Of a DNA stretch of 64,000 nucleotides, positions 1 to 64,000 are shown in pieces. The notes beneath the pieces are model-generated. The model was not told where the DNA came from. It worked only from the letters and a program-made list of their open reading frames with translations, and ran no database searches. The stretch's first letter is position 1. Each line of letters begins with the position of its first letter. The stretch lies in contig NZ_AUFO01000011.1 in assembly GCF_000426545.1 (NCBI RefSeq), positions 217,202 through 281,201 of the forward strand. Reading direction: 5' to 3'. The stretch is from Paenibacillus massiliensis subsp. panacisoli DSM 21345. Lineage in GTDB: Bacteria; Bacillota; Bacilli; Paenibacillales; Paenibacillaceae. Position numbers and translations under genes: made by a program.

Positions 1-55
1 CTCAATTTCATCCCATGTTGAGATCGAACTGAATTACTTTTGATCGTATACCGTG

Positions 56-92
56 AAGAAAGGAATCCAATATCCGGATTTCTTTCTTTTTT
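56..92 (+). terminator. Rho-independent terminator of the upstream gene
   Basis: A near-perfect 13-bp stem (56-68 against 76-88, one mismatch) is followed by a T-rich run. It probably ends a gene left of the window and insulates the germination operon. Confidence 0.7.
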
Positions 93-184
93 AGCTTTCA
101 TGCATACAGCGCCCTGAGGGAATGACAGGCAGGAACAACGTGTCTATTTGAATCAGTCTACAAAGATATACGAAGAAATGCCTT

Positions 185-214
185 GGTATATTAACATTCC
201 GATAGAGCATACTA
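185..214 (+). promoter_or_regulatory. Sigma-G-like (forespore) promoter of the germination operon
   Basis: GTATA (186-190) and CATACTA (208-214), 17 bases apart, match the sigma-G pattern GHATR / CATHHTA; the usual spacer is about 18. The ribosome binding site AAGGGG and GTG start follow about 20-35 bases downstream. Germination receptor operons are known to be expressed in the forespore, so element and gene content agree. Confidence 0.5.
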
Positions 215-248
215 CCTTTTACATCGTTGTATAAGGGGACTATATGCT

Positions 249-1868
249 GTGATTCATGAGTTCAAAAAATGGCTGTTCAAGCAGCCCTCCGGTTCTAATA
301 GAAGTGGCAGCAAGTCTGTACATGTCGACAAGGAGTACACACAGGAACTATCTAATCCATTGTATAGCTCACTCATAGACAATATAAGCATGCTGAAGCA
401 GCATTTTGGTCATAGCTCTGACTTCGTGCTCCGTATTTGGAACAGTCACCAAGGGAAGCCCTTCTTGGCCGCATGCTTCATTGACGGTCTGGTCGATCAA
501 CAAATTCTGATGCAGATGCTGGAAAATCTTACAGGTGATATTCGAAATGAAGCGATCCTTAACTGGAATCCGGAAGATTGGTTGATGGATCATATTCCCG
601 TCGGAGGTACCTGCTCTGTCGAAACTCAGAGGGAAGTGATGGACGCCATCTTGAATGGAGAGGTTGTGCTAATTCTGAACGGCAGCCCCAAGGCCTTCAC
701 CGCTTCAGTCAGCGGAGGGGCCAGGAGATCGGTTGAAGAGCCGACATCACAGACGGTGATCCGGGGACCCAAGGAAGGATTTACCGAGGATATCGGCACA
801 AATATTGCGCTTCTTCGCAGAAAGATCAAATCGACGAAGCTTTGTATTGAATCCCGAAATCTAGGCACATACACGCAGACGAAGGTATCGGTCGCTTATA
901 TTCACGGGATAGCTAATCCGGATGTCGTTCGGGAAATAACCCGACGATTGGATTCGATTCACACGGATAGCATCCTCGAGAGCGGATATATCGAGGAGTT
1001 CATCCAGGACGGAGTACGATCACGATTTCCTACCATGTACAATACTGAGCGACCGGATTCCGTCGCAGCAAACTTGCTTGAAGGTCTCGTCGCGATCTTC
1101 GTAGATGGTACTCCATTTGTGCTACTTGCCCCTGTCACTTTTTTTCGATTTATTTCTTCAAGTGAGGATTACTATCAACGGTATGACCTGTCCACGTTTC
1201 TTCGGTTTATCCGGATGTCCTCCTTTTTCGTAGCATTGCTATTGCCGTCGTTCTATATTGCATTGACCACATTTCATCAAGAGATGTTACCGACTACACT
1301 GCTTATTAGTCTTGCGGCGCAGAGAGAGAATTCTCCCCTGCCAGCACTGCTTGAGGCGATCATTATGGAGCTGACCTTCGAGGTAATCCGCGAAGCCGGA
1401 ATTCGAATGCCCAGGGTTATCGGACCAGCCATCTCCATCGTTGGCGCGTTGGTCCTTGGCCAAGCTGCTGTTGAGGCAGGGCTAGTGTCTGCAGCTATGG
1501 TCATCATCGTATCTTTCACGGCCATCTCAAATTTTGTATTACCTGCGATCAATATGGCAGGTGCAGTACGATTGCTTCGATTTTTGCTCATGGCGTTGGC
1601 GGGCTCTTTTGGGTTCTATGGTGTGTTGGCGGGTCTTGTCCCCATCCTCGTGCGATTGGTGGCGCTGGAATCGTTCGGCATTCCTTATATGGTGCCACTT
1701 GCTCCCTTCAATAAGAGCAGTATGAAAGATCTATTGGTACGCGTACCTTGGTGGAAGATGAAGAATCGGCCAGTGATGCTAGGCGATTCGAACATAATGA
1801 AGCAGTCCACGAAGCAGGAGTCCTACGCCGAACAGGCGGAGGAACATGACCGGGATCCCATGGCATGA
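249..1868 (+). CDS. Spore germination receptor subunit A (GerA family)
   Basis: The 539-residue protein has the GerA plan: a soluble N-terminal part of about 280 residues, then several membrane segments including the conserved stretch EAGIRMPRVIGPAISIVGAL near residues 380-400. GerA-family proteins form germinant receptors in the spore inner membrane with the B and C subunits encoded next. The start is GTG at 249 behind AAGGGG; the ATG at 244 reads into TGA at once. The 3' end overlaps the longest frame of the next gene, so translation is probably coupled. The germinant and exact paralogue (GerA, GerB or GerK) cannot be read from the sequence. Confidence 0.93.
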   Translation: MIHEFKKWLFKQPSGSNRSGSKSVHVDKEYTQELSNPLYSSLIDNISMLKQHFGHSSDFVLRIWNSHQGKPFLAACFIDGLVDQQILMQMLENLTGDIRNEAILNWNPEDWLMDHIPVGGTCSVETQREVMDAILNGEVVLILNGSPKAFTASVSGGARRSVEEPTSQTVIRGPKEGFTEDIGTNIALLRRKIKSTKLCIESRNLGTYTQTKVSVAYIHGIANPDVVREITRRLDSIHTDSILESGYIEEFIQDGVRSRFPTMYNTERPDSVAANLLEGLVAIFVDGTPFVLLAPVTFFRFISSSEDYYQRYDLSTFLRFIRMSSFFVALLLPSFYIALTTFHQEMLPTTLLISLAAQRENSPLPALLEAIIMELTFEVIREAGIRMPRVIGPAISIVGALVLGQAAVEAGLVSAAMVIIVSFTAISNFVLPAINMAGAVRLLRFLLMALAGSFGFYGVLAGLVPILVRLVALESFGIPYMVPLAPFNKSSMKDLLVRVPWWKMKNRPVMLGDSNIMKQSTKQESYAEQAEEHDRDPMA

Positions 1869-1881
1869 GGGAGGAACGAAT

Positions 1882-3105
1882 GTGTCTCGATTCGGTAAAT
1901 TAACTCTGTTTATAGTATTCATGTTAGTCATGACTGGTTGCTGGAACAGAACTGAGCTTAACGAGCTGTGGGTAACGTCGGCTACAGGGGTAGATATGAT
2001 GGAGGACGGCTCGTGGATGGTGTCCTATCAGATTATCGTCCCGTCTGTGATAGCTGGTGGAGTTGGTGGAGGGTCTGGGGGAGCTTCCCAACCAGCATTC
2101 CATGTGCTCTCGGTGAGAGGAAAAACCTATAGCCAGGCATTAAATCGCAGCAATCTGGAAACCACGAGACGGATCTACGTCGCTCATAATCGTGTTATCT
2201 ATATCGGGAGGAAGGCAGCCGAGATAGGATTGAACCGTGTGGTTGATTTTTACTTGCGTAATACGGAAGCGAGGGAAATGGTACTCATGGTTGTAACGGA
2301 TGGGCTTGCATCAGACATAATAAAAAAACTTATGCCTCCCGAAAACCTTCAGGGGGCTGGCATGTCGGACTTAATCAACAAAGAAAGTGCTATTGTGTCA
2401 ATTTTTCCGGAAGTTAGGGTATATGATTTCGCACTTAGCATGAATTCGGATTCCAAATCCATTGGTGTGCCAATGGTTGAGCTGGTTGGGGAGAAGAATC
2501 CCAAGAGCGAGGAAGAGGTCGAGACCTTAGATATCTTTAAAAAAACTTCTAATCCGCTCAAGCTGGCCTTAACGAAATTGGCTGTATTTCATAACGGAAA
2601 GCTCAAAGGGTTTCTCAACAAAGAAGAGAGTCTGGGCGTATCCTATCTATCGCAAAAAGTTGAAAATGTTGAACTTACATTCCCTTGCGGAAATCAGCCT
2701 AACAAGATGTATACTTCCTTAAGAGCGGATGTGGTCAATGTCCAACTTAATCCGCGAAAAACCGGCTCCCATTACACGATGCAGGTTGCAGTCAAAATTA
2801 GCGGGGGGTTGATTGAAACCACATGCAACAAGGATATCTCCAAGACGGAGACCATCCATGAGATGGAAGAGGAGATTGAGAAGAAAGTCATGCAAACAAT
2901 CAATACAGGATGGACCAAACTTCAAGAGCTTGGCGTGGATGCAGTAGGGTTTGCTGACCGGATTCACCGTAAATACCCAAAGGAATGGAAATCGGTGGGG
3001 GAAGAGTGGGAGCAGGAGTTCAAGAAGATGGAACTAGATATTCGAGTGGATGCTCAAATTCGCCGACCGGGACTCTTGCAGAAGCATATTGGAAGTGAAT
3101 CCTAA
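1882..3105 (+). CDS. Spore germination lipoprotein, Ger(x)C family
   Basis: This is the C subunit of the germinant receptor, a 407-residue lipoprotein. From GTG at 1882 the signal peptide ends in a lipobox (VMTGC, Cys20), followed by the family-typical CWNRTELNEL. An upstream in-frame ATG at 1846 exists, but GGGAGGAA sits correctly only before 1882, and this start puts the lipobox at a normal distance. Family members are lipid-anchored on the outer face of the spore inner membrane. It sits between the A and B subunits, the order used in gerK-type operons. Confidence 0.92.
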   Translation: MSRFGKLTLFIVFMLVMTGCWNRTELNELWVTSATGVDMMEDGSWMVSYQIIVPSVIAGGVGGGSGGASQPAFHVLSVRGKTYSQALNRSNLETTRRIYVAHNRVIYIGRKAAEIGLNRVVDFYLRNTEAREMVLMVVTDGLASDIIKKLMPPENLQGAGMSDLINKESAIVSIFPEVRVYDFALSMNSDSKSIGVPMVELVGEKNPKSEEEVETLDIFKKTSNPLKLALTKLAVFHNGKLKGFLNKEESLGVSYLSQKVENVELTFPCGNQPNKMYTSLRADVVNVQLNPRKTGSHYTMQVAVKISGGLIETTCNKDISKTETIHEMEEEIEKKVMQTINTGWTKLQELGVDAVGFADRIHRKYPKEWKSVGEEWEQEFKKMELDIRVDAQIRRPGLLQKHIGSES

Positions 3106-3128
3106 CCAGTGGGGAGGGGCGTATAAGG

Positions 3129-4232
3129 ATGAGTAAAGCTGTTACGCGTGTATCCGGATTAGCCATGGCCTTTTCCTTATTTCAGGTCGGAAGTACAACG
3201 TTATTCCTATTAGGGGCTGATGCCAAGCAGGATGCCTGGTTAGCGATGCTGATCGGGGCTATGGCTGGCTTTGTATTGCTCATGATGTACCTATCCATTC
3301 ACAGGCTAGAACCGAAGAGGGATCTGTTTGAGCTCTTTCGTCATTATTGGGGAAAGTGGGTCGGAAGTCTGACTGGTCTGGGGTTCATCAGTTACTTCAC
3401 ATACGAAGCCTCCAGAACTCTCAGGGACATGGGTGAGCTTGGGACACTGACACTGCTGAACAGGACACCCACGGCGGTCATTACGTTTATCGCGCTAGTA
3501 GTCTGTGCTGACGTGGTCATGTTTGGACCGAGGGTCTGGTTCCTTCTATGTCATATTTGGCTGCTGCTCATGGTATTTGGTTACGGCTTTATTATAGTGC
3601 TGATTCCTTTTACAGGACTCCTACATATGGAATTCTTATTCCCGGTGTTGGAGAATGGCTTGGCTCCCGTAGTGGAGGCCGCTATTCCCGAGATCATGTC
3701 TTTTCCTTTCGGACAGACGGTTCTCTTCCTTGTATTGTTCAAGATCATTACGAATAAACGCAAACTAAGGCGTTGGATTATCATTGTATACTGGCTCACG
3801 GCCCTGTTCCTTATTGTCATGAATCAACTTACGATTCTTGTACTAGGCCCAGACTTGGCTGCATCAAGTACCTATCCTTTATTTGAGGTGACCCAACTTA
3901 TTCAGATGAATAAGTTGATCGAGCGGGCTGATGTCTTGTTTACGTTGATTTTGTTTCTTGGACTCGGAATCAAAACGACGGGCTTCTTGTTCGGGGCCAC
4001 CATCGGAATGCAAACGATAACTCCTTTCAGGTATAAGCCTGGCCTATTGTTGGTGAGCATGGTCGCCTATGGACTTACGTTTCTATCACCCAGGTTTACC
4101 GAATTTATATGGGTAGGTCTTCATTTAGCTCTGAATAGAATCTGGCCTATCTTTCAGGTTGCGCTTCCAGCCCTTCTGTTCCTGACCATGCTCATTCGGA
4201 AGAAGAAGAGAGCGAAGCCTCAGCGACAATAA
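3129..4232 (+). CDS. Spore germination permease subunit B (GerB family)
   Basis: A 367-residue, strongly hydrophobic protein with about ten predicted membrane segments and a basic C-terminus, as expected for the APC-superfamily GerB subunit that binds the germinant. GGGGAGGGG precedes the ATG at 3129. It closes the three-gene operon and is followed by a strong terminator. Confidence 0.92.
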   Translation: MSKAVTRVSGLAMAFSLFQVGSTTLFLLGADAKQDAWLAMLIGAMAGFVLLMMYLSIHRLEPKRDLFELFRHYWGKWVGSLTGLGFISYFTYEASRTLRDMGELGTLTLLNRTPTAVITFIALVVCADVVMFGPRVWFLLCHIWLLLMVFGYGFIIVLIPFTGLLHMEFLFPVLENGLAPVVEAAIPEIMSFPFGQTVLFLVLFKIITNKRKLRRWIIIVYWLTALFLIVMNQLTILVLGPDLAASSTYPLFEVTQLIQMNKLIERADVLFTLILFLGLGIKTTGFLFGATIGMQTITPFRYKPGLLLVSMVAYGLTFLSPRFTEFIWVGLHLALNRIWPIFQVALPALLFLTMLIRKKKRAKPQRQ

Positions 4233-4247
4233 AAGTAGTTGCGAGGC

Positions 4248-4312
4248 AAAACACCATCAAGCTCCAATCTACCATTCTGAAAAAAATGGAGAAGTGCTTG
4301 ACGGTGTTTTTT
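4248..4312 (+). terminator. Terminator of the germination operon
   Basis: AACACCATCAAGC (from 4249) pairs, with one mismatch, with GCTTGACGGTGTT up to about 4308, and TTTT follows. It lies just after the gerB-type stop codon. From here to 4488 I see no gene, only a small hairpin near 4337-4358. Confidence 0.75.
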
Positions 4313-4488
4313 GTCGGATGCCGCGGACCTGGTAATGATGAGAACCGGTGAGCTCATCAGGATGGCGGTATGAGATTTAGTGATTCCTAATGATGTGAGA
4401 ATTCGTTGTAGTGACTTATTTTTCCCACAAGAAGTAATGGGAAGAAAGAAATATTTATCTATGAAGAACTGTTCCTCATCTGTTGCTC

Positions 4489-4836
4489 TTAGCCTGCCTC
4501 AGACTCACTCAAAAATGCACTTTCGTTGGAAAGGGGATGGCGGACGATTTTGACGTCATAGAAGGAAATCTTGTTATCCAGAATGTAATCCGGAATCTGA
4601 CGATGGGAATGGGATTCACGGAATGCATCGCTGCGGGTCCACGCCTGGAAATTCTCTCTTGCTTCCCAGCGTGTCACGACAGTCACTTCATCATAATCGC
4701 CCTTATGGTCAGTCAGCATGACCTCCAGTCCCAAAAAGCCTTCCATAGTCTCTACCTTGCCTACCTTATTAAAGCGTTCGATGAGCTGATCTGCATAGCC
4801 TTTTTTCAATTGCGAAGTGTTCGTTACAATTACCAT
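4489..4836 (-). CDS. isdG: IsdG-family heme-degrading monooxygenase
   Basis: A 115-residue ABM-fold protein. The catalytic triad of IsdG/IsdI (Asn7, Trp67, His77 in Staphylococcus aureus) is matched by Asn6, Trp66 and His76 here, and the sequences around it ([16 protein letters not shown], [13 protein letters not shown]) resemble IsdG. The enzyme would open the porphyrin ring in the cytoplasm and free iron. AGGAGGT before the ATG lies inside the 3' end of the ATPase gene, so translation is probably coupled. It is the last gene of the left Fur-controlled arm. Confidence 0.88.
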
Positions 4837-4841
4837 TCTTA

Positions 4842-5630
4842 TTACCTCCTATGATGTAATCCTGTATTCGGAATGATTAAGGGATATCCGTCCATGAACG
4901 TCACCCTGGCCTCCAGTTCGTAGACCTGACGCAGGAAATCTGCGGTTAACAGCGTGCTCGGCTCACCATCTGCGACGATGCGTCCACGCTTCATGGCAAT
5001 CATGTAGTCACAATACGCAGCAGCCTGCTGCAGATCATGGAGCACCATGACGATGGTAAGCTTTCGCTTGCGATTCAGATCTGTCAGCATGTTCATTAAA
5101 TCCAGTTGATGAGCCATATCCAGATAAGTGGTCGGTTCATCGAGCAGCAGAATATCCGTTTGTTGGGCGAGCGCCATCGCAATGCGCGCCTTTTGCTGTT
5201 CACCTCCAGATAGAGTATGGATAAGCCGATCCGCGTAAGCCAGAACTCCCGTAGCTGTCATTGCTGCCTGGATGGCTTCTTCGTCCTCATCATTCAGTCG
5301 TCTGCTCAGCAGACGCTTATGGGGAGAACGACCATAGGCTACAAGCTCCTTGACGGTCAGATCGGGGAAGCCCTCGCGGGACTGGGGAAGCATAGCCACC
5401 AATGTGGCGAATTGTCTGGGCGATAACGTATCCGCAGGCTGCTCCATGATGCGAATCTGACCCTGCTGTATGCGTAGCAGACGAGTAACGGCCTTGAGGA
5501 GTGTGGATTTGCCAGAGCCATTCGGCCCTACAATTGCTGTCATTTGTCCCTGTGGGAACAGGGCCTCAATGTCCTTCAGACGGAAGCCGCCACGCTCTAC
5601 GACAAGCTCCTTAATATCAATGGCCTTCAT
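4842..5630 (-). CDS. ABC transporter ATPase, heme/siderophore type
   Basis: A 262-residue FecE/FhuC-type ATPase. Visible motifs are Walker A (GPNGSGKST, about residue 36), Q-loop (MLPQSREG), signature (LSGGEQQ), Walker B with D-loop ([11 protein letters not shown]) and H-loop (VLHDL). It overlaps the permease gene by 4 bp. It would power import through the FecCD permease at 5627-6631. Confidence 0.92.
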
Positions 5631-6631
5631 GTCATGGCTCCTCGCTTCCTTAATAGGATCAAGAAGAATGGAGCACCAAGGCAGGCCAGCAATATTCCTA
5701 CCGGCAGCTCGATCGGATCGAACCAGGAGCGTGCGATCGTATCCGCGAATACGACCAGCGCTGCTCCACCCAGCATCGAGGCTGGCAGCAGCACACGGTA
5801 ATCCTCTCCGGCGATCAGCCGAATCATATGCGGTACGACTAGACCTACGAATCCTACCAGCCCAGCGACACTTACTGCAGCTCCTGCCAGCAGTGAGGCT
5901 AGTAGGATAATCAGCACACGCTGCAGCTCTACTCTCTGACCGAGCAGCTTGGCGGCATCGTCTCCGAGAAGCAGCACATTCGCCGGGCGAATAGCAGCCA
6001 GAGAGAGCAACAGTCCGATCAGCGCATAGGGAGTAATGAAGCTTAGATGATACCAGCTACGACCGTTCAAGCCACCGGCGAGCCAAGGTAATACGGCTTG
6101 GACTCTATCGCTGTAGATGACCATAATGCCGTTGGTAACTGCACCGAGAAGGGCGTTAACCGCAACTCCTGCAAGTACAATCTTCACCGGCGAGGCCCCT
6201 TTATCCCAAGCGAGTACATACACTACAACTGAGGTGAGGAAGGCGCCAGCGAATGCAGCAACAGGGAGCAGGTACCCCAATTGTGGCAGCATGACCATGC
6301 AGATCATGGCCGCCAGCCCACCGCCAGCCGAGACGCCTATAATTCCTGGATCAGCGAGAGCGTTCCTCATCACACCTTGGAGCAATGCACCCGAGGCTGC
6401 GAGGCAGGCTCCGACCAGGAGTCCAGTCAGCACACGCGGAATCCGAAGATCCATGATGATGGTGGTGTAGGCCGTGTTGTCTTGGCCTGTGAGCGTCTGC
6501 ACAATATCCCGCAGAGAGATAGGAACCGAGCCATAGGTAAGGCCATACAGGCATGAAGCGATGAGTAGAACAGGCAATATCAGCATGACGAGGCGTCTGC
6601 GTCGATCCCGCTGCTGTACTTGGGGCATCAA
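5627..6631 (-). CDS. FecCD-family iron/heme ABC transporter permease
   Basis: A 334-residue polytopic membrane protein with FecCD landmarks: LRIPRVLTGLLVGACLAASG near the N-terminus, NALADPGIIGVSAGGGLAA, and GLVGFVGLVVPHMIRL near the C-terminus. It overlaps its neighbours by 4 bp on both sides (ATGA junctions), forming a tight SBP-permease-ATPase-IsdG operon. Confidence 0.93.
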   Translation of the reverse strand: MMPQVQQRDRRRRLVMLILPVLLIASCLYGLTYGSVPISLRDIVQTLTGQDNTAYTTIIMDLRIPRVLTGLLVGACLAASGALLQGVMRNALADPGIIGVSAGGGLAAMICMVMLPQLGYLLPVAAFAGAFLTSVVVYVLAWDKGASPVKIVLAGVAVNALLGAVTNGIMVIYSDRVQAVLPWLAGGLNGRSWYHLSFITPYALIGLLLSLAAIRPANVLLLGDDAAKLLGQRVELQRVLIILLASLLAGAAVSVAGLVGFVGLVVPHMIRLIAGEDYRVLLPASMLGGAALVVFADTIARSWFDPIELPVGILLACLGAPFFLILLRKRGAMT

Positions 6632-7608
6632 CGGACATCCCTCAGGATGCTACCGAGCACATCCAGGGCTTCAGTAACCCGGGTGCCCGGGTTCGTACCG
6701 AACAAATCCGAAGGCAGGACCTCGACACGACCGGATTGAATGGCACTCATCCGATTCCAGGCCGCATTGACTTGCATTTCTTTTAGAAATCCACTCTTGA
6801 CGGCCTCTGGATTCCCGTGGGTAATGATCAGCACGAATTCGGGATCTGCTTCAATAATTCGCTCCGTGTTCAGCTGTGCATATTGTGGATAGTTCTCTAG
6901 CTGTGGGAAGTCCGCAGCAATGTTAGCTCCACCAGCGAGGCTTAATAGATCCCCGCTTAGTGAATTGGGGAGAGCAGCCATGTAAGTGCCTGGTGCCCCA
7001 TAGACCATCAGTACACGTGGCTTATTGGCTGGAACCTGCTGGGACAAGGTAGCAAGCTTGCCATTGAGTGTCTCAATCAGCTTGGTAGCTTCAGCCTCCT
7101 TGTGCAGCATGCTGCCGAACAGCTCAATCTGTTGCTTGATATCTGCCACGGAGTTAGCACTGGTAAGGACCATTCTGGAACCAAGGCTCTCAACGGTTGC
7201 AGTATCCTTTGCATTCAGAGCGGCATTACCCAGTACAACGTCAGGCTTGACGTAAGCGATCTTCTCCAGATCCAGCTCGTGGGTCGTTCCGATCTGCTCG
7301 ACCTGTTCAGCCGCCTCTGGAACAGGCCCTCCCTCCACTGCAGGTCTACCAACAAGCTGTCCGCCAAGTGCATAGATGACATCCATATCCCCGCTGCTTA
7401 GTGCGGCAATTCGCTCAGGAACCTGATTGAATGTAATGGACCGTCCGGCAAAATCAGTAATGCTGTAGGACGCTGCGGTGTTGGAGGAGGGGGGTGAACT
7501 GCCAGCACCGGATGCCGATAGGTGGGCATCTTCAGCACCAGTAGCACAGCCTGATAGGGCAAATAGTAGAAATCCAGCACCAAGCAGGCCGTTTATTTTT
7601 GTACGCAT
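6628..7608 (-). CDS. Heme/iron substrate-binding lipoprotein (Peripla_BP_2 fold)
   Basis: From ATG at 7608 (AGGAG upstream) the 326-residue protein has a signal peptide with lipobox LSGC (Cys21) and a BtuF/IsdE-like two-lobe sequence. A longer frame upstream of 7608 has no proper ribosome binding site. The second lobe has IITHGNPEAV, equivalent to the His region of IsdE. The first lobe has IGTTHELDLEKI where the paralogue at 14046 has the heme Met (NPMSPDME). The ligand may therefore be heme bound differently, or another iron chelate. Confidence 0.88.
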   Translation of the reverse strand: MRTKINGLLGAGFLLFALSGCATGAEDAHLSASGAGSSPPSSNTAASYSITDFAGRSITFNQVPERIAALSSGDMDVIYALGGQLVGRPAVEGGPVPEAAEQVEQIGTTHELDLEKIAYVKPDVVLGNAALNAKDTATVESLGSRMVLTSANSVADIKQQIELFGSMLHKEAEATKLIETLNGKLATLSQQVPANKPRVLMVYGAPGTYMAALPNSLSGDLLSLAGGANIAADFPQLENYPQYAQLNTERIIEADPEFVLIITHGNPEAVKSGFLKEMQVNAAWNRMSAIQSGRVEVLPSDLFGTNPGTRVTEALDVLGSILRDVR

Positions 7609-7704
7609 AAGACAAACACTCCTGTGGTCAATCTGATGATAAAGATTCAAAATGTGAAAATTAAAATTCGTGGAAATTAATAGAAAGAGAAGCAATTTGA
7701 TTAA

Positions 7705-7733
7705 ATGATAATGAATATCAATATCACTGTCAA
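7705..7733 (-). promoter_or_regulatory. Promoter of the left heme-uptake arm
   Basis: On the minus strand TTGACA (7733-7728) and TATCAT (7710-7705) are 17 bases apart, close to the sigma-A consensus. The Fur box at 7706-7720 overlaps the -10 and spacer, a position where Fur would block polymerase. The leader to the ATG at 7608 is about 90 bases. Confidence 0.7.
7706..7720. promoter_or_regulatory. Fur box (7-1-7)
   Basis: TGATAATGAATATCA differs from the consensus TGATAATNATTATCA at one base. It predicts iron-dependent repression of the SBP-permease-ATPase-IsdG operon. Confidence 0.8.
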
Positions 7734-7772
7734 CAGAATTGTGAAATAATCTTAATGAATTTTACAAACCTA

Positions 7773-7802
7773 TTGACAACTTAAAAACGAGTGGGCTAAT
7801 AT
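7773..7802 (+). promoter_or_regulatory. Sigma-A promoter inside the divergent intergenic region
   Basis: TTGACA (7773-7778), an 18-base spacer and TAATAT (7797-7802) form a strong-looking rightward promoter. It has no overlapping Fur box. A terminator at 8014-8043 would stop its transcript before the NEAT genes. Confidence 0.55.
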
Positions 7803-7808
7803 CAAGGC

Positions 7809-8043
7809 GAGTTGTCATGTCATGCCTGTTTTTTACATATATCAAAGAGGTGAGGCCTATAGGTAGCTTGAAAGTGCTATTTTTAAAATGCTGTTAAAAG
7901 AATTTGTGTAGTCTTAATTGCACCTAAATCGCACCTAGAGCTTGAGAGCTAAGTAATTGTAAAAAGCACTGAAGTCAGGCATGCTGACGCAACAAAGACA
8001 TACATTAAAAAACAAAAATTGCCTGCCGAGGGCAATATTTTTT
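7809..8043 (+). ncRNA. Candidate small RNA or attenuated leader
   Basis: The segment runs from the predicted start of the 7773-7802 promoter to an intrinsic terminator. No convincing gene lies in it. The only short frame with a possible ribosome binding site is a 15-codon one starting GTG near 7851. It could be a free small RNA or a leader that is sometimes read through into the NEAT operon. Function is unknown. Confidence 0.3.
8014..8043 (+). terminator. Intrinsic terminator ahead of the NEAT operon
   Basis: AAAAATTGCC (8014-8023) pairs with GGCAATATTTTT (from 8031), ending in a T run; A and T runs on both sides could make it work both ways. It lies upstream of the NEAT promoter, so it ends a different transcript. 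Confidence 0.55.
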
Positions 8044-8053
8044 CAGGATTTAT

Positions 8054-8068
8054 TGAGAATGATAATCA
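8054..8068. promoter_or_regulatory. Fur box of the NEAT operon
   Basis: TGAGAATGATAATCA differs from the 7-1-7 consensus at two bases. A half-site (TGATTATCA, 8089-8097) overlaps the predicted -10 downstream. Fur would repress the right arm in parallel with the left. Confidence 0.75.
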
Positions 8069-8069
8069 A

Positions 8070-8098
8070 TTGCTATTAACTTAACTTTTGATTATCAC
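8070..8098 (+). promoter_or_regulatory. Probable promoter of the NEAT operon
   Basis: TTGCTA (8070-8075), 17 bases, then TATCAC (8093-8098). The -35 is adjacent to the Fur box and the -10 lies in a further Fur half-site. The start codon is at 8129 with AAGGAG at 8114, giving a short leader. Confidence 0.45.
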
Positions 8099-8128
8099 TC
8101 GGTGGACTTTGGTAAGGAGAGACAAGAA

Positions 8129-8974
8129 ATGTTCAAGAAAAAGTGGTTCGGTCCTGTCCTGTGGGCAGCGATTATCGGAGTAAGTCTTACTTGGGGGCCA
8201 GGATTGCAGGCTTCGGCCGCAGACAAGGCATTGAAGAATGGAGAATACACGTTGGATTACAACATTCTCAAGGCGGAGAATGACTCGGTATCCATGGCTA
8301 ACGATTACTTTGAGAAGCCTGCCCGGATCTACGTCAAGGACTCGAAGATTGAGATGGAGATCCAATTGAATCATAGCGAATGGATTACAGATTTCAAGAC
8401 GGCTCGCGGAAGTAGTTATTCCGATGTGCGTGTAATCAGCAATAACGCGGCCAAGGATACTCGCGTGGTGCGATTCCCGGTGGAGAGTCTTTCGACTCCG
8501 CTGAAATCACAGATTCACGTGACGGTACCTTCCGTCGATTATGATCACGATTACACCATTCGCTTTGACTTCAAGCAGGACAGCCTTACCCAAATCAACG
8601 CATCACAGACCGCACAGAAATCTTCTTCTGCCTCCGGCACAGCAGCTTCCAAGGATACGAAAGTATCTAAGGACGTCAAGGCTGCTTCTGGATCAGCCCC
8701 AGCAGCGTCTGCAAGCACCGAGAGCAAGCAGTCAACGGATACCAAGGTAGTAGCTTCCTCGTCACAGGTAGCATCGTCAACAGGTGGCCAAGCTACTGGA
8801 AAAGCATCCGTTGCCGAATCTCAGCAAAGCGGTGCGGTGGCCGCGAACACTGTAAATCAGCCAATAGAGGATAATCCGCATACTGGAGATGAGGTTCCTT
8901 ATGGCTGGCTGCTTGTAGGCCTTGCTGTATCTGCCCTGTTCATCGGAAGAACGGTGCTGGCGGCTAAGAAATAA
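8129..8974 (+). CDS. isdC: Cell-wall-anchored single-NEAT heme protein (IsdC-like)
   Basis: A 281-residue secreted protein: signal peptide, one NEAT domain (about residues 33-150), a Ser/Ala/Lys/Thr-rich wall-spanning linker, and a C-terminal sorting signal with DNPHTGD, hydrophobic segment and KK tail. The heme-binding features are intact: the 3-10 helix Ser-to-Tyr stretch (SVSMANDY) and YDHDY in the last hairpin. ATG at 8129 follows AAGGAG; the longer GTG frame at 8102 lacks this spacing. NPxTGD suits a class B sortase, encoded at 16870. By analogy with IsdC it would pass heme through the wall to the lipoprotein. Confidence 0.88.
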   Translation: MFKKKWFGPVLWAAIIGVSLTWGPGLQASAADKALKNGEYTLDYNILKAENDSVSMANDYFEKPARIYVKDSKIEMEIQLNHSEWITDFKTARGSSYSDVRVISNNAAKDTRVVRFPVESLSTPLKSQIHVTVPSVDYDHDYTIRFDFKQDSLTQINASQTAQKSSSASGTAASKDTKVSKDVKAASGSAPAASASTESKQSTDTKVVASSSQVASSTGGQATGKASVAESQQSGAVAANTVNQPIEDNPHTGDEVPYGWLLVGLAVSALFIGRTVLAAKK

Positions 8975-9031
8975 GCTTGACGAATACGAATGGATTCCAA
9001 CCAAACCCCAATGAAGAGGAGAATGATATCC

Positions 9032-9502
9032 ATGAAAAAAATGATGCTTCCCGTAATGGCTTTGATCCTGTCCCTGTTCACAGTACTTGGTTCTGCTTCA
9101 GCAGCAACAACAGCAACAGCAGCAGCTCCGGCTGACGGCAATTATACAGTTCAATTCAAGGTGCTTAAGGATGGTACAGATACGGCTTCCATGATGGATA
9201 CTTACACCGTGAAACCAGCCCAAATCAAGGTGACTAACGGTCAGGCTTATGCTTACGTGACTTTGAAGAACAGCAGCTGGATTACTAAATTCCAGGTAGA
9301 ACAAAATGGACAATATGTGAACGCTGAAGTAATCAGCACGAACCCAACAGCGAACACACGTGTTGTGGGATTCCCGGTAGCAGACCTGTCCGCGAAGCTG
9401 AATGCATACACTGAGGTGTCTGTACCAGCGATCAACTACAGTGGCCAATATGAAGTGCAGATCAAATTCGACACAGCTACACTGGCTGTTGCGGCCCAAT
9501 AA
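9032..9502 (+). CDS. Secreted single-NEAT hemophore
   Basis: A 156-residue protein with a signal peptide (cleavage after ASA) and one NEAT domain filling the mature part. No sorting signal follows, so it is probably released, like IsdX1 of Bacillus anthracis. The heme motifs are present: TASMMDTY and YSGQY. ATG at 9032 is preferred because GAGGAG lies 10 bases upstream; earlier in-frame ATGs at 9011 and 9023 are too close to it or have none. Confidence 0.87.
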   Translation: MKKMMLPVMALILSLFTVLGSASAATTATAAAPADGNYTVQFKVLKDGTDTASMMDTYTVKPAQIKVTNGQAYAYVTLKNSSWITKFQVEQNGQYVNAEVISTNPTANTRVVGFPVADLSAKLNAYTEVSVPAINYSGQYEVQIKFDTATLAVAAQ

Positions 9503-9658
9503 TAAAGCGATATCTAACAACCTTTGTTTTTTACGAGCACTCCAGCTGTTGCAGCCGCTGCTAGTGGCTGCGACGGATCTGGGGGCCGGTTCATTATGGA
9601 TATAAACAGCGGACGCGAGCAGATCGCGGCTACATTTGATTAAGGGGAGAACATTACA

Positions 9659-12600
9659 TTGAATAGATTAGTCAAGCAGACTGCCTCTGTATTTTTCGCG
9701 CTCTGTCTATTATTGAGTTCCTTGCAAATACCAGGCTGGGCAACTACAGCTTCGGCTGCTTCGGGTGAAGAGGCGCGTCTTACGGGATCTGCACCAGATT
9801 CCAATGGTGAAGTACGTGTGAATGTAGGCTTTGGTGGAGTTACAGACAGTGTATACACCAGCGTATATGGTCATACAGCTCAAATTTCTTATGATGACCA
9901 GAAGCTTGAACTGATTACCTCGAATTCCTTGCTGAACGGATTTAGCGTACAGACGACTCCGCAGGGAACAGGCAAGGTATTGGTACAATCGACGGCGGAT
10001 TCCCTCGAAGATGGTGGGGCTGCAGTCAATCAAAATGCAGTACAACTGGTGTTCAAGACCAAACCAGCAGCACAGGCTGCGAATACGACAATAGAGCTGG
10101 AAGCGGCTTCTGTAACGAATGTTAACGGGGATTCTTTTAGCTTTGCTAACCTGGGTTCCTATGATGTGACGATTCCGGCAGCAACAACTTCTGCAGCGAT
10201 CCCGGACGGGACATATAAGCTAGGCTTCAACATTCTTAAGGATGGCACAGATGATACTTCTGTTATGTATCAATATGTGGATGCAACCAGTGGCAAGCTG
10301 GAAGTCATTAATGGCAAGCAGTATGTTTCTTTCGAATTAACGCAAGATCAGGAGATCACAGGCTTTAAGACTGAGATCAACGGACAATTGCAAGATGCAG
10401 CAAGAACGTCCGTCGAGGACAATCGGGCTATCGTTCGTTTTGAAGTAGCGGATGTAAATGAGCGACTGAATGGATGGGTCAAAATCTACTGGGATATGAC
10501 CGCTATTATGGGTTTCCCATTCATTTATGATGAAGAATACAATGTCGACCTGACTTTTGATACAAGCGGTATTGTGATTACTCCTCCTGCAAGCACAACT
10601 CCTATCAAGTTCAACGTTCTGAAAGACGGGACTGATGACACATCATCCATGAGCAGAAGTGTTGACCTGAACAGTGGTGAGCTGAGTGAAGTGAACGGGA
10701 AGAAATACGTATCCCTCAAGCTGCTGAGCAGCAGCATGATTACCTCATTCCAGACGGAGCTGAACGGTACATTCGTGGAGACGGAGAAGGTAAGTGAGGA
10801 TGCGGCAACGAATACGCGGATCGTTCGCTTTGAAGTAACGGATCTGACGAGCCGTCTGAAAGGAAAAGTATCCGTGAATGCAGGTCCTATGGGCTTGATG
10901 GTCCATAATGTGGATCTGGTGTTCCCGGAATACTACCAAGCAGAAGCTCCAACAACTCCTATTAAGTTCAACGTATTGAAGGATGGCACAAACGATGTAT
11001 CATCCATGAGCAGAAGTGTGGACCTGAACAGTGGCGAGCTGAGCGAAGTGAACGGGAAGAAATACGTCTCCTTCAAGCTACTGAGCAGCAGCATGATTAC
11101 CTCGTTCCAGACGGAGCTGAACGGTGCATTCGTGGAGACAGAGAAGGTAAGTGAAGATGCAGCGACGAATACGCGGATCGTTCGCTTTGAAGTAACGGAT
11201 CTGACGAGCCGTTTGAAAGGGAAAGTATCGGTAAATGCAGGCCCTATGGGCTTGATGGTGCACAATGTGGATTTGGTGTTCACAGACTATCTGAGAGTAG
11301 ATACTCCAATTAAGTTCAATGTTCTCAAAGATGGAACGGACGAGACATCGTCCATGAGCAGAAGTGTGGATCTGAGCAGTGGTATATTGAGCGAAGTAGG
11401 CGGGAAGAAGTACGTCTCCTTCAAGCTGCTGAGCAGCAGTATGATTACTTCGTTCCAGACGGAGCTGAATGGTACATTTGTGGAGACAGAGAAGGTAAGT
11501 GAGGATACGGCGACGAATACGCGGATCGTTCGCTTTGAAGTAACGGATCTGACAAGCCGTCTGAAAGGAAAAGTATCCGTGAACGCAGGCCCTATGGGCT
11601 TGATGGTGCACAATGTGGATCTGGTGTTCACGGACTATTTCAAAGGCGATACTCCTGTAACTCCTGAGCCTGTTCCTAACCCAGATCCAGAGGTTATTGC
11701 CGATGGAACCTATCCGATTGCATTCAATATCCTCAAAGAGGGTACGAATGAATCATCCGTTATGTACACGTATGTAGACCAGAACAGTGGCCAACTGACT
11801 GCTGCTAATGGCAAATACCATGTAACGTTCACATTGAAGCAAAGCAAGGAGATTACCAGCTTCAAGACCGCAGTTAACGGCGTACTCACCGATACGGAAG
11901 TGGTAAGTCAGGATACAGGAGCTAACCAACGTACCGTTCGTTTTGAAGTGCCTAATCCAAGTGAGCGCCTGAAAGGCTGGGTGCAGATTGATTGGCCTGC
12001 GATCTCGTACCACGAAGCATACAATGTGGATCTGGTATTCTCACTGGATAATGTCCCTGGAACCCCGGTAACACCTGGTAATCCAGAGACACCAGTCACT
12101 CCAACACCTGTACCAGGTGGCGGTGGTGGCGTTACACCTCCTAAGAGTGAGGATGGCGTGTACAGCATCAACTTCAGAGCGTTCTATCCGGATGGTGTGA
12201 AGGAATCCCGTATGTCTACGTATCTGGTAAGCCCGGCGACCCTTAATATTATGGGCAACCGCAAGACCATCTCGATTACGGTCAAAGAGAGCAACTATAT
12301 TCTCGGCATGCAAGTGAACAACGGTAGCGGATATGAAGAAGTGACTACGGTAAGTTCCGATTCTGGACAAAACACTCGCGTCATTTCCTTTGATGTCAAT
12401 GATCTGAATCAGCCGGTATGGTCCAAGGTTCAGGTAGATATTCCGGAGATCAACTATTCCGGTGATTATGATGTACTGTTGGTATTCTATCCAAGCACGA
12501 TCAAAGAAGGAGCACCAGACCCATATGTGAGCTCTGGCGAAGTGCCAGCAGTAAGTCTGCTGGAGGATGGAGAATACTCCATTCCACTGGAGGTGAAGGA

Positions 12601-13828
12601 TACTGCAACTGGTCGTCTGTCGTCCGTGCAGGATAGATTCATCAGCCCGGCTGGCTTGATCGTAAGCAACAAGAAAAATGAAGTTCAGTTGACGATTCGT
12701 CAAAGTGATACAGTGTCCGATATCGAGATTGATAGCGGTGAGGCTTATAAAAAACCGACGGTAGTCCGTGAAGATGCGAAACAGAATGCTCGTGTCATCA
12801 AGTTCGCAGTTAACGATCTGACGAAGCCAATCTTCATGAATGTAAACGTGGCAGGTAATGAGCACAAGCTGCAAATTACCTTCAACATTGGCGACATCGA
12901 AAAGGGTCTGCCTAAAGCTTATGTAGAACCAGCACCGCTTCCGGAGCCTGTTCTGGAGGAAGGACAGTATAACGTTGGCTTCAAGCTGTCTGGTCCGGAA
13001 GGTGTCGATCAATACTTCGGAGAAGGAGCATCTCTCACAGTTAAAGATGGCAAAGTTCAAGCACGTGTTACATTGAACCGTAGCTCATCTGTGAAGGACT
13101 TCACTGTGCTGCAAGGCGACAGCTATGTATCACCAGAGGTGAGTGCTAATGACGAGACGCGGGATCAGCGTCAGGTAACGTTCACACCAGATTCATTGGT
13201 TCAGCCGCTAAAAGCGAAGCTGCACATTACAGCACCTGTAACTCCTGCTCCGGCTGCTGATCAAGCAGGTGTGACAACAGGATCTGCAAGCTTTGAGCAA
13301 CCGCTGTTCCTGAGTGCACTATCTGCTCTGACAGAGAATGCTGCAGCAGCTCAAGCACTTGAGCAGCAAGCTGAGATCGTATTGGCTGATGGTGAATATG
13401 ATCTGGAGCTCACGTTCGATGCCAATAGCATTAAGCGTGTTCCTGTAGCTACAGCTGATACGGCTGGGCAGAATGGAACGACTTCCGGGTCCGGTGCTTC
13501 TGCATCCACCACAGATACTTCAACCAATGGAGACAGAACGCCGAATTCCTCCTCTGATAAGAACACTGCAGCTGCCACACCAGGTAAAGCTGGTGCGAAC
13601 GGACAGGAAGACGCACAGCCTGCCTTTGACCGCAATGCAGATGCGAATCAGGGAGGGGCACGTAATGCCTCGACTACGGGCGCAGAAGCAACAGGAGCCG
13701 CAGGAGCACGTAACTCTGACAACCCTTCAACGGGTGATAACTCTCCTGTAATGCTCTATGCCATGCTGATGGCGGGATCTGCAGCGATGCTGATTCGCTT
13801 CCGTCTGCAGCGCAAAAAACAGCAATAA
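9659..13828 (+). CDS. Giant wall-anchored protein with cohesin-like domain and eight NEAT-like modules
   Basis: A 1389-residue surface protein starting at TTG 9659 behind AAGGGGAG. Order: signal peptide; cohesin-like domain (about 35-175, with ISYDDQKLEL and VQLVFKTKP); NEAT1 (180-308); near-identical NEAT2-4 (314-426, 433-545, 549-661); NEAT5 (680-800); NEAT6 (830-945); NEAT7 (967-1080); NEAT8 (1098-1262, with about 50 extra residues before the last strand); low-complexity linker; DNPSTGD sorting signal (about 1354) with membrane segment and RKK tail. The YxxxY heme motif is kept in NEAT1 (YDEEY), NEAT5 (YHEAY) and NEAT6 (YSGDY) and lost in 2, 3, 4, 7 and 8. It probably captures heme or hemoproteins at the cell surface. 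Confidence 0.9.
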   Translation: MNRLVKQTASVFFALCLLLSSLQIPGWATTASAASGEEARLTGSAPDSNGEVRVNVGFGGVTDSVYTSVYGHTAQISYDDQKLELITSNSLLNGFSVQTTPQGTGKVLVQSTADSLEDGGAAVNQNAVQLVFKTKPAAQAANTTIELEAASVTNVNGDSFSFANLGSYDVTIPAATTSAAIPDGTYKLGFNILKDGTDDTSVMYQYVDATSGKLEVINGKQYVSFELTQDQEITGFKTEINGQLQDAARTSVEDNRAIVRFEVADVNERLNGWVKIYWDMTAIMGFPFIYDEEYNVDLTFDTSGIVITPPASTTPIKFNVLKDGTDDTSSMSRSVDLNSGELSEVNGKKYVSLKLLSSSMITSFQTELNGTFVETEKVSEDAATNTRIVRFEVTDLTSRLKGKVSVNAGPMGLMVHNVDLVFPEYYQAEAPTTPIKFNVLKDGTNDVSSMSRSVDLNSGELSEVNGKKYVSFKLLSSSMITSFQTELNGAFVETEKVSEDAATNTRIVRFEVTDLTSRLKGKVSVNAGPMGLMVHNVDLVFTDYLRVDTPIKFNVLKDGTDETSSMSRSVDLSSGILSEVGGKKYVSFKLLSSSMITSFQTELNGTFVETEKVSEDTATNTRIVRFEVTDLTSRLKGKVSVNAGPMGLMVHNVDLVFTDYFKGDTPVTPEPVPNPDPEVIADGTYPIAFNILKEGTNESSVMYTYVDQNSGQLTAANGKYHVTFTLKQSKEITSFKTAVNGVLTDTEVVSQDTGANQRTVRFEVPNPSERLKGWVQIDWPAISYHEAYNVDLVFSLDNVPGTPVTPGNPETPVTPTPVPGGGGGVTPPKSEDGVYSINFRAFYPDGVKESRMSTYLVSPATLNIMGNRKTISITVKESNYILGMQVNNGSGYEEVTTVSSDSGQNTRVISFDVNDLNQPVWSKVQVDIPEINYSGDYDVLLVFYPSTIKEGAPDPYVSSGEVPAVSLLEDGEYSIPLEVKDTATGRLSSVQDRFISPAGLIVSNKKNEVQLTIRQSDTVSDIEIDSGEAYKKPTVVREDAKQNARVIKFAVNDLTKPIFMNVNVAGNEHKLQITFNIGDIEKGLPKAYVEPAPLPEPVLEEGQYNVGFKLSGPEGVDQYFGEGASLTVKDGKVQARVTLNRSSSVKDFTVLQGDSYVSPEVSANDETRDQRQVTFTPDSLVQPLKAKLHITAPVTPAPAADQAGVTTGSASFEQPLFLSALSALTENAAAAQALEQQAEIVLADGEYDLELTFDANSIKRVPVATADTAGQNGTTSGSGASASTTDTSTNGDRTPNSSSDKNTAAATPGKAGANGQEDAQPAFDRNADANQGGARNASTTGAEATGAAGARNSDNPSTGDNSPVMLYAMLMAGSAAMLIRFRLQRKKQQ
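10598..11641 (+). repeat. Three tandem near-identical NEAT-coding repeats
   Basis: Copies begin near 10598, 10955 and 11303 (periods about 357 and 348 bp). Long stretches are identical at DNA level, including the part coding MITSFQTELNG and the GPMGLMVHNVDL end. This suggests recent duplication or ongoing conversion. Confidence 0.9.
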
Positions 13829-13953
13829 GTAACAAGAAGCACCTACGATAACAGTAATAGCTCTATAACAGTAATCGTTGGATAACAATAGTAGACAGTG
13901 CTTGGATTCACTAAGCCAGTTACAACACATCACCTGATGTAATCACGTATATC

Positions 13954-13990
13954 AATCTTGGCGGGCTTCCATAGCTCGCCAAGATTTGCT
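13954..13990 (+). terminator. Hairpin terminator after the giant NEAT gene
   Basis: A 13-bp inverted repeat with one mismatch (13954-13966 against 13974-13986) is followed by TGCTTTA. It may partly end NEAT transcription before the importer genes; the T run is weak. No Fur box is evident before the next gene. Confidence 0.55.
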
Positions 13991-14045
13991 TTAGGATGAT
14001 GACTGCAGTAAATAATATCAATGCTATTGCATAAGGAGAACATTC

Positions 14046-14960
14046 ATGTTGAGCAAGCAACGATTTAGTAAAATACATGGCCTGTCCGTCTTGCTCCTGC
14101 TACTCGTTCTGGTTGGCTGTGGGGGTACTCCCACAGCGGGGCAAGTAGACCAGCAGGCAGAGGAGACTGCTTCATCGTCATCTGCACAGGAGCATAGAAT
14201 CGTATCCACGACCGTTGCTGTCACAGAGATTATGGACGCACTGGAGATCGATCTGGTCGGCGTGCCGACGAGCACCAAGACTTTGCCAGCAAGGTATGAT
14301 GGGCTAACTCCCATTGGCAACCCTATGAGTCCTGATATGGAGGTAGTGAAATCTCTTCGTCCAACGGAGGTTCTGTCCGTATCGACCTTGCAATACGATC
14401 TTCAGCCTACCTTTGAGAAATTCGGCATTAAGGCTGATTTTCTGAATCTGCAAAGTCTGGGGAATATGGAAGAGACTATTACGAGACTTGGACAGACGTA
14501 TGATCGTGAGGAGCAAGCTACAGCGTTGATATCCCGTTATGAGGAGAAGCGTGCTCAGATTGAGCAGGCGGTTGCTGGAAAGGATAAGCCGAAGGTTCTC
14601 ATTCTGCTAGGCGTGCCAGGAAGCTATCTGGTGGCTACGGAGAATTCATTTATTGGAGATCTGGTCAAGCTGGCAGGGGGAGAGAATATCGTTCAGAACG
14701 AGAATGTGGAATATTTGGCCTCCAACACAGAGTATTTGCAGCAGGCGAATCCTGATGTCATTTTGCGTGCCGCGCATGGTATGCCTGATGAGGTCGTCAA
14801 GATGTTCAACCAGGAGTTCGCAACCAATGATATCTGGAAGCATTTCAGTGCTGTTCAGAATGGTAGAGTATATGATCTGGAGGAAAGTCTGTTCGGAACT
14901 ACAGCCAATCTGGCCGCTGATCAGGCATTGGATGAGCTGCAGAAGATGCTCTATCCGTAA
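14046..14960 (+). CDS. isdE: Heme-binding lipoprotein IsdE
   Basis: A 304-residue lipoprotein with lipobox LVGC (Cys25). The two heme ligands of S. aureus IsdE (Met78 and His229) correspond to Met94 in GNPMSPDME and His244 in RAAHGMPDEV, 150 residues apart against 151. It would take heme from the NEAT proteins and deliver it to the permease encoded next. ATG at 14046 follows AAGGAGA. Confidence 0.9.
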   Translation: MLSKQRFSKIHGLSVLLLLLVLVGCGGTPTAGQVDQQAEETASSSSAQEHRIVSTTVAVTEIMDALEIDLVGVPTSTKTLPARYDGLTPIGNPMSPDMEVVKSLRPTEVLSVSTLQYDLQPTFEKFGIKADFLNLQSLGNMEETITRLGQTYDREEQATALISRYEEKRAQIEQAVAGKDKPKVLILLGVPGSYLVATENSFIGDLVKLAGGENIVQNENVEYLASNTEYLQQANPDVILRAAHGMPDEVVKMFNQEFATNDIWKHFSAVQNGRVYDLEESLFGTTANLAADQALDELQKMLYP

Positions 14961-15106
14961 TTGTCGCTGTATTCATGGACATCTATTGCAGTCTAGGATT
15001 TTGTAGCTAAGGTCTGTATAGTCCCGGGTTTGTATAGTCCAAGACTTGTAGAGTCGAAGTTACATTGCTTGACCCATTCTAAGTAAACATAAGGAAGTAC
15101 TCTCTC

Positions 15107-16093
15107 ATGAATAAAAAAGTATGGAGCTTTGTCATTGTCATTGCTCTTCTGGGATATATGGTGATTTTGTCTGCAGTGACCGGCAGCCTGAAGGTGAGCT
15201 TCGGGGAGTTCCTTCAAGGAATGTGGACAGGGAATAATGAGACTGTCGAGGTCATCAAGGATCTGCGCTTACCACGGATTATCGTAGCGATGTTCGCTGG
15301 AGCGGCGCTTGCCGTAGCAGGGGTGCTTCTGCAGGCTGTTATGCGTAATCCACTAGCTGATGCAGGCGTGATCGGGATCTCTGCGGGGGCTAACTTTATC
15401 CCCACGATTGTCATTTTTCTACTGCCCCAATTGTATTATTACTCGCCTCTGATGGCCTTCGTAGGCGGGGCGCTTGCTTGCTTCCTAGTCTATACCTTAT
15501 CCTGGAAGTCAGGATTAAGTCCCATTCGCATCGTGCTCGTAGGGATCGCAGTCAATGCTATGTTCACTGGGCTGAACGAAGCGTTCATTATCGCCTGCAG
15601 CTACATTATGGGCTCGAATATCAATCCGTCGACGACCTCCAACATTACGATGCTGACATGGATGGATGTACAGACGATGGTGACCTATGGCGGCATTGGC
15701 CTTGTTCTGTCCCTCCTGCTGGTAACCTGGTGCAATATGCTCTCCCTGCAGGACAAGACAGCCAGCAATCTGGGGCTGCGTGTCACCAGAGCAAGACTTC
15801 TCATATCCGCTGTTGCCGTATTGCTGGCGGGTACGGCTACTGCGATTGCTGGCGTCATTTCCTTTGTCGGTCTGTTGATTCCGCATATTGCCCGGCTGCT
15901 GGTCGGCTCGGACCACAAGCTGCTGATTCCTTTCTCAGCTCTCTCCGGGGCGCTGCTGATTCTGACAGCAGATACACTTGGCCGGACGTTGGTAGCACCA
16001 TTGGAGATTCCGGCATCCACGCTGATGGCAGTTATTGGCGGACCATTTTTCATATTCCTGTTGAGAAAGAGTGACCGCATCTATGGAAATTAA
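15107..16093 (+). CDS. isdF: Heme ABC transporter permease (IsdF-like, FecCD family)
   Basis: A 328-residue polytopic FecCD permease: LRLPRIIVAMFAGAALAVAG, NPLADAGVIGISAGANF and GVISFVGLLIPHIARLL are diagnostic. It lies between isdE and an ATPase and is a diverged paralogue of the permease at 5627-6631. Short GTATAGTCC-like direct repeats fill the gap upstream (about 15014-15060). Confidence 0.92.
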   Translation: MNKKVWSFVIVIALLGYMVILSAVTGSLKVSFGEFLQGMWTGNNETVEVIKDLRLPRIIVAMFAGAALAVAGVLLQAVMRNPLADAGVIGISAGANFIPTIVIFLLPQLYYYSPLMAFVGGALACFLVYTLSWKSGLSPIRIVLVGIAVNAMFTGLNEAFIIACSYIMGSNINPSTTSNITMLTWMDVQTMVTYGGIGLVLSLLLVTWCNMLSLQDKTASNLGLRVTRARLLISAVAVLLAGTATAIAGVISFVGLLIPHIARLLVGSDHKLLIPFSALSGALLILTADTLGRTLVAPLEIPASTLMAVIGGPFFIFLLRKSDRIYGN

Positions 16094-16877
16094 AAATGTT
16101 ACCTTCTCCTATGACCGTAAAATCAATCGCCTGCAAGGCATCGAGGCCGAGGTAGAGACGGGGCGAATTACGACGATTATCGGTCCTAATGGATGTGGCA
16201 AGTCCACCCTGCTCGGCGTGATGTCGCGGCATCATGCTCCAAGTAGCGGGGAGGTCGTGCTGGATGGCAAGACGATCAGCACTTATACGCCAAAGGAATT
16301 TGCCCGCAAGTTGGCAGTAGTTCATCAACACAATCAGGCGCCCTCTGATCTGACGGTTGAGAAGCTCGTCCAATATGGGCGCATGCCGCATCGTAAATGG
16401 CTATCCGCGGATCGGGAGGAAGATGAGCGGGCGGTAGAACGGGCCTTAACGGGTACGAATCTGCTGGAGAAGCGCCAGCAGCGCATTGACGGTCTCTCTG
16501 GGGGAGAGCGACAACGAGTATGGATTGCCATGGCATTGGCGCAGGATACCCCGATTCTCTTTCTGGATGAGCCTACTACCTACCTGGATATCTACTATCA
16601 GTTGGAGATTCTTGAGCTCGTAAAGCGGCTTAATGAGGAGTTCGCGATTACCATCGTTATGGTGCTGCATGATATCAATCAAGCTATTCGTTATAGTGAT
16701 CGCATTATCGTCATGAAGGATGGTCGCATCCATAGGACTGGCATACCACAGGAGATCATTACAGAGCAGCTCATGCAGGAGGTATATGGGGTGGAGGTCA
16801 GCATTCGGCATGAGGATGACATTGGTATGCATATCATCCCGACAGGTATTGCGCAAGGAATGATCAAGCATGGATAA
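16083..16877 (+). CDS. Heme ABC transporter ATPase
   Basis: An ABC ATPase of about 264 residues with Walker A (GPNGCGKST), Q-loop (VVHQHNQ), signature (LSGGERQ), Walker B ([11 protein letters not shown]) and H-loop (VLHDI). ATG at 16083 is preferred; a GTG at 16071 in the same frame is possible but has poor ribosome-binding spacing. Either start overlaps the permease gene. It completes a second heme importer. Confidence 0.92.
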   Translation: MEIKNVTFSYDRKINRLQGIEAEVETGRITTIIGPNGCGKSTLLGVMSRHHAPSSGEVVLDGKTISTYTPKEFARKLAVVHQHNQAPSDLTVEKLVQYGRMPHRKWLSADREEDERAVERALTGTNLLEKRQQRIDGLSGGERQRVWIAMALAQDTPILFLDEPTTYLDIYYQLEILELVKRLNEEFAITIVMVLHDINQAIRYSDRIIVMKDGRIHRTGIPQEIITEQLMQEVYGVEVSIRHEDDIGMHIIPTGIAQGMIKHG

Positions 16878-17715
16878 CGCGCCGAAGCATGGAATAAGTA
16901 CAAGCCGGAAAAGGCTGCTGAATCGCTGCATGCTGGTTGTGTGGATAGGCGTCTTTTTGTTCTCGGGTGGCCGACTGCTTCAGATTGCGATGGACGATTA
17001 TATGAACCGTGAGCTGATGAAGGAGGCTGCGGCGCTGTATCATGGGGAACAGGAACCCAGCATGATAACAGCGGCTTCTGAAGAGAGGGAAGGCAGCGGA
17101 TGGACGGCTGCTGGCTCTGCTGAAGCAGGCAAGGTACGCCCACAATTCGACCCACTACTAGCGGTGAATGAGGATGTTGTCGGCTGGGTGACTATAGATG
17201 GGACACCTGTTGACTACCCGATCGTGCAGGCGCAGGACAATGCCTATTATCTGAACCGCAATTACAAGCAGGAGACGACACGGGCGGGAAGTATCTTCAT
17301 GGATTATCGCAATCGTGTAGGTGGACAGGATCGAAATACGATCATCTACGGACACCGAATGAAGGATGGTAGTATGTTCGGCAGTCTGAAGCATTATTTG
17401 GATGAGTCATATTTCAAGGAGCATGGGAAGCTCTATTATGATGATCTCTATGCCGGATACGATATTGAGATTTTCGCCGTCTATACCACCACATCTGATG
17501 TGAATTATATACGGACCGATTTTGCCACAGATGAGGAATATGGTGTTTTTCTCTCCCAAATGCAGGCCCGTTCGATCTATAACACAGGTGTAGAGGTTAC
17601 CCCTAAGGACCGTATTATTACGCTTTCTACGTGCGATTATATACTGGACCCCGACTATGGTAGATTGGTGGTGCAGGGCAAGCTCGTACCGCGTACCTCC
17701 AAAGCCGGAGTCTAG
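16870..17715 (+). CDS. srtB: Class B sortase
   Basis: A 281-residue membrane-anchored transpeptidase: one N-terminal membrane segment (about 21-40), then a sortase domain with His162 (YGHRM), Cys255 (TLSTCDY) and Arg265 (DYGRL), the catalytic triad. The surrounding GSIFMDYRN and VVGWVTIDGT are typical of class B. It overlaps the ATPase gene by 8 bp. The obvious substrates are the two upstream NEAT proteins with DNPHTGD and DNPSTGD. Confidence 0.93.
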   Translation: MDNAPKHGISTSRKRLLNRCMLVVWIGVFLFSGGRLLQIAMDDYMNRELMKEAAALYHGEQEPSMITAASEEREGSGWTAAGSAEAGKVRPQFDPLLAVNEDVVGWVTIDGTPVDYPIVQAQDNAYYLNRNYKQETTRAGSIFMDYRNRVGGQDRNTIIYGHRMKDGSMFGSLKHYLDESYFKEHGKLYYDDLYAGYDIEIFAVYTTTSDVNYIRTDFATDEEYGVFLSQMQARSIYNTGVEVTPKDRIITLSTCDYILDPDYGRLVVQGKLVPRTSKAGV

Positions 17716-18020
17716 TACCTTGACCGAATATGATTTCCATTGTGTATGATTGGGAGAACTCGTGGTTAGCGAAAAGCGGGGGCTTAACAGAGTTCGGCAG
17801 GATTCCCCGCTTGCAGCGATGCTACACTCACCTTGGATATAATCCAGGTACTGGTAGGAATAGGAGCGAGTAGGTTCCTTATATTTCATAATTCATGTAT
17901 AATATAGGGTATAGTAAGATTTTTAGAAGAGAGCATAATCTATTTCCTATGATGCATGTTTCCTATGATGTGTACTTCTTAGACTGGCCGCGATGGCGCG
18001 TTGAAAGGGGAAACGACCCT
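17716..18020 (+). other. Intergenic leader with two competing helices
   Basis: No gene is seen. GAACTC..GTTAGC (17756-17770) can pair with GCTTAAC.GAGTTC (17782-17795), while AGCGGGG (17775-17781) can pair with CCCCGCT (17805-17811). The second helix uses the loop of the first, so both cannot form in their full simple shape. No T run follows and I recognise no riboswitch class. Confidence 0.3.
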
Positions 18021-18254
18021 ATGAATACCTTCTTCGGTGAGATCACACCTGCCAAGGCAAAATTTCGATTAATTATGAATATGGTGCTGTTTTTCCTAGT
18101 TATAGGAACCATTTTTTACGCTAGAGTTACCTATCCTACTGACTCCCCAAGTATGCAGTTTCAGCATTGGGCTGCAGGAATTGTGGGTTTATCATGTGTA
18201 GCAAGGTCAGCCTACTATGCAGTGAAGCTGTACAAATATCGACAATCCGCATGA
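18021..18254 (+). CDS. Small two-segment membrane protein, unknown function
   Basis: ATG at 18021 follows AAAGGGG; a longer frame from 17895 lacks a good site. The 77-residue product has two hydrophobic segments (IMNMVLFFLVIGTIFYARV and a second around AAGIVGLSCVARSAYYAV) and a basic C-terminus. It is probably the last host gene before the prophage. I do not recognise the family. Confidence 0.6.
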   Translation: MNTFFGEITPAKAKFRLIMNMVLFFLVIGTIFYARVTYPTDSPSMQFQHWAAGIVGLSCVARSAYYAVKLYKYRQSA

Positions 18255-18280
18255 GGCTGAAATAATCTATTGAAGGCTGT

Positions 18281-18306
18281 AGACTCCGTGAAGGGGTCTT
18301 TTTTGT
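18281..18306 (+). terminator. Rho-independent terminator
   Basis: AGACTCC and GGGGTCT form the stem (18281-18297), followed by TTTTTT. It ends the small membrane protein gene. Confidence 0.7.
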
Positions 18307-18344
18307 TGCAGACGTTGCAATTTGCTGAATTCAAGCCCTCGATG

Positions 18345-18353
18345 TGTTATAAT
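18345..18353 (+). promoter_or_regulatory. Extended -10 promoter facing the prophage
   Basis: TGTTATAAT is a perfect extended -10 element; no good -35 is seen. A terminator begins only about 28 bases downstream and no gene follows. This may be the promoter of a host gene now separated from its body by the prophage. Confidence 0.35.
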
Positions 18354-18380
18354 ACATAGCTAGTATGAATCCTATTTGTT

Positions 18381-18421
18381 CGAAAAAACCTTGTGATAGC
18401 GTATATTACAAGGTTTTTTCG
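18381..18421. terminator. Bidirectional terminator at the prophage edge
   Basis: A perfect 14-bp inverted repeat (18381-18394 against 18408-18421) with A and T runs on its two arms. It would stop host transcription entering from the left and integrase transcription arriving from the right. Confidence 0.7.
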
Positions 18422-18470
18422 TGTGGTTATTTATAAAAAAATCACTTAAAAATCACATTCTCTGCAAAAA

Positions 18471-19673
18471 TCAGATCTTAACTAAGTTTCCAAAGCGCTC
18501 TTTTATTTTTTCGGATGCATTTATTTTCATCTTATGCGTCACGTGAGTGTAAATTTTTAGCGTCGTCTTAGCATCATCATGACCGACACGGTCCATGATT
18601 GTTTTTAGGTCCACTTCTGCTTCAGCGAGCATGCTGATGTGTGTGTGTCTGAAAATGTGAGGCGTCGCTTCCTTTTTAATCGATGTTTTTGCTAATAGTC
18701 TAACCATCCGATCAAGAATTCTTTTGGGGAAATTCGGGTAACCATTTTTACGACCAAAAACAAAATTCTTATCTTCATAATCATCGAATACTTTTTTGAA
18801 TTCCGCCCTGCGATCCGGCAGCGTCAGAATGTGCTTTTCCAAACCACTCATGACGGTATCAATTATGCCAATTCTTCTTATTGACCCCTTTGTTTTAGGC
18901 GGGGTCAATTTATACTTCCGCATATTGTTCTTTGGATAGTATACCGTTTTTGTAATGCGGATTTCGTTTGAATCAAAAAAGAAATCGGTGTCTTTCAAAG
19001 CGCATAATTCCCCAGACCGCATGCCAGAAAAGGCCAATAGGTGGAAAATTTCATTATCCATATACAACCCGTATTTTTGAGCAGCCCACAAAAATTCTTC
19101 CAGCTCATTTCTCTCAAGTATTTTCTCCTGAATCGGATCGTTTTCGATTTCCTCTATCGTGAGTATCTTTGCTGGCACGAAGGTGTCAATGAAGGGATTG
19201 TCCAGTCTCCATTTGTGCTTAATCGCATACTTTATGACCATCTTTGCAGTAGAATTGATACCTTTAATAGTTGTTGTAGCATAGTCCTTATCATCTAGAT
19301 CGTTGAGCATATTTTGATGATGCTTATAAGTTAACTTGATGACTGGGACTTTCCCGTAATAGCTATTAATAACTTTAAGCTCTGCTTTTCGTATATCAAC
19401 AGTTCGTTCTTTTACCTTTGTTTTAGCATAGTCTTTCAACCATTCTTCCCCAGCTTCCTCGAAAACAACCTTGTTGAGCGTTCGGCTATCTGCATCGTGC
19501 TTAATATAATCGTCTAACGCTTTCTCGGCCCTGGCTAAAGCTTCTTTTTGACTGTCGCCCCTTCGGGGTATTTGCTTTCGTTTGCCTGTCACTGGGTCCG
19601 GTGGCCCTTCCAGTGTACATATCCACTTATACCCTTGTTTATTGTTTGCCTTGATTTTGGTGTAAGATGCCAT
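18471..19673 (-). CDS. int: Phage tyrosine integrase
   Basis: A 400-residue tyrosine recombinase. It has an N-terminal AP2-like arm-binding part (1-60), a SAM-like core-binding domain (about 65-165) and a catalytic domain. Catalytic residues are Arg219 (FSGMRSGEL), a Lys near 260-262, His339 and Arg342 (HIFRH), His365 (GHDD) and Tyr375 (IYTHVT). ATG at 19673 is preferred, with GAGGAG 9 bases upstream. It faces the host boundary, the usual place next to attL. Confidence 0.95.
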   Translation of the reverse strand: MASYTKIKANNKQGYKWICTLEGPPDPVTGKRKQIPRRGDSQKEALARAEKALDDYIKHDADSRTLNKVVFEEAGEEWLKDYAKTKVKERTVDIRKAELKVINSYYGKVPVIKLTYKHHQNMLNDLDDKDYATTTIKGINSTAKMVIKYAIKHKWRLDNPFIDTFVPAKILTIEEIENDPIQEKILERNELEEFLWAAQKYGLYMDNEIFHLLAFSGMRSGELCALKDTDFFFDSNEIRITKTVYYPKNNMRKYKLTPPKTKGSIRRIGIIDTVMSGLEKHILTLPDRRAEFKKVFDDYEDKNFVFGRKNGYPNFPKRILDRMVRLLAKTSIKKEATPHIFRHTHISMLAEAEVDLKTIMDRVGHDDAKTTLKIYTHVTHKMKINASEKIKERFGNLVKI

Positions 19674-19740
19674 GATGAACAACTCCTCGCTGCTACAGAT
19701 GTTGGCAAGAACATGAGGGAAGGACTATAGGACTTATACA

Positions 19741-20070
19741 TTATTGATAGTGTAAACTTATTAGGAAAATGGAGATGAAAATGAAGATTAAATATTTCCT
19801 GTACACTCTATCCTTCTTGTAGAATGCAATAATGCCATTAATTCCAAAGAAAACAAAGCCTGTAGTCCCCAAAAAAGCTACAATTAACCTTATAGCTGGT
19901 GGAAGGTAGTCTTCAATACGAATGGTAATCAAGAAACAAATAAACATAAGGAGTGAATAAAATTTTGTTTCGCCATTCTTTCGGATTAATGCCACCAGAA
20001 GTTTAATTCCAAAAAAAATCAAGCCCAACCTAGCCATTATCCGAACAAAATTAATAATTTCCTCATACAT
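19741..20070 (-). CDS. Small membrane protein in the prophage cargo operon
   Basis: About 109 residues with three or four hydrophobic segments and basic loops. ATG at 20070 follows TAGGAGA; the longer frame has no support. It starts 16 bp after the SLH gene on the same strand, so the two are probably co-transcribed. I recognise no family. Superinfection exclusion is possible for a membrane protein in this position, but nothing shows it. Confidence 0.6.
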   Translation of the reverse strand: MYEEIINFVRIMARLGLIFFGIKLLVALIRKNGETKFYSLLMFICFLITIRIEDYLPPAIRLIVAFLGTTGFVFFGINGIIAFYKKDRVYRKYLIFIFISIFLISLHYQ

Positions 20071-20086
20071 GTGATGGTCTCCTAGA

Positions 20087-21367
20087 TCACTGGTAATAAA
20101 CAGATTTTGTAACCGAGTTACTTTCCATGTCAAACCGATTGACCAGCTTCAGGTTGAATGTGTTCTCTCCTTTGCGAGTGCTAACCTTAACCACGCCGCT
20201 ATAAGCTTCCCCGTTATTTCTCCGGCCGCCTAACGAATACAACCGCTGCTCTCCGTTTACATAAAGCGTAGGCTTAGAATCGTATTTGTCAGACCATTGG
20301 AACCAAATGTTATACTCAGTGCCAGATTTAATCTGCACGGTGCTTGGTTCATCCAATATTAGCTTTGGAGCTGCAACCGACATTTTGATGCTTTTGGTAG
20401 CGGTGGTCGTTTTTCCGAGATAACTTGCTTTGACTTCGACAGGATATTCTCCATCTTTCTTCACAAAAATGTTTGTGCTGAATTCCCCTGAATATCCAAC
20501 GGAGACTTCATTCCCGTTTACCGTTACTGTGGCACCAGGCACTGTCTCTCCTTTGACGAGTATGGAAGGATTTCCTCCCGCTGAAGTGTCTTCATTAACG
20601 ACATCCATCCAAAGACGAGGGCCCCCGTTATTTATGTTGCCTGAAACACTTGTGTCGCTGGGCACGTTTGGATTACTGGTTTGTTGCCCTGAAATGGGAG
20701 TGCTGATGCCACCAACATTTTTAATAGCACGGTAGAGCAGGGCAGCTGCTTCAGCACGTGAGATCGGACCGAGTGGCTTGAATGTGCCATCAGAATAACC
20801 AGTAATCAAATTGTGATCTGCAGCGACATTGACGTATTTTTTTAGCTGTGGAGATATGTTTGCCTCATCTGTAAAGTGCGAGCTGTAACTGGATGTGTCT
20901 AGGTCCATGATCTTCACCAAGGCAGCAGCGACATCTTCCCGCGTAGCGTCAGAGACGGGATCAAAAAATGCTTTGCCTTGAGGTGGATAGTATCCCGTTA
21001 AATAATCCTTCGCTGCAGATATGTATGAGTATGACCATCTGCTACTCGACACGTCACTGAAATACACATCTTGAGTGACGGGCAGTTCCAACGAAAAGGT
21101 CGTTGCTATCATTTTTGCGAATTCCTCGCGGCTGATGGACTCATTAGGGCGGAACGTTCCATCCTTGTAGCCATTAATGACATCTCTCTTGCTCATGCTT
21201 CTTACGGCTGGATAAGCCCAATTATCGGATTTTAAGTCGCTAAACTGTATAATCATCGGGCCAGTATTAATAATTCCGTTATTTACGATATTTGTATCTG
21301 CAAAAATACTTGATGGAGTAATGGCTAATGAGATTACAATCAGGGATGATAATAGTTTTTTCTTCAT
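20087..21367 (-). CDS. S-layer-homology (SLH) surface protein carried by the prophage
   Basis: A 426-residue secreted protein: signal peptide cut after IFA, three SLH repeats (about 40-85, 100-150 and 160-215; YKDGTFRPNESISREEFA and YSDGTFKPLGPISRAEAA are typical), a linker, then two Ig-like beta regions (about 245-330 and 335-426). SLH domains bind pyruvylated wall polymers, so the lysogen would display the C-terminal part. It lies between integrase and repressor, the usual place of lysogenic-conversion genes. A small CCCCA/TGGGG hairpin sits in its leader near 21388-21401. Confidence 0.88.
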   Translation of the reverse strand: MKKKLLSSLIVISLAITPSSIFADTNIVNNGIINTGPMIIQFSDLKSDNWAYPAVRSMSKRDVINGYKDGTFRPNESISREEFAKMIATTFSLELPVTQDVYFSDVSSSRWSYSYISAAKDYLTGYYPPQGKAFFDPVSDATREDVAAALVKIMDLDTSSYSSHFTDEANISPQLKKYVNVAADHNLITGYSDGTFKPLGPISRAEAAALLYRAIKNVGGISTPISGQQTSNPNVPSDTSVSGNINNGGPRLWMDVVNEDTSAGGNPSILVKGETVPGATVTVNGNEVSVGYSGEFSTNIFVKKDGEYPVEVKASYLGKTTTATKSIKMSVAAPKLILDEPSTVQIKSGTEYNIWFQWSDKYDSKPTLYVNGEQRLYSLGGRRNNGEAYSGVVKVSTRKGENTFNLKLVNRFDMESNSVTKSVYYQ

Positions 21368-21521
21368 AATGAGCTCCAGTAGAGGGTCCCCATCGGCTGG
21401 GGAATTTGCTTATTTAGTGTTGAACAAGCGACAACGCTTATTGTAAATATTTGATCAATGCTTATTTGCTAATGCCTTTATACAATGAGTTCAAAAAAAC
21501 TTACATCAAGGGGCTGACACT

Positions 21522-21851
21522 ATGAAACTCATATGTATTAAGTTACACGACCGTGACGGTACGGACTCGGATTTTGTCGAAATTTCGTTGGATGAGGTGA
21601 ATTATATTGATTTATGGCAACCGACAAAAAGTAAGGAATACTGCCCTGCTTACCATACTTCCACTGGGTCGTACATGAGTCTCAGGACGCTAAAGGATAT
21701 ATCCCGTGCCTACGGGAAGTATGGGTTCAAGTCCTTTGATCGTTCAACTGTCATTAACAAAAACCGAATTGCACATACGGAAAGAATAGTGGATGGAAGC
21801 AATGTATATTTTGAAGATGGAAGTTTTGTTCGCGTTCGTGCAAAACTTTGA
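21522..21851 (+). CDS. LytTR-type DNA-binding protein
   Basis: A 109-residue stand-alone protein resembling the LytTR domain: FVEISLDEVNYIDLW, YGFKSFDRSTVINKNRI and a C-terminal VYFEDGSFVRV. There is no receiver domain. AAGGGGCTGAC precedes the ATG. It is the only plus-strand gene between the cargo operon and the repressor module, so it may regulate cargo or lysogeny. Confidence 0.7.
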   Translation: MKLICIKLHDRDGTDSDFVEISLDEVNYIDLWQPTKSKEYCPAYHTSTGSYMSLRTLKDISRAYGKYGFKSFDRSTVINKNRIAHTERIVDGSNVYFEDGSFVRVRAKL

Positions 21852-21863
21852 ACTTGTCAATCC

Positions 21864-21892
21864 CCCTTAAACAGGGTTTAAGGGTATATTTT
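21864..21892 (+). terminator. Terminator of the LytTR gene
   Basis: CCCTTAAA (21864-21871) pairs with TTTAAGGG (21877-21884), then TATATTTT. From here to 22084 I see no gene, only an ACTTCC/GGAAGT hairpin near 22020-22040. Confidence 0.65.
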
Positions 21893-22084
21893 CATACCAT
21901 AATTCGACAGACTTCACCTCCTGCGCGTGATAAAGTTACATTATTCCACAATTTATTAATTGGTTGATATATTTGGAATTGCTGTATGTTAGAAGGATAG
22001 CATGATTTGTCGAAATGCTCACTTCCATAAAAACGGAAGTTTGCTCCAGATCGGGAGGGAATACCTCCGCGTCTCAAGGACTAT

Positions 22085-22303
22085 TCACTCAATAATGCGC
22101 CAAGTGTAGAGCAATTCATTGTTCTCCAGTTTCAGAGCCTTGCTGATCGTCACTGCGGTCCCATATCCCATCACAGTGCGATTATTGGCGTAGTCACTTA
22201 GCCTGCTTTCGGGAATACCGGTAATAACATGCACCATGCGCTGCGTTATGCCGGTTTCCTTGTAAAGCTCCTTGAGACGGCAACGATCCGGTTCGATCCG
22301 CAT
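22085..22303 (-). CDS. Small Cro/C1-type HTH protein
   Basis: 72 residues with an XRE-like helix-turn-helix (KELYKETGITQRMVHVITGIPESRLSDYANN, split over helices 2-4). It reads on the minus strand downstream of the repressor but is separated from it by a small plus-strand frame. Its role is probably regulatory; the target is unknown. Confidence 0.65.
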   Translation of the reverse strand: MRIEPDRCRLKELYKETGITQRMVHVITGIPESRLSDYANNRTVMGYGTAVTISKALKLENNELLYTWRIIE

Positions 22304-22365
22304 CGTGCTGCTCCTTATACTTTTGGTTGTGGTACATACAAGAAATAACGAATGGAAGTGACATC

Positions 22366-22536
22366 ATGAAAGAAACTACTATTCTTAACATGGCAGTATC
22401 TGAATTAGATGGCCTGCCGCTTAATGAAGAAGAAAGGAAACTTACTATTTCCGAGCTAGGATCAATCTTCCTCGGAGAAGATGATTTTCGCGGCTCGTTT
22501 GAGTTTTTTTTGAACTTCAGGGTCATTGAGGTCTAA
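22366..22536 (+). CDS. Possible 56-residue protein overlapping the repressor 3' end
   Basis: ATG at 22366 has GGAAGTGA just upstream. The frame overlaps the convergent repressor gene by 75 bp, and its last 24 residues are antisense to the repressor C-terminus. The first part (KETTILNMAVSELDG) does not look like a shadow. It may be real or a fragment. Confidence 0.3.
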   Translation: MKETTILNMAVSELDGLPLNEEERKLTISELGSIFLGEDDFRGSFEFFLNFRVIEV

Positions 22537-23256
22537 CTTTAACTCATTTTCTAAATATCTAAAAAATTCAAGTTTTTTTTGTAACTCGTGAGTATGCTGT
22601 TTGACTTCGCTTATATTTAGGAGGTCTTTTTCTAAATCTTGTTGGGAGACATATAGTTCAATGTCTCGATTCAGTTCAGAATAAGGACTTGATTTGAAAA
22701 TTGGTTTACCGTGCTTATCTATATAGTTGGAAAAATCTATTATCCCTCCACCGTATGATATAGAATCCGCTAACGGCATAAAGTGCTGTTTTAGTCTTAT
22801 GATAAGCTCAACTGCGTATTCTGGATAATCTCTAAGCGTGCTTGTCTGGAGGAAGAAATTATATTTCTGGATAAACAAATTTTTGGATGCTTCGATGTTA
22901 TCCAGATATTCCTCGCTTATCTGACCGGTAGAACGATACTCTTCAAGGAAAAGAACCAAATACCCAAAGAATGAGAATAATTGACCAGTCCTCGAAGCTT
23001 CCGCTAAAAGCGGTTTGATTTCTTCGGGGGCTTTTTCAATATATCCTGCCAGAAGAAGAGCTTCAGAGTCCCCTCCCGTTACTTCAGCCAATGCCCTTGT
23101 AATATCTTCACCAGCTGGTGGATGAATACCGTTTTGAAGCTTACTAATGTAAGCCTTATTGGTAGAAAACCCCTTTTCCCTCATAGCTTCTTCTATTTCC
23201 CTCAAACTTAAACCAGAGTTCTCAATATACGACTTTAATAAGTCTTTGTATTCCAA
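22462..23256 (-). CDS. Phage repressor, XRE family (CI-like)
   Basis: 264 residues with an N-terminal XRE HTH (recognition part TNKAYISKLQNG, about 33-44) followed by PPAGED, then a helical C-terminal domain of about 180 residues that lacks recognisable LexA-type peptidase motifs. Start is TTG at 23256 with AAGAGGTG upstream. It is divergent from a Cro-like gene whose recognition sequence is nearly the same, with three matched operators between them. Confidence 0.85.
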   Translation of the reverse strand: MEYKDLLKSYIENSGLSLREIEEAMREKGFSTNKAYISKLQNGIHPPAGEDITRALAEVTGGDSEALLLAGYIEKAPEEIKPLLAEASRTGQLFSFFGYLVLFLEEYRSTGQISEEYLDNIEASKNLFIQKYNFFLQTSTLRDYPEYAVELIIRLKQHFMPLADSISYGGGIIDFSNYIDKHGKPIFKSSPYSELNRDIELYVSQQDLEKDLLNISEVKQHTHELQKKLEFFRYLENELKLDLNDPEVQKKLKRAAKIIFSEED

Positions 23257-23287
23257 CTAATTCACCTCTTAATTTTATTGTATCTTC

Positions 23288-23414
23288 CGTTGTCTTTTTA
23301 AGTCAACGAATTAGAAAAATAATTTCGTTGTTACTTATTGACAACGAATAGGGAATGGTGTAAGTTTGTGATAACGTTATTAACAAATAACAACGTTGTT
23401 AACAATAAGCAACG
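23288..23414. promoter_or_regulatory. Lysis-lysogeny operator region: three CGTTG-N11-CAACG operators and two promoters
   Basis: Three 21-bp dyads share arms and spacer length: 23288-23308, 23326-23346 and 23394-23414. A leftward promoter (TTGTCA 23344-23339, 17 bases, TATTTT 23321-23316) and a rightward one (TTGACA 23338-23343, 17 bases, TAAGTT 23361-23366) have overlapping -35 boxes inside the middle operator. The outer operators lie downstream of each start, so occupancy of different sites could favour one direction. Confidence 0.75.
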
Positions 23415-23430
23415 AAAGGTGGTGTCAAAG

Positions 23431-23712
23431 TTGAAATACTCGACACTATTGAAGCACTCAATTGAAAAAAAGAGTTTGTCCCTTGGAGAAGTAGCCGAGC
23501 GCCTTAAATTAATAGGACAAAGAACCAATAAGGCTTACATTAGTAAGCTTCAAAACGGGAAAATCCCACCTGCTGGAGATAAACTAAACGACGCTTTAGC
23601 TGAAGTTTTGGAGATAGATCCAGTCGAGCTCAAAGCTGCTGCTTATCTTGAAAAGATTCCGCCTGATGTCCTGAAAAGAATGAACAAACCTATAAGGAAA
23701 GAGGTTATCTGA
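23431..23712 (+). CDS. Cro-like XRE repressor
   Basis: 93 residues from TTG at 23431 with AAAGGTGGTG upstream; the ATG-like start at 23338 would read through the operators and is unlikely. The XRE HTH has TNKAYISKLQNG followed by PPAGDK, matching the divergent repressor over the DNA-reading helix. It lacks the large C-terminal domain, as Cro does compared with CI. It is the first gene of the rightward early transcript. Confidence 0.8.
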   Translation: MKYSTLLKHSIEKKSLSLGEVAERLKLIGQRTNKAYISKLQNGKIPPAGDKLNDALAEVLEIDPVELKAAAYLEKIPPDVLKRMNKPIRKEVI

Positions 23713-23756
23713 TCTTAATCACATCTAACCTTCAACATTGAGAAAGGAGTCATCTG

Positions 23757-24062
23757 ATGTTAAAAGTCGAGCTTGATACAGATCTGCTCAAATCACTCAT
23801 TGATTCGGCTGTTGCAAAGGCGATGGAACAATACACTCCGAATCAATTGCCGCCGTTGATGACCAAAACTCAGCTAATGGAATTGCTCGACATCGGGACC
23901 ACTAAAGCCGCTGAGTTACTGAACAGAGAAGACTTTCCCGTGATTCGAGAGTTCGGACATCCTCGCGTGCCGACCCGCTTGTTTCTGGAGTGGGTGGAAA
24001 GTCACACGGAATGGATTAGCGCGAACGCAGGTGACGGCTGGAATCGAGGGAGGGGAGCTTAA
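23757..24062 (+). CDS. Excisionase-like winged-helix DNA-binding protein
   Basis: 101 residues. The middle (TKTQLMELLDIGTTKAAELLNREDFPVIREFGHPRVPTRLF) reads like a MerR/excisionase-type fold with a wing and is followed by the helix LFLEWVESH. AAGGAG precedes the ATG. Position next to cro suggests a role in excision or early regulation. Confidence 0.65.
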   Translation: MLKVELDTDLLKSLIDSAVAKAMEQYTPNQLPPLMTKTQLMELLDIGTTKAAELLNREDFPVIREFGHPRVPTRLFLEWVESHTEWISANAGDGWNRGRGA

Positions 24063-24313
24063 TGGCCCGTTTTTACTGGACAAGGCAATACTCCCGTTCC
24101 GGGTTCATTCACGCCGTTGCAACTCGCATTCATATCAAAGGTTTGACACTTGAGAAAGCAATGGACCTCACCTTCAGCAAGGAGGTGTATGCACGCAACG
24201 TGCACCTGATTTCTAAGCGAGAAATCAACCGCTTGGAAAAAGAAATCAACGGCGTGCTTGTTGAGATAAAGCAATCCCGCCAAGCTGCGACATCGGCTGC
24301 TGGCGGGCAATGA
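24062..24313 (+). CDS. Hypothetical early phage protein
   Basis: 83 residues, starting at the stop codon of the previous gene (TAATG overlap). Basic N-terminus and an amphipathic helix (ISKREINRLEKEINGVLVEI). No family recognised. The co-directional, overlapping position supports it being real. Confidence 0.6.
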   Translation: MARFYWTRQYSRSGFIHAVATRIHIKGLTLEKAMDLTFSKEVYARNVHLISKREINRLEKEINGVLVEIKQSRQAATSAAGGQ

Positions 24314-24421
24314 GGGGATCATCACGAGCTGGGGTAGCTCTGATATGTATGATACTCCGCTGTTATATGCACCACCATTCCAATTCGGAATAATTCGTAA
24401 TTTAGGGGAGGGGGTGAACCT

Positions 24422-24673
24422 TTGAAATTCGGGGCAATCATGCAGGCTTGCCGCGAGCGCGCTGGTTTGACACAAGAACAGATGGCGGACAAGCTGCACC
24501 GCACGCAAGCCTGCATAAGCAAATATGAAAATGACCATAAAGTACCGGATATGCCGACCATGCTTCGGTGGGTAGATGCCACAGGAGCGAAAGACGTGAT
24601 GGTCGCTTTCTTGTATGGAATGGACGGGCTATCGATCTTGCAAAACATGATGATGACAGTAATAGGAGGATGA
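24422..24673 (+). CDS. XRE-family HTH protein
   Basis: 83 residues starting at TTG 24422 with GGGGAGGGGGTG upstream. MQACRERAGLTQEQMADKL and the following QACISKYENDHKVP form a textbook XRE helix-turn-helix. The C-terminus is hydrophobic. It is a third HTH protein of the early region, more like host XRE regulators than the CI/Cro pair. Confidence 0.8.
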   Translation: MKFGAIMQACRERAGLTQEQMADKLHRTQACISKYENDHKVPDMPTMLRWVDATGAKDVMVAFLYGMDGLSILQNMMMTVIGG

Positions 24674-24678
24674 TTTGA

Positions 24679-24906
24679 TTGAACATTGTACAGCAACGGA
24701 TTAATGAGCTTGAGCAAATGCGGAATCGCTTGGAAATAACCCAACCAGAGGATGGCACTTGGGGATGGTGGCTAGATCGCGAAATTGCGGAAATAAAAAA
24801 TGCCCGCCTGGCAGGGCGGACACTTAGCTTGAGAACCCGACTAAGGTCTCTTGTGCTGTCTATTGTAGCAGTGCAACAGCCTGAAAGCAAGGGTGAACGC
24901 GCATGA
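24679..24906 (+). CDS. Hypothetical early protein
   Basis: 75 residues from TTG at 24679, with AGGAGGA ending 9 bases upstream. Helical N-terminus (VQQRINELEQMRNRLE). Part of a chain of overlapping early genes. No family recognised. Confidence 0.55.
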   Translation: MNIVQQRINELEQMRNRLEITQPEDGTWGWWLDREIAEIKNARLAGRTLSLRTRLRSLVLSIVAVQQPESKGERA

Positions 24907-25160
24907 CAGCACAAAAGGCTAGTGCAATCATCCAACAATATACCACTGCAGCGCAGGCCCTTCGCGAGAATACAGCATCGATGTCGGCCGCGATCGGTGA
25001 CGGTCTTCCTGATCCTTATCAACTCGAACAGATTTGGGCTGAGCGCGATGTAATCTATCTGAATTGGCATAATGCCGCCGCGGTGATGCGTGAGCTGCCG
25101 CAAGAATACTTGGCACAAGCCGTGGCAGCCATTGAACTAATGAACGGAGGCATAGCATGA
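24903..25160 (+). CDS. Hypothetical early protein
   Basis: 85 mostly helical residues, overlapping its neighbours by 4 bp on both sides (ATGA-type junctions), which supports translation. No family recognised. Confidence 0.6.
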   Translation: MTAQKASAIIQQYTTAAQALRENTASMSAAIGDGLPDPYQLEQIWAERDVIYLNWHNAAAVMRELPQEYLAQAVAAIELMNGGIA

Positions 25161-25453
25161 ACAACCGCGATGTACTGAAGTTATTGAAAGAATCAGCACC
25201 TATGAGGAACACCTTCCCTTCGGATGAAGTGGAAAGGTTGATAGAGGTATATGAAGACTCGATAGACCTGCTTCAAGAGAAGATTGATCGCTTAGAACAG
25301 ATGGAGGAATTGGGCGACACGCTTCAGGATCGCCTTGAAAAATACGAGTCACGCATGGAGTCGTTGGAGGCAGCAAAGGAAGCTCTTGAATCATTGAAAG
25401 ATACATTCACGGAGTTGGAAGAAGCGATTGACGATTTGGAAAGCACATTGTAA
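25157..25453 (+). CDS. Coiled-coil early protein
   Basis: 98 acidic residues; from about residue 28 the sequence is a near-continuous heptad coiled coil rich in Glu and Leu. It ends three bases before the hammerhead ribozyme. Its partner is unknown. Confidence 0.6.
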   Translation: MNNRDVLKLLKESAPMRNTFPSDEVERLIEVYEDSIDLLQEKIDRLEQMEELGDTLQDRLEKYESRMESLEAAKEALESLKDTFTELEEAIDDLESTL

Positions 25454-25455
25454 CA

Positions 25456-25518
25456 CCCGCCTGACGAGTCCGCAGCGGAGCGGACGAAACCTAGCCCCAT
25501 CGGGGCGACGGTAGCGGG
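25456..25518 (+). ncRNA. Type I hammerhead self-cleaving ribozyme
   Basis: All parts are present in order. Stem I CCCGC (25456-25460) pairs with GCGGG (25514-25518). The core CTGACGA is 25461-25467. Stem II GTCCGC (25468-25473) pairs with GCGGAC (25480-25485) over a six-base loop. The core GAAA is 25486-25489. Stem III pairs A25489-C25491 with G25510-T25512, then has a small internal loop and a 5-bp GCCCC/GGGGC helix capped by ATC. The predicted cleavage is after A25513 (GUA), 37 bases before the next start codon at 25551. Ends open on stem I, hence type I. Confidence 0.93.
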
Positions 25519-25550
25519 AAACCGCAATACATAGGGAAGGAGGACATACC

Positions 25551-25799
25551 GTGCAAATCATCAGCAAGCTTACCGTTGTCAGCAATCCGACTAGGGTTTT
25601 TGAGGTCGGGACGGAGATCGGTGGCCGTGAGGTCATTGAGATCAAACAGGTGGGAGCCGAATACGAAGACCGCACGCATTCAGAGTTTCTTATATCTGAT
25701 GAAAATGGGGAACTGATCGCAAGTGTCGAAAACGCGCCTGTGATAGTGGATTGGAAGACGATTGCGATAGACGGACCTGTACCAGAAGGGAGGAACTGA
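25551..25799 (+). CDS. Hypothetical phage protein translated from the ribozyme 3' product
   Basis: 82 residues from GTG at 25551 with GGAAGGAGG upstream. Sequence suggests a small beta barrel (FEVGTEIGGREVIEIKQV, FLISDENGELIASV). Self-cleavage would leave its mRNA with a 5'-hydroxyl end about 37 bases before the start. No family recognised. Confidence 0.65.
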   Translation: MQIISKLTVVSNPTRVFEVGTEIGGREVIEIKQVGAEYEDRTHSEFLISDENGELIASVENAPVIVDWKTIAIDGPVPEGRN

Positions 25800-25801
25800 T
25801 C

Positions 25802-25924
25802 TTGGGTGAAGCTGCGGATATGACCCTGAACGGTCTGTTGTGCCAGGTATGCGGTTCGTACATGGATGACATGGAGGAGCCAGGCTATCCTCGCACTTGT
25901 GAGGACTGCGAAAACGAAGAATGA
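25802..25924 (+). CDS. 40-residue zinc-ribbon microprotein
   Basis: TTG at 25802 follows GGGAGGAACTG and starts two bases after the previous stop. The product has two CxxC pairs (CQVC and CEDC) 15 residues apart, as in a small zinc ribbon, and an acidic tail. The stop codon lies in the hairpin at 25923-25940. Confidence 0.6.
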   Translation: MGEAADMTLNGLLCQVCGSYMDDMEEPGYPRTCEDCENEE

Positions 25925-25993
25925 CCCGCGGCAACGGGTCACCTGTTCTTTCAAAACTTAATATTGTCGCCCTCATCTTAGCACGATGGGGGC
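25923..25993 (+). other. Two hairpins before the recombination genes
   Basis: GACCCG/CGGGTC (25923-25928 with 25935-25940) and a 9-bp stem with one wobble pair (25969-25977 with 25985-25993). Neither has a T run. They may protect or process mRNA ends in this ribozyme-containing transcript. No hammerhead core is present here. Confidence 0.4.
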
Positions 25994-26013
25994 TTCCAAA
26001 CAAGGAGGACGTT

Positions 26014-26214
26014 ATGAAAACGACTGCTATTACTCTTGATTTGTCCGAGCAATCCATCGATGCGACCGTGCGACCAGCAATGCAGTATACTCCAGCGATC
26101 CTGTCAGTGACGGGAACGTTTGGCACTGTGGAGCTGTGGGCAGGCGACGAACAACTTGCGGCTGTGGCTACTGCTATAGCTGACCATCTCGCGAAGGGTG
26201 GTACTGCTGTATGA
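26014..26214 (+). CDS. Hypothetical phage protein
   Basis: 66 residues from ATG at 26014 with AAGGAGG 5 bases upstream; the longer frame from 25921 would cross the hairpins. It overlaps the ATPase gene by 4 bp. No family recognised. Confidence 0.6.
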   Translation: MKTTAITLDLSEQSIDATVRPAMQYTPAILSVTGTFGTVELWAGDEQLAAVATAIADHLAKGGTAV

Positions 26215-28226
26215 AGGAAATCGTGCTTGTGTCCCTGACCCTTCGTAATTTCAAAGGTATACGGAACTTTGCGCTGGAAACTGGCAGCAGTAGCGTGTCC
26301 GTCTATGGCGACAATGCCACGGGCAAGACGACGCTATTCGACGGATTTGTTTGGGGCTTGTTCCATAAGGATAGCCAAAATCATTCACTCTTTGAAATCA
26401 AGGGATTGAACGAACAAGGGCAGGTCGCAGAACGCGGGATCGAACATGAAGTAGAGGTGGTACTGATGGTTGACCGCCGCCGCCGCTCCTTTAAGAAAGT
26501 CCACTACGAAAAATTCACCAAGAAGCGCGGATCTGCAATCGCTGAATCCAACGGGAATACCACTGATTATTATGTGGACGGCGTTCCTGTGAAATTAAAT
26601 CAATACAACGCCGAAGTCAACGGGCTGATTAGTGAGGACGTCTTCAAGCTCCTGACAAGCCCTGCCTACTTTAATGAGCAGCTTAAACCCGAAGCACGCC
26701 GTAAGGTGTTACTTGATGTTTGTGGTGACATGACGGATGCCGAAATTATTGCCAGCAACGGGCAATTAGCGCCGCTGGCCAGCATCTTAGGTGATAGAAG
26801 CCTTGAAGATCACCGGAAGGTGATCGCAGCTCGACGGGCTGAAATCAACAAGGAGTTGGAGAAAATCCCGGTCCGCATCGATGAAGCCCGGCGCACCATT
26901 CCAGATGTTACTGAACTGGACGCGGAGCTCCTGCAGGAAGACATAGACACTCTGCGTGGTAGGGAAGCGGCTAAGGTCGCTGAGCAGCAACGCATACAGT
27001 CCGGCGGCGAGCTATCGGCCAAGGAGATCCGCTTGCGTGAGATCAACGCGGAGCTGACAGAGATCAAGCAACGTGTTCAGGCCGATGGAGTGCAAGCAGC
27101 CAATGAGCAACGCACACGGGTCATGCAGCTTCGCGGAGAAGCATCTGACATACAGGCTCAAATATCAGCGAATCAACGAGAGGTCGAGCAATACAAGCGG
27201 CAGATCGCACGAGCTGAGGCTATGGCTACACGGTTACGGGAAGAGTGGACTGCCGCAAACGCACTAGAGTTTCCGGTGCATGAGCATCAGCATGACAGCA
27301 ATTGCCCAACATGCGGCCAAGCTCTCCCTGACGATCAGGTGCAGGCTGCTCAAGACAAGGCGTTGGAGGATTTCAACCTTAACAAGTCTCAACGATTGGA
27401 GCGGATCAGCAAGGATGGTACTGCAGCAGCGGCAGATGTTAGAACCTTGAAAAATTCGATGTTCGCTGTTGAAGAACAAATCATCGAATTTGAACAGACG
27501 CTGGCCGCGAAGCAGGCCACTCTCGCAATCGCTGAAGCTAAGCTATCTGACCTGCAGGCTGCGATCACTGATCCGGCGGACGATGTTGAATACCAAGCGA
27601 AGTTGGCCGAAGCCACGGCGGTACGTGCAGAGATTGAGCAGCTTCGAACTTCTTCTGCAGATGCGATCGCAAAAGTTCAATCCGAGCTTCGAGTGATCCG
27701 TCAGCAGGTGGACGAACATGAGGCAGATAAGGCCAAAATCGTCCAGGCTGCAGCGACAGAGGGACGGATCACCGAACTGGCCGCTCAGGAGCGCAAACTG
27801 GCTGCAGAGTACGAGCGCCTGGAGCATGAGCTTTTCCTGACGGAAGAATTCACCCGTACCAAGGTATCCATGCTGGAGAGCAAGATCAATAGCAAATTCC
27901 GCTTTGCGCGGTTTCGCTTGTTCGAGGAACAGGTCAATGGCGGGCTCAAGGATGTGTGCAAGACGCTGTATAAGGGCGTTCCTTACGAGGGCGGTCTGAA
28001 CAATGCGGCGCGGATCAATGTAGGGCTGGACATCATAAACGCGCTTGGCCAGCATTACGGCTTCTCAGCTCCAATTTTTGTTGATAACGCTGAGGCGGTA
28101 ACGCAACTGATCGATACCGACGCCCAGGTAATCCGCTTAGTGGTGTCCGAAGGAGACAAGCAACTTCGTTTGGAAAGAAGAAGTGATGATAGCTTGATTC
28201 CAGTAAATATTGAGGTGATTGCATGA
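26211..28226 (+). CDS. SbcC/RecF-like AAA ATPase with zinc-hook motif
   Basis: 671 residues: N-terminal ATP-binding half with Walker A GDNATGKT (33-40), long coiled coil (about 210-580) interrupted by a CPTCG zinc-hook-like motif near residue 365, and a C-terminal half with IFVDNAEAV. The last is the Walker B position, but Asn replaces the usual catalytic Glu, and no LSGG signature is seen. Such ATPases act at DNA ends, usually with a nuclease; none is adjacent. It is followed by RecT, so it probably serves phage recombination. Confidence 0.85.
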   Translation: MKEIVLVSLTLRNFKGIRNFALETGSSSVSVYGDNATGKTTLFDGFVWGLFHKDSQNHSLFEIKGLNEQGQVAERGIEHEVEVVLMVDRRRRSFKKVHYEKFTKKRGSAIAESNGNTTDYYVDGVPVKLNQYNAEVNGLISEDVFKLLTSPAYFNEQLKPEARRKVLLDVCGDMTDAEIIASNGQLAPLASILGDRSLEDHRKVIAARRAEINKELEKIPVRIDEARRTIPDVTELDAELLQEDIDTLRGREAAKVAEQQRIQSGGELSAKEIRLREINAELTEIKQRVQADGVQAANEQRTRVMQLRGEASDIQAQISANQREVEQYKRQIARAEAMATRLREEWTAANALEFPVHEHQHDSNCPTCGQALPDDQVQAAQDKALEDFNLNKSQRLERISKDGTAAAADVRTLKNSMFAVEEQIIEFEQTLAAKQATLAIAEAKLSDLQAAITDPADDVEYQAKLAEATAVRAEIEQLRTSSADAIAKVQSELRVIRQQVDEHEADKAKIVQAAATEGRITELAAQERKLAAEYERLEHELFLTEEFTRTKVSMLESKINSKFRFARFRLFEEQVNGGLKDVCKTLYKGVPYEGGLNNAARINVGLDIINALGQHYGFSAPIFVDNAEAVTQLIDTDAQVIRLVVSEGDKQLRLERRSDDSLIPVNIEVIA

Positions 28227-28480
28227 GTGAAGTTGTGACGGTCAAGGTCATAACTGGGACAGGTTGGGAAGGTCTTCGACGCGAAACGCTGGAGATCAAT
28301 GGAAAAGAGGTTATGGATGCCGGACCGCTTTCTGAATGTCCAGAGGATGCCATATTAGAACGCGACTTGTTAGGGCCTGCCGACTTCGCCAGTTTGCTGA
28401 AACGCTTTTTATTAGAACATCAAGGAAAAAAGGTTCGCTTCATGTACGAAGACGCATCAGAGGAGGATGAAGAAGAATGA
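28223..28480 (+). CDS. Hypothetical protein of the recombination operon
   Basis: 85 acidic residues overlapping the ATPase and RecT genes by 4 bp each. The very acidic C-terminus (EDASEEDEEE) is typical of small phage proteins that compete with DNA or bind basic partners. No family recognised. Confidence 0.6.
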   Translation: MSEVVTVKVITGTGWEGLRRETLEINGKEVMDAGPLSECPEDAILERDLLGPADFASLLKRFLLEHQGKKVRFMYEDASEEDEEE

Positions 28481-29565
28481 GCGACTACTCAACAACACTA
28501 ACCAAAGTGAATGACAACTACTTCCCTATGATCGAGCGGCAGCTCGTCGGAAATGGCATCAAGATGGATGAATATGCGAAATCCTGTGTCTTGAATGCTA
28601 TTTCTGCCATTAATACTGCTTTAGACGCGAAGGGTATCAACTGGAACGACGAGCAGCTTGATAAGAGTAACATTACCCAAATTCTGCTTCAAACCGCTTC
28701 GTTGAAACTCAACGCCGCAGCTAGCCCAAGGGAAGTTTACTTCCAAGTCCGCAATACGAAAGTAAAGGTTGGAGGGCAAGACGTTTGGAAAAAGTCAATT
28801 GAAATGGGGATCGAGGGGGATGGCAATGATGCCATTCTCGCCCGCTTTGGACGGGACGTGAAGAAGGTAGGTCAGTTCTGGCTCGTTCGATCGGAAGATA
28901 CATTCACATATCCCGTGTATACCGGATTCGATGTACAGCCGCCAACATGGCAACCAACTGGGAAAGGCGATGTTGTAAAAATCGTTTACCCGATCATGAA
29001 GAAAGACGGAACAATCGAGTTTCACATTGCAGAACGAGACGATGTTGCTCGTAACCTCATTGCTCACATGAACAACAACATGATGAATGAGACGTTTGGT
29101 GTGTGTGCTGATCGCTTTAAAGCGAATGCCGAACAGAAGAAGCAGATTGCCGCTAAGAAGTCTGAAATCCTTCAAAAAGCAAAGTCTTTGGGACTTGGCG
29201 CACTGGACGATCCTGAATTACAACAGTACATCAGTCCTGCCTGGAGCGAACCGCAAAGTCGCGAATCCATGCTTATCCGAAAGATGCGGAACAATGTGGT
29301 CAAAAAGATTCCGAAGGACTTTGGCAACGCCCTGGTCGAGCTTTCATACACCGAAGCGACTGATGAATCTTACTCTGAGGTGCAACGGGAGATCGCGGAA
29401 CATGCAAATACAGAACCTATCGATGTCACGCCGCCTGCAGGTGCTCAGCCTCAGAGCGTTGACGATACGCTGCCATCAGATCAGGAAGATGGCTCAAACC
29501 AAGCCGAATTGGAGTTTGGCGATGAGGATGGGGATAACGTATCAGACGGCGACGTGCCGTTCTGA
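28477..29565 (+). CDS. recT: RecT-family single-strand annealing protein
   Basis: 362 residues. The central part (ASLKLNAAASPREVYFQVRN, then a beta-rich region to about 190) resembles phage RecT-like annealases of Bacillus. The C-terminal 75 residues are a disordered acidic tail ending DGDVPF, like single-strand-binding proteins. Neighbours (SbcC-like ATPase, MBL-fold protein) support recombination. No YqaJ-type exonuclease is seen beside it. Confidence 0.78.
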   Translation: MSDYSTTLTKVNDNYFPMIERQLVGNGIKMDEYAKSCVLNAISAINTALDAKGINWNDEQLDKSNITQILLQTASLKLNAAASPREVYFQVRNTKVKVGGQDVWKKSIEMGIEGDGNDAILARFGRDVKKVGQFWLVRSEDTFTYPVYTGFDVQPPTWQPTGKGDVVKIVYPIMKKDGTIEFHIAERDDVARNLIAHMNNNMMNETFGVCADRFKANAEQKKQIAAKKSEILQKAKSLGLGALDDPELQQYISPAWSEPQSRESMLIRKMRNNVVKKIPKDFGNALVELSYTEATDESYSEVQREIAEHANTEPIDVTPPAGAQPQSVDDTLPSDQEDGSNQAELEFGDEDGDNVSDGDVPF

Positions 29566-30272
29566 TGATCGAGATTACATCCTTGGGCAGTAGCAGCGCG
29601 GGTAATGCCTATCGTATTACTGATGGTCATACGCCTCTGCTGCTGGATGCAGGGCTGCGCTATAAGGACATTCAGCGCGGGATAGCTTTTCAGGTATCCT
29701 CGCTGGCCGGATGCCTGGTCTCCCATGAGCACGGGGACCATACAGCAGCCGTCAAGGATCTGATGAAGGCAGGAGTGGACATCTACACCAGCTCAGGCAC
29801 CGCCGATGCCTTGCGGATCAAAGGCCATCGAGTGAGACTCCTGCAAGCCTTGCAGCCCATCGTCATCGGTACATGGTCGGTAATGCCCTTTGACACTCAA
29901 CACGACGCAGCGGAGCCCTTGGGCTTCCTCCTTGCTAATACGGCGGGGGACAAGCTTCTGTTTGCGACAGACACTTATTATCTCAGGCATCGGTTTACTG
30001 GCCTGACTCACATCATGATTGAGTGCAATTATTCCATTCAGATACTTAATCAAAATATTGCGGCGGGCCGAGTGCCTGCTGTCATGAAACATCGATTACT
30101 CCGATCGCACTTTTCGTTGGAGAACGTCAAGGACTTCATCCGAGCGAATGACATGCGGCGAGTGCAGGAGATTCACCTGCTTCACCTGTCGGACAACAAC
30201 AGTGACGAAGCACTATTCAAACGCGAAATAGCAGCCCTGACAGGCAAGCAAGTCTATGTAGCGGGTAGGTGA
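29565..30272 (+). CDS. Metallo-beta-lactamase-fold hydrolase
   Basis: 235 residues with the MBL motif HEHGDH (about 54-59), further metal-ligand candidates in TQHD and FATDT, and the N-terminal SLGSSSAGNAY seen in YycJ-like MBL proteins. Its ATG overlaps the recT stop codon. A nuclease or phosphodiesterase acting with RecT is likely, possibly replacing the missing exonuclease, but this is inferred from position. Confidence 0.82.
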   Translation: MIEITSLGSSSAGNAYRITDGHTPLLLDAGLRYKDIQRGIAFQVSSLAGCLVSHEHGDHTAAVKDLMKAGVDIYTSSGTADALRIKGHRVRLLQALQPIVIGTWSVMPFDTQHDAAEPLGFLLANTAGDKLLFATDTYYLRHRFTGLTHIMIECNYSIQILNQNIAAGRVPAVMKHRLLRSHFSLENVKDFIRANDMRRVQEIHLLHLSDNNSDEALFKREIAALTGKQVYVAGR

Positions 30273-30472
30273 TGGCAATGAGTGATCTAACTGGCAGGCC
30301 GCTCCTGAAGAGCATGATGGGTGAACGCATTTGGCGGCTGTACAAGACTGATCTAGCCGCATTTAAACAGGAAACAATCGAGTATTTCGAAAAGGGCTAC
30401 CCTGGCTGGACGGTGGTCCGGGTCAAATACCCAATTGTCACTTTACGAGATGATCGGGGGCCGAAAGCATGA
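30269..30472 (+). CDS. Hypothetical phage protein
   Basis: 67 residues; GTG at 30269 or ATG at 30272, both overlapping the previous stop. The central stretch (FKQETIEYFEKGYPGWTVVRVKYPIVTLRD) suggests a small alpha-beta protein. No family recognised. Confidence 0.6.
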   Translation: MMAMSDLTGRPLLKSMMGERIWRLYKTDLAAFKQETIEYFEKGYPGWTVVRVKYPIVTLRDDRGPKA

Positions 30473-30681
30473 GCAAGCCGATTCAAATGGACCTATTCGC
30501 TTCTTGCGAGCCGCATCCAGGGCCACCCAGAAGACGAATCTTGAACGGTATGTACTACGAACAATCTACAGGCTTATTCGTTTCCTATGTGCAGGGCAGG
30601 CGGCACTTTGAAGTAACGCCAGCTCGCTGCTTGGGGGACAAAGCTTGGAAGGAAAAAACGATGAGGGAGCGTGCTATATGA
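30469..30681 (+). CDS. Hypothetical phage protein
   Basis: 70 basic residues with 4-bp overlaps to both neighbours. No family recognised; the overlaps are the main evidence. Confidence 0.55.
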   Translation: MSKPIQMDLFASCEPHPGPPRRRILNGMYYEQSTGLFVSYVQGRRHFEVTPARCLGDKAWKEKTMRERAI

Positions 30682-30953
30682 CCACAACTTACAAAGGTAC
30701 ATTCCAGCAAATGCAGCAGATGTATGAAGATGCAACTAAGGAAGGACAGCCCGCAATTGACACTCACTTAAAGGCTTTGGCTTTCTCGCTTGGCGCTCAG
30801 GCAGTCTTAACCGCTGATCCGCGGGACATGCCTCAAATCGTCAATGAACTGATGATGGAGTTTGGCAAGGGCGTTCAAGCGACCATGCTTGAGGCACACA
30901 GCATGGATGGTAGCTTCGGAGTCCGCGTTCACGCTGTTCAAAAATCTAATTAA
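30678..30953 (+). CDS. Hypothetical phage protein
   Basis: 91 mostly helical residues from ATG at 30678, overlapping the previous stop (ATGA). An in-frame start at 30645 is less likely. No family recognised. Confidence 0.6.
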   Translation: MTTTYKGTFQQMQQMYEDATKEGQPAIDTHLKALAFSLGAQAVLTADPRDMPQIVNELMMEFGKGVQATMLEAHSMDGSFGVRVHAVQKSN

Positions 30954-30985
30954 AAAGCATGGCTGCTACGGGAGGGGGATACATA

Positions 30986-31933
30986 GTGACCGAGACAGCC
31001 AGACCAACCCTTTCCGGGCTTTTGGAACAATTTGAAGCCATTGGCGGCCCGGAGGAGTTTGGTCCCGAGGGCATAGCAATAATGGTGGCATTATGGATGC
31101 GGAGTAGCAAGTTAGGTTGGCGTAAGACGTTCAAAATGACGAACACCGACTTGATGCTCCGAACGGGATTTAAGAACCGAGACACGCTGAATAGGCACCG
31201 TTCCAAACTGGTCGAAGGGGGATTGATTGGATACATCCAACCCCCAAGAGGTAGCTCGAAAGGCGATTACATTCTCACCTTCGACCTCATAGCTGCTGAA
31301 GAAGTAGCCGAAAATTTTGACCACTTCGAAGGCGATAACGAAAAAGTAGTCAATGAACCTGCCGAAAATTTTGACAACTATACAGGGGTTGTCGGAGAAG
31401 TAGCCCAAAAATCTGACAACTTTTTGGGGAATGGCGAAAAAGTGGTCAAAATTTCTGACACTGTATTAGATCTTTCTTCTACTGCTTCTACTTCTACTAC
31501 TTCTGCTACTGCAGGGGGTGAAGAGTTTGCGGAGGAATATGGGAGTACTGCACTTGCTCCATACGAATCGTTTTTTACGGCTCACGAAAGAATCTATGGA
31601 TTCTCTTGTAACCCACATCAAAGTGAAGTGTTGGGCAAATACATCGATGAAGACGGAATGGAGGAAGCGGTTGTCATTCGTGCACTTGAACGATCAGCCC
31701 TTATTTCAACAAGCCCAAGCATTAGGCTCACGACTCGTATTTTGAACGATTACCTTGGCAGCAAGGCGTTGACGCTGGATAAAGCAATTGCCTTTGATGC
31801 GGCGTTTGATGCCAAGAAAGCGAGCAACCCCAACACAGGTCCGCCGCCAAACAGAAATGCTACCAGGCAACAGCAGAAGTTAAATCGACTAGAACAATTG
31901 CTCAAGGAGGAGGAGAACCGTGGAAAGGGCTGA
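30986..31933 (+). CDS. DnaD-like replication initiation protein
   Basis: 315 residues from GTG at 30986 with GGGAGGGGG upstream. The N-terminal winged helix (about 20-100; KTFKMTNTDLMLRTGFKNRDTLNRHR within two helices) is followed by a low-complexity middle whose DNA contains iteron repeats, and a DnaD/DnaB2-type C-terminal domain (about 205-280; YESFFTAHERIYGF). It would bind the phage origin and recruit the helicase loader encoded next. Confidence 0.82.
   Translation: MTETARPTLSGLLEQFEAIGGPEEFGPEGIAIMVALWMRSSKLGWRKTFKMTNTDLMLRTGFKNRDTLNRHRSKLVEGGLIGYIQPPRGSSKGDYILTFDLIAAEEVAENFDHFEGDNEKVVNEPAENFDNYTGVVGEVAQKSDNFLGNGEKVVKISDTVLDLSSTASTSTTSATAGGEEFAEEYGSTALAPYESFFTAHERIYGFSCNPHQSEVLGKYIDEDGMEEAVVIRALERSALISTSPSIRLTTRILNDYLGSKALTLDKAIAFDAAFDAKKASNPNTGPPPNRNATRQQQKLNRLEQLLKEEENRGKG
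31302..31463 (+). repeat. Iteron-like repeats, candidate phage replication origin
   Basis: Four spaced copies of an AAAATTTTGACAAC-like unit begin near 31308, 31361, 31403 and 31445, with AAAAAGTAGTC/AAAAAGTGGTC elements between them near 31340 and 31437. GACCACTT and AAGTGGTC form inverted pairs. The region is A/T-rich and lies inside the initiator gene, as in many Gram-positive phages. Confidence 0.6.
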
Positions 31934-32261
31934 TGTAATTCGATTGGTCATGATCATTGCGGAATCTTATCCGACCTTCGATGACAGCGATGAGAATATC
32001 GACCGCCACGCCAAATATTTGCGAGACTTCCCGCTTGATACGGCTATTCAAAACGTGGAGCAACACATCATGACAAATAAATTCCCTCCGACAATTGCGG
32101 AGATCCGCGGGCGGCTAGGGGAACAAATTGAACGGGAACGGATGAAGGCTGTCACATCGGACTATTTTGCCGAAAGGGAATCGGCAGCTCGTGAAGCTTG
32201 CCCACCGCCGACGGGCTGGAAGGAGGCGCTCATTGCTAACCTTAGAAGTATTGAACATTGA
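31920..32261 (+). CDS. Helicase loader/inhibitor, SPP1 G39P-like
   Basis: 113 residues from GTG at 31920, resembling the N-terminal domain of SPP1 G39P: MIIAESYPTFDDSDENIDRHAKYLRDFPLD and later FPPTIAEIRGRL are characteristic. G39P binds the DnaB-type helicase G40P and brings it to the initiator-bound origin. Here the gene lies exactly between initiator and helicase and overlaps both. Confidence 0.75.
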   Translation: MERADVIRLVMIIAESYPTFDDSDENIDRHAKYLRDFPLDTAIQNVEQHIMTNKFPPTIAEIRGRLGEQIERERMKAVTSDYFAERESAAREACPPPTGWKEALIANLRSIEH

Positions 32262-33651
32262 TCTCCCATCCCATCCAGAAGCGGAAATGGCAGTGCTCGG
32301 GGCCTTGATTGCTGATCAAACAGGCGAAGTCGTTGAGGATTCACTCGACAGGCTTAACTCGAATTTATTCACTGATCGGATACGCCGCACCGTGTATCAA
32401 GCGATCGAGGAGTTAACATCTGCTGGAGAGCCAGTAGACATGGTAACGATCATGGGGCAATTGCAAGAACAAGGGAAGCTAGAAGAAATCGGTGGGGTGT
32501 CCTACCTTTCTGGCTTGACCAGTTCGGCAGTCGGAGCAACAGAGACAAGCCATTACATCGGGATGCTGCAAGAGGTTCATACACGCCGCCAGATTATCAA
32601 GGCCGGACTATCCCAAATGAATCAGGCGATGGGCGGAAACGACCTGCAGCAACTTCTAGCCAACATGCAGAGTGCAGCAACAAAGATGGCTGACAGGGTA
32701 GCGCCAGCAGAAGATTTTAAGCCAATAGGTTCCGTGCTCTTGGAAGTCGTAGAATCGTCCGAGATCAGATCGGAGAATTACCGAAATGGCGTAGTAACGG
32801 GCGTGCCGACAGGTTTTTGTGATCTGGACAGCATCACTGGAGGCTTTCAAAAGAACGATTTGATTATCGTAGCAGCGCGTCCTTCCGTTGGTAAGACAGC
32901 CTTTGCGCTAAACATCGCTCAGAATGTTGCGGTGCGGGCCAAAGAGACAGTAGCCATCTTCAGTCTGGAGATGTCGGCAGCGCAGCTTGTACAGCGGATG
33001 ATCTGTGCGGAAGGTAATCTCGACGCAAGCAAAATGAGGATGGGAGACTTTGCCGAAGATGACTGGACCAAATTGGCCACTGCTGCAGGAGTTTTGGGAG
33101 CGTCCAATATCATGATCGATGATTCGCCTGGAATCACAGTTTATGACATTCGTGCAAAGTGCCGACGCCTCAAAAAGCAACGCGGCTTAGGGCTCATAGT
33201 AATTGATTATCTGCAGCTTATCTCAGGTACCGGAAAAAGCAAAGGAGCAGAAAACCGCCAGCAGGAGGTTTCAGAGATATCCCGGACATTGAAGCAGTTA
33301 GCTCGTGAACTGGAGGTACCCGTCATTGCCCTTTCCCAACTCAGTCGAGGCGTGGAGCAGCGTCAGGACAAGCGTCCAATGATGAGTGACCTACGGGAAT
33401 CCGGCTCCTTGGAACAAGATGCTGACATCGTAGGGTTCCTGTACCGCGATGATTATTACAACCAGGACAGCGAGAAGAAGAACATCATAGAGATCATTAT
33501 TGCCAAACAACGGAACGGTCCGGTCGGCACTGTGGAACTGGTATTCCTCAAGAACTATAACAAATTCGCCACCCTAGAAAGGGCTCAGCAAGAGTTTTGG
33601 CCAGAGGCCTCACAGCCACCAAAAGACATTGAAAAACGAATGTATGCATAA
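32233..33651 (+). CDS. dnaB: Replicative DNA helicase, DnaB family
   Basis: 472 residues from TTG at 32233 with AAGGAGG upstream; a longer in-frame start at 32167 lies inside the loader gene. N-terminal DnaB domain (PEAEMAVLGALI), linker, then RecA-type motor with Walker A ARPSVGKTAF (about 215), IFSLEMSA, Walker B LIVIDYLQLI and ISRTLKQLARELEVPVIALSQLSRG. It unwinds phage DNA at the fork. Confidence 0.95.
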   Translation: MLTLEVLNIDLPSHPEAEMAVLGALIADQTGEVVEDSLDRLNSNLFTDRIRRTVYQAIEELTSAGEPVDMVTIMGQLQEQGKLEEIGGVSYLSGLTSSAVGATETSHYIGMLQEVHTRRQIIKAGLSQMNQAMGGNDLQQLLANMQSAATKMADRVAPAEDFKPIGSVLLEVVESSEIRSENYRNGVVTGVPTGFCDLDSITGGFQKNDLIIVAARPSVGKTAFALNIAQNVAVRAKETVAIFSLEMSAAQLVQRMICAEGNLDASKMRMGDFAEDDWTKLATAAGVLGASNIMIDDSPGITVYDIRAKCRRLKKQRGLGLIVIDYLQLISGTGKSKGAENRQQEVSEISRTLKQLARELEVPVIALSQLSRGVEQRQDKRPMMSDLRESGSLEQDADIVGFLYRDDYYNQDSEKKNIIEIIIAKQRNGPVGTVELVFLKNYNKFATLERAQQEFWPEASQPPKDIEKRMYA

Positions 33652-33665
33652 GGGGAGGAACGGAC

Positions 33666-33860
33666 ATGAAGCAGGGGAGAAAATTGACGAAGAAGCAGAA
33701 AATCGCATTGCTCAAGGCGCGACCAGGCGTAACGCTGGACAACTGGCAGTCGGAGCGTGAAACACCTGAAGGGGTCGTGCTGCTGAATAAGCACTCTGGG
33801 AAGCGGTGGCTGTTGAACAAGGATTATGGGAAGTTACAGCCTTACGAGGTGCGCGCCTAA
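33666..33860 (+). CDS. Hypothetical basic phage protein
   Basis: 64 residues with a Lys-rich N-terminus and WLLNKDYGKLQPYEVRA end. GGGGAGGAA precedes the ATG. No family recognised. Confidence 0.6.
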   Translation: MKQGRKLTKKQKIALLKARPGVTLDNWQSERETPEGVVLLNKHSGKRWLLNKDYGKLQPYEVRA

Positions 33861-34078
33861 TGCGGCCGTCATGCTGGACACGCTGGTCGGTCTACGAATA
33901 CATGAAGCACCGCTTCGTCCGGACCGGACAGGTACCGGATCAGGACGAGCTGCAAGCCGAGTTCGCGGGGATTGACCAAGCTGAGCTCCGTGAGGGGATC
34001 GCTGAGTTTGGGACAATTGCTGACGGATGGCCGGGAGTGGAGGTGCAACGGGATGCAACAGCAACGAAAGTTGATTGA
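33860..34078 (+). CDS. Hypothetical phage protein
   Basis: 72 residues; ATG at 33860 overlaps the previous stop (TAATG). SVYEYMKHRFVRTGQVPDQDELQAEF looks like a small helical fold seen next to phage replication genes. No function assigned. Confidence 0.6.
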   Translation: MRPSCWTRWSVYEYMKHRFVRTGQVPDQDELQAEFAGIDQAELREGIAEFGTIADGWPGVEVQRDATATKVD

Positions 34079-34220
34079 TCCTTATCACCAGACGGATATG
34101 AGCTACGCTGTCCGCGGTGACGATGGCAGCAAGCTCGGTGAGGTGTTTGTCATTAGGTCGAGCATGATGCCGCCGAAGCAACGACGTAAGCAGCGCGCAA
34201 AGGGGAGGCGTAAGGCATGA
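34053..34220 (+). CDS. Small basic phage protein
   Basis: 55 residues from ATG at 34053; ends in the basic stretch KQRRKQRAKGRRKA, suggesting nucleic-acid binding. Overlaps the previous gene by 26 bp and the RusA gene by 4 bp. The start is uncertain. Confidence 0.5.
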   Translation: MQQQRKLIDPYHQTDMSYAVRGDDGSKLGEVFVIRSSMMPPKQRRKQRAKGRRKA

Positions 34221-34639
34221 TTATCCAGTTTACGGTTTTCGGGAATCCAGTAGCGCAAGGACGGCCAAAATTCAGCACACAAGGCGGTTTCACGAGAGCG
34301 TATGACCCTGCAAAATCTAGGGACTACAAGGATTATGTAAGGTTAGCGGCTAGTGAACACGCACCAGCCGCACTGTTACTTGGGGAAGTAGGATTGCTGA
34401 TCAATGTCTATCGCCCAATCCCTAAAAGCTTCAGCAAGAAAAAAGCAGCGCTGGCTGAAGCGGGGAAAATACGCCCCACAACCAAGCCGGATACTGACAA
34501 CTACGTCAAAGGCATCAAGGATGCACTTAAAAGTGTGATTTGGAAAGACGACAGCCAGGTCGTGGACGAGTTTGGTCGCAAGTGGTACAGCGCCCGCCCA
34601 CGCATCGAAATCAAAATCAAGGACTTATCACAATTATAA
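34217..34639 (+). CDS. rusA: RusA-family Holliday junction resolvase
   Basis: 140 residues of the RusA fold: FTVFGNPVAQGRPKF near the start, and the metal-binding Asp cluster in KPDTDNYVKGIKDAL and WKDDSQV. It cuts four-way junctions made during recombination-dependent replication before packaging. Confidence 0.9.
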   Translation: MIIQFTVFGNPVAQGRPKFSTQGGFTRAYDPAKSRDYKDYVRLAASEHAPAALLLGEVGLLINVYRPIPKSFSKKKAALAEAGKIRPTTKPDTDNYVKGIKDALKSVIWKDDSQVVDEFGRKWYSARPRIEIKIKDLSQL

Positions 34640-34660
34640 ATTTCGAGGGGATGAACCAAC

Positions 34661-35554
34661 ATGGGGAAAGATTTTATTCAATTCATGGCTACAACAGACA
34701 AAAAGATTGTTTTCGGTGACAAGGATGTTGAATTCAAACTCACGATTCCTAGCAAAGTCGCTAGACAACATTTAGAGTTCTTGACCAGCAGTTTGAACAA
34801 AGAGATTCAAGTCCTGTTCGGTGATCCGCAGGCATCATTCGACTTTGGTGAACGGGAAGAGGAACAAGACGCCATGTATAAGAAGTGGCAACGCCACACG
34901 GTTACGACAGATGCTTCCGGGGTTGTAGAGAAAATTGAACGCGACGAGAACCAAGCGGAGCTCAAGATGGAAGGTGACGAAGCTGACGAGCTTGGTACTG
35001 AGGATAATCTAAACCCGGATGGAGAACAGACGGAAGGCGAGGGCGATCAGCAACAAGAGCAAACCGAACCGCCTGCAGGTGATGACAGTGAACATAGTAG
35101 TGATCCAAACGATCCATATGGCGATAACGACGGCGACGATCTGCCCGACTGGATGAAAGATGGCGGCGGCAGCCCCGACAATGCCGAGCTGGAATTCGTA
35201 GGCGATGACGAGACATCTGGCTCAGCTCAAGGTGACGGCGAAGAGCCACCTACTGGATCGGATGAAGTCCCTAACGACGATGAAGGGAGCGACAATGCCG
35301 ATGGAGACGATGACCCTTCAGGAGCTGGCGAAATCGATAAAGAGGTCCTTGAGAAATACATTCTGGAGCACCGCCCAACTGTCCCTGAAATTACACTGGA
35401 CATCCCTGCTGCTATTGAACGCAAACGCGGCGGTACTGAGACATGGCGCGAGATTGCAAGCAGCATGGGCATCAGTCAAGGCAAGCTGACAACGGCCGTG
35501 TCCAAGTACAAATCGGAAGTCAAGAAGCAACTGGCAGGTAGCGGGGTAGCATAA
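34661..35554 (+). CDS. Acidic linker protein with C-terminal HTH-like region
   Basis: 297 residues: a conserved-looking N-terminal part (1-75), then about 150 residues of Asp/Glu/Gly/Ser/Pro disorder (95-230), then a basic C-terminal part (IERKRGGTETWREIASSMGISQGKLTTAV) that reads like a helix-turn-helix. It may bind DNA or act as a scaffold; function unknown. Confidence 0.65.
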   Translation: MGKDFIQFMATTDKKIVFGDKDVEFKLTIPSKVARQHLEFLTSSLNKEIQVLFGDPQASFDFGEREEEQDAMYKKWQRHTVTTDASGVVEKIERDENQAELKMEGDEADELGTEDNLNPDGEQTEGEGDQQQEQTEPPAGDDSEHSSDPNDPYGDNDGDDLPDWMKDGGGSPDNAELEFVGDDETSGSAQGDGEEPPTGSDEVPNDDEGSDNADGDDDPSGAGEIDKEVLEKYILEHRPTVPEITLDIPAAIERKRGGTETWREIASSMGISQGKLTTAVSKYKSEVKKQLAGSGVA

Positions 35555-35575
35555 GCCCCTTTCATATAGCAACAT

Positions 35576-35596
35576 CCCCGGCCAGCTTGGCCGGGG
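35576..35596. other. GC-rich hairpin
   Basis: CCCCGGCCA pairs with TGGCCGGGG over a three-base loop just after the previous stop codon. No T run follows, so it is more likely an mRNA-stabilising or pausing element than a full terminator. Confidence 0.5.
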
Positions 35597-35658
35597 TGAT
35601 CAACTACAGGCATTTGGCAGAACGTATGATCTTAAATTGACGAGAGAGGACGATGATC

Positions 35659-36096
35659 ATGGGCAAGAGTTTGAAGGATAAGATCGCAATGGAGTTGGAG
35701 GAGCTGCTGCCACGCCTGCAACGAATTAGCACTACGATTGCGACAGCCGAGGAAGAATGGGGCGTCCACTACGATCGTCAAGAGCCTGAAGAGCAGTATC
35801 TCCGCAATATGTTCTATCGGGCTGGTGATCTGATGAATGACGCGGCGAGGCTGCTTGAACAGACATTCGATGAGGTTCGAGATCAAGGCTTTCTCCAGAA
35901 GCAGTCGAATGGCCGTTACGCACTTAATGGGACAGAACTTTTCAGCAACTCGCCAATCGAGTTTCTGCATGTTAACGATGGGGTTCGTTCCTGGGTGGCC
36001 ACACGAATTGAGCACTTTGATGGAGACTATCGCTTGGTCGGTTATCGTGACATTCCGCTGGAGGGGCTGCACATTCGGATCAAGCGGGTCCGCTAA
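35659..36096 (+). CDS. DUF5348-like phage protein
   Basis: 145 residues from ATG at 35659 (AGAGGA 8 bases upstream). Helical N-terminal half, then a beta-rich C-terminal part (GRYALNGTELFSNSPIEFL, SWVATRIEHFDGDYRLVG) that resembles DUF5348. The function of that family is not known. Confidence 0.65.
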   Translation: MGKSLKDKIAMELEELLPRLQRISTTIATAEEEWGVHYDRQEPEEQYLRNMFYRAGDLMNDAARLLEQTFDEVRDQGFLQKQSNGRYALNGTELFSNSPIEFLHVNDGVRSWVATRIEHFDGDYRLVGYRDIPLEGLHIRIKRVR

Positions 36097-36110
36097 GGAA
36101 GGGGAAACAT

Positions 36111-38273
36111 ATGAGTCCATCACATGACAATGTGCAATACAAGACATCTGCTTTTCTCTTTGCTGGAGTCGGCGGAGCCACGGCTGGTGCGATGCGTAGC
36201 CAAGTTGAATACGGCGGCAAACTGTATAAATTCAAGGTTCTGTGTGCGATTGATTCTGATCCAGTGGCGTGCCGCAATCACGACCTGATCACAGGTGAGG
36301 ATACATCGGTCTGCATGGATTTGTTCGAGCGTTGGCAATATGAAGCATGGCATGGCCACGAACCGCCGAAAGAGTGGCGGGAAGCCACGGCTTGGGACAT
36401 CTGGCAAGCATTCAAGGAGCAGGTTCCATTCTTCCTATTCCTTTCGCCGCCATGTAAGGGGCTGAGCGGATTGCTGCCGGCAGATAAGGCCAAGAGCGAC
36501 AAATACCAGGCACTCAACTACCTGACGGTGCATGGACTGGAGCTGACGTTGCGAGCGTGTCTGGAATACGGCGGCAGCGTCCCAGCCATCATCCAGCTCG
36601 AAAACGTCCCACGTATCACCAGCCGCGGCAAGGATCTGCTGGCCAAGATTGAGAAGCTGCTGGAGAAGTATGGTTACGCGGTAAGCATCCGGGCGGATCA
36701 CAATCTCGGGGAGATAGGTGGCCTTGGACAAAACCGTGTTCGGTTCCTGATCTTGGCCAGACACGAGGTGCAGATCCCGAACGTGATTTATTACCCGGAT
36801 AAGAAGCCGCTTCGTACTATCGGAGACGTGCTGGCCGAGATACCAGAGCCAGGCGACACGGAAGCAGGTGGTCCATTACACCGTTTGCCTAAATTACAGT
36901 GGAAGACTTGGATGCGGTTGGCTTTGATACCTGCAGGTGGAGACTGGCGAGATCTGAACAAGGTCGAATGGGAAAGTCTCCGCGTTGTTCATGAGCCACG
37001 CCGCGGTGCTTACGAGGTAGCCGACTGGGACAAGCCAAGCAGAGCAGTCACCAGCACAGCAGGACCAGGACGTAGCAACGGCGTGACGGCGGTGTCCGAC
37101 CCGCGTCTGCAGATCAACGGCGAGGGAAAGACAAATCTATTCCGCGTGCAAGCTTCTGAGGAGCCTGCATCTTGCGTGACAGGAGCTGCTGGGCCGAATC
37201 AGGGAGCTGGTTGCATCTCTGATCCGAATCTAAAGGAAAGGGACGGACGGCATCCGGGAGTGTACCGAATTGTTCGCGCTGATGAGCCAGCTCCGTGCAT
37301 CACTGGTACTCGTTTTGGATCCGGGGCAATTGCAGTTGCAGATCCAATGTTCGGCAAGGAGACCCCAAAGTTCAATCATGCTTATAAGGTCACTGAGTGG
37401 GGAGAAACAGGTGGGACTGTTGCAAGCGGCAGCGGGCCTTCCAATGGCGGGCATATCGTAGCTGACCCCCGTGTTAACACTAAGCTCCATCCTGATAGCT
37501 ACGGGGTCCAAGACTGGAATGCTACAGCCAAGACAGTTCGCTCTGCCAATCGCATCATGCAGGCGGCTGGGAGCGTGTCCGATCCACGGGTTCCAGATAG
37601 ACCAGGACGATACACTGACCAGTACCGCATGCAGTCAATAGACGGACCTGCAGCAACGGTCACAGGCTCAGCGGATGTACAGAACGGTGCTCAGCTTATC
37701 GCTGATCCTCATGTTCACGGAAAGTACCACGACGGAGCATATAGAGTAAGTCCTTGGGAAAATACATCCCCTACGGTGACCACTGGCGGTGTATCCGCAG
37801 GTCAGGGCAAAGTCATTGCCGATCCACGAATTAATAGCGCGCCACGCGCCGACACGATGGGGGTCCAAGGTTGGGCTGACACATCCAAGACGGTTACGGG
37901 CAGCATGGATGTTCACGCTGGAGCTGCCGCTGTTGCAGATCCTCGTATCCCAGCAGATAACGAGCAAGGCGTATGGGTGATTAAAGCACTGGATGGAACA
38001 TGGCACAGACCACTTACCACGTATGAGTTGGCCATGCTGCAGAGCTTCCCGACCCACCTTCCTGACGGACGACCGTTTCAACTCGAAGGGTGCAGCGACG
38101 CTAAGGCGAGGGAATACATCGGAAACGCAGTTCCACCAGATGCCGAAGAGGATATGGGCAATACATTCTTGCTTGCTGCAGCCGAGGCAGAGGCAGGCAT
38201 TGCGTTTGCTCTCAGTTGGAATCCGGTATGGGTAGCCCCGGTGGATGAGGAACAGCCAGTATTAATTCATTAA
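36111..38273 (+). CDS. dcm: Phage DNA (cytosine-5) methyltransferase with repeat array
   Basis: 720 residues. C5-methyltransferase motifs are all visible: motif I FLFAGVGGATAGAM (15-28), motif IV SPPC with catalytic Cys115, motif VI LENV (163-166), motif VIII GQNRVRFL (206-213), then late motifs LTTYELAMLQSFP and YIGNAVPP. Between VIII and IX, where the target-recognition domain lies, there are about eight imperfect 40-residue repeats (about 300-620; Y-V-W-TVTG-VADPR pattern). The enzyme probably protects phage DNA from host restriction. The enlarged repeat region is unusual. Confidence 0.92.
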   Translation: MSPSHDNVQYKTSAFLFAGVGGATAGAMRSQVEYGGKLYKFKVLCAIDSDPVACRNHDLITGEDTSVCMDLFERWQYEAWHGHEPPKEWREATAWDIWQAFKEQVPFFLFLSPPCKGLSGLLPADKAKSDKYQALNYLTVHGLELTLRACLEYGGSVPAIIQLENVPRITSRGKDLLAKIEKLLEKYGYAVSIRADHNLGEIGGLGQNRVRFLILARHEVQIPNVIYYPDKKPLRTIGDVLAEIPEPGDTEAGGPLHRLPKLQWKTWMRLALIPAGGDWRDLNKVEWESLRVVHEPRRGAYEVADWDKPSRAVTSTAGPGRSNGVTAVSDPRLQINGEGKTNLFRVQASEEPASCVTGAAGPNQGAGCISDPNLKERDGRHPGVYRIVRADEPAPCITGTRFGSGAIAVADPMFGKETPKFNHAYKVTEWGETGGTVASGSGPSNGGHIVADPRVNTKLHPDSYGVQDWNATAKTVRSANRIMQAAGSVSDPRVPDRPGRYTDQYRMQSIDGPAATVTGSADVQNGAQLIADPHVHGKYHDGAYRVSPWENTSPTVTTGGVSAGQGKVIADPRINSAPRADTMGVQGWADTSKTVTGSMDVHAGAAAVADPRIPADNEQGVWVIKALDGTWHRPLTTYELAMLQSFPTHLPDGRPFQLEGCSDAKAREYIGNAVPPDAEEDMGNTFLLAAAEAEAGIAFALSWNPVWVAPVDEEQPVLIH
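36985..37965 (+). repeat. Eight imperfect protein repeats in the methyltransferase target-recognition region
   Basis: Units of about 40 codons each end in a VADPR/VSDPR-like motif (VSDPRLQ, ISDPNLK, VADPMFG, VADPRVN, VSDPRVP, IADPHVH, IADPRIN, VADPRIP) after a TVTG-like motif. DNA identity between units is low, so this is an old duplication kept at protein level. Confidence 0.8.
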
Positions 38274-38285
38274 GGAAGTGAGCCA

Positions 38286-38615
38286 GTGAGGAAGCACGTG
38301 CAACGGAAGACAGCAACGCGAAAGATCGCGAATAACTGTATCTACTGCGACAAGTGCATATGCAAAGGTGATGTCTACTACCACGAAAAAATATATGACC
38401 TTGACGAGGACGGGAAGCTCTGGACGTGGACCATGAACGTCTGCCCGAGATGCAGGTATGAGCATGAGGACAGAGCTCGGCGAAAGGTAGGGCTGCAAGA
38501 GCACTGCAATCATCCGAGTAAAATGATTGAAACGAAATACAGCTATATCCCTGGCGAAGCAGTAATGCAGCCAGATCATGATTTATGTACCGTGTGCGGC
38601 AAGATCAGTCCATAA
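38286..38615 (+). CDS. Zinc-binding hypothetical phage protein
   Basis: 109 residues from GTG at 38286. Cys pairs CIYCDKC, CPRC and CTVC, with His residues, suggest a treble-clef or double zinc ribbon. It overlaps no gene but sits between two methyltransferase genes. No family recognised. Confidence 0.65.
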   Translation: MRKHVQRKTATRKIANNCIYCDKCICKGDVYYHEKIYDLDEDGKLWTWTMNVCPRCRYEHEDRARRKVGLQEHCNHPSKMIETKYSYIPGEAVMQPDHDLCTVCGKISP

Positions 38616-38635
38616 GAGTTAGGGGGGAGACAGCA

Positions 38636-39436
38636 ATGAAGGTACCACGCATACTGCATTACCCAGGCAGCAAGTGGAGCATGGCAAACTGGATCATCAG
38701 CCATATGCCGCAGCACATGACGTATCTGGAGTCGTTTTTCGGCTCCGGTGCGGTATTGTTCAGCAAGCCACGAAGCCAGATCGAGACGGTTAACGATTTG
38801 GACGGCGAAATAGTCAATCTGTTCCGCGTAATCCGGGAGCGTCCGGACGAGCTGGCAAATGCGATTCGATGGACGCCACACTCAAGGCAGGAATATTACG
38901 AGAGTTACCATCCCGCTGATGATGACCTTGAACGAGCTCGCCGCTTGGTAGTACGTCTCTGGCAGGGCAGAGGGGGCAAGACAGCGCACCGGACAGGCTG
39001 GCGTAGCATGATTGAGCCGAATGGTCCTTTACCCGGCAAAGAGTGGCTTTCATTCCCGGATAAGGTGTACGCGGTTGCCGAACGGTTGCAAGGCGTACAA
39101 ATCGAATGCCAGGCTGCGGCTGAATTACTCCTGAGGTACCGAAGACCGGATGTGCTAGTCTACGCTGATCCACCTTATGTGCAGAGCACGCGGACTACCA
39201 CTAGTTACCGCTACGAGATGACCGATCAAGACCATTGCGAGTTATTGAACATCCTAGACGACCATCCTGGACCAGTGCTGCTCAGTGGTTATGCTCACCC
39301 TTTGTACGATGATCGGCTGCAGCACTGGAACCGGGAGACTCGTCGTGCGAAAGCGGAGGGCGGGGCTTCTCGTGAGGAAGTCCTTTGGATCAATCCTGTC
39401 GCCGCCGGACAGGTCGGACAGATGGCGTTGTTCTAG
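38636..39436 (+). CDS. dam: DNA adenine methyltransferase (Dam/D12 class)
   Basis: 266 residues from ATG at 38636. N-terminal KVPRILHYPGSKWSMANWI is the SAM-binding motif I of D12-class enzymes, FFGSGAVLF follows, and YADPPY is the catalytic motif IV near residue 180. With the neighbouring cytosine methyltransferase it would modify phage DNA at two base types. Confidence 0.92.
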   Translation: MKVPRILHYPGSKWSMANWIISHMPQHMTYLESFFGSGAVLFSKPRSQIETVNDLDGEIVNLFRVIRERPDELANAIRWTPHSRQEYYESYHPADDDLERARRLVVRLWQGRGGKTAHRTGWRSMIEPNGPLPGKEWLSFPDKVYAVAERLQGVQIECQAAAELLLRYRRPDVLVYADPPYVQSTRTTTSYRYEMTDQDHCELLNILDDHPGPVLLSGYAHPLYDDRLQHWNRETRRAKAEGGASREEVLWINPVAAGQVGQMALF

Positions 39437-39450
39437 TAAAAGGGATCTGG

Positions 39451-39675
39451 CTAATTAGCTCCAACGAGTTTAGTTTTAGTGAATTTAGCAGCCGCGCTCC
39501 CCAAATTGCTGACTAGGTGTGTATCAATTCCGGTTTTCCAATTTTTCGCTACACCACTCCAATTACTTTGAAAGTTATCAAAAATCACTTTTGCAGCAAT
39601 TGCGTCTGGGTCGCTGATTGCAAGACCAGCATTGATTCTTTCAAGTACAGTCTTTCCTGAGTAGAGTTTATACAT
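39451..39675 (-). CDS. Small reverse-strand phage protein
   Basis: 74 residues from ATG at 39675 with a strong AAAGGAGGAG site; a TATAAT-like -10 lies upstream on the minus strand near 39713. The product (MYKLYSGKTVLERINAGLA) is not recognised. As an independently transcribed reverse gene amid early genes it may be expressed in the lysogen. The stretch 39676-39905 otherwise holds no gene. Confidence 0.6.
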   Translation of the reverse strand: MYKLYSGKTVLERINAGLAISDPDAIAAKVIFDNFQSNWSGVAKNWKTGIDTHLVSNLGSAAAKFTKTKLVGAN

Positions 39676-39905
39676 TTGAAAGCTCCTCCTTTCAATTATC
39701 TTACTCGCTATTATACCAAACTGATTACTCAATCTTTGTGAGGGTAGGCGAGCGCAGAGGGCGATGTGCAGACCTCATTTTCGACAAAAAGCCCTGTCAA
39801 GAACTTTTTTTTTGAAAGGGAGAGAATTTTGCGGTTGCATTACACAACATCTGAACGGCATTTGTCAAGTCTGTTACAAAAATATGAATTAGGGAGTGGA
39901 GATGT

Positions 39906-40166
39906 ATGATCGACAATCTGGGGATTATTCGTCAGATCGGGGAGATGACGGACCAAGCGAAGAACTACGGCGAACTGCAGGAGGTTTTGAACACCATGGC
40001 CCATGCCATTGGCGGTATGGTGTGTCATTTTGAACAGCCAGACCGGACGCAAGTCTTAATCGGTATGACGGAGGCTATGGGAACGGGCTTGATGTTCACA
40101 TCGAAGGCAATGGGCGAGAAATGCGACCTTGAAATGGTCGTAGGAAAGGGAGATGAAGCTAAATGA
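39906..40166 (+). CDS. Hypothetical phage protein
   Basis: 86 residues with GGGAGTGGAG before ATG 39906. Mostly helical with no known motif. Overlaps the next gene by 4 bp. Confidence 0.6.
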   Translation: MIDNLGIIRQIGEMTDQAKNYGELQEVLNTMAHAIGGMVCHFEQPDRTQVLIGMTEAMGTGLMFTSKAMGEKCDLEMVVGKGDEAK

Positions 40167-40471
40167 TTAAGCAACCATTAACTGAATGGAAAACCGAAGC
40201 TATTGCGAGATTTGGCAGCGATCCTTCTAAATGGGCGTTCATTTGCCCTAAGTGTGGCAATGTGCAGACCGCGGCTGACTTTGGTGATATAGAAGACGGA
40301 GCGAATAAGGTCTATCAAGCATGTGTTGGTAGGCATGTCGAAAATAAAGGATGCGACTGGGCTGCATATGGTTTTCTCGGCACTCTGGGAAAAGGTCGTA
40401 TCGTACTTGCAGACGATCGAGAGGTAGAAGTGTTTGATTTTGCTGAGGCAGGGGGTACACGTCATGAGTGA
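40163..40471 (+). CDS. VVA0879-family phage protein
   Basis: 102 residues with the VVA0879 pattern: FICPKCGNVQTAADF, YQACVGRH, GCDWAAYG and a C-terminal VEVFDFAE. Four Cys suggest a bound zinc. The family is common in phages and has no established function. Confidence 0.75.
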   Translation: MIKQPLTEWKTEAIARFGSDPSKWAFICPKCGNVQTAADFGDIEDGANKVYQACVGRHVENKGCDWAAYGFLGTLGKGRIVLADDREVEVFDFAEAGGTRHE

Positions 40472-40835
40472 AAAATTAGCAAATTACATTAATAGCATTT
40501 ATTCGGGTGCCAGTCATTCCGCTCAAAAGGATTTGAAAAATATAGAAATGAAGGATCAATTCCGGGAGAATGATGCTCAAAGTTGGATGGAGATAGCGAG
40601 AGTGTTGAAAAATCTGCCAACTCACGAACTTGCAATGATGATCGAAGCGCAAACGACGGAAGTGAGTTTTACTGATGAAGAACTAACCGAAATATGGAGG
40701 GCATTAGGCAAGAACGAACGAAACATCGAGCGCATGATTACATCAGAAAAAGTAAGCGAAAAAGATCGAGAAGTTGCAAAGCAATGGAAACAGCACAACG
40801 AAAGTGCCCAATGTAAAATTCGAAATCATTTTTAA
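40464..40835 (+). CDS. Hypothetical phage protein
   Basis: 123 charged helical residues from ATG at 40464, overlapping the previous gene by 8 bp. No family recognised. Confidence 0.6.
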   Translation: MSEKLANYINSIYSGASHSAQKDLKNIEMKDQFRENDAQSWMEIARVLKNLPTHELAMMIEAQTTEVSFTDEELTEIWRALGKNERNIERMITSEKVSEKDREVAKQWKQHNESAQCKIRNHF

Positions 40836-40852
40836 GCAGAGGAGGGGTATGT

Positions 40853-41338
40853 ATGAAGGCCGTAACAGTTTGGCAGCCTTGGGCGACGCTCCTAGCTGTC
40901 GGTGAAAAGACGAACGAGACCAAGCCCCGCCGCACGCATCACCGTGGGCCACTAGCTATTCACGCAGCAAAGCATATTGACCGGGCAGCGTGTGAAGTAC
41001 CAGAGATCAAAGCGGCATTGGCGCGGCACGGTTACACCGTGGACAACCTGCCGACTGGCGCTGTGGTGGCCATATGCGATTTAAAAGAGTGCTGGAGTAT
41101 CAGCAGGTTGTCTGGTTGGGGTGAATTCGTTACACCGCCCGTCCAACTTACTGCAGACAACAATCCCCGGACGATTACCTGGTCGGGAAAGGTGGAGAAC
41201 AACAAGGAGTACCTTTTCGGCAATTATGATGACGGTCGCTTCGCCTGGGAGATGGCAGAAGTCCTTCAGCTCACGGAGCCGATCCCGGCGAAGGGGCAGC
41301 AAGGAATGTGGAATTGGGAGAAGGGTGATGAGGTATGA
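40853..41338 (+). CDS. ASCH-domain protein
   Basis: 161 residues with the ASCH fold: MKAVTVWQPWATLLAVGEKTNE at the N-terminus, HHRGPLAIHAAK, GAVVAICDLKEC, and WEMAEVLQLTEPIPAKGQQGMWNW. ASCH domains bind RNA or modified nucleosides and are frequent in phages. GAGGAGGGG precedes the ATG. Confidence 0.82.
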   Translation: MKAVTVWQPWATLLAVGEKTNETKPRRTHHRGPLAIHAAKHIDRAACEVPEIKAALARHGYTVDNLPTGAVVAICDLKECWSISRLSGWGEFVTPPVQLTADNNPRTITWSGKVENNKEYLFGNYDDGRFAWEMAEVLQLTEPIPAKGQQGMWNWEKGDEV

Positions 41339-41706
41339 ACGACCCAAGGCAGATGACAGACCAACAACTCAATATAGCTATCGAAGTGCTGCTGGGTGCA
41401 GAAGAGGACAGGCATAGACCGGGTTTGGTGCTCAAGGGTGGATATTCTTCATACCCTAAGCGCTATAGCAATGATCCTGCGTTCTCTCTGGAGCTACAGG
41501 CAGCAGCATTAGCGGCGGATGCAAGCTTATACTGCACTAACCTAGCGAAGCTACTTGAATGGGATAGCGATTCCGATCCGTTGGACTACGACAATGACCT
41601 ATTCTCATATTCGGGAGTGGCCGTATTCTTACAAGCAACGAACAGACAACGTGCGGAGGCAGTGTATGTGACCTTATTACATCTCAAGGAGGCTGAAAAG
41701 TCATGA
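41335..41706 (+). CDS. Hypothetical phage protein
   Basis: 123 residues, linked to both neighbours by 4-bp overlaps. Middle part (FSLELQAAALAADASLYCTNLAKLL) is helical. Resembles unnamed small phage proteins; no function assigned. Confidence 0.6.
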   Translation: MNDPRQMTDQQLNIAIEVLLGAEEDRHRPGLVLKGGYSSYPKRYSNDPAFSLELQAAALAADASLYCTNLAKLLEWDSDSDPLDYDNDLFSYSGVAVFLQATNRQRAEAVYVTLLHLKEAEKS

Positions 41707-42068
41707 GTACAGTAGCAAAGTCAGATCAGCCACTCAGTCGCCGGCAGCAGGAGGTATATGACTTCATAAAAACCTACATCGAAGACAACGGGTATTCGCC
41801 AAGCATTCGGGATATCTCTTCCCATTTCATGATGGGGAGCGTATCGACCGCCTTCGGGATCGTAGAACGATTGATCTTAAAAGGTTACCTTACCAACACA
41901 CGAAGCGGTCCACGTACACTCAGACTGACGGATAAAGGTGGACCCACTGGCACTGTCAGCAAGGCAGGGATCATCAGATGGTTGCAGCAGCAAATGACAA
42001 ATGACTCGAGTCACAACAAGATTTTGAGTGAGCTGCAGGTGAGCATCGAGTCCGGGGTGATACGATGA
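41703..42068 (+). CDS. LexA-type winged-helix DNA-binding protein without protease domain
   Basis: 121 residues. Residues 12-75 (LSRRQQEVYDFIKTYIEDNG, YSPSIRDISSHF, GIVERLILKGYL) match the LexA N-terminal DNA-binding domain. The Ser-Lys autoprotease domain is absent. It may bind LexA-like sites without SOS cleavage or regulate late phage genes. Confidence 0.78.
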   Translation: MSTVAKSDQPLSRRQQEVYDFIKTYIEDNGYSPSIRDISSHFMMGSVSTAFGIVERLILKGYLTNTRSGPRTLRLTDKGGPTGTVSKAGIIRWLQQQMTNDSSHNKILSELQVSIESGVIR

Positions 42069-42244
42069 CGGATTATAGAGAAGTGAAAACAGCGGTGTGG
42101 GATAAGGAGAGACTTGAACGGCACCTGAAGGACATTGGGGCCGAGCACCCGCCAGCTCCACCGAACAAAGGGCATACATCGGTCACAGCTCCTAAGCAAG
42201 TCAATGGGAGCGGCAAATATGTTCGAAGGGGAGGTGAGTGGTAG
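42065..42244 (+). CDS. 59-residue hypothetical protein
   Basis: ATG at 42065 overlaps the previous stop (ATGA). The product is basic (DYREVKTAVWDKERLERHLK, then PPAPPNKG). Not recognised; continuity of the operon supports it. Confidence 0.55.
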   Translation: MTDYREVKTAVWDKERLERHLKDIGAEHPPAPPNKGHTSVTAPKQVNGSGKYVRRGGEW

Positions 42245-42246
42245 TC

Positions 42247-42372
42247 TTGGAAAAGGATTATAGAAGGTTGCTGCTGGACTATGATTATCCCGCAGAACTA
42301 GTAGAAGGCTGGAGCATTGAGGAATGTAAAGCTGAGTGGGAAGAGTTCTGCAGCGAAGTCATTCCAGGCTAA
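42247..42372 (+). CDS. 41-residue acidic protein
   Basis: TTG at 42247 with AGGGGAGGTG upstream. Sequence begins MEKDYRRLLLDYDYPAELVE and contains two Cys. It closes the early operon just before a strong hairpin. No family recognised. Confidence 0.5.
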   Translation: MEKDYRRLLLDYDYPAELVEGWSIEECKAEWEEFCSEVIPG

Positions 42373-42377
42373 AAAAT

Positions 42378-42410
42378 ATCCCCCGCGAGCTTGGCGGCCA
42401 GGCGGGGGAT
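42378..42410. terminator. Hairpin at the end of the early operon
   Basis: ATCCCCCGC (42378-42386) pairs perfectly with GCGGGGGAT (42402-42410). On the minus strand it is followed by a T run; on the plus strand the following bases are not T-rich. It may slow or end early transcription. Confidence 0.55.
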
Positions 42411-42471
42411 GGTTGTTGGTAACTCATTCCTCTTGACATTATAGCACAAAGGGGAATGAGGGATTGTGGCG

Positions 42472-42957
42472 ATGATATGGGGACAAGGGGAGCTCTTTGC
42501 AGAAGCAAGCGAGCAAGAAATCAAACAGACAGAATTCTACCTTAAAAAATTCAGGGACATGACCCTCTTTATGAAAGACTTCGAGAATTACCGTGCCGAA
42601 ATGGCACAAGTAGCTGTAGACGGTGAAGCAGCTCGCCGCATCGATCAGGACGATCCGCATGCCGACAAGACAGCTAATGCCGTTATACTCACTGAAAAGC
42701 AAATATGGGTGTATGGTCAGTATAAGAAGATCTCGGCAATGCTTATGCAAGCATATAGATTGATTCTGGATGAAGAGGTAAAGGAAGTAGTGGCCCTGCG
42801 TTTCATTCAGGGACTTACCCGTAAGGAGACAATCATGTTTCTTCGTCGCGGGGAAGCTGCCAGCACGGTAGATCGGAGAATTACTGAGGGAGTCAGGTGC
42901 ATAGCGAATTCCCTCAAGCTCACCGGGTTCTTTGATGAAATTATGAAGAGATTCTGA
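42472..42957 (+). CDS. ArpU-like late transcription regulator
   Basis: 161 residues from ATG at 42472 (GTG at 42466 possible). The C-terminal 70 residues (VKEVVALRFIQGLTRKETIMFL, then ASTVDRRITEGV) form a sigma-70 region-4-like helix-turn-helix, as in ArpU/RinA-type phage regulators. It is the last early gene before the packaging region, the usual place of late activators. Confidence 0.75.
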   Translation: MIWGQGELFAEASEQEIKQTEFYLKKFRDMTLFMKDFENYRAEMAQVAVDGEAARRIDQDDPHADKTANAVILTEKQIWVYGQYKKISAMLMQAYRLILDEEVKEVVALRFIQGLTRKETIMFLRRGEAASTVDRRITEGVRCIANSLKLTGFFDEIMKRF

Positions 42958-43046
42958 CGACAGAGTGAGTAAAACGCGGGGGATTTCGGGGAATTATGAC
43001 GACCACTTGACGATTTTTACGTGTTATTATGGCAATGTGGAAATCA

Positions 43047-43108
43047 GGCGAGAATGAAACGCACAGCCGCACGAAGCGGCACATGACTGGGGCGTTCCTC
43101 TTCTCGCC
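43047..43108 (+). ncRNA. Three-tier structured RNA element before the late genes
   Basis: Three nested perfect stems: GGCGAGAA (43047-43054) with TTCTCGCC (43101-43108); AACGC (43058-43062) with GCGTT (43092-43096); GCCGC (43066-43070) with GCGGC (43076-43080) over ACGAA. TTTCTTC follows, so it may act as a terminator. A TTGACG box at about 43007 may be part of a promoter. I recognise no known RNA family. Confidence 0.55.
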
Positions 43109-43113
43109 TTTCT

Positions 43114-43278
43114 TCATTTGCTAAAACTGCTACCGAATGTATTCATTCGCTCAGGGAAAGTTTCTAATGCATGGAACAGACCCTTGAACCAGAAGACACT
43201 GAAAATAATAACTAATACAACTAGAATGACACTTACTTCTTTTTTTGATAGGTTAAAAATATGACCATCTCCCTTCAA
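43114..43278 (-). CDS. Small reverse-strand membrane protein
   Basis: About 54 residues from TTG at 43278 (AAAAGGG about 11 bases upstream). One membrane segment (VSVILVVLVIIFSVFWF) and a short tail. It overlaps the end of the reverse-strand remnant at 43253. Start and reality are uncertain. Confidence 0.4.
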   Translation of the reverse strand: MKGDGHIFNLSKKEVSVILVVLVIIFSVFWFKGLFHALETFPERMNTFGSSFSK

Positions 43279-43558
43279 TTCCAGAATAACCCTTTTTGTG
43301 GAGAATATCAAAAGAGTGAGCAAATGCGAGATTTATAGGCTTGGAGTTAAGGGAATGGCTTATTATTGGTGGTGTATCTTTTGACTCGATTTTGGCAACA
43401 TCAGTAAAATGGTCTTGTTCTTCCTCTCTTGTTACTAAGTACAATGCCCTTAGTAAAGAGCGCAGCGATTTTACTGCGGACGTTACGGACGCAATTCTTT
43501 TAAAGGCGTTATAGTAGCAGCAGATAGTGGCATCTTTTATGCCAGAAACGTAATTTAT
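43253..43558 (-). pseudogene. Open frame without a good start, probable gene remnant
   Basis: A 102-codon frame is open on the minus strand but has no ATG or GTG. The only TTG (43444) has poor ribosome-binding spacing. The product end (DTPPIISHSLNSKPINLAFA, then FDILHKKGYSGIEGRW) looks like real protein, so the 5' part of a gene may have been lost. The bases 43559-43637 hold an AGCC/GGCT hairpin with T run. Confidence 0.4.
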
Positions 43559-43637
43559 TTAGCCAAAATCGTACATATATCAGCCAAAGTCGTTCCTTCA
43601 TGGATCGGCTTTTTTTGGCATTCAAAGGAGCGATAAC

Positions 43638-43829
43638 ATGGAACAACCACTGCTGGAGAAATACGAATGTATCAAGGAAGAGTGCAACGGTTCATTCCTC
43701 GCCAACATACAAAAATCAAAAGGTGCGGATCTGATCTGCCCATTCTGTGATTCGGCAGCTGAAGCTGTGGCAAATGAAAATCCAGAAGCTGAGCGCGGAT
43801 TGGTCCAAGGGTGTTTATATCCATGGTGA
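43638..43829 (+). CDS. 63-residue zinc-binding protein
   Basis: AAAGGAGCG precedes ATG 43638. Cys residues at YECIKEEC and ICPFCD suggest a zinc ribbon. No family recognised. Confidence 0.6.
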   Translation: MEQPLLEKYECIKEECNGSFLANIQKSKGADLICPFCDSAAEAVANENPEAERGLVQGCLYPW

Positions 43830-43901
43830 AACGAATAATCAATTGGTTCGTCCGGATAACAGCTTCGCGATCTGAACCAGCCCGAAATAGGAGTGAACGC
43901 C

Positions 43902-44039
43902 GTGGCAAGAAGACGTAAACGGAAGCCGCCGCCTGAACCGAAGCAGCCAGAGAAGTGCAAAGGCTGTGTATGGGGACGATGGGAAGGAAGGCAATTCTGT
44001 TCTCGACCAAAATGTACAAAAGAGGTAAAATATCCCTGA
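43902..44039 (+). CDS. 45-residue basic Cys-rich protein
   Basis: GTG at 43902 with AGGAGTG upstream. Strongly basic N-terminus (ARRRKRKPPPEPK), then Cys at CKGC, FC and KC, suggesting a small zinc-bound fold. Possible RNA or DNA binder. Confidence 0.5.
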   Translation: MARRRKRKPPPEPKQPEKCKGCVWGRWEGRQFCSRPKCTKEVKYP

Positions 44040-44073
44040 CACGTTATACAGTGGTGTTAGGGGAGGTGTGAGG

Positions 44074-44424
44074 ATGTCGAATAATACTGCAGAAAAAGAC
44101 TTTCTTATTCAATACCAGCGAGAATTACAATCGATAATGAATGAAATCAAGAGTAGAAGCAAGAAAAAAATTGAAGAGGTTGACAAAAAGCTAATCGAAT
44201 TAAGATTCAAAATAACGATCACTAGATTAGCGTTATTTCAATCAAATCATGAGAAAAATAAAATTTCTGTTGAGCTTGAAAGTCAGTTGAATGAAGAGAA
44301 AGAGGAAGAAGATCGGCTTGCGAAAGATAAGCAAGCGCTTGAAGACGAACCCCCATCTAAGGAATATCTTGAGGCTTACTATCTTCATCAAGCAGTCGGG
44401 GTGCGGTTAAATCAAATTAATTAG
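44074..44424 (+). CDS. Coiled-coil hypothetical protein
   Basis: 116 residues from ATG at 44074 with GGGGAGGTG upstream. Long charged helices throughout; Lys/Glu content is higher and base composition more A-rich than in neighbouring phage genes, suggesting separate acquisition. Followed directly by a terminator. Confidence 0.6.
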   Translation: MSNNTAEKDFLIQYQRELQSIMNEIKSRSKKKIEEVDKKLIELRFKITITRLALFQSNHEKNKISVELESQLNEEKEEEDRLAKDKQALEDEPPSKEYLEAYYLHQAVGVRLNQIN

Positions 44425-44433
44425 GTTCCATTT

Positions 44434-44456
44434 AGCACCCATCGTGGTGCTTTTTC
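44434..44456 (+). terminator. Terminator of the coiled-coil gene
   Basis: AGCACC (44434-44439) pairs with GGTGCT (44446-44451), then TTTT. The following 44457-44624 stretch holds no gene I can support. Confidence 0.75.
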
Positions 44457-44624
44457 ATTTGCTGTGATATGACGTAATACGAGCCATCCTGAGCGGTCTT
44501 CTCGCTTAGCGTCCGATTACAAGAATGAACATAGAGAACGGCTGAGAGCAGCAACTGAGTGAGCGTGGACACGCATCTGAGCCATGCCCACAGGTGAAAC
44601 CAACTCAACTCAAATGGACACGTC

Positions 44625-44650
44625 AAAAAAAAGATGAGCCGTAGCTCATC
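44625..44650 (-). terminator. Minus-strand terminator of a tiny reverse gene
   Basis: GATGAGC (44633-44639) and GCTCATC (44644-44650) form the stem, with eight T in the minus-strand reading (44632-44625). It is a textbook intrinsic terminator, implying a leftward transcript from the right. Confidence 0.75.
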
Positions 44651-44741
44651 TAATAGTGTTAACAGTCTTCGAAGCAGTGTCCACCACAATTGCAACAACA
44701 ACACCTGTGATCAATCCGGCTATAAGCCATGGCATATTCAT
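44646..44741 (-). CDS. Possible 31-residue membrane peptide
   Basis: ATG at 44741, stop inside the terminator stem. The product is one hydrophobic helix (WLIAGLITGVVVAIVV) with a polar tail DTASKTVNTIR. The ribosome binding site is weak. Size, topology and a terminator at the stop codon resemble type I toxin peptides, but no antisense RNA is proven. Confidence 0.3.
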   Translation of the reverse strand: MNMPWLIAGLITGVVVAIVVDTASKTVNTIR

Positions 44742-44747
44742 CTGTTA

Positions 44748-45020
44748 GTCTTATTTCAAAGTCCCGAAAAATGGTTTGAAGATAATAATAGACAGGCTCC
44801 TAACTTAATGATGGGTTCTCCTGCGAGAATTCTTGAATCAGCGTTCAGAGAACTTCATGGGAAACGTTCATTTTATGACCTCCTTGTAAAGGATCTTAAT
44901 AGACAGGGTCTTTTAGGAATTGATAGCCTTCATGTAACGATGTCAGGCGATGGAGCGTTAGCAAAACGGACCACTGAATTGGGTGATTTGTTTGTGGCGT
45001 ATATAACATCACCATTTTGA
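44748..45020 (+). pseudogene. C-terminal fragment of a DUF4393/Abi-alpha-like gene
   Basis: The frame encodes a folded-looking end (PARILESAFRELHGKRSF, then LGDLFVAYITSPF) without a credible start; upstream codons overlap the reverse-strand peptide. The ending recalls DUF4393/Abi-alpha proteins. Assignment is tentative, from memory of the family. Confidence 0.35.
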
Positions 45021-45049
45021 GTTCAAATGTGATTAACCGTCAATTGCGC

Positions 45050-45201
45050 GAATTTATTAAAATTAAAAAGGAGGACGCTGTAACGTCCCCCTGATCACCC
45101 AGGGTATCCCCCGGCTGAGATAGCGGCCCGCCGTGCACGGCATTATCGACAACATCCGCTATCTCGCATCCAATAATACATGGAAGCCGAGGGGAACAAC
45201 A
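45050..45201. other. Inverted-repeat cluster before the packaging genes (possible cos region or leader)
   Basis: AGGAGGACG/CGTCCCCCT near 45069-45092; GAGATAGCGG (45117-45126) with CCGCTATCTC (45156-45165); and inside it the palindrome GCCGTGCACGGC (45130-45141). Such dyads occur at cos sites upstream of small-terminase genes, but it could also be an RNA element. Confidence 0.35.
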
Positions 45202-45417
45202 ATGGGAACATCTGAGAATGACAACTTGTTACTGCAACATGAGCTCGCGGTTATCGAAGGGATACAAGAAAGTAAAGAGCAATACCGTAAGATCGTTAAG
45301 GCTGGTATCGCTCAGTGGGTTAAGGATCTACAGGCTGGGAACATACAAATGCAGACTGTCGCCGATCTGGAACGGCTCATCGAATTGGACATTAAGTTGC
45401 AACGGGATGAACTTTAG
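45202..45417 (+). CDS. Small helical protein before the terminase
   Basis: 71 residues from ATG at 45202 with GAGGGGAA upstream. Two predicted helices (HELAVIEGIQESKEQYRKIV; VADLERLIELDIKLQRDEL). Convergent with and overlapping the reverse DUF4145 gene by 4 bp. Function unknown. Confidence 0.6.
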   Translation: MGTSENDNLLLQHELAVIEGIQESKEQYRKIVKAGIAQWVKDLQAGNIQMQTVADLERLIELDIKLQRDEL

Positions 45418-46061
45418 GTGGTCACGGTTCTATCTTTATCTCGATCTTCAATCCCCTTTCGTTTTCCTTCGGGGAGAGTAGAGAATAGCGACGAGATTCG
45501 TTTCTTGCGAGAGATACGTTCTTCAATGATAAAGTTTATTAGTTCAAATAACTGTAGGGCAACTTCCTGATTGTCGCGTAGATCAAGCTCACCAGGGTGC
45601 ACAGACTCATTTCCAACTACGCGAACTATATCTAATGCCTGTTGAATTTCTTCGGGTAGACCTTTGCTGACGAGAGAACCAATGTCTTTGTTGATATCCT
45701 TGCCCGATTCCCCAAGTTCAATCATTAGCTTCTGTAATGCTAAACGAAGGAGTGCGGCAGCACCTCTTGGGGATCGGCTAACTATACTTCTTGCTTCACT
45801 GTAGTCACTAATTATAGTTTCTGGCATGTCAGTGTGAGGCATCGGGGCACTTATTGCCATTGGAACTATTAACACTTCGTTGTTCCAGAGGGAGAACTGA
45901 GTGCAGTGAGAACAACGTGAAACATTAAACTCCTCCAGGAAACTAAAAGATCTAAATACATCATGAGCAACTTTGCCCCAGGTTTGCTTAGCGAAAACAT
46001 TGCAGTATGGACAATGAAACGACTCTTGACCAAATACCGGAGGATAGTACTTACTTTCCAT
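45414..46061 (-). CDS. DUF4145-containing protein on the reverse strand
   Basis: 215 residues: N-terminal zinc ribbon (CPYC and CSHC) and a C-terminal DUF4145-like helical domain (RGAAALLRLALQKLMIELG; VRVVGNESVHPGELDL; LFELINFIIEERI). DUF4145 domains are often found in restriction or defence proteins. Own ribosome binding site (AAAGGAAGAGAAG) and promoter (46081-46109). Reversed within the late region, it is a typical moron gene, possibly for defence against other phages; that role is inferred. Confidence 0.8.
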   Translation of the reverse strand: MESKYYPPVFGQESFHCPYCNVFAKQTWGKVAHDVFRSFSFLEEFNVSRCSHCTQFSLWNNEVLIVPMAISAPMPHTDMPETIISDYSEARSIVSRSPRGAAALLRLALQKLMIELGESGKDINKDIGSLVSKGLPEEIQQALDIVRVVGNESVHPGELDLRDNQEVALQLFELINFIIEERISRKKRISSLFSTLPEGKRKGIEDRDKDRTVTT

Positions 46062-46080
46062 ACTTCTCTTCCTTTCTCTA

Positions 46081-46109
46081 ATTATGTACAGTAACTATTT
46101 CTACAATAA
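46081..46109 (-). promoter_or_regulatory. Promoter of the reverse DUF4145 gene
   Basis: On the minus strand TTATTG (46109-46104), 17 bases, CATAAT (46086-46081), about 20 bases before the start codon. This would let the gene be expressed in the silent prophage. Confidence 0.45.
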
Positions 46110-46146
46110 GTTTTGAATACCTTCTGATGGGGGTGGGTGATATGTA

Positions 46147-47034
46147 ATGGCCAGAGAGCGCAGTCCCGAGCGGGACAAGGCAAAACTGATGTGGCTGGAG
46201 AGCGGCGGGACGATGAAGCTAAAAGACATCGCTGCCGCTCTTTCTGTTGGTGAAACTCAGGTCCGTAAATGGAAGTCACAGGACAAGTGGGCCGATGATC
46301 TGAATAGTAACGTTACCAATGAATCCAATAGTAACGTTACCAAACGTGGAGCGCCCAAAGGGAACAAGAATGCTATTGGCAATAAGGGCGGCGCTCCGCC
46401 CGGGAATAAGAATGCGGAAGGTAACAGCGGCGGCCCGGGTGGGCCGTATCGCAACAAGAAGGCCGTCACGACCGGAGAGTACGAAACGATCTGGCTGGAC
46501 GCCCTCGAAGATGACGAACAAGAACTGATTGAACAGATTGATACGGACCCTATGGTTCAAACGGATCAATCAATCCAGATGTACGGACTGCGTGAGCGGC
46601 GTATGCTGCTGCGGATCAAGCGATTGACTGACGGCCTTACTGAGCAGGAGCGGCGTGTCTTGTACGAGCTGAAAGCCATCAAGGAAGCCATGACCGTTCA
46701 CGATGAGAAGACCGGCATCACCAAGACAGTGCCTATCACTCGCACGGAGCTGGTAGAATCGCAAGTCGAGGAAAAGACATTCCGGGTGATCGATGACATC
46801 ATATCCCTTGAAGAAGCACTGACCCGAGTCCAGGACAAGAAGCTCAAGGCAATTGAGCTGAAGGCTCGTCTGCAGGATGAAGAGAAGCGGGTACGAATCA
46901 AGATGCTGAAGCATGAACTGATGATCAAACAGGGTGGTTCTGAACCAGATAAGATCGAGGATGACGGCTTTATCGAAGCGTTAAGGAGACGAGCTGCGGA
47001 GGTGTGGGCTAAAGATGGCAACTCTCAAGCTTAA
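46147..47034 (+). CDS. Terminase small subunit (XtmA/YqaS-like)
   Basis: 295 residues: N-terminal HTH (MKLKDIAAALSVGETQVRKW), the Gly/Asn/Lys-rich segment typical of XtmA (GAPKGNKNAIGNKGGAPPG), then a long helical oligomerisation part and an acidic C-terminal tail. It recognises phage DNA for packaging and overlaps the large-subunit gene by 20 bp. Confidence 0.88.
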   Translation: MARERSPERDKAKLMWLESGGTMKLKDIAAALSVGETQVRKWKSQDKWADDLNSNVTNESNSNVTKRGAPKGNKNAIGNKGGAPPGNKNAEGNSGGPGGPYRNKKAVTTGEYETIWLDALEDDEQELIEQIDTDPMVQTDQSIQMYGLRERRMLLRIKRLTDGLTEQERRVLYELKAIKEAMTVHDEKTGITKTVPITRTELVESQVEEKTFRVIDDIISLEEALTRVQDKKLKAIELKARLQDEEKRVRIKMLKHELMIKQGGSEPDKIEDDGFIEALRRRAAEVWAKDGNSQA

Positions 47035-48292
47035 ACCCTCCACGTTCAAGTGGAAGCCGTTCTCCGACAAGCAAATACAAGTCCTGACTTGGTGGATGCC
47101 AGAGTTCCCTCACCATGATATGGATGCGATCATTTGTGACGGATCAGTTCGTGCTGGTAAGACGGTGGCTATGTCATTTAGTTACATCGTTTGGGCAACG
47201 GAGACGTTTCGTGGTGAGCAGTTCGGTATGGCAGGCAAGACGATCGGGGCGCTACGGCGTAACGTTGTGGGTCCGCTCAAGCGAATGCTGGCTAGTAGAG
47301 GCTACCAGGTACACGACAATAAAACAGATAATGTCTTGACGATTTCCCGAGGACTGATAAGCAATCAGTTTTTCCTCTTTGGTGGTAAAGATGAGCGTTC
47401 GCAAGATTTGATACAAGGTATCACACTGGCAGGTATGTTTTTTGATGAAGTCGCGCTTATGCCCAAGTCCTTCGTAGACCAAGCAACGGCTCGTTGCTCC
47501 ATCGAATCTGCAAAGCTTTGGTTTAACTGCAACCCAGCCGGACCGTATCATTGGTTCAAGTTGGAGTGGTTGGACAAATTGGTGGAACAGCGTGCCGTAC
47601 ATCTCCACTTCACAATGGAAGATAACTTATCACTATCTGAGAAAGTGCGGGAAAGGTATCGCCGTAGATTTGTTGGGATATTTTATCAGCGCTACATTCT
47701 TGGCCTATGGGTTATGGCCGAAGGTGTTATCTATAACCTATTCGAGCGAGACAAGCACGAATTGAAGCCTTCGGATATGCCTGCGGAATACAACAAATTT
47801 TATGTGGGTGTCGATTACGGGCACACCAACGCGACGGTGTTCCTGCTACTGGGCGAAAAGGATGGCCAACTGTATATCGTGAAGGAATACTATCATTCCG
47901 ATCCGGAGGAGTCCCGTGCACCTTCCGATTACGCAAGTGATTTTGTTAAATTTATAGCTGGTGTAGATGTGAAGAAAATATTCATCGATCCATCGGCAAA
48001 AGGGTTTATCACCGAATTGAAGAAGTTGGGTGTGCGTCGCATCGAAGAAGCTGACAACAGTGTGCTGCCTGGTATCGAATCTGTGTCCGTAGCTTTAAAA
48101 GAGCTACGGCTTTTTGTGTCTGCAAAATGCAAGGAAACCCTGAAAGAATTCCAGAGTTATATATGGGACGAAAAAGCCGCCCAGCGCGGCGAAGATAAGC
48201 CTATCAAGAAACATGACCATGCAATGGATGCGCTGCGTTATGTGGTATATGCCATCTTTGGCAAACCGCGCCGTTCCATGCTTATTACGTAA
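47015..48292 (+). CDS. Terminase large subunit (PBSX XtmB type)
   Basis: 425 residues: Walker A-like GSVRAGKT (about 44-51), Walker B AGMFFDEV (about 145), and an RNase H-like nuclease domain with Asp residues in YVGVDYGHT (about 265), FIDPSA and HDHAMDALRY. It drives DNA into the prohead and cuts it. A GC-rich hairpin follows within the gene near 48180-48192 but seems incidental. Confidence 0.93.
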   Translation: MATLKLKPSTFKWKPFSDKQIQVLTWWMPEFPHHDMDAIICDGSVRAGKTVAMSFSYIVWATETFRGEQFGMAGKTIGALRRNVVGPLKRMLASRGYQVHDNKTDNVLTISRGLISNQFFLFGGKDERSQDLIQGITLAGMFFDEVALMPKSFVDQATARCSIESAKLWFNCNPAGPYHWFKLEWLDKLVEQRAVHLHFTMEDNLSLSEKVRERYRRRFVGIFYQRYILGLWVMAEGVIYNLFERDKHELKPSDMPAEYNKFYVGVDYGHTNATVFLLLGEKDGQLYIVKEYYHSDPEESRAPSDYASDFVKFIAGVDVKKIFIDPSAKGFITELKKLGVRRIEEADNSVLPGIESVSVALKELRLFVSAKCKETLKEFQSYIWDEKAAQRGEDKPIKKHDHAMDALRYVVYAIFGKPRRSMLIT

Positions 48293-48310
48293 GTGGGGAG
48301 GTGAACATCT

Positions 48311-49801
48311 TTGGCAAATACAGGAATGGTTGGAGCGCAGCAACCGCAGGCAAAAGCAAAATCGGCGGTCATCCTACCGTATCAATATTCCGGCATGGGC
48401 GGCACGCGAACCAAGCCTTCTTTGCTGCCGTTTTCTGTGCTGCGGCAGATGGCGCGTGTGCCTGCTATCGCCGCAATTATCAATACACGGCTTAACCAGG
48501 TGGCACGCTTTGCACGGCGCCCCCGATACGAGGGAGATCTTGGCTTTCGGATCGGCTTCAAAAACCCGAAGCAGTCTATGAGCCGCGCAGCACAAGCGCG
48601 AGCCTTTGAGTTGGAGGAATTCTTCCTTCGGACGGGGAGCTGGGGAAACCTAGAGCGTAAAGACAACTTCAATCAGTTCTTGCGTAAGATCACACGCGAT
48701 AGTCTGACACTAGACGCAATCGCTTGGGAAAATGTATTTACACGCGGTGGTCAGATTACGGATATGTTTGCGGTTGATGCGGCCACTATTGAATTGCTGC
48801 CTACCTCTCCTATTTCAGAGATTTATCAGCCAACATCGTACCAGTCAGTGACCAACGGAGCTGCTGCGCAAATCGCCTACATACAACGTGTGGACGGGCG
48901 TATAACCGCAGAGTATTCCCGGCAGGAGCTGGCCTATTTGATCCGTAATCCTCGGACAGACATTGCCTATGCTGATTTCGGATTTTCTGAGCTGGAGACG
49001 CTTGTCGAGATCGTGACAGGCATTGTCAACGGAGTCAAGTACAACACGTCGTATTTCTCTTTCAATTCGTTGCCTCAGGGTGTACTAGAAGTCATCGGTA
49101 AGTATGAAGAAGAGGACATCGAGGCATTCAGCCGACACTGGAAGACGCTGACCGAAGGCGCTCAAGGAAAGTGGACAGTTCCGGTCATGGCAATGGAAGA
49201 AGGGAACGGGTTTAAGTTCACGCCGTTCAAGTCTTCCAACCAGGACATGCAATTCAATGAATTTCTTGAATTCTTGTTCAACCTGGCCTGTGCTGTCTAT
49301 CAGATCGATCCGAACGAGGTTGGATTTAAGAGCTGGACCAGCGGAAAGAGCATGAGCCAGTCTGATAACACCGCCGAGAAAATGGACGGGAGTAAGGATA
49401 AGGGCTTCGTGCCGTTAATGCATTTTCTTTCCGATGGGTTCAACGCAAATATTCTTGATCTGATCGCCCCGGAATTCGCTCTTTACTGGTCTGGGCTGGA
49501 CGAGGAAGAAGAAGAGCGGAAGGCGCAACGCTTGAAGGATGACATGGAGATGGGGCTAACTACAGTTGCTGAGGTGCGGAAGCAGCGGGGGCAGGAAGTG
49601 CCGCCAGAAGCAACGTGGATGAATGCGCCAGCCAATTCCGTGCTGATTCAGGCGTACATAGCTGAACAGCAGCCGCAAGCTCAAGAAGAACCTCAGCCGC
49701 TTGAAAAAACGGATGACGATAACGAAGACCTGGCGAGCAAGACGGAGGATAAGCCTTTGAAAAAATCTCTAGAGATTGATATTTCTTGGGAGGGATACTG
49801 A
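48311..49801 (+). CDS. Phage portal protein
   Basis: 496 residues from TTG at 48311 with GGGGAGGTG upstream. The HK97/PBSX-type portal core is visible (VPAIAAIINTRLNQVARFA; GFSELETLVEIVTGI; YQIDPNEVGFKSW) and the C-terminal tail is acidic. Portals form the dodecameric DNA gate of the head. Confidence 0.88.
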   Translation: MANTGMVGAQQPQAKAKSAVILPYQYSGMGGTRTKPSLLPFSVLRQMARVPAIAAIINTRLNQVARFARRPRYEGDLGFRIGFKNPKQSMSRAAQARAFELEEFFLRTGSWGNLERKDNFNQFLRKITRDSLTLDAIAWENVFTRGGQITDMFAVDAATIELLPTSPISEIYQPTSYQSVTNGAAAQIAYIQRVDGRITAEYSRQELAYLIRNPRTDIAYADFGFSELETLVEIVTGIVNGVKYNTSYFSFNSLPQGVLEVIGKYEEEDIEAFSRHWKTLTEGAQGKWTVPVMAMEEGNGFKFTPFKSSNQDMQFNEFLEFLFNLACAVYQIDPNEVGFKSWTSGKSMSQSDNTAEKMDGSKDKGFVPLMHFLSDGFNANILDLIAPEFALYWSGLDEEEEERKAQRLKDDMEMGLTTVAEVRKQRGQEVPPEATWMNAPANSVLIQAYIAEQQPQAQEEPQPLEKTDDDNEDLASKTEDKPLKKSLEIDISWEGY

Positions 49802-50850
49802 TGTCGAAGCTGCAGATCAGATTGCCTCCCGAGGTTAGATCATTCCCGCTGGCCGATCGCCGTCAGATCATTGAAACAATAACTAAGGCGCTAGACATAA
49901 AGCCAGAACGTCCCCAGGGTGGGCGCAGCATGTGGGATTCCTCCGATGATCCGCTAATCGCGGCCCTTGAGGATGGCTTCTACAGCGAGTTGGACAACAA
50001 GGGACAACGCATGCTGGCGTCGGTCATAGTCTTGTTAGGGTTGCCTGTCGATGATCTGCAAAAGGGGCCTGGGGACAAGCGCCGCATTAGTGATATGGTC
50101 AAGGAGATGCGATCTAAAGGAACAACTAAAACCTTAAAATATGGGAGCGACGCCCCCCTGGACTTGATCCGTAAAGTGGACCAGAATATCCGTGCTAATT
50201 ACGAAGGCATTGACAAAGTAGCTGAGAAATTCATGGTTCAAGCAGGATTGGTAGGCAGGGTACTTGATCAGGATCTGCTTCAAGTGGCGTCCATGTTACA
50301 GCAGCTTCCAACATCATTAAAAGCAGCCGAAAAAGAACCTTATCCGCTGCTGGACAATGAAATCCCGTCTTTGACTTCACAAGAATTGCGGGGCATTGAA
50401 CAGTCAGTCGCCCATGCCGCTGAAAAGGTCAGCCAAATTTCGGATAACCATCGTGCTGGGGCAAAGGAACTGATTATTCAAGCTCAAAAGGAGCGCTGGG
50501 GAGCCAACAAACTATCCCAGGCTTTTTTTGATTCATATGGAGATCAGAACAGGGACTGGCGCCGGGTTGCCATTACCGAGCTGGCTATGGCGGCAAACGA
50601 CGCTTATCTGGCAGCGTTGGAACCAGGTGACGAGATACAGGTAGCTACGGTTCCTGGTGCTTGTCCGCATTGTCAGAAACTGCTTGAAGAAAAAACCTTT
50701 ATCGTATCTGACGGGCCTATGGACGATGGCTATAAATACATCTGGCCAGGCAAGTCCAATATCGGGCGCAAGGTTACCGAGTGGTGGCCCTGCTGCCCGT
50801 TGCATCCGCACTGCCGCCATCGGTGGATACGCATTAAGCGAGCGAACTAA
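49801..50850 (+). CDS. Minor head protein, phage Mu gpF/SPP1 gp7-like
   Basis: 349 residues from ATG at 49801, overlapping the portal stop. The C-terminal part has the gpF signature: RRVAITELAMAANDAYL, CPHC, and CPLHPHCRHRW with the Cys/His metal-binding pattern. The protein is usually a minor capsid component entering with DNA or aiding head assembly. Confidence 0.85.
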   Translation: MSKLQIRLPPEVRSFPLADRRQIIETITKALDIKPERPQGGRSMWDSSDDPLIAALEDGFYSELDNKGQRMLASVIVLLGLPVDDLQKGPGDKRRISDMVKEMRSKGTTKTLKYGSDAPLDLIRKVDQNIRANYEGIDKVAEKFMVQAGLVGRVLDQDLLQVASMLQQLPTSLKAAEKEPYPLLDNEIPSLTSQELRGIEQSVAHAAEKVSQISDNHRAGAKELIIQAQKERWGANKLSQAFFDSYGDQNRDWRRVAITELAMAANDAYLAALEPGDEIQVATVPGACPHCQKLLEEKTFIVSDGPMDDGYKYIWPGKSNIGRKVTEWWPCCPLHPHCRHRWIRIKRAN

Positions 50851-50870
50851 ACAGAATCAGACTGAGGACG

Positions 50871-50895
50871 GCACTCATCGAGGGTGCTTTTTTTT
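50871..50895 (+). terminator. Intra-operon terminator (attenuator)
   Basis: GCACTC (50871-50876) pairs with GGGTGC (50882-50887), then eight T. The next ribosome binding site follows at once. Inside the head operon it probably lowers, not ends, transcription. Confidence 0.7.
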
Positions 50896-50918
50896 ATGGG
50901 GAGGGGGGTGATTTTCAG

Positions 50919-51131
50919 ATGAAACCGACAGTAGGACGTACGGTGCATTACTTCAGTTACGGCACTCCTGGTGGAGAATATGCAAGCGAAGCACGCGCAG
51001 CCGTAATTACAGGAGTTGTTAATGATACTACCGTGCATCTATGTGTGCTCAATCCCACAGGTATGTTCTTCAACCAGAACGTCAAGCAGGGTCAGCAGGG
51101 CGGACAGTGGGATTGGCCGCCACGGGTATAA
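50919..51131 (+). CDS. Hypothetical head-region protein
   Basis: 70 residues after GGGGAGGGGGGTG. Predicted small beta barrel (TVGRTVHYFSYGTPGG; AVITGVVNDTTVHLCVLNPTG; QWDWPPRV). Similar small proteins occur between gpF-like and protease genes in Bacillales phages. Function unknown. Confidence 0.65.
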   Translation: MKPTVGRTVHYFSYGTPGGEYASEARAAVITGVVNDTTVHLCVLNPTGMFFNQNVKQGQQGGQWDWPPRV

Positions 51132-51148
51132 GGAAGGAGTGAACGGGG

Positions 51149-52093
51149 TTGGAAGAAATTCAGGACACATTTCGCTTGTTCGTCCCACTGGAAAAGTCCG
51201 TAGAGGTGGATGCAGCTGGTGACTACATCGTTCAAGGCGTCATCTCAAGCGATGATACAGACGAGCAAGACGACAGCATTTCCCCAGAAGGGATGGACAC
51301 ATCCTACTTTCTTGATAAAGGTTGGATCAAGTGGGAGCACGGAAATGCTCCGAATCAATTTATCGGGGAGCCGGTTGAAGTCAAAATTGGGCAATTTGAA
51401 CACCCGACGTTACACAAATCGGTTAATGGCGTCTTTGTCAAAGGACGTCTTTTTGCTAATCGTGACCTTGCCATGCAAGCAGTGGTGGCGATCGAAGACT
51501 TACAAAAATCGCAGAGCAGTCGCTCGGTCGGTTGGAGCATCGAGGGCGGCGTTGTCGAACGTGACCGCCAAACAGGGAAAATCATTAAGTCGGTTCTGCG
51601 GAACGTGGTACTCACTATGAACCCGGTCAACACCATGACCTATGCGGAACTGGTCAAATCATTTACTAAGGGAGATGGATTAACTATGGCAGACAATCAA
51701 CAGCAACAACCACAAGGCACGCATGACATTAGCGCACAGTTGGGTGGATTAGAAAAATCGCTTACACTGCTCATCAAAAAGCAAGGCGAAGATTCGGCAA
51801 TTATCAAATCGCTTGAGACAAAGCTGGACACTCTCAGTGCAGAGAATGTGGAGCTGCGCAAGTCCTTGAATCAACCTCAGCAACGTCAGAGCGTCTTGGG
51901 TCAACGAGACCTTACCACGATTACACGTCCAGAAGGCGGCAAGGAAATGACCAGACAAGAAGTGCTAGGCGTTCTGGAAAAGTCCTTCGAGGCAGGCGAG
52001 TTGTCCGGCACTGAGGTTATTCGCTTTGAAACAGGTACTCCGCTGGATCGCTTGGCACTGCCAGCTACCGTCAAGACACGATTGGGGCTTTAA
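51149..52093 (+). CDS. Prohead protease with scaffold-like C-terminus (XkdF type)
   Basis: 314 residues from TTG at 51149. Residues 1-175 resemble the XkdF prohead protease (VQGVISSDDTDEQDDSISPEG; WIKWEHG with likely catalytic His; SVGWSIEGGVVERD with likely Ser). Residues 180-260 are a Gln-rich coiled coil and the end binds capsid-like partners, suggesting fused protease and scaffold. Confidence 0.82.
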   Translation: MEEIQDTFRLFVPLEKSVEVDAAGDYIVQGVISSDDTDEQDDSISPEGMDTSYFLDKGWIKWEHGNAPNQFIGEPVEVKIGQFEHPTLHKSVNGVFVKGRLFANRDLAMQAVVAIEDLQKSQSSRSVGWSIEGGVVERDRQTGKIIKSVLRNVVLTMNPVNTMTYAELVKSFTKGDGLTMADNQQQQPQGTHDISAQLGGLEKSLTLLIKKQGEDSAIIKSLETKLDTLSAENVELRKSLNQPQQRQSVLGQRDLTTITRPEGGKEMTRQEVLGVLEKSFEAGELSGTEVIRFETGTPLDRLALPATVKTRLGL

Positions 52094-52110
52094 GAGAGGG
52101 GGACTAAAGC

Positions 52111-53589
52111 ATGGATTTCACGAATTTACCAGATGGCTTCGGCCAAATGACGCAGCAAGACCTTGAAGCATTGGTCAAAGCAATGGGGACAGGTGGACCA
52201 GGAGCAGCTTACGCACCAGGAGTATACGGCGACATGTCAGCGATTCAACCGCAATCGCTTGAGACGACTCTCCGTGTCGTGACGGCCAAAGAAGAACACC
52301 TCAGTCTCTGGAAAAACATCGGTAAGAAGGGTGCAGGCGGCACGACAGAAGAATTCAACGTGCTTGATTCCTATGGCAGCGATGGGGATCCATTCATCGT
52401 TGAGGGCGGTCGTCCAATTGAACGTGATAGTAACTATATCCGTCAGGCCGGGTTAGTCAAATTTATGGGTGTGACCCGTGGGGTAACTCTTCCAGCACAA
52501 CTGGTTAATACCGTCGGAGTGGGAGACGCCGTAGCTGCAGAGACACGAAACGGTACTATGTGGTTGCTTCAACAACTCAACAAAAATCTATACTTTGGGG
52601 ACAGCAGCAAGAATCCTCTTGCCATTGATGGCGTTTTGGCGCAGGTGAAGAAATTTGTAATCGGAAAGCCATATGCCACTCAGCATATCATTGATATGCG
52701 TGGTAATCCGCTAAGCGAGGAAATCTTAGAAGATGCAGCTACCATTATCAGTGATAACCTCGGTAGCGCCTTGTTGCAATTGTATCTGACCAATCAGGTC
52801 CACAAAGACTTCTCCAAGCTGTTTGTCGGCCCTGCAGGCCGGCAGCGGATCGTTGATATTGGCAGCAACGTTCGGATGGGCCAGCCTGTACGCGGATATG
52901 CTGCAAATGCTGCTAATATCGACTTCGTTGCTGATCGCTTCCTTAAGTCAGAGGGGGCACCGAAACAAGTTAGTCAGAAAGATTCCCCTGCTGCGCCTGC
53001 AACGGCTGCGGCAGAAGTGAAGGAAGACTCTACATCCAAACTCGAAGCAGGAACTTATTTCTACTTCATCAGCTCTAAGGGCGTATCGGGCGAATCTGCT
53101 CCTGTTTCTACTGGGGCTGTTGCCGTGGCAGCGGGCCAGAAAGTGGAGATCACAATACCTCGTGTCCTTCACGGAGATCCTAAGCTGGAAGCCAAGAGTT
53201 ATAAAGTGTACCGCGGCTACTACTCCGATCCGCAACGTGCAGAGTTCATGACTGAATTCACAGATGCGGGAGCTGGTACAAATCAGGTATTGGTTGATAA
53301 CGGCGAGGATATCCCAGGCACGGAGTATTGCTTCTTGATCGATAATGACCCTGACGATGTGTTGGCCTTCAAAAAGTTGGCTGATCTCATGCGCGTTCCG
53401 CTCGGTTTGGTTGATACGACCAGCAAGTTCATGATCTTGCTGTTTGGTATGTTGCAGGTCTACAATCCACGACGCATTGTGGTATTCAAAAATGTCGGGA
53501 AGTTGGGCGTGAACAGCAACCGCGAACTGTACGATCCAAGTTACGGAGCCGAGAGCTACGGCACCATCCGTCCAGTACACGCAAATTAG
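52111..53589 (+). CDS. Major capsid protein with inserted Ig/FN3-like domain
   Basis: 492 residues. HK97-type capsid features flank an insertion: N-terminal part to about 285 (LRVVTAKEEHLSLWKNI; FMGVTRGVTLPAQLVN) and C-terminal P-domain-like part (VLAFKKLADLMRVPLGLVDT; YNPRRIVVFKNVG). The middle (about 300-412; GTYFYFISSKGVSGESAP, KSYKVYRGYY) reads as an FN3-like beta sandwich, likely surface-exposed. AGAGGGGG precedes the ATG. Confidence 0.85.
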   Translation: MDFTNLPDGFGQMTQQDLEALVKAMGTGGPGAAYAPGVYGDMSAIQPQSLETTLRVVTAKEEHLSLWKNIGKKGAGGTTEEFNVLDSYGSDGDPFIVEGGRPIERDSNYIRQAGLVKFMGVTRGVTLPAQLVNTVGVGDAVAAETRNGTMWLLQQLNKNLYFGDSSKNPLAIDGVLAQVKKFVIGKPYATQHIIDMRGNPLSEEILEDAATIISDNLGSALLQLYLTNQVHKDFSKLFVGPAGRQRIVDIGSNVRMGQPVRGYAANAANIDFVADRFLKSEGAPKQVSQKDSPAAPATAAAEVKEDSTSKLEAGTYFYFISSKGVSGESAPVSTGAVAVAAGQKVEITIPRVLHGDPKLEAKSYKVYRGYYSDPQRAEFMTEFTDAGAGTNQVLVDNGEDIPGTEYCFLIDNDPDDVLAFKKLADLMRVPLGLVDTTSKFMILLFGMLQVYNPRRIVVFKNVGKLGVNSNRELYDPSYGAESYGTIRPVHAN

Positions 53590-53592
53590 TAA

Positions 53593-53616
53593 AGAGAGGG
53601 ACAATCCCTCTCTTTT
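53593..53616 (+). terminator. Terminator or attenuator after the capsid gene
   Basis: AGAGAGGGA (53593-53601) pairs perfectly with TCCCTCTCT (53605-53613), then TTTT. It would keep capsid mRNA high relative to downstream connector genes. Confidence 0.75.
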
Positions 53617-53645
53617 TGCATTCAATTTCAAAGGAGATGAAATAT

Positions 53646-53957
53646 ATGAGCGATATGGTGATTCGCAAAACGCAAGGCGAGTACCCATTGGACATTGTTG
53701 TGCTTGACGAGGTTGTTCATTTTGACAAGCGTGGCGTGGCGGAAGTAGACGAGATCATTGGGGAAGTGTTGTTGAGTATTCCCGGGTATGTGGAATGCGA
53801 GAAAAAGACTAAGGAACCAGACCCACCGCAGTCCGAAAAGGATAAGAATGCTCTAGATCCTGAGAAGGAGAAAAAGGAGACGACCAAGGGCAAGCAAGCC
53901 GCTTCTCCAGCAAATCAGACTCCAACTCCTTCTAATCCTCCTGCTGCAGCAGAGTAA
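53646..53957 (+). CDS. Hypothetical head protein with disordered tail
   Basis: 103 residues from ATG at 53646 (AAAGGAG upstream). A short folded part (VIRKTQGEYPLDIVVLDEVV) is followed by about 50 Lys/Glu/Pro-rich disordered residues. Position after the capsid suggests a head-completion role; not shown. Confidence 0.6.
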   Translation: MSDMVIRKTQGEYPLDIVVLDEVVHFDKRGVAEVDEIIGEVLLSIPGYVECEKKTKEPDPPQSEKDKNALDPEKEKKETTKGKQAASPANQTPTPSNPPAAAE

Positions 53958-54841
53958 TGAGTATGCCAATCATCCCGTACTATGAATCGCATGAGGACAT
54001 GGGTACGGGGGAAATCACCTACACTTCCCCCGTGGGGTTGCCTACGCCAGCCGAAGTCCGACGGCGGTGGTGCTTCGGGCTCCCCCTCACTGACCAATAC
54101 GGCCAGCCGATGGACGACCAGGACATACTAGGATTCCTGATGGCTGCTGTTAAGAATACTGAGCGGCAGCTTGGTATCTTTCTCAAGCCCACCGTCATTC
54201 GTTGTAATGCCGAGTCGCGAGGACTGGAGCAAGGTGAAGATTATGAGATCGAAGAACCGCCGTACGATTACGATGCGCAGCGTTGGCAGAATTTCGGCTT
54301 CATCCAGCTCCGACAGCGATATGTTAGTGGATTGACGGAATTTAAACTGGTTGCCTATGGAGGCCAGGTCAACATTGACTTTATGCATTATCCCGGTTGG
54401 ATAAAGCTGTACAAAAAATCAGGGCAATTGCATGTGGTCAGCAAGGGCGTGGGGGCGCCTATGCTTGGTGGCTACCCATCAGGATACAGCACGGCTCCAT
54501 TTGCAGCTCCGTTACTATCTAAGACGCCACAAGTATTCCACGTTGACTACACCGCTGGTTTGACTAAGGATCAGCTAACGGAAGACATCCGAGCCGTAGT
54601 AGGTAAGCAGGCGGCGGTCACAACGCTTGGCGTAGCGGGCACCGCTGTTTTGGCAGGGGTTGCAAACTACTCATTGTCATTGGATGGAGTGGTCGAGTCA
54701 GTCCAGACGACTGCATCAGCGACGAGCACCACATATTCAGCCCATATCAAGCAGTTGCAGCAGGAGGTTGACAATTTCTTTGATCCTAAAGTTGGCGGCG
54801 CAAGAACCAAGATGCGCGGGCTTACAATGGGAGGGATTTGA
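53957..54841 (+). CDS. Head-tail connector-region protein
   Basis: 294 residues starting over the previous stop (TAATG); a second ATG is at 53963. TPAEVRRRWCFGLPLTDQYGQPM and DILGFLMAAVKNTERQLGIFL suggest the helical adaptor fold used in head-tail connectors. Larger than the usual 100-150 residues. Assignment rests on position and these helices. Confidence 0.65.
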   Translation: MSMPIIPYYESHEDMGTGEITYTSPVGLPTPAEVRRRWCFGLPLTDQYGQPMDDQDILGFLMAAVKNTERQLGIFLKPTVIRCNAESRGLEQGEDYEIEEPPYDYDAQRWQNFGFIQLRQRYVSGLTEFKLVAYGGQVNIDFMHYPGWIKLYKKSGQLHVVSKGVGAPMLGGYPSGYSTAPFAAPLLSKTPQVFHVDYTAGLTKDQLTEDIRAVVGKQAAVTTLGVAGTAVLAGVANYSLSLDGVVESVQTTASATSTTYSAHIKQLQQEVDNFFDPKVGGARTKMRGLTMGGI

Positions 54842-55584
54842 TGACTAGTGTTCAAATCAATGGACAGAAATTCGAGGATCTGATCGCCCGCCATGGCCGA
54901 GATGTGCTGTGGCAGGAATCTGTTCGGTGCTCCTGCATTAACTTGGACAGCGGACAGCCGAGATATGGTTGTCCGATTTGCGGCGGCACAAGCTTTGTTT
55001 ATGAGCCAGCCCTTACCTGCCGTGCTCTTGTACAAAGCGTAACCACAACCAAGGACTACCTGGCCTATGCAGGTATGTTTGAGGTCGGAGACGCCTTGAT
55101 GAGCGTGCCAGCCAATATGTTACTGCGCACGCCTGAAGGCGGATTTGATCGTTCTGGTTGGGAACCAGTTCCTATGTTTAATATTGGAGCTGGGGATATC
55201 GTTACCTTGACTGATGACGAAGTGAAGACTTCCGAAGTGCTCATGCGGGACACGGAGCTTCACGGACGACCAGCGGATACGCTGCTGAATCCCAAGGTTA
55301 CGCAGGTGCTATCTATCCGTATGCATGACCCTGACGCCGTCACAACGACACTGTATGCTGCCGGGGAGGATTATGAGGTGGAAGGGGCTACAATCGTCTG
55401 GAAGGGCAATCAACCGCCAGCAGGGGCGCAATACAGTGTCATGTACATGCATCGTCCTGTGTATACCGTTTACGCAGTATTGCCTCGCCCGCGCCATCAG
55501 AATAATCAGGATTTGCCCCGGACGGTGGTACTTCGTTACTACCCTGGAGGTGTGCTGCATGAGCAAGGTGTCGATACAGGCTGA
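54841..55584 (+). CDS. Head-tail connector-region protein with zinc ribbon
   Basis: 247 residues from ATG at 54841 overlapping the previous stop. An N-terminal zinc ribbon (CSC and CPIC) as seen in some neck/closure proteins, then a beta-rich body. Exact function not recognised. Confidence 0.6.
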   Translation: MTSVQINGQKFEDLIARHGRDVLWQESVRCSCINLDSGQPRYGCPICGGTSFVYEPALTCRALVQSVTTTKDYLAYAGMFEVGDALMSVPANMLLRTPEGGFDRSGWEPVPMFNIGAGDIVTLTDDEVKTSEVLMRDTELHGRPADTLLNPKVTQVLSIRMHDPDAVTTTLYAAGEDYEVEGATIVWKGNQPPAGAQYSVMYMHRPVYTVYAVLPRPRHQNNQDLPRTVVLRYYPGGVLHEQGVDTG

Positions 55585-56377
55585 GTTGCCAGCTCTTGAT
55601 AACATCCTTGCCAATCTCTCAAGGCACCGTCGGTTGCCATATACGCGAGCTGCTGTCCAAGCTGCAACGATGGACTTGATTCAGCAGACGTGGATACAGT
55701 ACGCGTCAGGCGCGCGAGTAAGCTTTAGCGGTGGCAGTTTCCGTGTCGGTGTGCAGACGGGCGATTACGTTCGCAGCATCCAGGCTGGACTACGTTTTCC
55801 CGATGATCTGACCGGGGAAGTGTTCACAACGTCACCTCATGGCGCTGCTATTGAGGATGGCCAAGAAGCAAAGGACATGAAGCCTGCCCTTTTGGCTTCA
55901 CCGAAGGCCAAAACTGGAGCAAAAGGGAAAAAGTATATCACAGTTCCTTTTCGCCACGGCGCACCAAGAACCGGGACAATGGCCGCTATGCCGAAGTCGA
56001 TACATGCACAAGCGAAGCAACTACAATTCAGCCGTGTGACAGCTCCGTTGCCGACCCGCACCTATTCATGGGGTGGACGGATTCAAAAGGACGAGACAGG
56101 CAAGCGGAGCCACGCGGGCGCGCATCCAGGCGCAGGATACAGCTGGAAGGCTGGTAAATATCAAGGCCTGGTGAAGATAGGGCGTCCTGGACAAGAGCAG
56201 TATCTTACTTTCCGGCGACTATCCGAAAACTCAAGCCCTAAGAGCTGGATGCGTCCTGCGATCAAGCCGAAGCCGATCCGCGATGCAGTGCTCGAAAATA
56301 CACGTGAACAGGTGCAGGAGATGATCTTGCAGGGATTCCAGCAAGACTTGGCCGCTATGGGCTTAGGAGGCGATTGA
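55559..56377 (+). CDS. HK97 gp10-like neck/tail-completion protein
   Basis: 272 residues from ATG at 55559 with GGAGGTG upstream; longer frame is a shadow of the previous gene. It resembles gp10-type proteins (RAAVQAATMDLIQQTWIQYA; a basic middle; KSWMRPAIKPKPIRDAV near the end) that join head and tail in Gram-positive phages. Confidence 0.65.
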   Translation: MSKVSIQAELPALDNILANLSRHRRLPYTRAAVQAATMDLIQQTWIQYASGARVSFSGGSFRVGVQTGDYVRSIQAGLRFPDDLTGEVFTTSPHGAAIEDGQEAKDMKPALLASPKAKTGAKGKKYITVPFRHGAPRTGTMAAMPKSIHAQAKQLQFSRVTAPLPTRTYSWGGRIQKDETGKRSHAGAHPGAGYSWKAGKYQGLVKIGRPGQEQYLTFRRLSENSSPKSWMRPAIKPKPIRDAVLENTREQVQEMILQGFQQDLAAMGLGGD

Positions 56378-56917
56378 TTGGAATTTCATAGTGTTGATGT
56401 CAAGGAGGAATTGGTTCAATTCCTCAAAGCTGGGTTCAAACAGAATAATGTTAGAATGAATGTCTTTAAGGCTGATCCACAGACAGAAGCGGAATTGCCT
56501 TGTGTGGGCATCAATCGAGTATCAGACAGCGAAGTAGCTCATATATTGGGTGACTTTGGGGGAGATGACTTTGACCGAGACGCCCTCCAATATAGTGAGA
56601 TCCACAGCACGCACTTTCAGGAATCAATGGAAGTGCGTATTTGGCATACCAATGCGGACGAGCGAGAACGGGCCTATAAGATACTCAAGGCATTGCTTAT
56701 GTTGTTTCGTCCAGTAGCAGTAGAAAAAGGTTTGCTCAGCTTCAGCATGGAGTCAGGAAAGGATGAGAGCGACTTTACCGGGCAAGTAGCCCCTTTCCCG
56801 GTCTACTGGGCGAGTATTATCGTTTCATATATTAATCCGCTTGATGTACAAGTAACTGAGCGCGTCGAGGCAATCAGCGGATTCACAGTGAGGGGAGGTG
56901 TACGAATTGGCGGATGA
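56378..56917 (+). CDS. Putative tail-terminator protein
   Basis: 179 residues from TTG at 56378 with TAGGAGGCGA upstream. Alpha-beta pattern (DVKEELVQFLKAGFKQNN; VEVRIWHTNADERERAYKIL-like; VYWASIIVSYINPLDVQV) fits the tail-terminator fold expected just before the sheath. Family not confirmed. Confidence 0.6.
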   Translation: MEFHSVDVKEELVQFLKAGFKQNNVRMNVFKADPQTEAELPCVGINRVSDSEVAHILGDFGGDDFDRDALQYSEIHSTHFQESMEVRIWHTNADERERAYKILKALLMLFRPVAVEKGLLSFSMESGKDESDFTGQVAPFPVYWASIIVSYINPLDVQVTERVEAISGFTVRGGVRIGG

Positions 56918-57158
56918 AAATAATAATGAGCAGGCTTCATCTACTCAGGGAACTGGAGCCAGGCCTGGACTACAGAAAGGGAAGGCTGCTGCTGCAGAGG
57001 TATCATTGGAAGATTATCTGTCCCGCGTCAAGGTCCATATGGGATTGGTGGCCAGCTTTAGATACGAAGCACGTTTTAACCCTGATCTATCGAAGGACAA
57101 GACCGATGAGCAGTGGGCTGAAGCCTTAAAACGACAGTCCCAAGCACAATACAAATAG
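56907..57158 (+). CDS. Small tail-region protein
   Basis: 83 residues from TTG at 56907 with GGGGAGGTG at the right distance. N-terminal half is disordered, C-terminal half helical. Genes of this kind often precede the sheath gene. No function assigned. Confidence 0.55.
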   Translation: MADENNNEQASSTQGTGARPGLQKGKAAAAEVSLEDYLSRVKVHMGLVASFRYEARFNPDLSKDKTDEQWAEALKRQSQAQYK

Positions 57159-57168
57159 GAGGTAACCC

Positions 57169-58269
57169 ATGAGCATTAATATTTCTTTTGGAGGAGCCAC
57201 CATCAAGCGTCCGGGGGCTTATTCAGTCGTGGATTCGAGTGAAATGACCCCTGTCACATTGGGCTCCAACAAAGTATTGGCCGTAATCGGAGTACCTCCG
57301 GCGGGAAGCACCTTGCCGGAAGGGAAAGTATCATATTTCAACGATCCGAAGCTGGCGGCTGCAGCAGTCGGTGAGGGCGAATTGCTGGAGGTCATGAAGG
57401 TATCGTGGAGGCACGGGGCAGATTTAATCGGTGTCGCGCCTGTTAAGGTCACGGCCCCCGCAACCGCCCCGACGGACACGGAATGGCAAGATGCCATCGA
57501 TCTGCTGCAGCCGGAGGACACGGCTGGGATCATCCCGCTTACGACGCAGGCGGCTATTTGGGCTAAGGTGGATACGCACATCGAATTTATGTCGTCCGTA
57601 AAAAATCGGAAGCGACGCCGTGCATTCTACGGACACAAGCCTGGAGCGACGATTGAAGAGATTAAGGATTTGGCAGTAACCATGCCGACCGAGCGCGGCT
57701 TACTCGTTACTCCTTGTCCACTTGTAGCTGACAGCGACGGTAACAAGGTCGTTAAACCTGGTTACTACATGGCGGCTGCTGTCGCGGGGCTTTGGGCCGG
57801 ACAAGCGTCCCAGGAACCTGTCACATACAAGTCTGTCAGATTTGACGGTTTGGAAAAGGTGTACATCGGTTTGGAAATTGAAGATATTCTGGAAGCCCAC
57901 ATTTGCCCTGTCGAACAGGTGAAAAATGTGGGCTTTCGTATTGTTCAGGGTGTGACGCTTTCTCCTAGCGACGATCTGACCAAGGTTGAACTTTCTGTAG
58001 CCACCCTAGCAGACGATATGAGCGCCAACATCGAAACATATTTTGAGAACAAATACACCGGCAAGGCAGGTGTCGCAGGGATTGAGATCACGATCTATAA
58101 CGATTTGGTATCCCTCATCACCGAGTTTCAGAAGAGCGGATGGATACGAACGTTCGTGCCAGAGTCTACCAAGGTCACTCGCAATGGCACAGCGTTCTGG
58201 CTGGAATGGGAAGGAAAACCGACCCTACCGATTAATAATTTCTTGATGACACACCACCTCTCGTTGTAG
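57169..58269 (+). CDS. Contractile tail sheath protein
   Basis: 366 residues: KRPGAYSVVDSSEMTPVTLG at the start, the central VAGLWAGQASQEPVTYK and the C-terminal ENKYTGKAGVAGIEITIYNDLV and WEGKPTLPINNFLM are characteristic of phage sheath proteins (XkdK-like). AGGAGG precedes the ATG. It identifies the phage as a myovirus-type particle. Confidence 0.9.
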   Translation: MSINISFGGATIKRPGAYSVVDSSEMTPVTLGSNKVLAVIGVPPAGSTLPEGKVSYFNDPKLAAAAVGEGELLEVMKVSWRHGADLIGVAPVKVTAPATAPTDTEWQDAIDLLQPEDTAGIIPLTTQAAIWAKVDTHIEFMSSVKNRKRRRAFYGHKPGATIEEIKDLAVTMPTERGLLVTPCPLVADSDGNKVVKPGYYMAAAVAGLWAGQASQEPVTYKSVRFDGLEKVYIGLEIEDILEAHICPVEQVKNVGFRIVQGVTLSPSDDLTKVELSVATLADDMSANIETYFENKYTGKAGVAGIEITIYNDLVSLITEFQKSGWIRTFVPESTKVTRNGTAFWLEWEGKPTLPINNFLMTHHLSL

Positions 58270-58287
58270 TGAAAGGAGGAACACCCA

Positions 58288-58722
58288 GTGAGTATTGTAA
58301 AAGATCAGCCGGCTCATGCTGGACATACGGTTCGTTTGAAAATTGGAGGCGTTGAAGTCGGGCGAGGACAAAGGTTGAGCGGGAACCGCTCGTTCGGCAC
58401 AGAAAACCAATATGAAATTGGTTCAATCATGCCGCAAGAATCTGTCCCGTTGAAAGTCGATGGCAGTATCACTCTTGAGAAATACCGTATTCGTAAAAAA
58501 TCCTTGGCAGAGCTGGGCTTGTCGAGTTATGGCGCAGGCATCTTGAATATGAATGTGATCGACATTGAGGTGACGGACAAGTACACAGGCGACATTGTCA
58601 TTGTGTACCGTAGTTGCACGTTGTCCGAGTCGTCAGAAGATTTCAGCGCTAACGCCATGTCGGGTGAAAATGCGACGTGGAAATACTTGTCTGCTGACTA
58701 CGGTACGCCAGAAACAGAATAA
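58288..58722 (+). CDS. Tail tube protein (XkdM-like)
   Basis: 144 residues: HTVRLKIGGVEVGRGQRLSG, GSIMPQESVPLKVDGSITLE and SESSEDFSANAMSGENATW are typical of tubes that pair with the sheath. GAAAGGAGG precedes GTG 58288. Forms the inner rigid channel of the tail. Confidence 0.85.
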   Translation: MSIVKDQPAHAGHTVRLKIGGVEVGRGQRLSGNRSFGTENQYEIGSIMPQESVPLKVDGSITLEKYRIRKKSLAELGLSSYGAGILNMNVIDIEVTDKYTGDIVIVYRSCTLSESSEDFSANAMSGENATWKYLSADYGTPETE

Positions 58723-58782
58723 TCAATCAACCACGCCCTTTCTTCGGAGAGGGCTATTCCATTATCGAGAGGGAGATCAACT

Positions 58783-59250
58783 ATGTCCGAATTTACTCCA
58801 GAACAACAAGCAGCTGCGCAAGCTGCCATTGAAACCGCACAAAAGGCCCGCGCAGGCGGGGAATTAAAGGAAGGAGAGATCTTGGATTTTACATCATCTG
58901 AGGGCAATCATTATACAGGTGTGCTGGTATTCAAAAAGCTGAATATGGCCGATCTGATGAAGGTCGGGGCTATCAAATCGGAAATTCTTCGGGAGGCGGG
59001 TGTACAGGATGTTCGCCTTGTAGATAGCGACATTTTGTTCACGGCGCACGTCATTTCTGTGCTTGAAATTGCACTGCACAAACGCCCTGAATGCCTCTTG
59101 AAACTTAAAGAGATTACGGAGCCAGACCTACTATTCCATGTTTACGGCTTACAGCAAATGTGGGAGGCGAAGTTTCGCAAAGACTTTCGAAACGCACTTG
59201 AAGACCATAGCGAAGCTACCGCAGGAGCGCAAGTTGTGGATACTCCGTAA
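58783..59250 (+). CDS. Tail assembly chaperone, first (G-like) frame
   Basis: 155 residues: disordered Gln/Ala-rich start, then a compact domain (VLVFKKLNMADLMKVGAIKS; DILFTAHVISVLEIAL; WEAKFRKDFRNALED). Position between tube and tape measure and the overlap with a second frame mark the G gene of the G/GT chaperone pair. AGAGGGAG precedes the ATG. Confidence 0.82.
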   Translation: MSEFTPEQQAAAQAAIETAQKARAGGELKEGEILDFTSSEGNHYTGVLVFKKLNMADLMKVGAIKSEILREAGVQDVRLVDSDILFTAHVISVLEIALHKRPECLLKLKEITEPDLLFHVYGLQQMWEAKFRKDFRNALEDHSEATAGAQVVDTP

Positions 59251-59500
59251 ATACGCCTATGGTGGGCTGCCGCCGACTGATCCGCGCATCTTGGCGATGA
59301 CGCCTGAACAAATTGATCTCGAATTTGAACATATGGAGATTGACCGTAAGGCCAGGGAAGGGAAATCAGAAGAATACGAAGATCCAGAATTCGATGATTG
59401 GGCAAATGAAACCGAAGAGGCAGACGGCAAGCTGTCATATGACTATTCAGCCCCTGTAACCCATACCGAAGATCCTGGTGATTGGGAAGATGTCAAATAG
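59233..59500 (+). CDS. Tail assembly chaperone, second (T) frame
   Basis: The frame is open from before 59138 and overlaps the G frame by more than 100 bp in the +1 register. It encodes YAYGGLPPTDPRILAMTPEQ followed by an acidic tail. It may be reached by +1 (or -2) frameshifting, for example at TTT CGA (59185-59190), giving a G-T fusion, or from TTG at 59233, which has AGGAG five bases upstream. Listed here from the TTG. Confidence 0.65.
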
Positions 59501-59515
59501 AAGGGAGGTGCGAAT

Positions 59516-62500
59516 TTGGCAAAAGAACAAACAATTCGCGTGTCAGCAAAAGGTGAGTTTGGACAGCTTCAACGGGGACTGAAGCAACTGGAACAAGATT
59601 TAAAGGGCGTTTCTTCTGTTGTTAATAGAGGGGCCAGAGGCGGGGGAGTCTTCGATGAGAAGCAGCTTCGGGCATTAGATGTATTCCGTTCACGATTCCT
59701 GGGGACGATGCGGGAACTGGATGCAGAATTTCGCAAGCAAAACGTTGTCATAGAGTCCTTATACGGCAAGTTGCAAACGGCCCAGCGCGGAGAACGTGAA
59801 GAGATCAAGCGAAATATTCAGCAGCGGGAGCGCCAACTGGACGTGATCCGCAAGGAACTGATTGCTGCCGAACGAATGTATAATATTCGTTCTCGCGAGG
59901 CTAGTAGCTATCGACCAGCCACCGTTCGCACTGCTGGCAGCAGCAGAAGTAAGGATGATGATAATTCTGGTGGTGGCGGTTCTAGCAGGCTAACTGGCGG
60001 TGCTTTGTCTGGAGTTCTAGGGGCGGGGAAATTTGCACTTGGCCTCGTGGGTCTTGGCAGCATTGTTGGATTGGCAACGCAGATGTACAGCTCAGCCTAT
60101 GCCCGGCAAACGACATCTCTTGATCTTGCACAGCGTATGCGTGGACAAGCAGGATGGAGTGGCCAGGCTGTCGATATGTGGGACCGTGCTTCTGCGGTTG
60201 GTCGCGCTGATCGTATGGGCTATAGCGCTGCAGACACTTGGGGCTTTCTTGATCAATACAGTCGCATTGCTGGTAACATCGGAGACGGGGAACTGAAGGG
60301 GCTGCTGAAGTTCGGACGCGGATACGGCTTGGACACGTCGGAGGTCGCGAGTGTCGTCGGAAACAACCGTGCTGCAGGCGGCATGCAGACTCCAAAAGGA
60401 TTCGCCGATGCAATTGCGGGTAGTGTGGCCAGGTCAGGCATGACGGCGCGGGTTGTCGAGGTTATGGAGACCAATAACGCTCTGTTACAAACCATGAACA
60501 CGTCGCTGAAAGACGGCAGTTCCAAACAGCTCCTAGCCTATCAGACTACGCTTGATCGCATTGGGACAGAGCAAGGCATGATGCAGCTCACTGGTGCACA
60601 GGGCGGCAACCTGATTTCGGGCTTGGGCGGCATATTCAGTCCGGGGAATGATGACTGGAAGTGGATGGGCATCCAGGCACTGCGTGAGTACAATCCCAAG
60701 AAATATAGGAGCATGGATCTCTTCGGGTTGGAGCAGTCATTCGAGGATGGGCTCCTAAACGCCGATAATGTTCCAGCTATGGCCAAGTACGTCCGTTCCC
60801 AAACAGGCGGCAATGAACAGCTAGCAAAACGCATCATGCAGCGTTGGCTGACAGACGGTGGGTATGCAGCAACTAAACGCGAAGCATCCCAATTCTACGA
60901 TGCGACGCAAGGATTATCTGTCTTTAGTCCCGAACAACTGCAAGCCCTGCAGAACGGCACTATTGACTCCGGGGCCAAGTATGATGCAGAACGTCAAGGA
61001 GCTCAGGGGCAAGGATATATGGACACAGATGCTCGCTTCGAGCATGCGCTGGAACAAGCTGGCGGACAGCTTGTCGAGGCTATAATGGGCGTCAAAGAAG
61101 GCACGACGACTGTGATGGAAGCCATCCAAAATGGTAGCAGTACAGGAAACGCCACGCTTGACTCTATTCTCAAATTCATGAATGACAATCTCCAAGGGCT
61201 TGCTACTTCGATGTCTGTAGGAAATTTGGGTGAATCATTGACACGCATTTTTGGTGGGAATGACGATGCTCTTGTAACTCAGTTTCGTACCTTCTTTGGT
61301 TTAGAGGATAAAGTACAATCTGACGCATCCTCCCAGATACCGATAGGGACTCCGCAACAGCGCACTCAATATCTACGAGAACTGGAAAGGGAACAAAAAC
61401 TCAATCAAAACTTCGAGGAGTCAGAAGGTGCAGCCTTGTGGCAGCGAGCGGCTAATGGAGAGAAACTGTCCGATGAGGACATGAAGAAAGTATTTCAGTA
61501 TAACACAGACCACTTCAAGGCGGGGAAGCAAGCAGGAGTGATCCCTAAGTCAGGAATTGATTCTGTTGCTGACACTACTTCGGGTTTTTTTCAACAAGTC
61601 ACAAGGGTTTTCACAAGTGAGTTTTTTGGCGGATCTGGCGACAGCGACATCGGTCGAATGCCTGGCCAAGTCAACCGCAATGTAGAAGACATGTCTTTGA
61701 TCGGTCAGGCGAAATTCAAGCAAATGGAACGTGCCACTACGGATATGACAGCCGATGCTGCTTCTAAATACATGTCCATGGAACGCAATAGTAGTGATCT
61801 GCTGGATAAGACGGTATGGATATTCCGAACCATGCTATATACCGTCCAGAACGGGATGACCAACATGTTGTCAGAATTCCAGAGCTTACGGAGTTCGGTT
61901 GCCTCCAGCTTTGGCGGCGGTGGGTTGACTGCCATGGGAACTGGATTCGGCATCACTTCAAAAATCACCACCATGAGCGGGATCAGCGCTGAACAGCTCA
62001 ATAAAAAGTTGGGCGGTGTACTTGCGGGCAAGGGCGCTCAGTTTGTACAAGCTGGCTTGCAGTTCGGCATTGATCCGGCTGCACTGGCGGCTATAAGCAT
62101 GCATGAAACGGGTAACGGCACGTCTCCTGCGGTCCGGAATCGCCACAATGTAGGTGGCATGATGGGGGCAAATGGCTTAATGAATTTTGCGTCCATTGAT
62201 GACGGCATTATCGCTATGGCTCGCAACCTCAAGGTCAATTACGCCGACAAAGGCATTGATACGATTGAGGCTGTGCAGCGGAAATATGCCCCTGTTGGAG
62301 CTAGAAATGATCCGGACAATTTGAACAACAACTGGTCTAGCGGGGTTGTGAAGTTCATGAATGACCTGGCTGGTGGCGTGTCGACCGGATCAGGAAACGG
62401 GTTTTTCAACAATTGGAAAGCAACTTCACGTTTTGGAGATAGAGAAAGCTTTAGAAAAAAAGCGCATGGAGGATTGGACATAAAAGGGACGCAGGGTGAT

Positions 62501-63079
62501 CAGCTTCAGGCGTTAGCTGGTGGTACTGTTTCATTCATAAAAATGGATGACGGGGGTCCCTTAGACGAAGATGGTAAGAAGAACACTCGCGGTGGCGGCA
62601 CTGAGCTAGGCATAAAGATGCCTGATGGTAGCACTTATTTTTATAGTCACTTATCCGCCGTTAATCCGGACCTCCGCGAAGGACAGAAGATAGATGCAGG
62701 TACGTACATCGGTAATGTTGGTGGTGCTCCTGGTGTGGCTGGTAGCGGTTATAGCACAACTGGGAGTCATTTGCATCTTGGGTACATGAACAGTGCTGGC
62801 ACATATATGAACCCTGAGAAGCTGTTACAATCGCTTGGAATTCCTGGAGATTACGCATCTGGAGCTGGCGACAGCGACATTGGTCGAATACCTACTGCAT
62901 CAAGCGTGAAGGAGGTTCGCCACAAGTCTGAAATTACAGTAAACCTCAATGTTTCGGGCGAAGGAGCCAAGCCTCTGAATGCTTCTACAAAATCGCAACT
63001 TGAGAGATTGGTGAAGCAGATTGTAGCAGAAAATGAGCGTCAGCGACTCCGAACAAGTCCTGTGAAAGCGGGGTATTGA
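59516..63079 (+). CDS. Tail tape measure protein with lysozyme-like and M23 peptidase domains
   Basis: 1187 residues from TTG at 59516 with AAGGGAGGTG upstream. N-terminal coiled coil (1-125), hydrophobic segment (about 160-195), long helical middle, then two cell-wall domains. The first (about 842-955; GIDPAALAAISMHETGNGTS) is glucosaminidase/lysozyme-like with Glu as candidate catalyst. The second (about 975-1110) is an M23/LytM peptidase with AHGGLDI and HLHLG zinc ligands. SGDSDIGR-type segments flank the block on both sides. It fixes tail length and digests peptidoglycan during infection. Confidence 0.93.
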   Translation: MAKEQTIRVSAKGEFGQLQRGLKQLEQDLKGVSSVVNRGARGGGVFDEKQLRALDVFRSRFLGTMRELDAEFRKQNVVIESLYGKLQTAQRGEREEIKRNIQQRERQLDVIRKELIAAERMYNIRSREASSYRPATVRTAGSSRSKDDDNSGGGGSSRLTGGALSGVLGAGKFALGLVGLGSIVGLATQMYSSAYARQTTSLDLAQRMRGQAGWSGQAVDMWDRASAVGRADRMGYSAADTWGFLDQYSRIAGNIGDGELKGLLKFGRGYGLDTSEVASVVGNNRAAGGMQTPKGFADAIAGSVARSGMTARVVEVMETNNALLQTMNTSLKDGSSKQLLAYQTTLDRIGTEQGMMQLTGAQGGNLISGLGGIFSPGNDDWKWMGIQALREYNPKKYRSMDLFGLEQSFEDGLLNADNVPAMAKYVRSQTGGNEQLAKRIMQRWLTDGGYAATKREASQFYDATQGLSVFSPEQLQALQNGTIDSGAKYDAERQGAQGQGYMDTDARFEHALEQAGGQLVEAIMGVKEGTTTVMEAIQNGSSTGNATLDSILKFMNDNLQGLATSMSVGNLGESLTRIFGGNDDALVTQFRTFFGLEDKVQSDASSQIPIGTPQQRTQYLRELEREQKLNQNFEESEGAALWQRAANGEKLSDEDMKKVFQYNTDHFKAGKQAGVIPKSGIDSVADTTSGFFQQVTRVFTSEFFGGSGDSDIGRMPGQVNRNVEDMSLIGQAKFKQMERATTDMTADAASKYMSMERNSSDLLDKTVWIFRTMLYTVQNGMTNMLSEFQSLRSSVASSFGGGGLTAMGTGFGITSKITTMSGISAEQLNKKLGGVLAGKGAQFVQAGLQFGIDPAALAAISMHETGNGTSPAVRNRHNVGGMMGANGLMNFASIDDGIIAMARNLKVNYADKGIDTIEAVQRKYAPVGARNDPDNLNNNWSSGVVKFMNDLAGGVSTGSGNGFFNNWKATSRFGDRESFRKKAHGGLDIKGTQGDQLQALAGGTVSFIKMDDGGPLDEDGKKNTRGGGTELGIKMPDGSTYFYSHLSAVNPDLREGQKIDAGTYIGNVGGAPGVAGSGYSTTGSHLHLGYMNSAGTYMNPEKLLQSLGIPGDYASGAGDSDIGRIPTASSVKEVRHKSEITVNLNVSGEGAKPLNASTKSQLERLVKQIVAENERQRLRTSPVKAGY

Positions 63080-63080
63080 T

Positions 63081-64000
63081 ATGATTGAGCGTTATAGTTG
63101 GGCTCCGGTAGGGGGTGTCGTCGGAAAGCGGCATGCCCCCATTATTCGGGTCAGCTTCCACACTGAAAAGACATGCTACCAGCTCAAAGGAAGTCTTCAT
63201 GATGAAAAAGGCCAGGACCCGACCAGCCAAGTGCTTTCGGTCACGACTCAGAAGACCTTGGATGCCCCGACGGGCACGATGAATATTGTGCTGGCCGGCG
63301 ATAAATGGTTCCGATCTCAGCTCATCATTCCTAACGATCTTGTCGTTGTGCAGATGGGCTATAAGACAGTAAAGGGAGAAGAACTATCTACGGTCATGGT
63401 CGGATTGGTAGATCGGGTACGTAGGACCCGCAGCGTGGATGGCGGGATGACTACTTCTGTCCAAGCCCGAGACTTCGGTAAAGTATTTATAAAATCTAAT
63501 ATCAAGTTCTATCCGGAAGTTTCGGGAGGGAAATCGGACAAGTTCTTCCTGACTGAGAACGGCTGGTTGGCCATGGCGAAGTATTTTCAATCCGAGAGCG
63601 TGGCAAAGGGTAGCCCTGCTGTCATTTTGGATGTCATCATGCGTTTTGTTTTGCCTCAGCTCAACGGCGTGAAGTGGACCGTGTGGGATGAGACAAAGAC
63701 GGAGCCAGTTGCTAAGCAAGTCGATGTTACCAATATTGTTCGATACAACTTCGCATCTGTGCCTATCTTCTTACCGCAGTTTTTCACTCTGGATCGATTC
63801 GAAGGATCGCTTTGGAATCTGATGGAGCGCACATCCAGCAAGCCATTCACGGAGTTGTTCGTGGATGTGCGTGAGCCGCTGGAAGCGTGGAATCCTGGCG
63901 ATAAGCCGCGGGTGGTGAATGAGACCATCGAACAGTCCAGCGATCAAAGCAAGGCCAAGTTTCCGAAGGGCGAGGGATACTATCCGTTCCCACGGTTCCC
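63081..64000 (+). CDS. Tail hub/baseplate protein, partial (XkdQ-like)
   Basis: From ATG at 63081, two bases after the tape-measure stop, the frame stays open to the window edge (306 codons, no stop). Sequence APIIRVSFHTEKTCYQLKG, VLSVTTQKTLDAPTGTMNI and VGLVDRVRRTRSVDGG fits the gp27-like tail hub placed after the tape measure in contractile-tailed prophages. The C-terminus lies outside. Confidence 0.8.
   Translation, partial: MIERYSWAPVGGVVGKRHAPIIRVSFHTEKTCYQLKGSLHDEKGQDPTSQVLSVTTQKTLDAPTGTMNIVLAGDKWFRSQLIIPNDLVVVQMGYKTVKGEELSTVMVGLVDRVRRTRSVDGGMTTSVQARDFGKVFIKSNIKFYPEVSGGKSDKFFLTENGWLAMAKYFQSESVAKGSPAVILDVIMRFVLPQLNGVKWTVWDETKTEPVAKQVDVTNIVRYNFASVPIFLPQFFTLDRFEGSLWNLMERTSSKPFTELFVDVREPLEAWNPGDKPRVVNETIEQSSDQSKAKFPKGEGYYPFPRF

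Follow-up and report, generated by a model that had tools for sequence, protein, structure and literature searches.

A type I hammerhead ribozyme motif with an intact core and three stems is confirmed at positions 25456–25518 of the window, as we call the whole 64,000-nt stretch of Paenibacillus DNA analysed here, and it lies among the early genes of a prophage, in a slot that related prophages fill either with a hammerhead or with a second structured RNA, referred to as RNA X. The best explanation, which we regard as modestly probable, is that this hammerhead cuts the early mRNA in cis and splits it into two units, the downstream one of which would be protected by a hairpin at its 5′ end. The initial annotation had described a complete hammerhead with both core segments and three stems at these coordinates, and direct reading, folding, shuffles and the family model R3 all agree with it; the claimed position between co-directional early phage genes is likewise supported, by the open reading frames and by the prophage genes. 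It did not foresee the pseudoknot between loop II and the 3′ tail, the constancy of the slot while its neighbours are swapped, the alternation with RNA X or the hairpin of the 3′ product. The motif, its fold, the covariation of stems and pseudoknot, and the constancy of the slot are apparent at the level of sequence comparison.

Read 5′ to 3′, the element consists of CCCGC, CUGACGA, GUCCGC-AGCGGA-GCGGAC, GAAA, ACC-UA-GCCCC-AUC-GGGGC-GAC-GGU, A17, GCGGG, AAA and CCGC, the first A of stem III being at the same time the last A of the GAAA core (Table 1). Among the nine hammerheads of the slot (L126–L130, L132–L134 and L143, of which L127 is the window) the window alone has A17 and the other eight have C17; a hammerhead with A17 may be slower than one with C17. 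The core agrees with the consensus C3 U4 G5 A6 N7 G8 A9, G12 A13 A14 A15, U16, H17, here with A as H17, as this consensus is listed in the available part of Perreault et al. 2011 (PMC3088659). The extent of 25456–25518 given in the initial annotation holds for the motif; the tail CCGC, however, also belongs to the element, and stem III is interrupted by a UA/GAC internal loop. An internal loop of the form UA/GAN is seen in stem III of 30/74 parsed hammerheads of Paenibacillaceae (90 family loci minus 16 unparsed), and the helix beyond it changes sequence.

Table 1 Features of the hammerhead element and its neighbours (positions in the window)
Feature	Position	Strand	Basis
Gene g, upstream neighbour in most relatives	24903..25160	+	ORF, homology
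Coiled-coil gene, phrog_30245 (unknown function), TAA stop 2 nt before stem I	25157..25453	+	PHROG match
Stem I, 5′ strand CCCGC	25456..25460	+	direct reading, fold
Catalytic core CUGACGA	25461..25467	+	direct reading
Stem II, 6 bp, GTCCGC (25468–25473)/GCGGAC (25480–25485), loop AGCGGA	25468..25485	+	reading, fold, compensatory changes in relatives
Loop II GCGG, candidate pseudoknot partner of 25522–25525	25475..25478	+	complementarity; loop–tail pairing covaries across hammerheads
Core GAAA	25486..25489	+	direct reading
Stem III, ACC/GGT, internal loop UA (25492–25493)/GAC (25507–25509), distal helix GCCCC/GGGGC	25489..25512	+	fold; distal helix covaries
Predicted cleavage between A25513 (A17) and G25514	25513..25514	+	direct reading, relatives
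Stem I, 3′ strand GCGGG	25514..25518	+	reading, fold
GCGG-GAAA-CCGC, predicted hairpin at exact 5′ end of 3′ product	25514..25525	+	fold of cut product
CCGC tail, candidate pseudoknot partner of loop II	25522..25525	+	complementarity, covariation
UACAUA, equal to the motif reported for B. subtilis EndoA	25528..25533	+	common to 14/14 located gene i leaders
Shine-Dalgarno GGAGG	25539..25543	+	direct reading
Gene i, the small beta protein gene of the initial annotation, GTG start 25551	25551..25799	+	ORF, homologues
SbcC-like and RecT-like recombination genes, same early gene string	26211..29565	+	ORF, homology

Three stems, with loops on II and III and an open stem I, are found in the minimum-energy folds of 90 and 70 nt. 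The unconstrained fold of 25446–25535 (90 nt) is the hammerhead three-way junction together with a weak outer helix, in which part of CCGC is engaged (z -2.6; 2/200 shuffles fold equally well), and that of 25456–25525 (70 nt) is the three-way junction alone. In the minimum-energy fold of 150 nt, stems II and III are present and GCGG pairs with the downstream CCGC, replacing stem I; the corresponding fold of a relative, L006, likewise departs from the hammerhead. Folding programs ignore the tertiary contacts of ribozymes. A stem-and-core parser with cut-offs of at least 4, 5 and 3 pairs for stems I, II and III finds one motif in the 64 kb, at 25456–25518, compared with 0.0033 per dinucleotide shuffle (300 shuffles).

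The covariance check against the Rfam hammerhead model, suggested in the initial annotation, did not reach its threshold. A scan of the 64-kb window at the gathering threshold gave no match, and RF00163 (Hammerhead_1), the top Rfam match at a permissive threshold and on the correct strand, scores 15.7 bits where the gathering cut-off is 34 (E 0.4, 201 bases). This cut-off is, however, a curation threshold and not a defining property of hammerheads, and its strictness is apparent from L147, a parser-complete hammerhead with the sequence of P. daejeonensis record L098, which at 30.4 bits also falls below it. The window hammerhead has the core, stem order and strand of RF00163 and differs in its longer loops and in the internal loop of stem III. 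Decisive is the match to an independent family model: because model R1 contained the window hammerhead, R3 was built without it and without L120, which is the sole other slot member of the earlier set as judged from its flanks. Composed of 15 hammerheads from other places, R3 gives the window hammerhead 74.8 bits (E 5.8e-16 over 155 kb) and the next-best match in the window 14.5 bits (E 0.45), and it also recovers 8/8 fetched slot relatives (L162–L169).

Homologues of the window hammerhead have covarying stems. In 15 hammerheads excluding the window, both partners have changed in 26 cells of stems and pseudoknot, as compared with 8.8 in shuffles (reached in 0/500), while two of the five measures are weak, namely pairs changed on both sides (41/500) and further pair types (22/500). 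Alignments A2 and A7 hold 17 and 15 chosen sequences, respectively. The R1 model has one match in the window (E <= 10) and one in the 6.3-Mb genome (E <= 0.001); clustering with several hammerheads per phage operon was thus not found with R1, the element being single copy in both. Hammerheads of this model occur in 16/75 genomes of the genus and in 71/394 of Paenibacillaceae, counts from which weak matches are lost, as searches over 40 genomes (these two and the family count of RNA X) were filtered more strictly.

Judged by complementarity, the GCGG of loop II (25475–25478) can pair with the CCGC (25522–25525) that starts 3 nt 3′ of stem I. Permutation tests identify this arrangement as that of a pseudoknot-stabilised hammerhead, in which loop II is paired to bases next to stem I. 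Of 122 distinct hammerheads, 48 can join loop II to the 3′ flank by an uninterrupted run of four or more Watson-Crick pairs, compared with a mean of 16 and a maximum of 25 in 200 re-dealings of the partners; pairing of loop II with the 5′ flank is at chance (11 vs 13 of the 122). For Paenibacillaceae, where 35 hammerheads were parsed out of 90 loci and the other 55 are without a parsed hammerhead, loop II–tail pairing is found in 31/35 as against 22 (maximum 28, 500 re-dealings). Loop and tail co-vary while the GCGG of stem I stays, as GGAUA/UAUCC (L153, L251), AGUG/CACU (L144) and GGG/CCC (L249, L271); L155 and L254 are without a four-pair loop II–tail pairing. The available part of PMC3088659 puts the share of hammerheads with such a pseudoknot at about 40%.

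We also considered GCGG-NNNN-CCGC, i.e., the hairpin that the 3′ product would form, as the main conserved pairing, and rejected it: it is found in 38/122 hammerheads vs 20 (maximum 28), but it is at chance within Paenibacillaceae. There, GCGG:CCGC pairing occurs in 27/35 compared with 26.2 (maximum 27) for re-dealt partners, because stem I hardly varies, and the hairpin is therefore without covariation support of its own. Since only the pseudoknot beats re-dealt partners in this family, we regard the pseudoknot as what is under constraint and the hairpin as a putative additional use of the same letters. The cut 3′ product folds to a terminal GCGG-GAAA-CCGC hairpin (centroid -7.7 kcal/mol) with a GNRA-type loop, which is GAAA, GUAA or GCAA in 9/9 slot hammerheads; in L144, outside the slot, the pseudoknot is kept and the hairpin broken. 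As the hairpin shares its letters with stem I and the pseudoknot, the structures are mutually exclusive, and as CCGC is used by both, it may be the uncut ribozyme for which the GNAA loop is conserved. The 150-nt fold, in which the hairpin replaces stem I, and the deviating fold of L006 suggest that the hairpin might compete before the cut. On this folding model, a hairpin that wins only after the cut would make the cut irreversible, and one that wins before it would hold the ribozyme off.

The prophage is marked by an integrase (18471–19679), repressor-like HTH genes, SbcC-like, RecT-like and DnaB-like genes, terminase subunits and a portal gene, and the early genes around the hammerhead are probably carried on one polycistronic mRNA. 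In the window one gene, encoding a coiled coil, separates gene g from the ribozyme. No Pfam or PHROG match was obtained for gene i at E 0.001, nor a blastn match for 25157–25799 against phage records. The initial annotation's estimate that the predicted cut falls 37 nt before a phage start codon proved correct, the codon being the GTG at 25551, at which the homologous region of gene i begins in 14/14 located homologues.

In eight related prophage loci (L162–L169) a hammerhead occupies the corresponding place. Gene g, 35–44% identical in the 7/8 that have it (none was found in L169), directly precedes the hammerhead in 6/8, where the UGA of the core is its stop codon; in L162 gene g and the hammerhead are separated by an X element and other sequence. 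The next gene downstream is a homologue of gene i in 4/8, and none was found downstream of the slot in the other four, while all eight loci have, further downstream, homologues of other early genes of the window, among them an SbcC-like gene in five. With gene g diverging, gene i swapped and the place constant across the window and the eight prophages, the ribozyme stays while its neighbours change.

A search of 75 genomes of the genus yielded 14 gene i loci in 11 genomes and 18 gene g loci in 17 genomes, all 32 of which were scanned with both RNA models. Upstream of gene i there is a hammerhead in 4 and RNA X in 10, which accounts for 14/14 loci, and downstream of gene g 7 loci have just a hammerhead, 10 just X and 1 both RNAs, accounting for 18/18; no empty slot was encountered among the 32. 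The locus with both RNAs, in G018, has the order g, X, other sequence, hammerhead, i. The X model, R2, was built from ten X sequences of these loci and matches there by construction, and since several loci are near-identical, neither 14 nor 18 counts independent events. Swapping of flanking genes around the hammerhead, and the variety of other sequences that hammerheads adjoin, would also fit a selfish or neutral RNA module sitting at a recombination joint with no role for the genes on either side. We consider such a module quite unlikely, as structure, pseudoknot and slot persist although the proteins have diverged strongly, and as each of the 14 gene i leaders holds one of two structured RNAs.

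RNA X, first recognised by inspecting the gap in those relatives that lack a hammerhead, is a covarying RNA of roughly 90 nt that forms three abutting hairpins without linkers: P1 (GACARG..YUGUC), P2 (UCUCC..GGAGA) and P3 (GAUGCG-GCUGA-CGCAUC). Copies lie in L171–L173, L176–L179, L181–L183, L185 and L186, and also in many of L202–L239 and L417–L453, both in the slot and elsewhere. A first reading of X as one long hairpin was abandoned, since wider sampling favours three adjacent ones. In alignment A6, which holds 31 of 44 extracted sequences (the excluded L435 looks like a false match), 91.6% of the cells pair and 61 changes on both sides compare with 18 in shuffles (0/500). Nearly all of these fall in P2 (7/8 pairs), with one case in P3. 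Because P1 pairs in 81% of cells in this 31-copy alignment with no change on both sides, and because one of five measures, further pair types, is not above shuffles (260/500), P1 rests partly on sequence reading.

Rfam gave no match in 12 X loci (E <= 5), nor to X in L223, L226 and L233. The element is present in 47/388 Paenibacillaceae genomes (E <= 0.001), and its 3′ signature in 45 viral stretches, though not every one of them carries X in full. Ten leaders of gene i carry X: in five of them P3 immediately precedes the same AAUACAUA-Shine-Dalgarno leader, in the manner of the hairpin of the cut hammerhead, and in the other five X and this leader are separated by another folded stretch. A hammerhead followed by P2–P3 of X, as if replacing P1, occurs in L240 (G224) and in the viral contig L428. 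It is possible, though we put it forward tentatively and as the less probable outcome, that the gene i slot requires a cis-acting RNA cutter, either hammerhead or X, and that in X the phages of Paenibacillaceae have an undescribed self-cleaving class or an element dedicated to processing. X could equally be an antiterminator or a protein site, position alone speaking for a ribozyme. Two ribozyme classes are known to share locations, and this has been used to look for further classes (PMC10085705, part available), a logic of shared location that makes X a concrete candidate.

Letters resembling a tRNA T arm (GGTTCGAATCC, GTGCAAATCC or similar) follow the hammerhead or X in some of L143, L147, L158, L176, L177, L179, L182, L183, L223 and L233, and other leaders among these hold arms like CAAGGTGG/CCACCTTG after either RNA. 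ARAGORN reported no tRNA in 14 sources with or near such stretches, a set that leaves out L223 and L233.

The relation of hammerheads to the ends of upstream genes was examined with mechanically called ORFs, excluding hammerheads with less than 400 nt of flank. A same-strand ORF of at least 50 aa ends 0–16 nt before the core in 66/135 hammerheads and in the core's own UGA in 37/135, the latter partly automatically, because any frame entering the core terminates there. ORF ends fall in the range -8 to 60 for 107/135, the corresponding figures being 20% for positions drawn at random within these loci and 35/135 for the opposite strand; 24/135 hammerheads lie inside a same-strand ORF. Stops so close to the core, the use of the core UGA as the stop of gene g in 6/8 slot prophages and the supplanting of stem I in the 150-nt fold could point to a gated ribozyme, which ribosomes ending the upstream gene would block by covering stem I and core, or which would be kept inactive by the GCGG:CCGC refold, cleavage thereby coupling the two genes. 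We judge gating of this kind unlikely: close packing is normal in phage genomes, the window's own stop is a TAA outside the ribozyme, and the core-UGA cases and the predicted refold are subject to the reservations given above on reading frames and on folding programs.

A role in mRNA processing, as suggested by the initial annotation, is on our model the likeliest one. In the mechanism that we favour, the loop II–CCGC pseudoknot would help to keep stems I and II parallel, and the RNA would cut itself after A25513 during transcription, with a chemistry that is probably that of its family. Because the body of a type I hammerhead stays with the upstream product, the upstream mRNA would end in two hairpins, stems II and III, with a 2′,3′-cyclic phosphate, and thus in a hairpin-capped 3′ end right after the stop codon. 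The downstream mRNA would start with a 5′-OH and GCGG; stem I and the pseudoknot would then open, and GCGG and CCGC would form a blunt GNRA-type hairpin before UACAUA and the Shine-Dalgarno sequence. The cut early mRNA would become two units with independent half-lives, the 5′ hairpin shielding the downstream unit from RNase J1, the attacker of the B. subtilis glmS 5′-OH product. Cleavage in the lysogen, refolding and stabilisation of the downstream RNA are what we infer from this scheme.

In B. subtilis, the 5′-OH product of glmS is degraded by RNase J1, and processed operon mRNAs carry a 5′ 'stabilizing hairpin' (PMC11780869, in the part available); taken together, these lead us to propose that a single phage element does both the cutting and the protecting. 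The same degradation of the glmS product is also compatible with an opposite outcome, in which the exposed 5′-OH lets RNase J1 remove the downstream early mRNA and so limits the mRNA of the following genes. This we find improbable, since the product would begin blunt in a GC hairpin and since the Shine-Dalgarno sequence and start codon follow at once in 14/14 gene i leaders.

The hexamer UACAUA is present in 14/14 gene i leaders (L170–L183). It occurs 12–112 nt after hammerhead cuts in 26/83 windows, compared with 3.2 in shuffles (at most 9), and the same count is 0 upstream of hammerheads and 0 in the following 100 nt; 25/62 X tails contain it. On the plus strand of the 64-kb window there are 12 copies, of which just one precedes RGGAGG within 14 nt. 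As a side reading, cutting by EndoA may be envisaged at this site: the hexamer fits the motif reported for B. subtilis EndoA in the part of the literature available, and genes of the PemK/MazF family are found in 5/5 genomes examined.

Several other hammerheads deserve description. One extra U between A9 and stem II is seen in 31/74 parsed Paenibacillaceae hammerheads (L244, L247–L249, L252, L257–L260 and others), and a pattern for such hammerheads matches at least 120 viral stretches. Viroid hammerheads with one extra nucleotide after A9 are known. The extra nucleotide was discarded as a novelty, since insertions of one or two nucleotides are allowed in the available part of PMC10085705. In L277, L292, L294 and L296, and similarly in L289, a 16–17 nt insertion with the potential to form a hairpin (GCGCnnnnGCGC-CUUG type) lies between A9 and stem II, and a hairpin-forming insertion at this place amounts to a four-way form of the hammerhead; in known alignments, as far as covered by the available part of PMC10085705, insertions between A9 and stem II do not exceed one or two nucleotides. 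A second recurrent context consists of a hammerhead, a short hairpin, letters like CCTTTACATAgATT and TTCTTTGA, and then unrelated sequence (L096, L104, L122, L149–L153, L157, L160). Two viral contigs hold ten parsed type I hammerheads each, L084 at 5983–12634 and L089 at 5149–9600 (minus strand); by eye, 8/10 of those in L089 are closely followed by a Shine-Dalgarno-like stretch and an ATG. Viral hammerheads in L030, L052, L057, L064 and L067 have, also by eye, a separate, changing hairpin directly 3′ of stem I in several copies, e.g., GGGAAATAATTCCC and GGAACATTGGGTTCC.

Hammerheads in prophages, the pseudoknot, clustering and the idea that they cut long phage mRNA have already been described. 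In the available part of PMC3088659 the cutting of phage transcripts into gene-length mRNAs is put forward as a proposal, and activity in vitro is given for clustered bacterial hammerheads, and for those of A. tumefaciens in E. coli as well. The window hammerhead shares with the phage hammerheads described there the core consensus, the open stem I form, the pseudoknot, the intergenic position in a prophage and the proposed transcript cutting; unlike the clustered ones, it is single copy in a fixed slot, is exchanged with a structured RNA and has a GNRA-type hairpin at the 5′ end of the product. The name 'Paenibacillus' is absent from the main text of that paper, and the titles and abstract openings examined, on hammerheads of Paenibacillus and of phage operons, contain no description of this family. 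Two features may be new to a specialist: the exchange between hammerhead and X, and the hairpin-forming insertions that separate A9 from stem II.

Compared with the glmS ribozyme of Firmicutes, both elements are self-cleaving near a start codon and leave a 5′-OH, the cleavage being predicted in the present case. The glmS ribozyme has another fold and is ligand dependent, and we know of no protective 5′ hairpin for it. The processing of B. subtilis cggR-gapA by RNase Y likewise places a hairpin at the 5′ end created by a cut within the operon, but there a protein enzyme cuts and leaves a 5′ monophosphate (PMC11780869, part available).

The role of prokaryotic hammerheads is counted among the open questions of the field in the available part of PMC6155905. 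The prophage family described here constitutes a small orthologous system, with one ribozyme, one slot and natural relatives in which the RNA is swapped, and with B. subtilis as a cultivable Firmicute relative whose decay enzymes are known, the role of the 5′-OH hairpin is directly testable.
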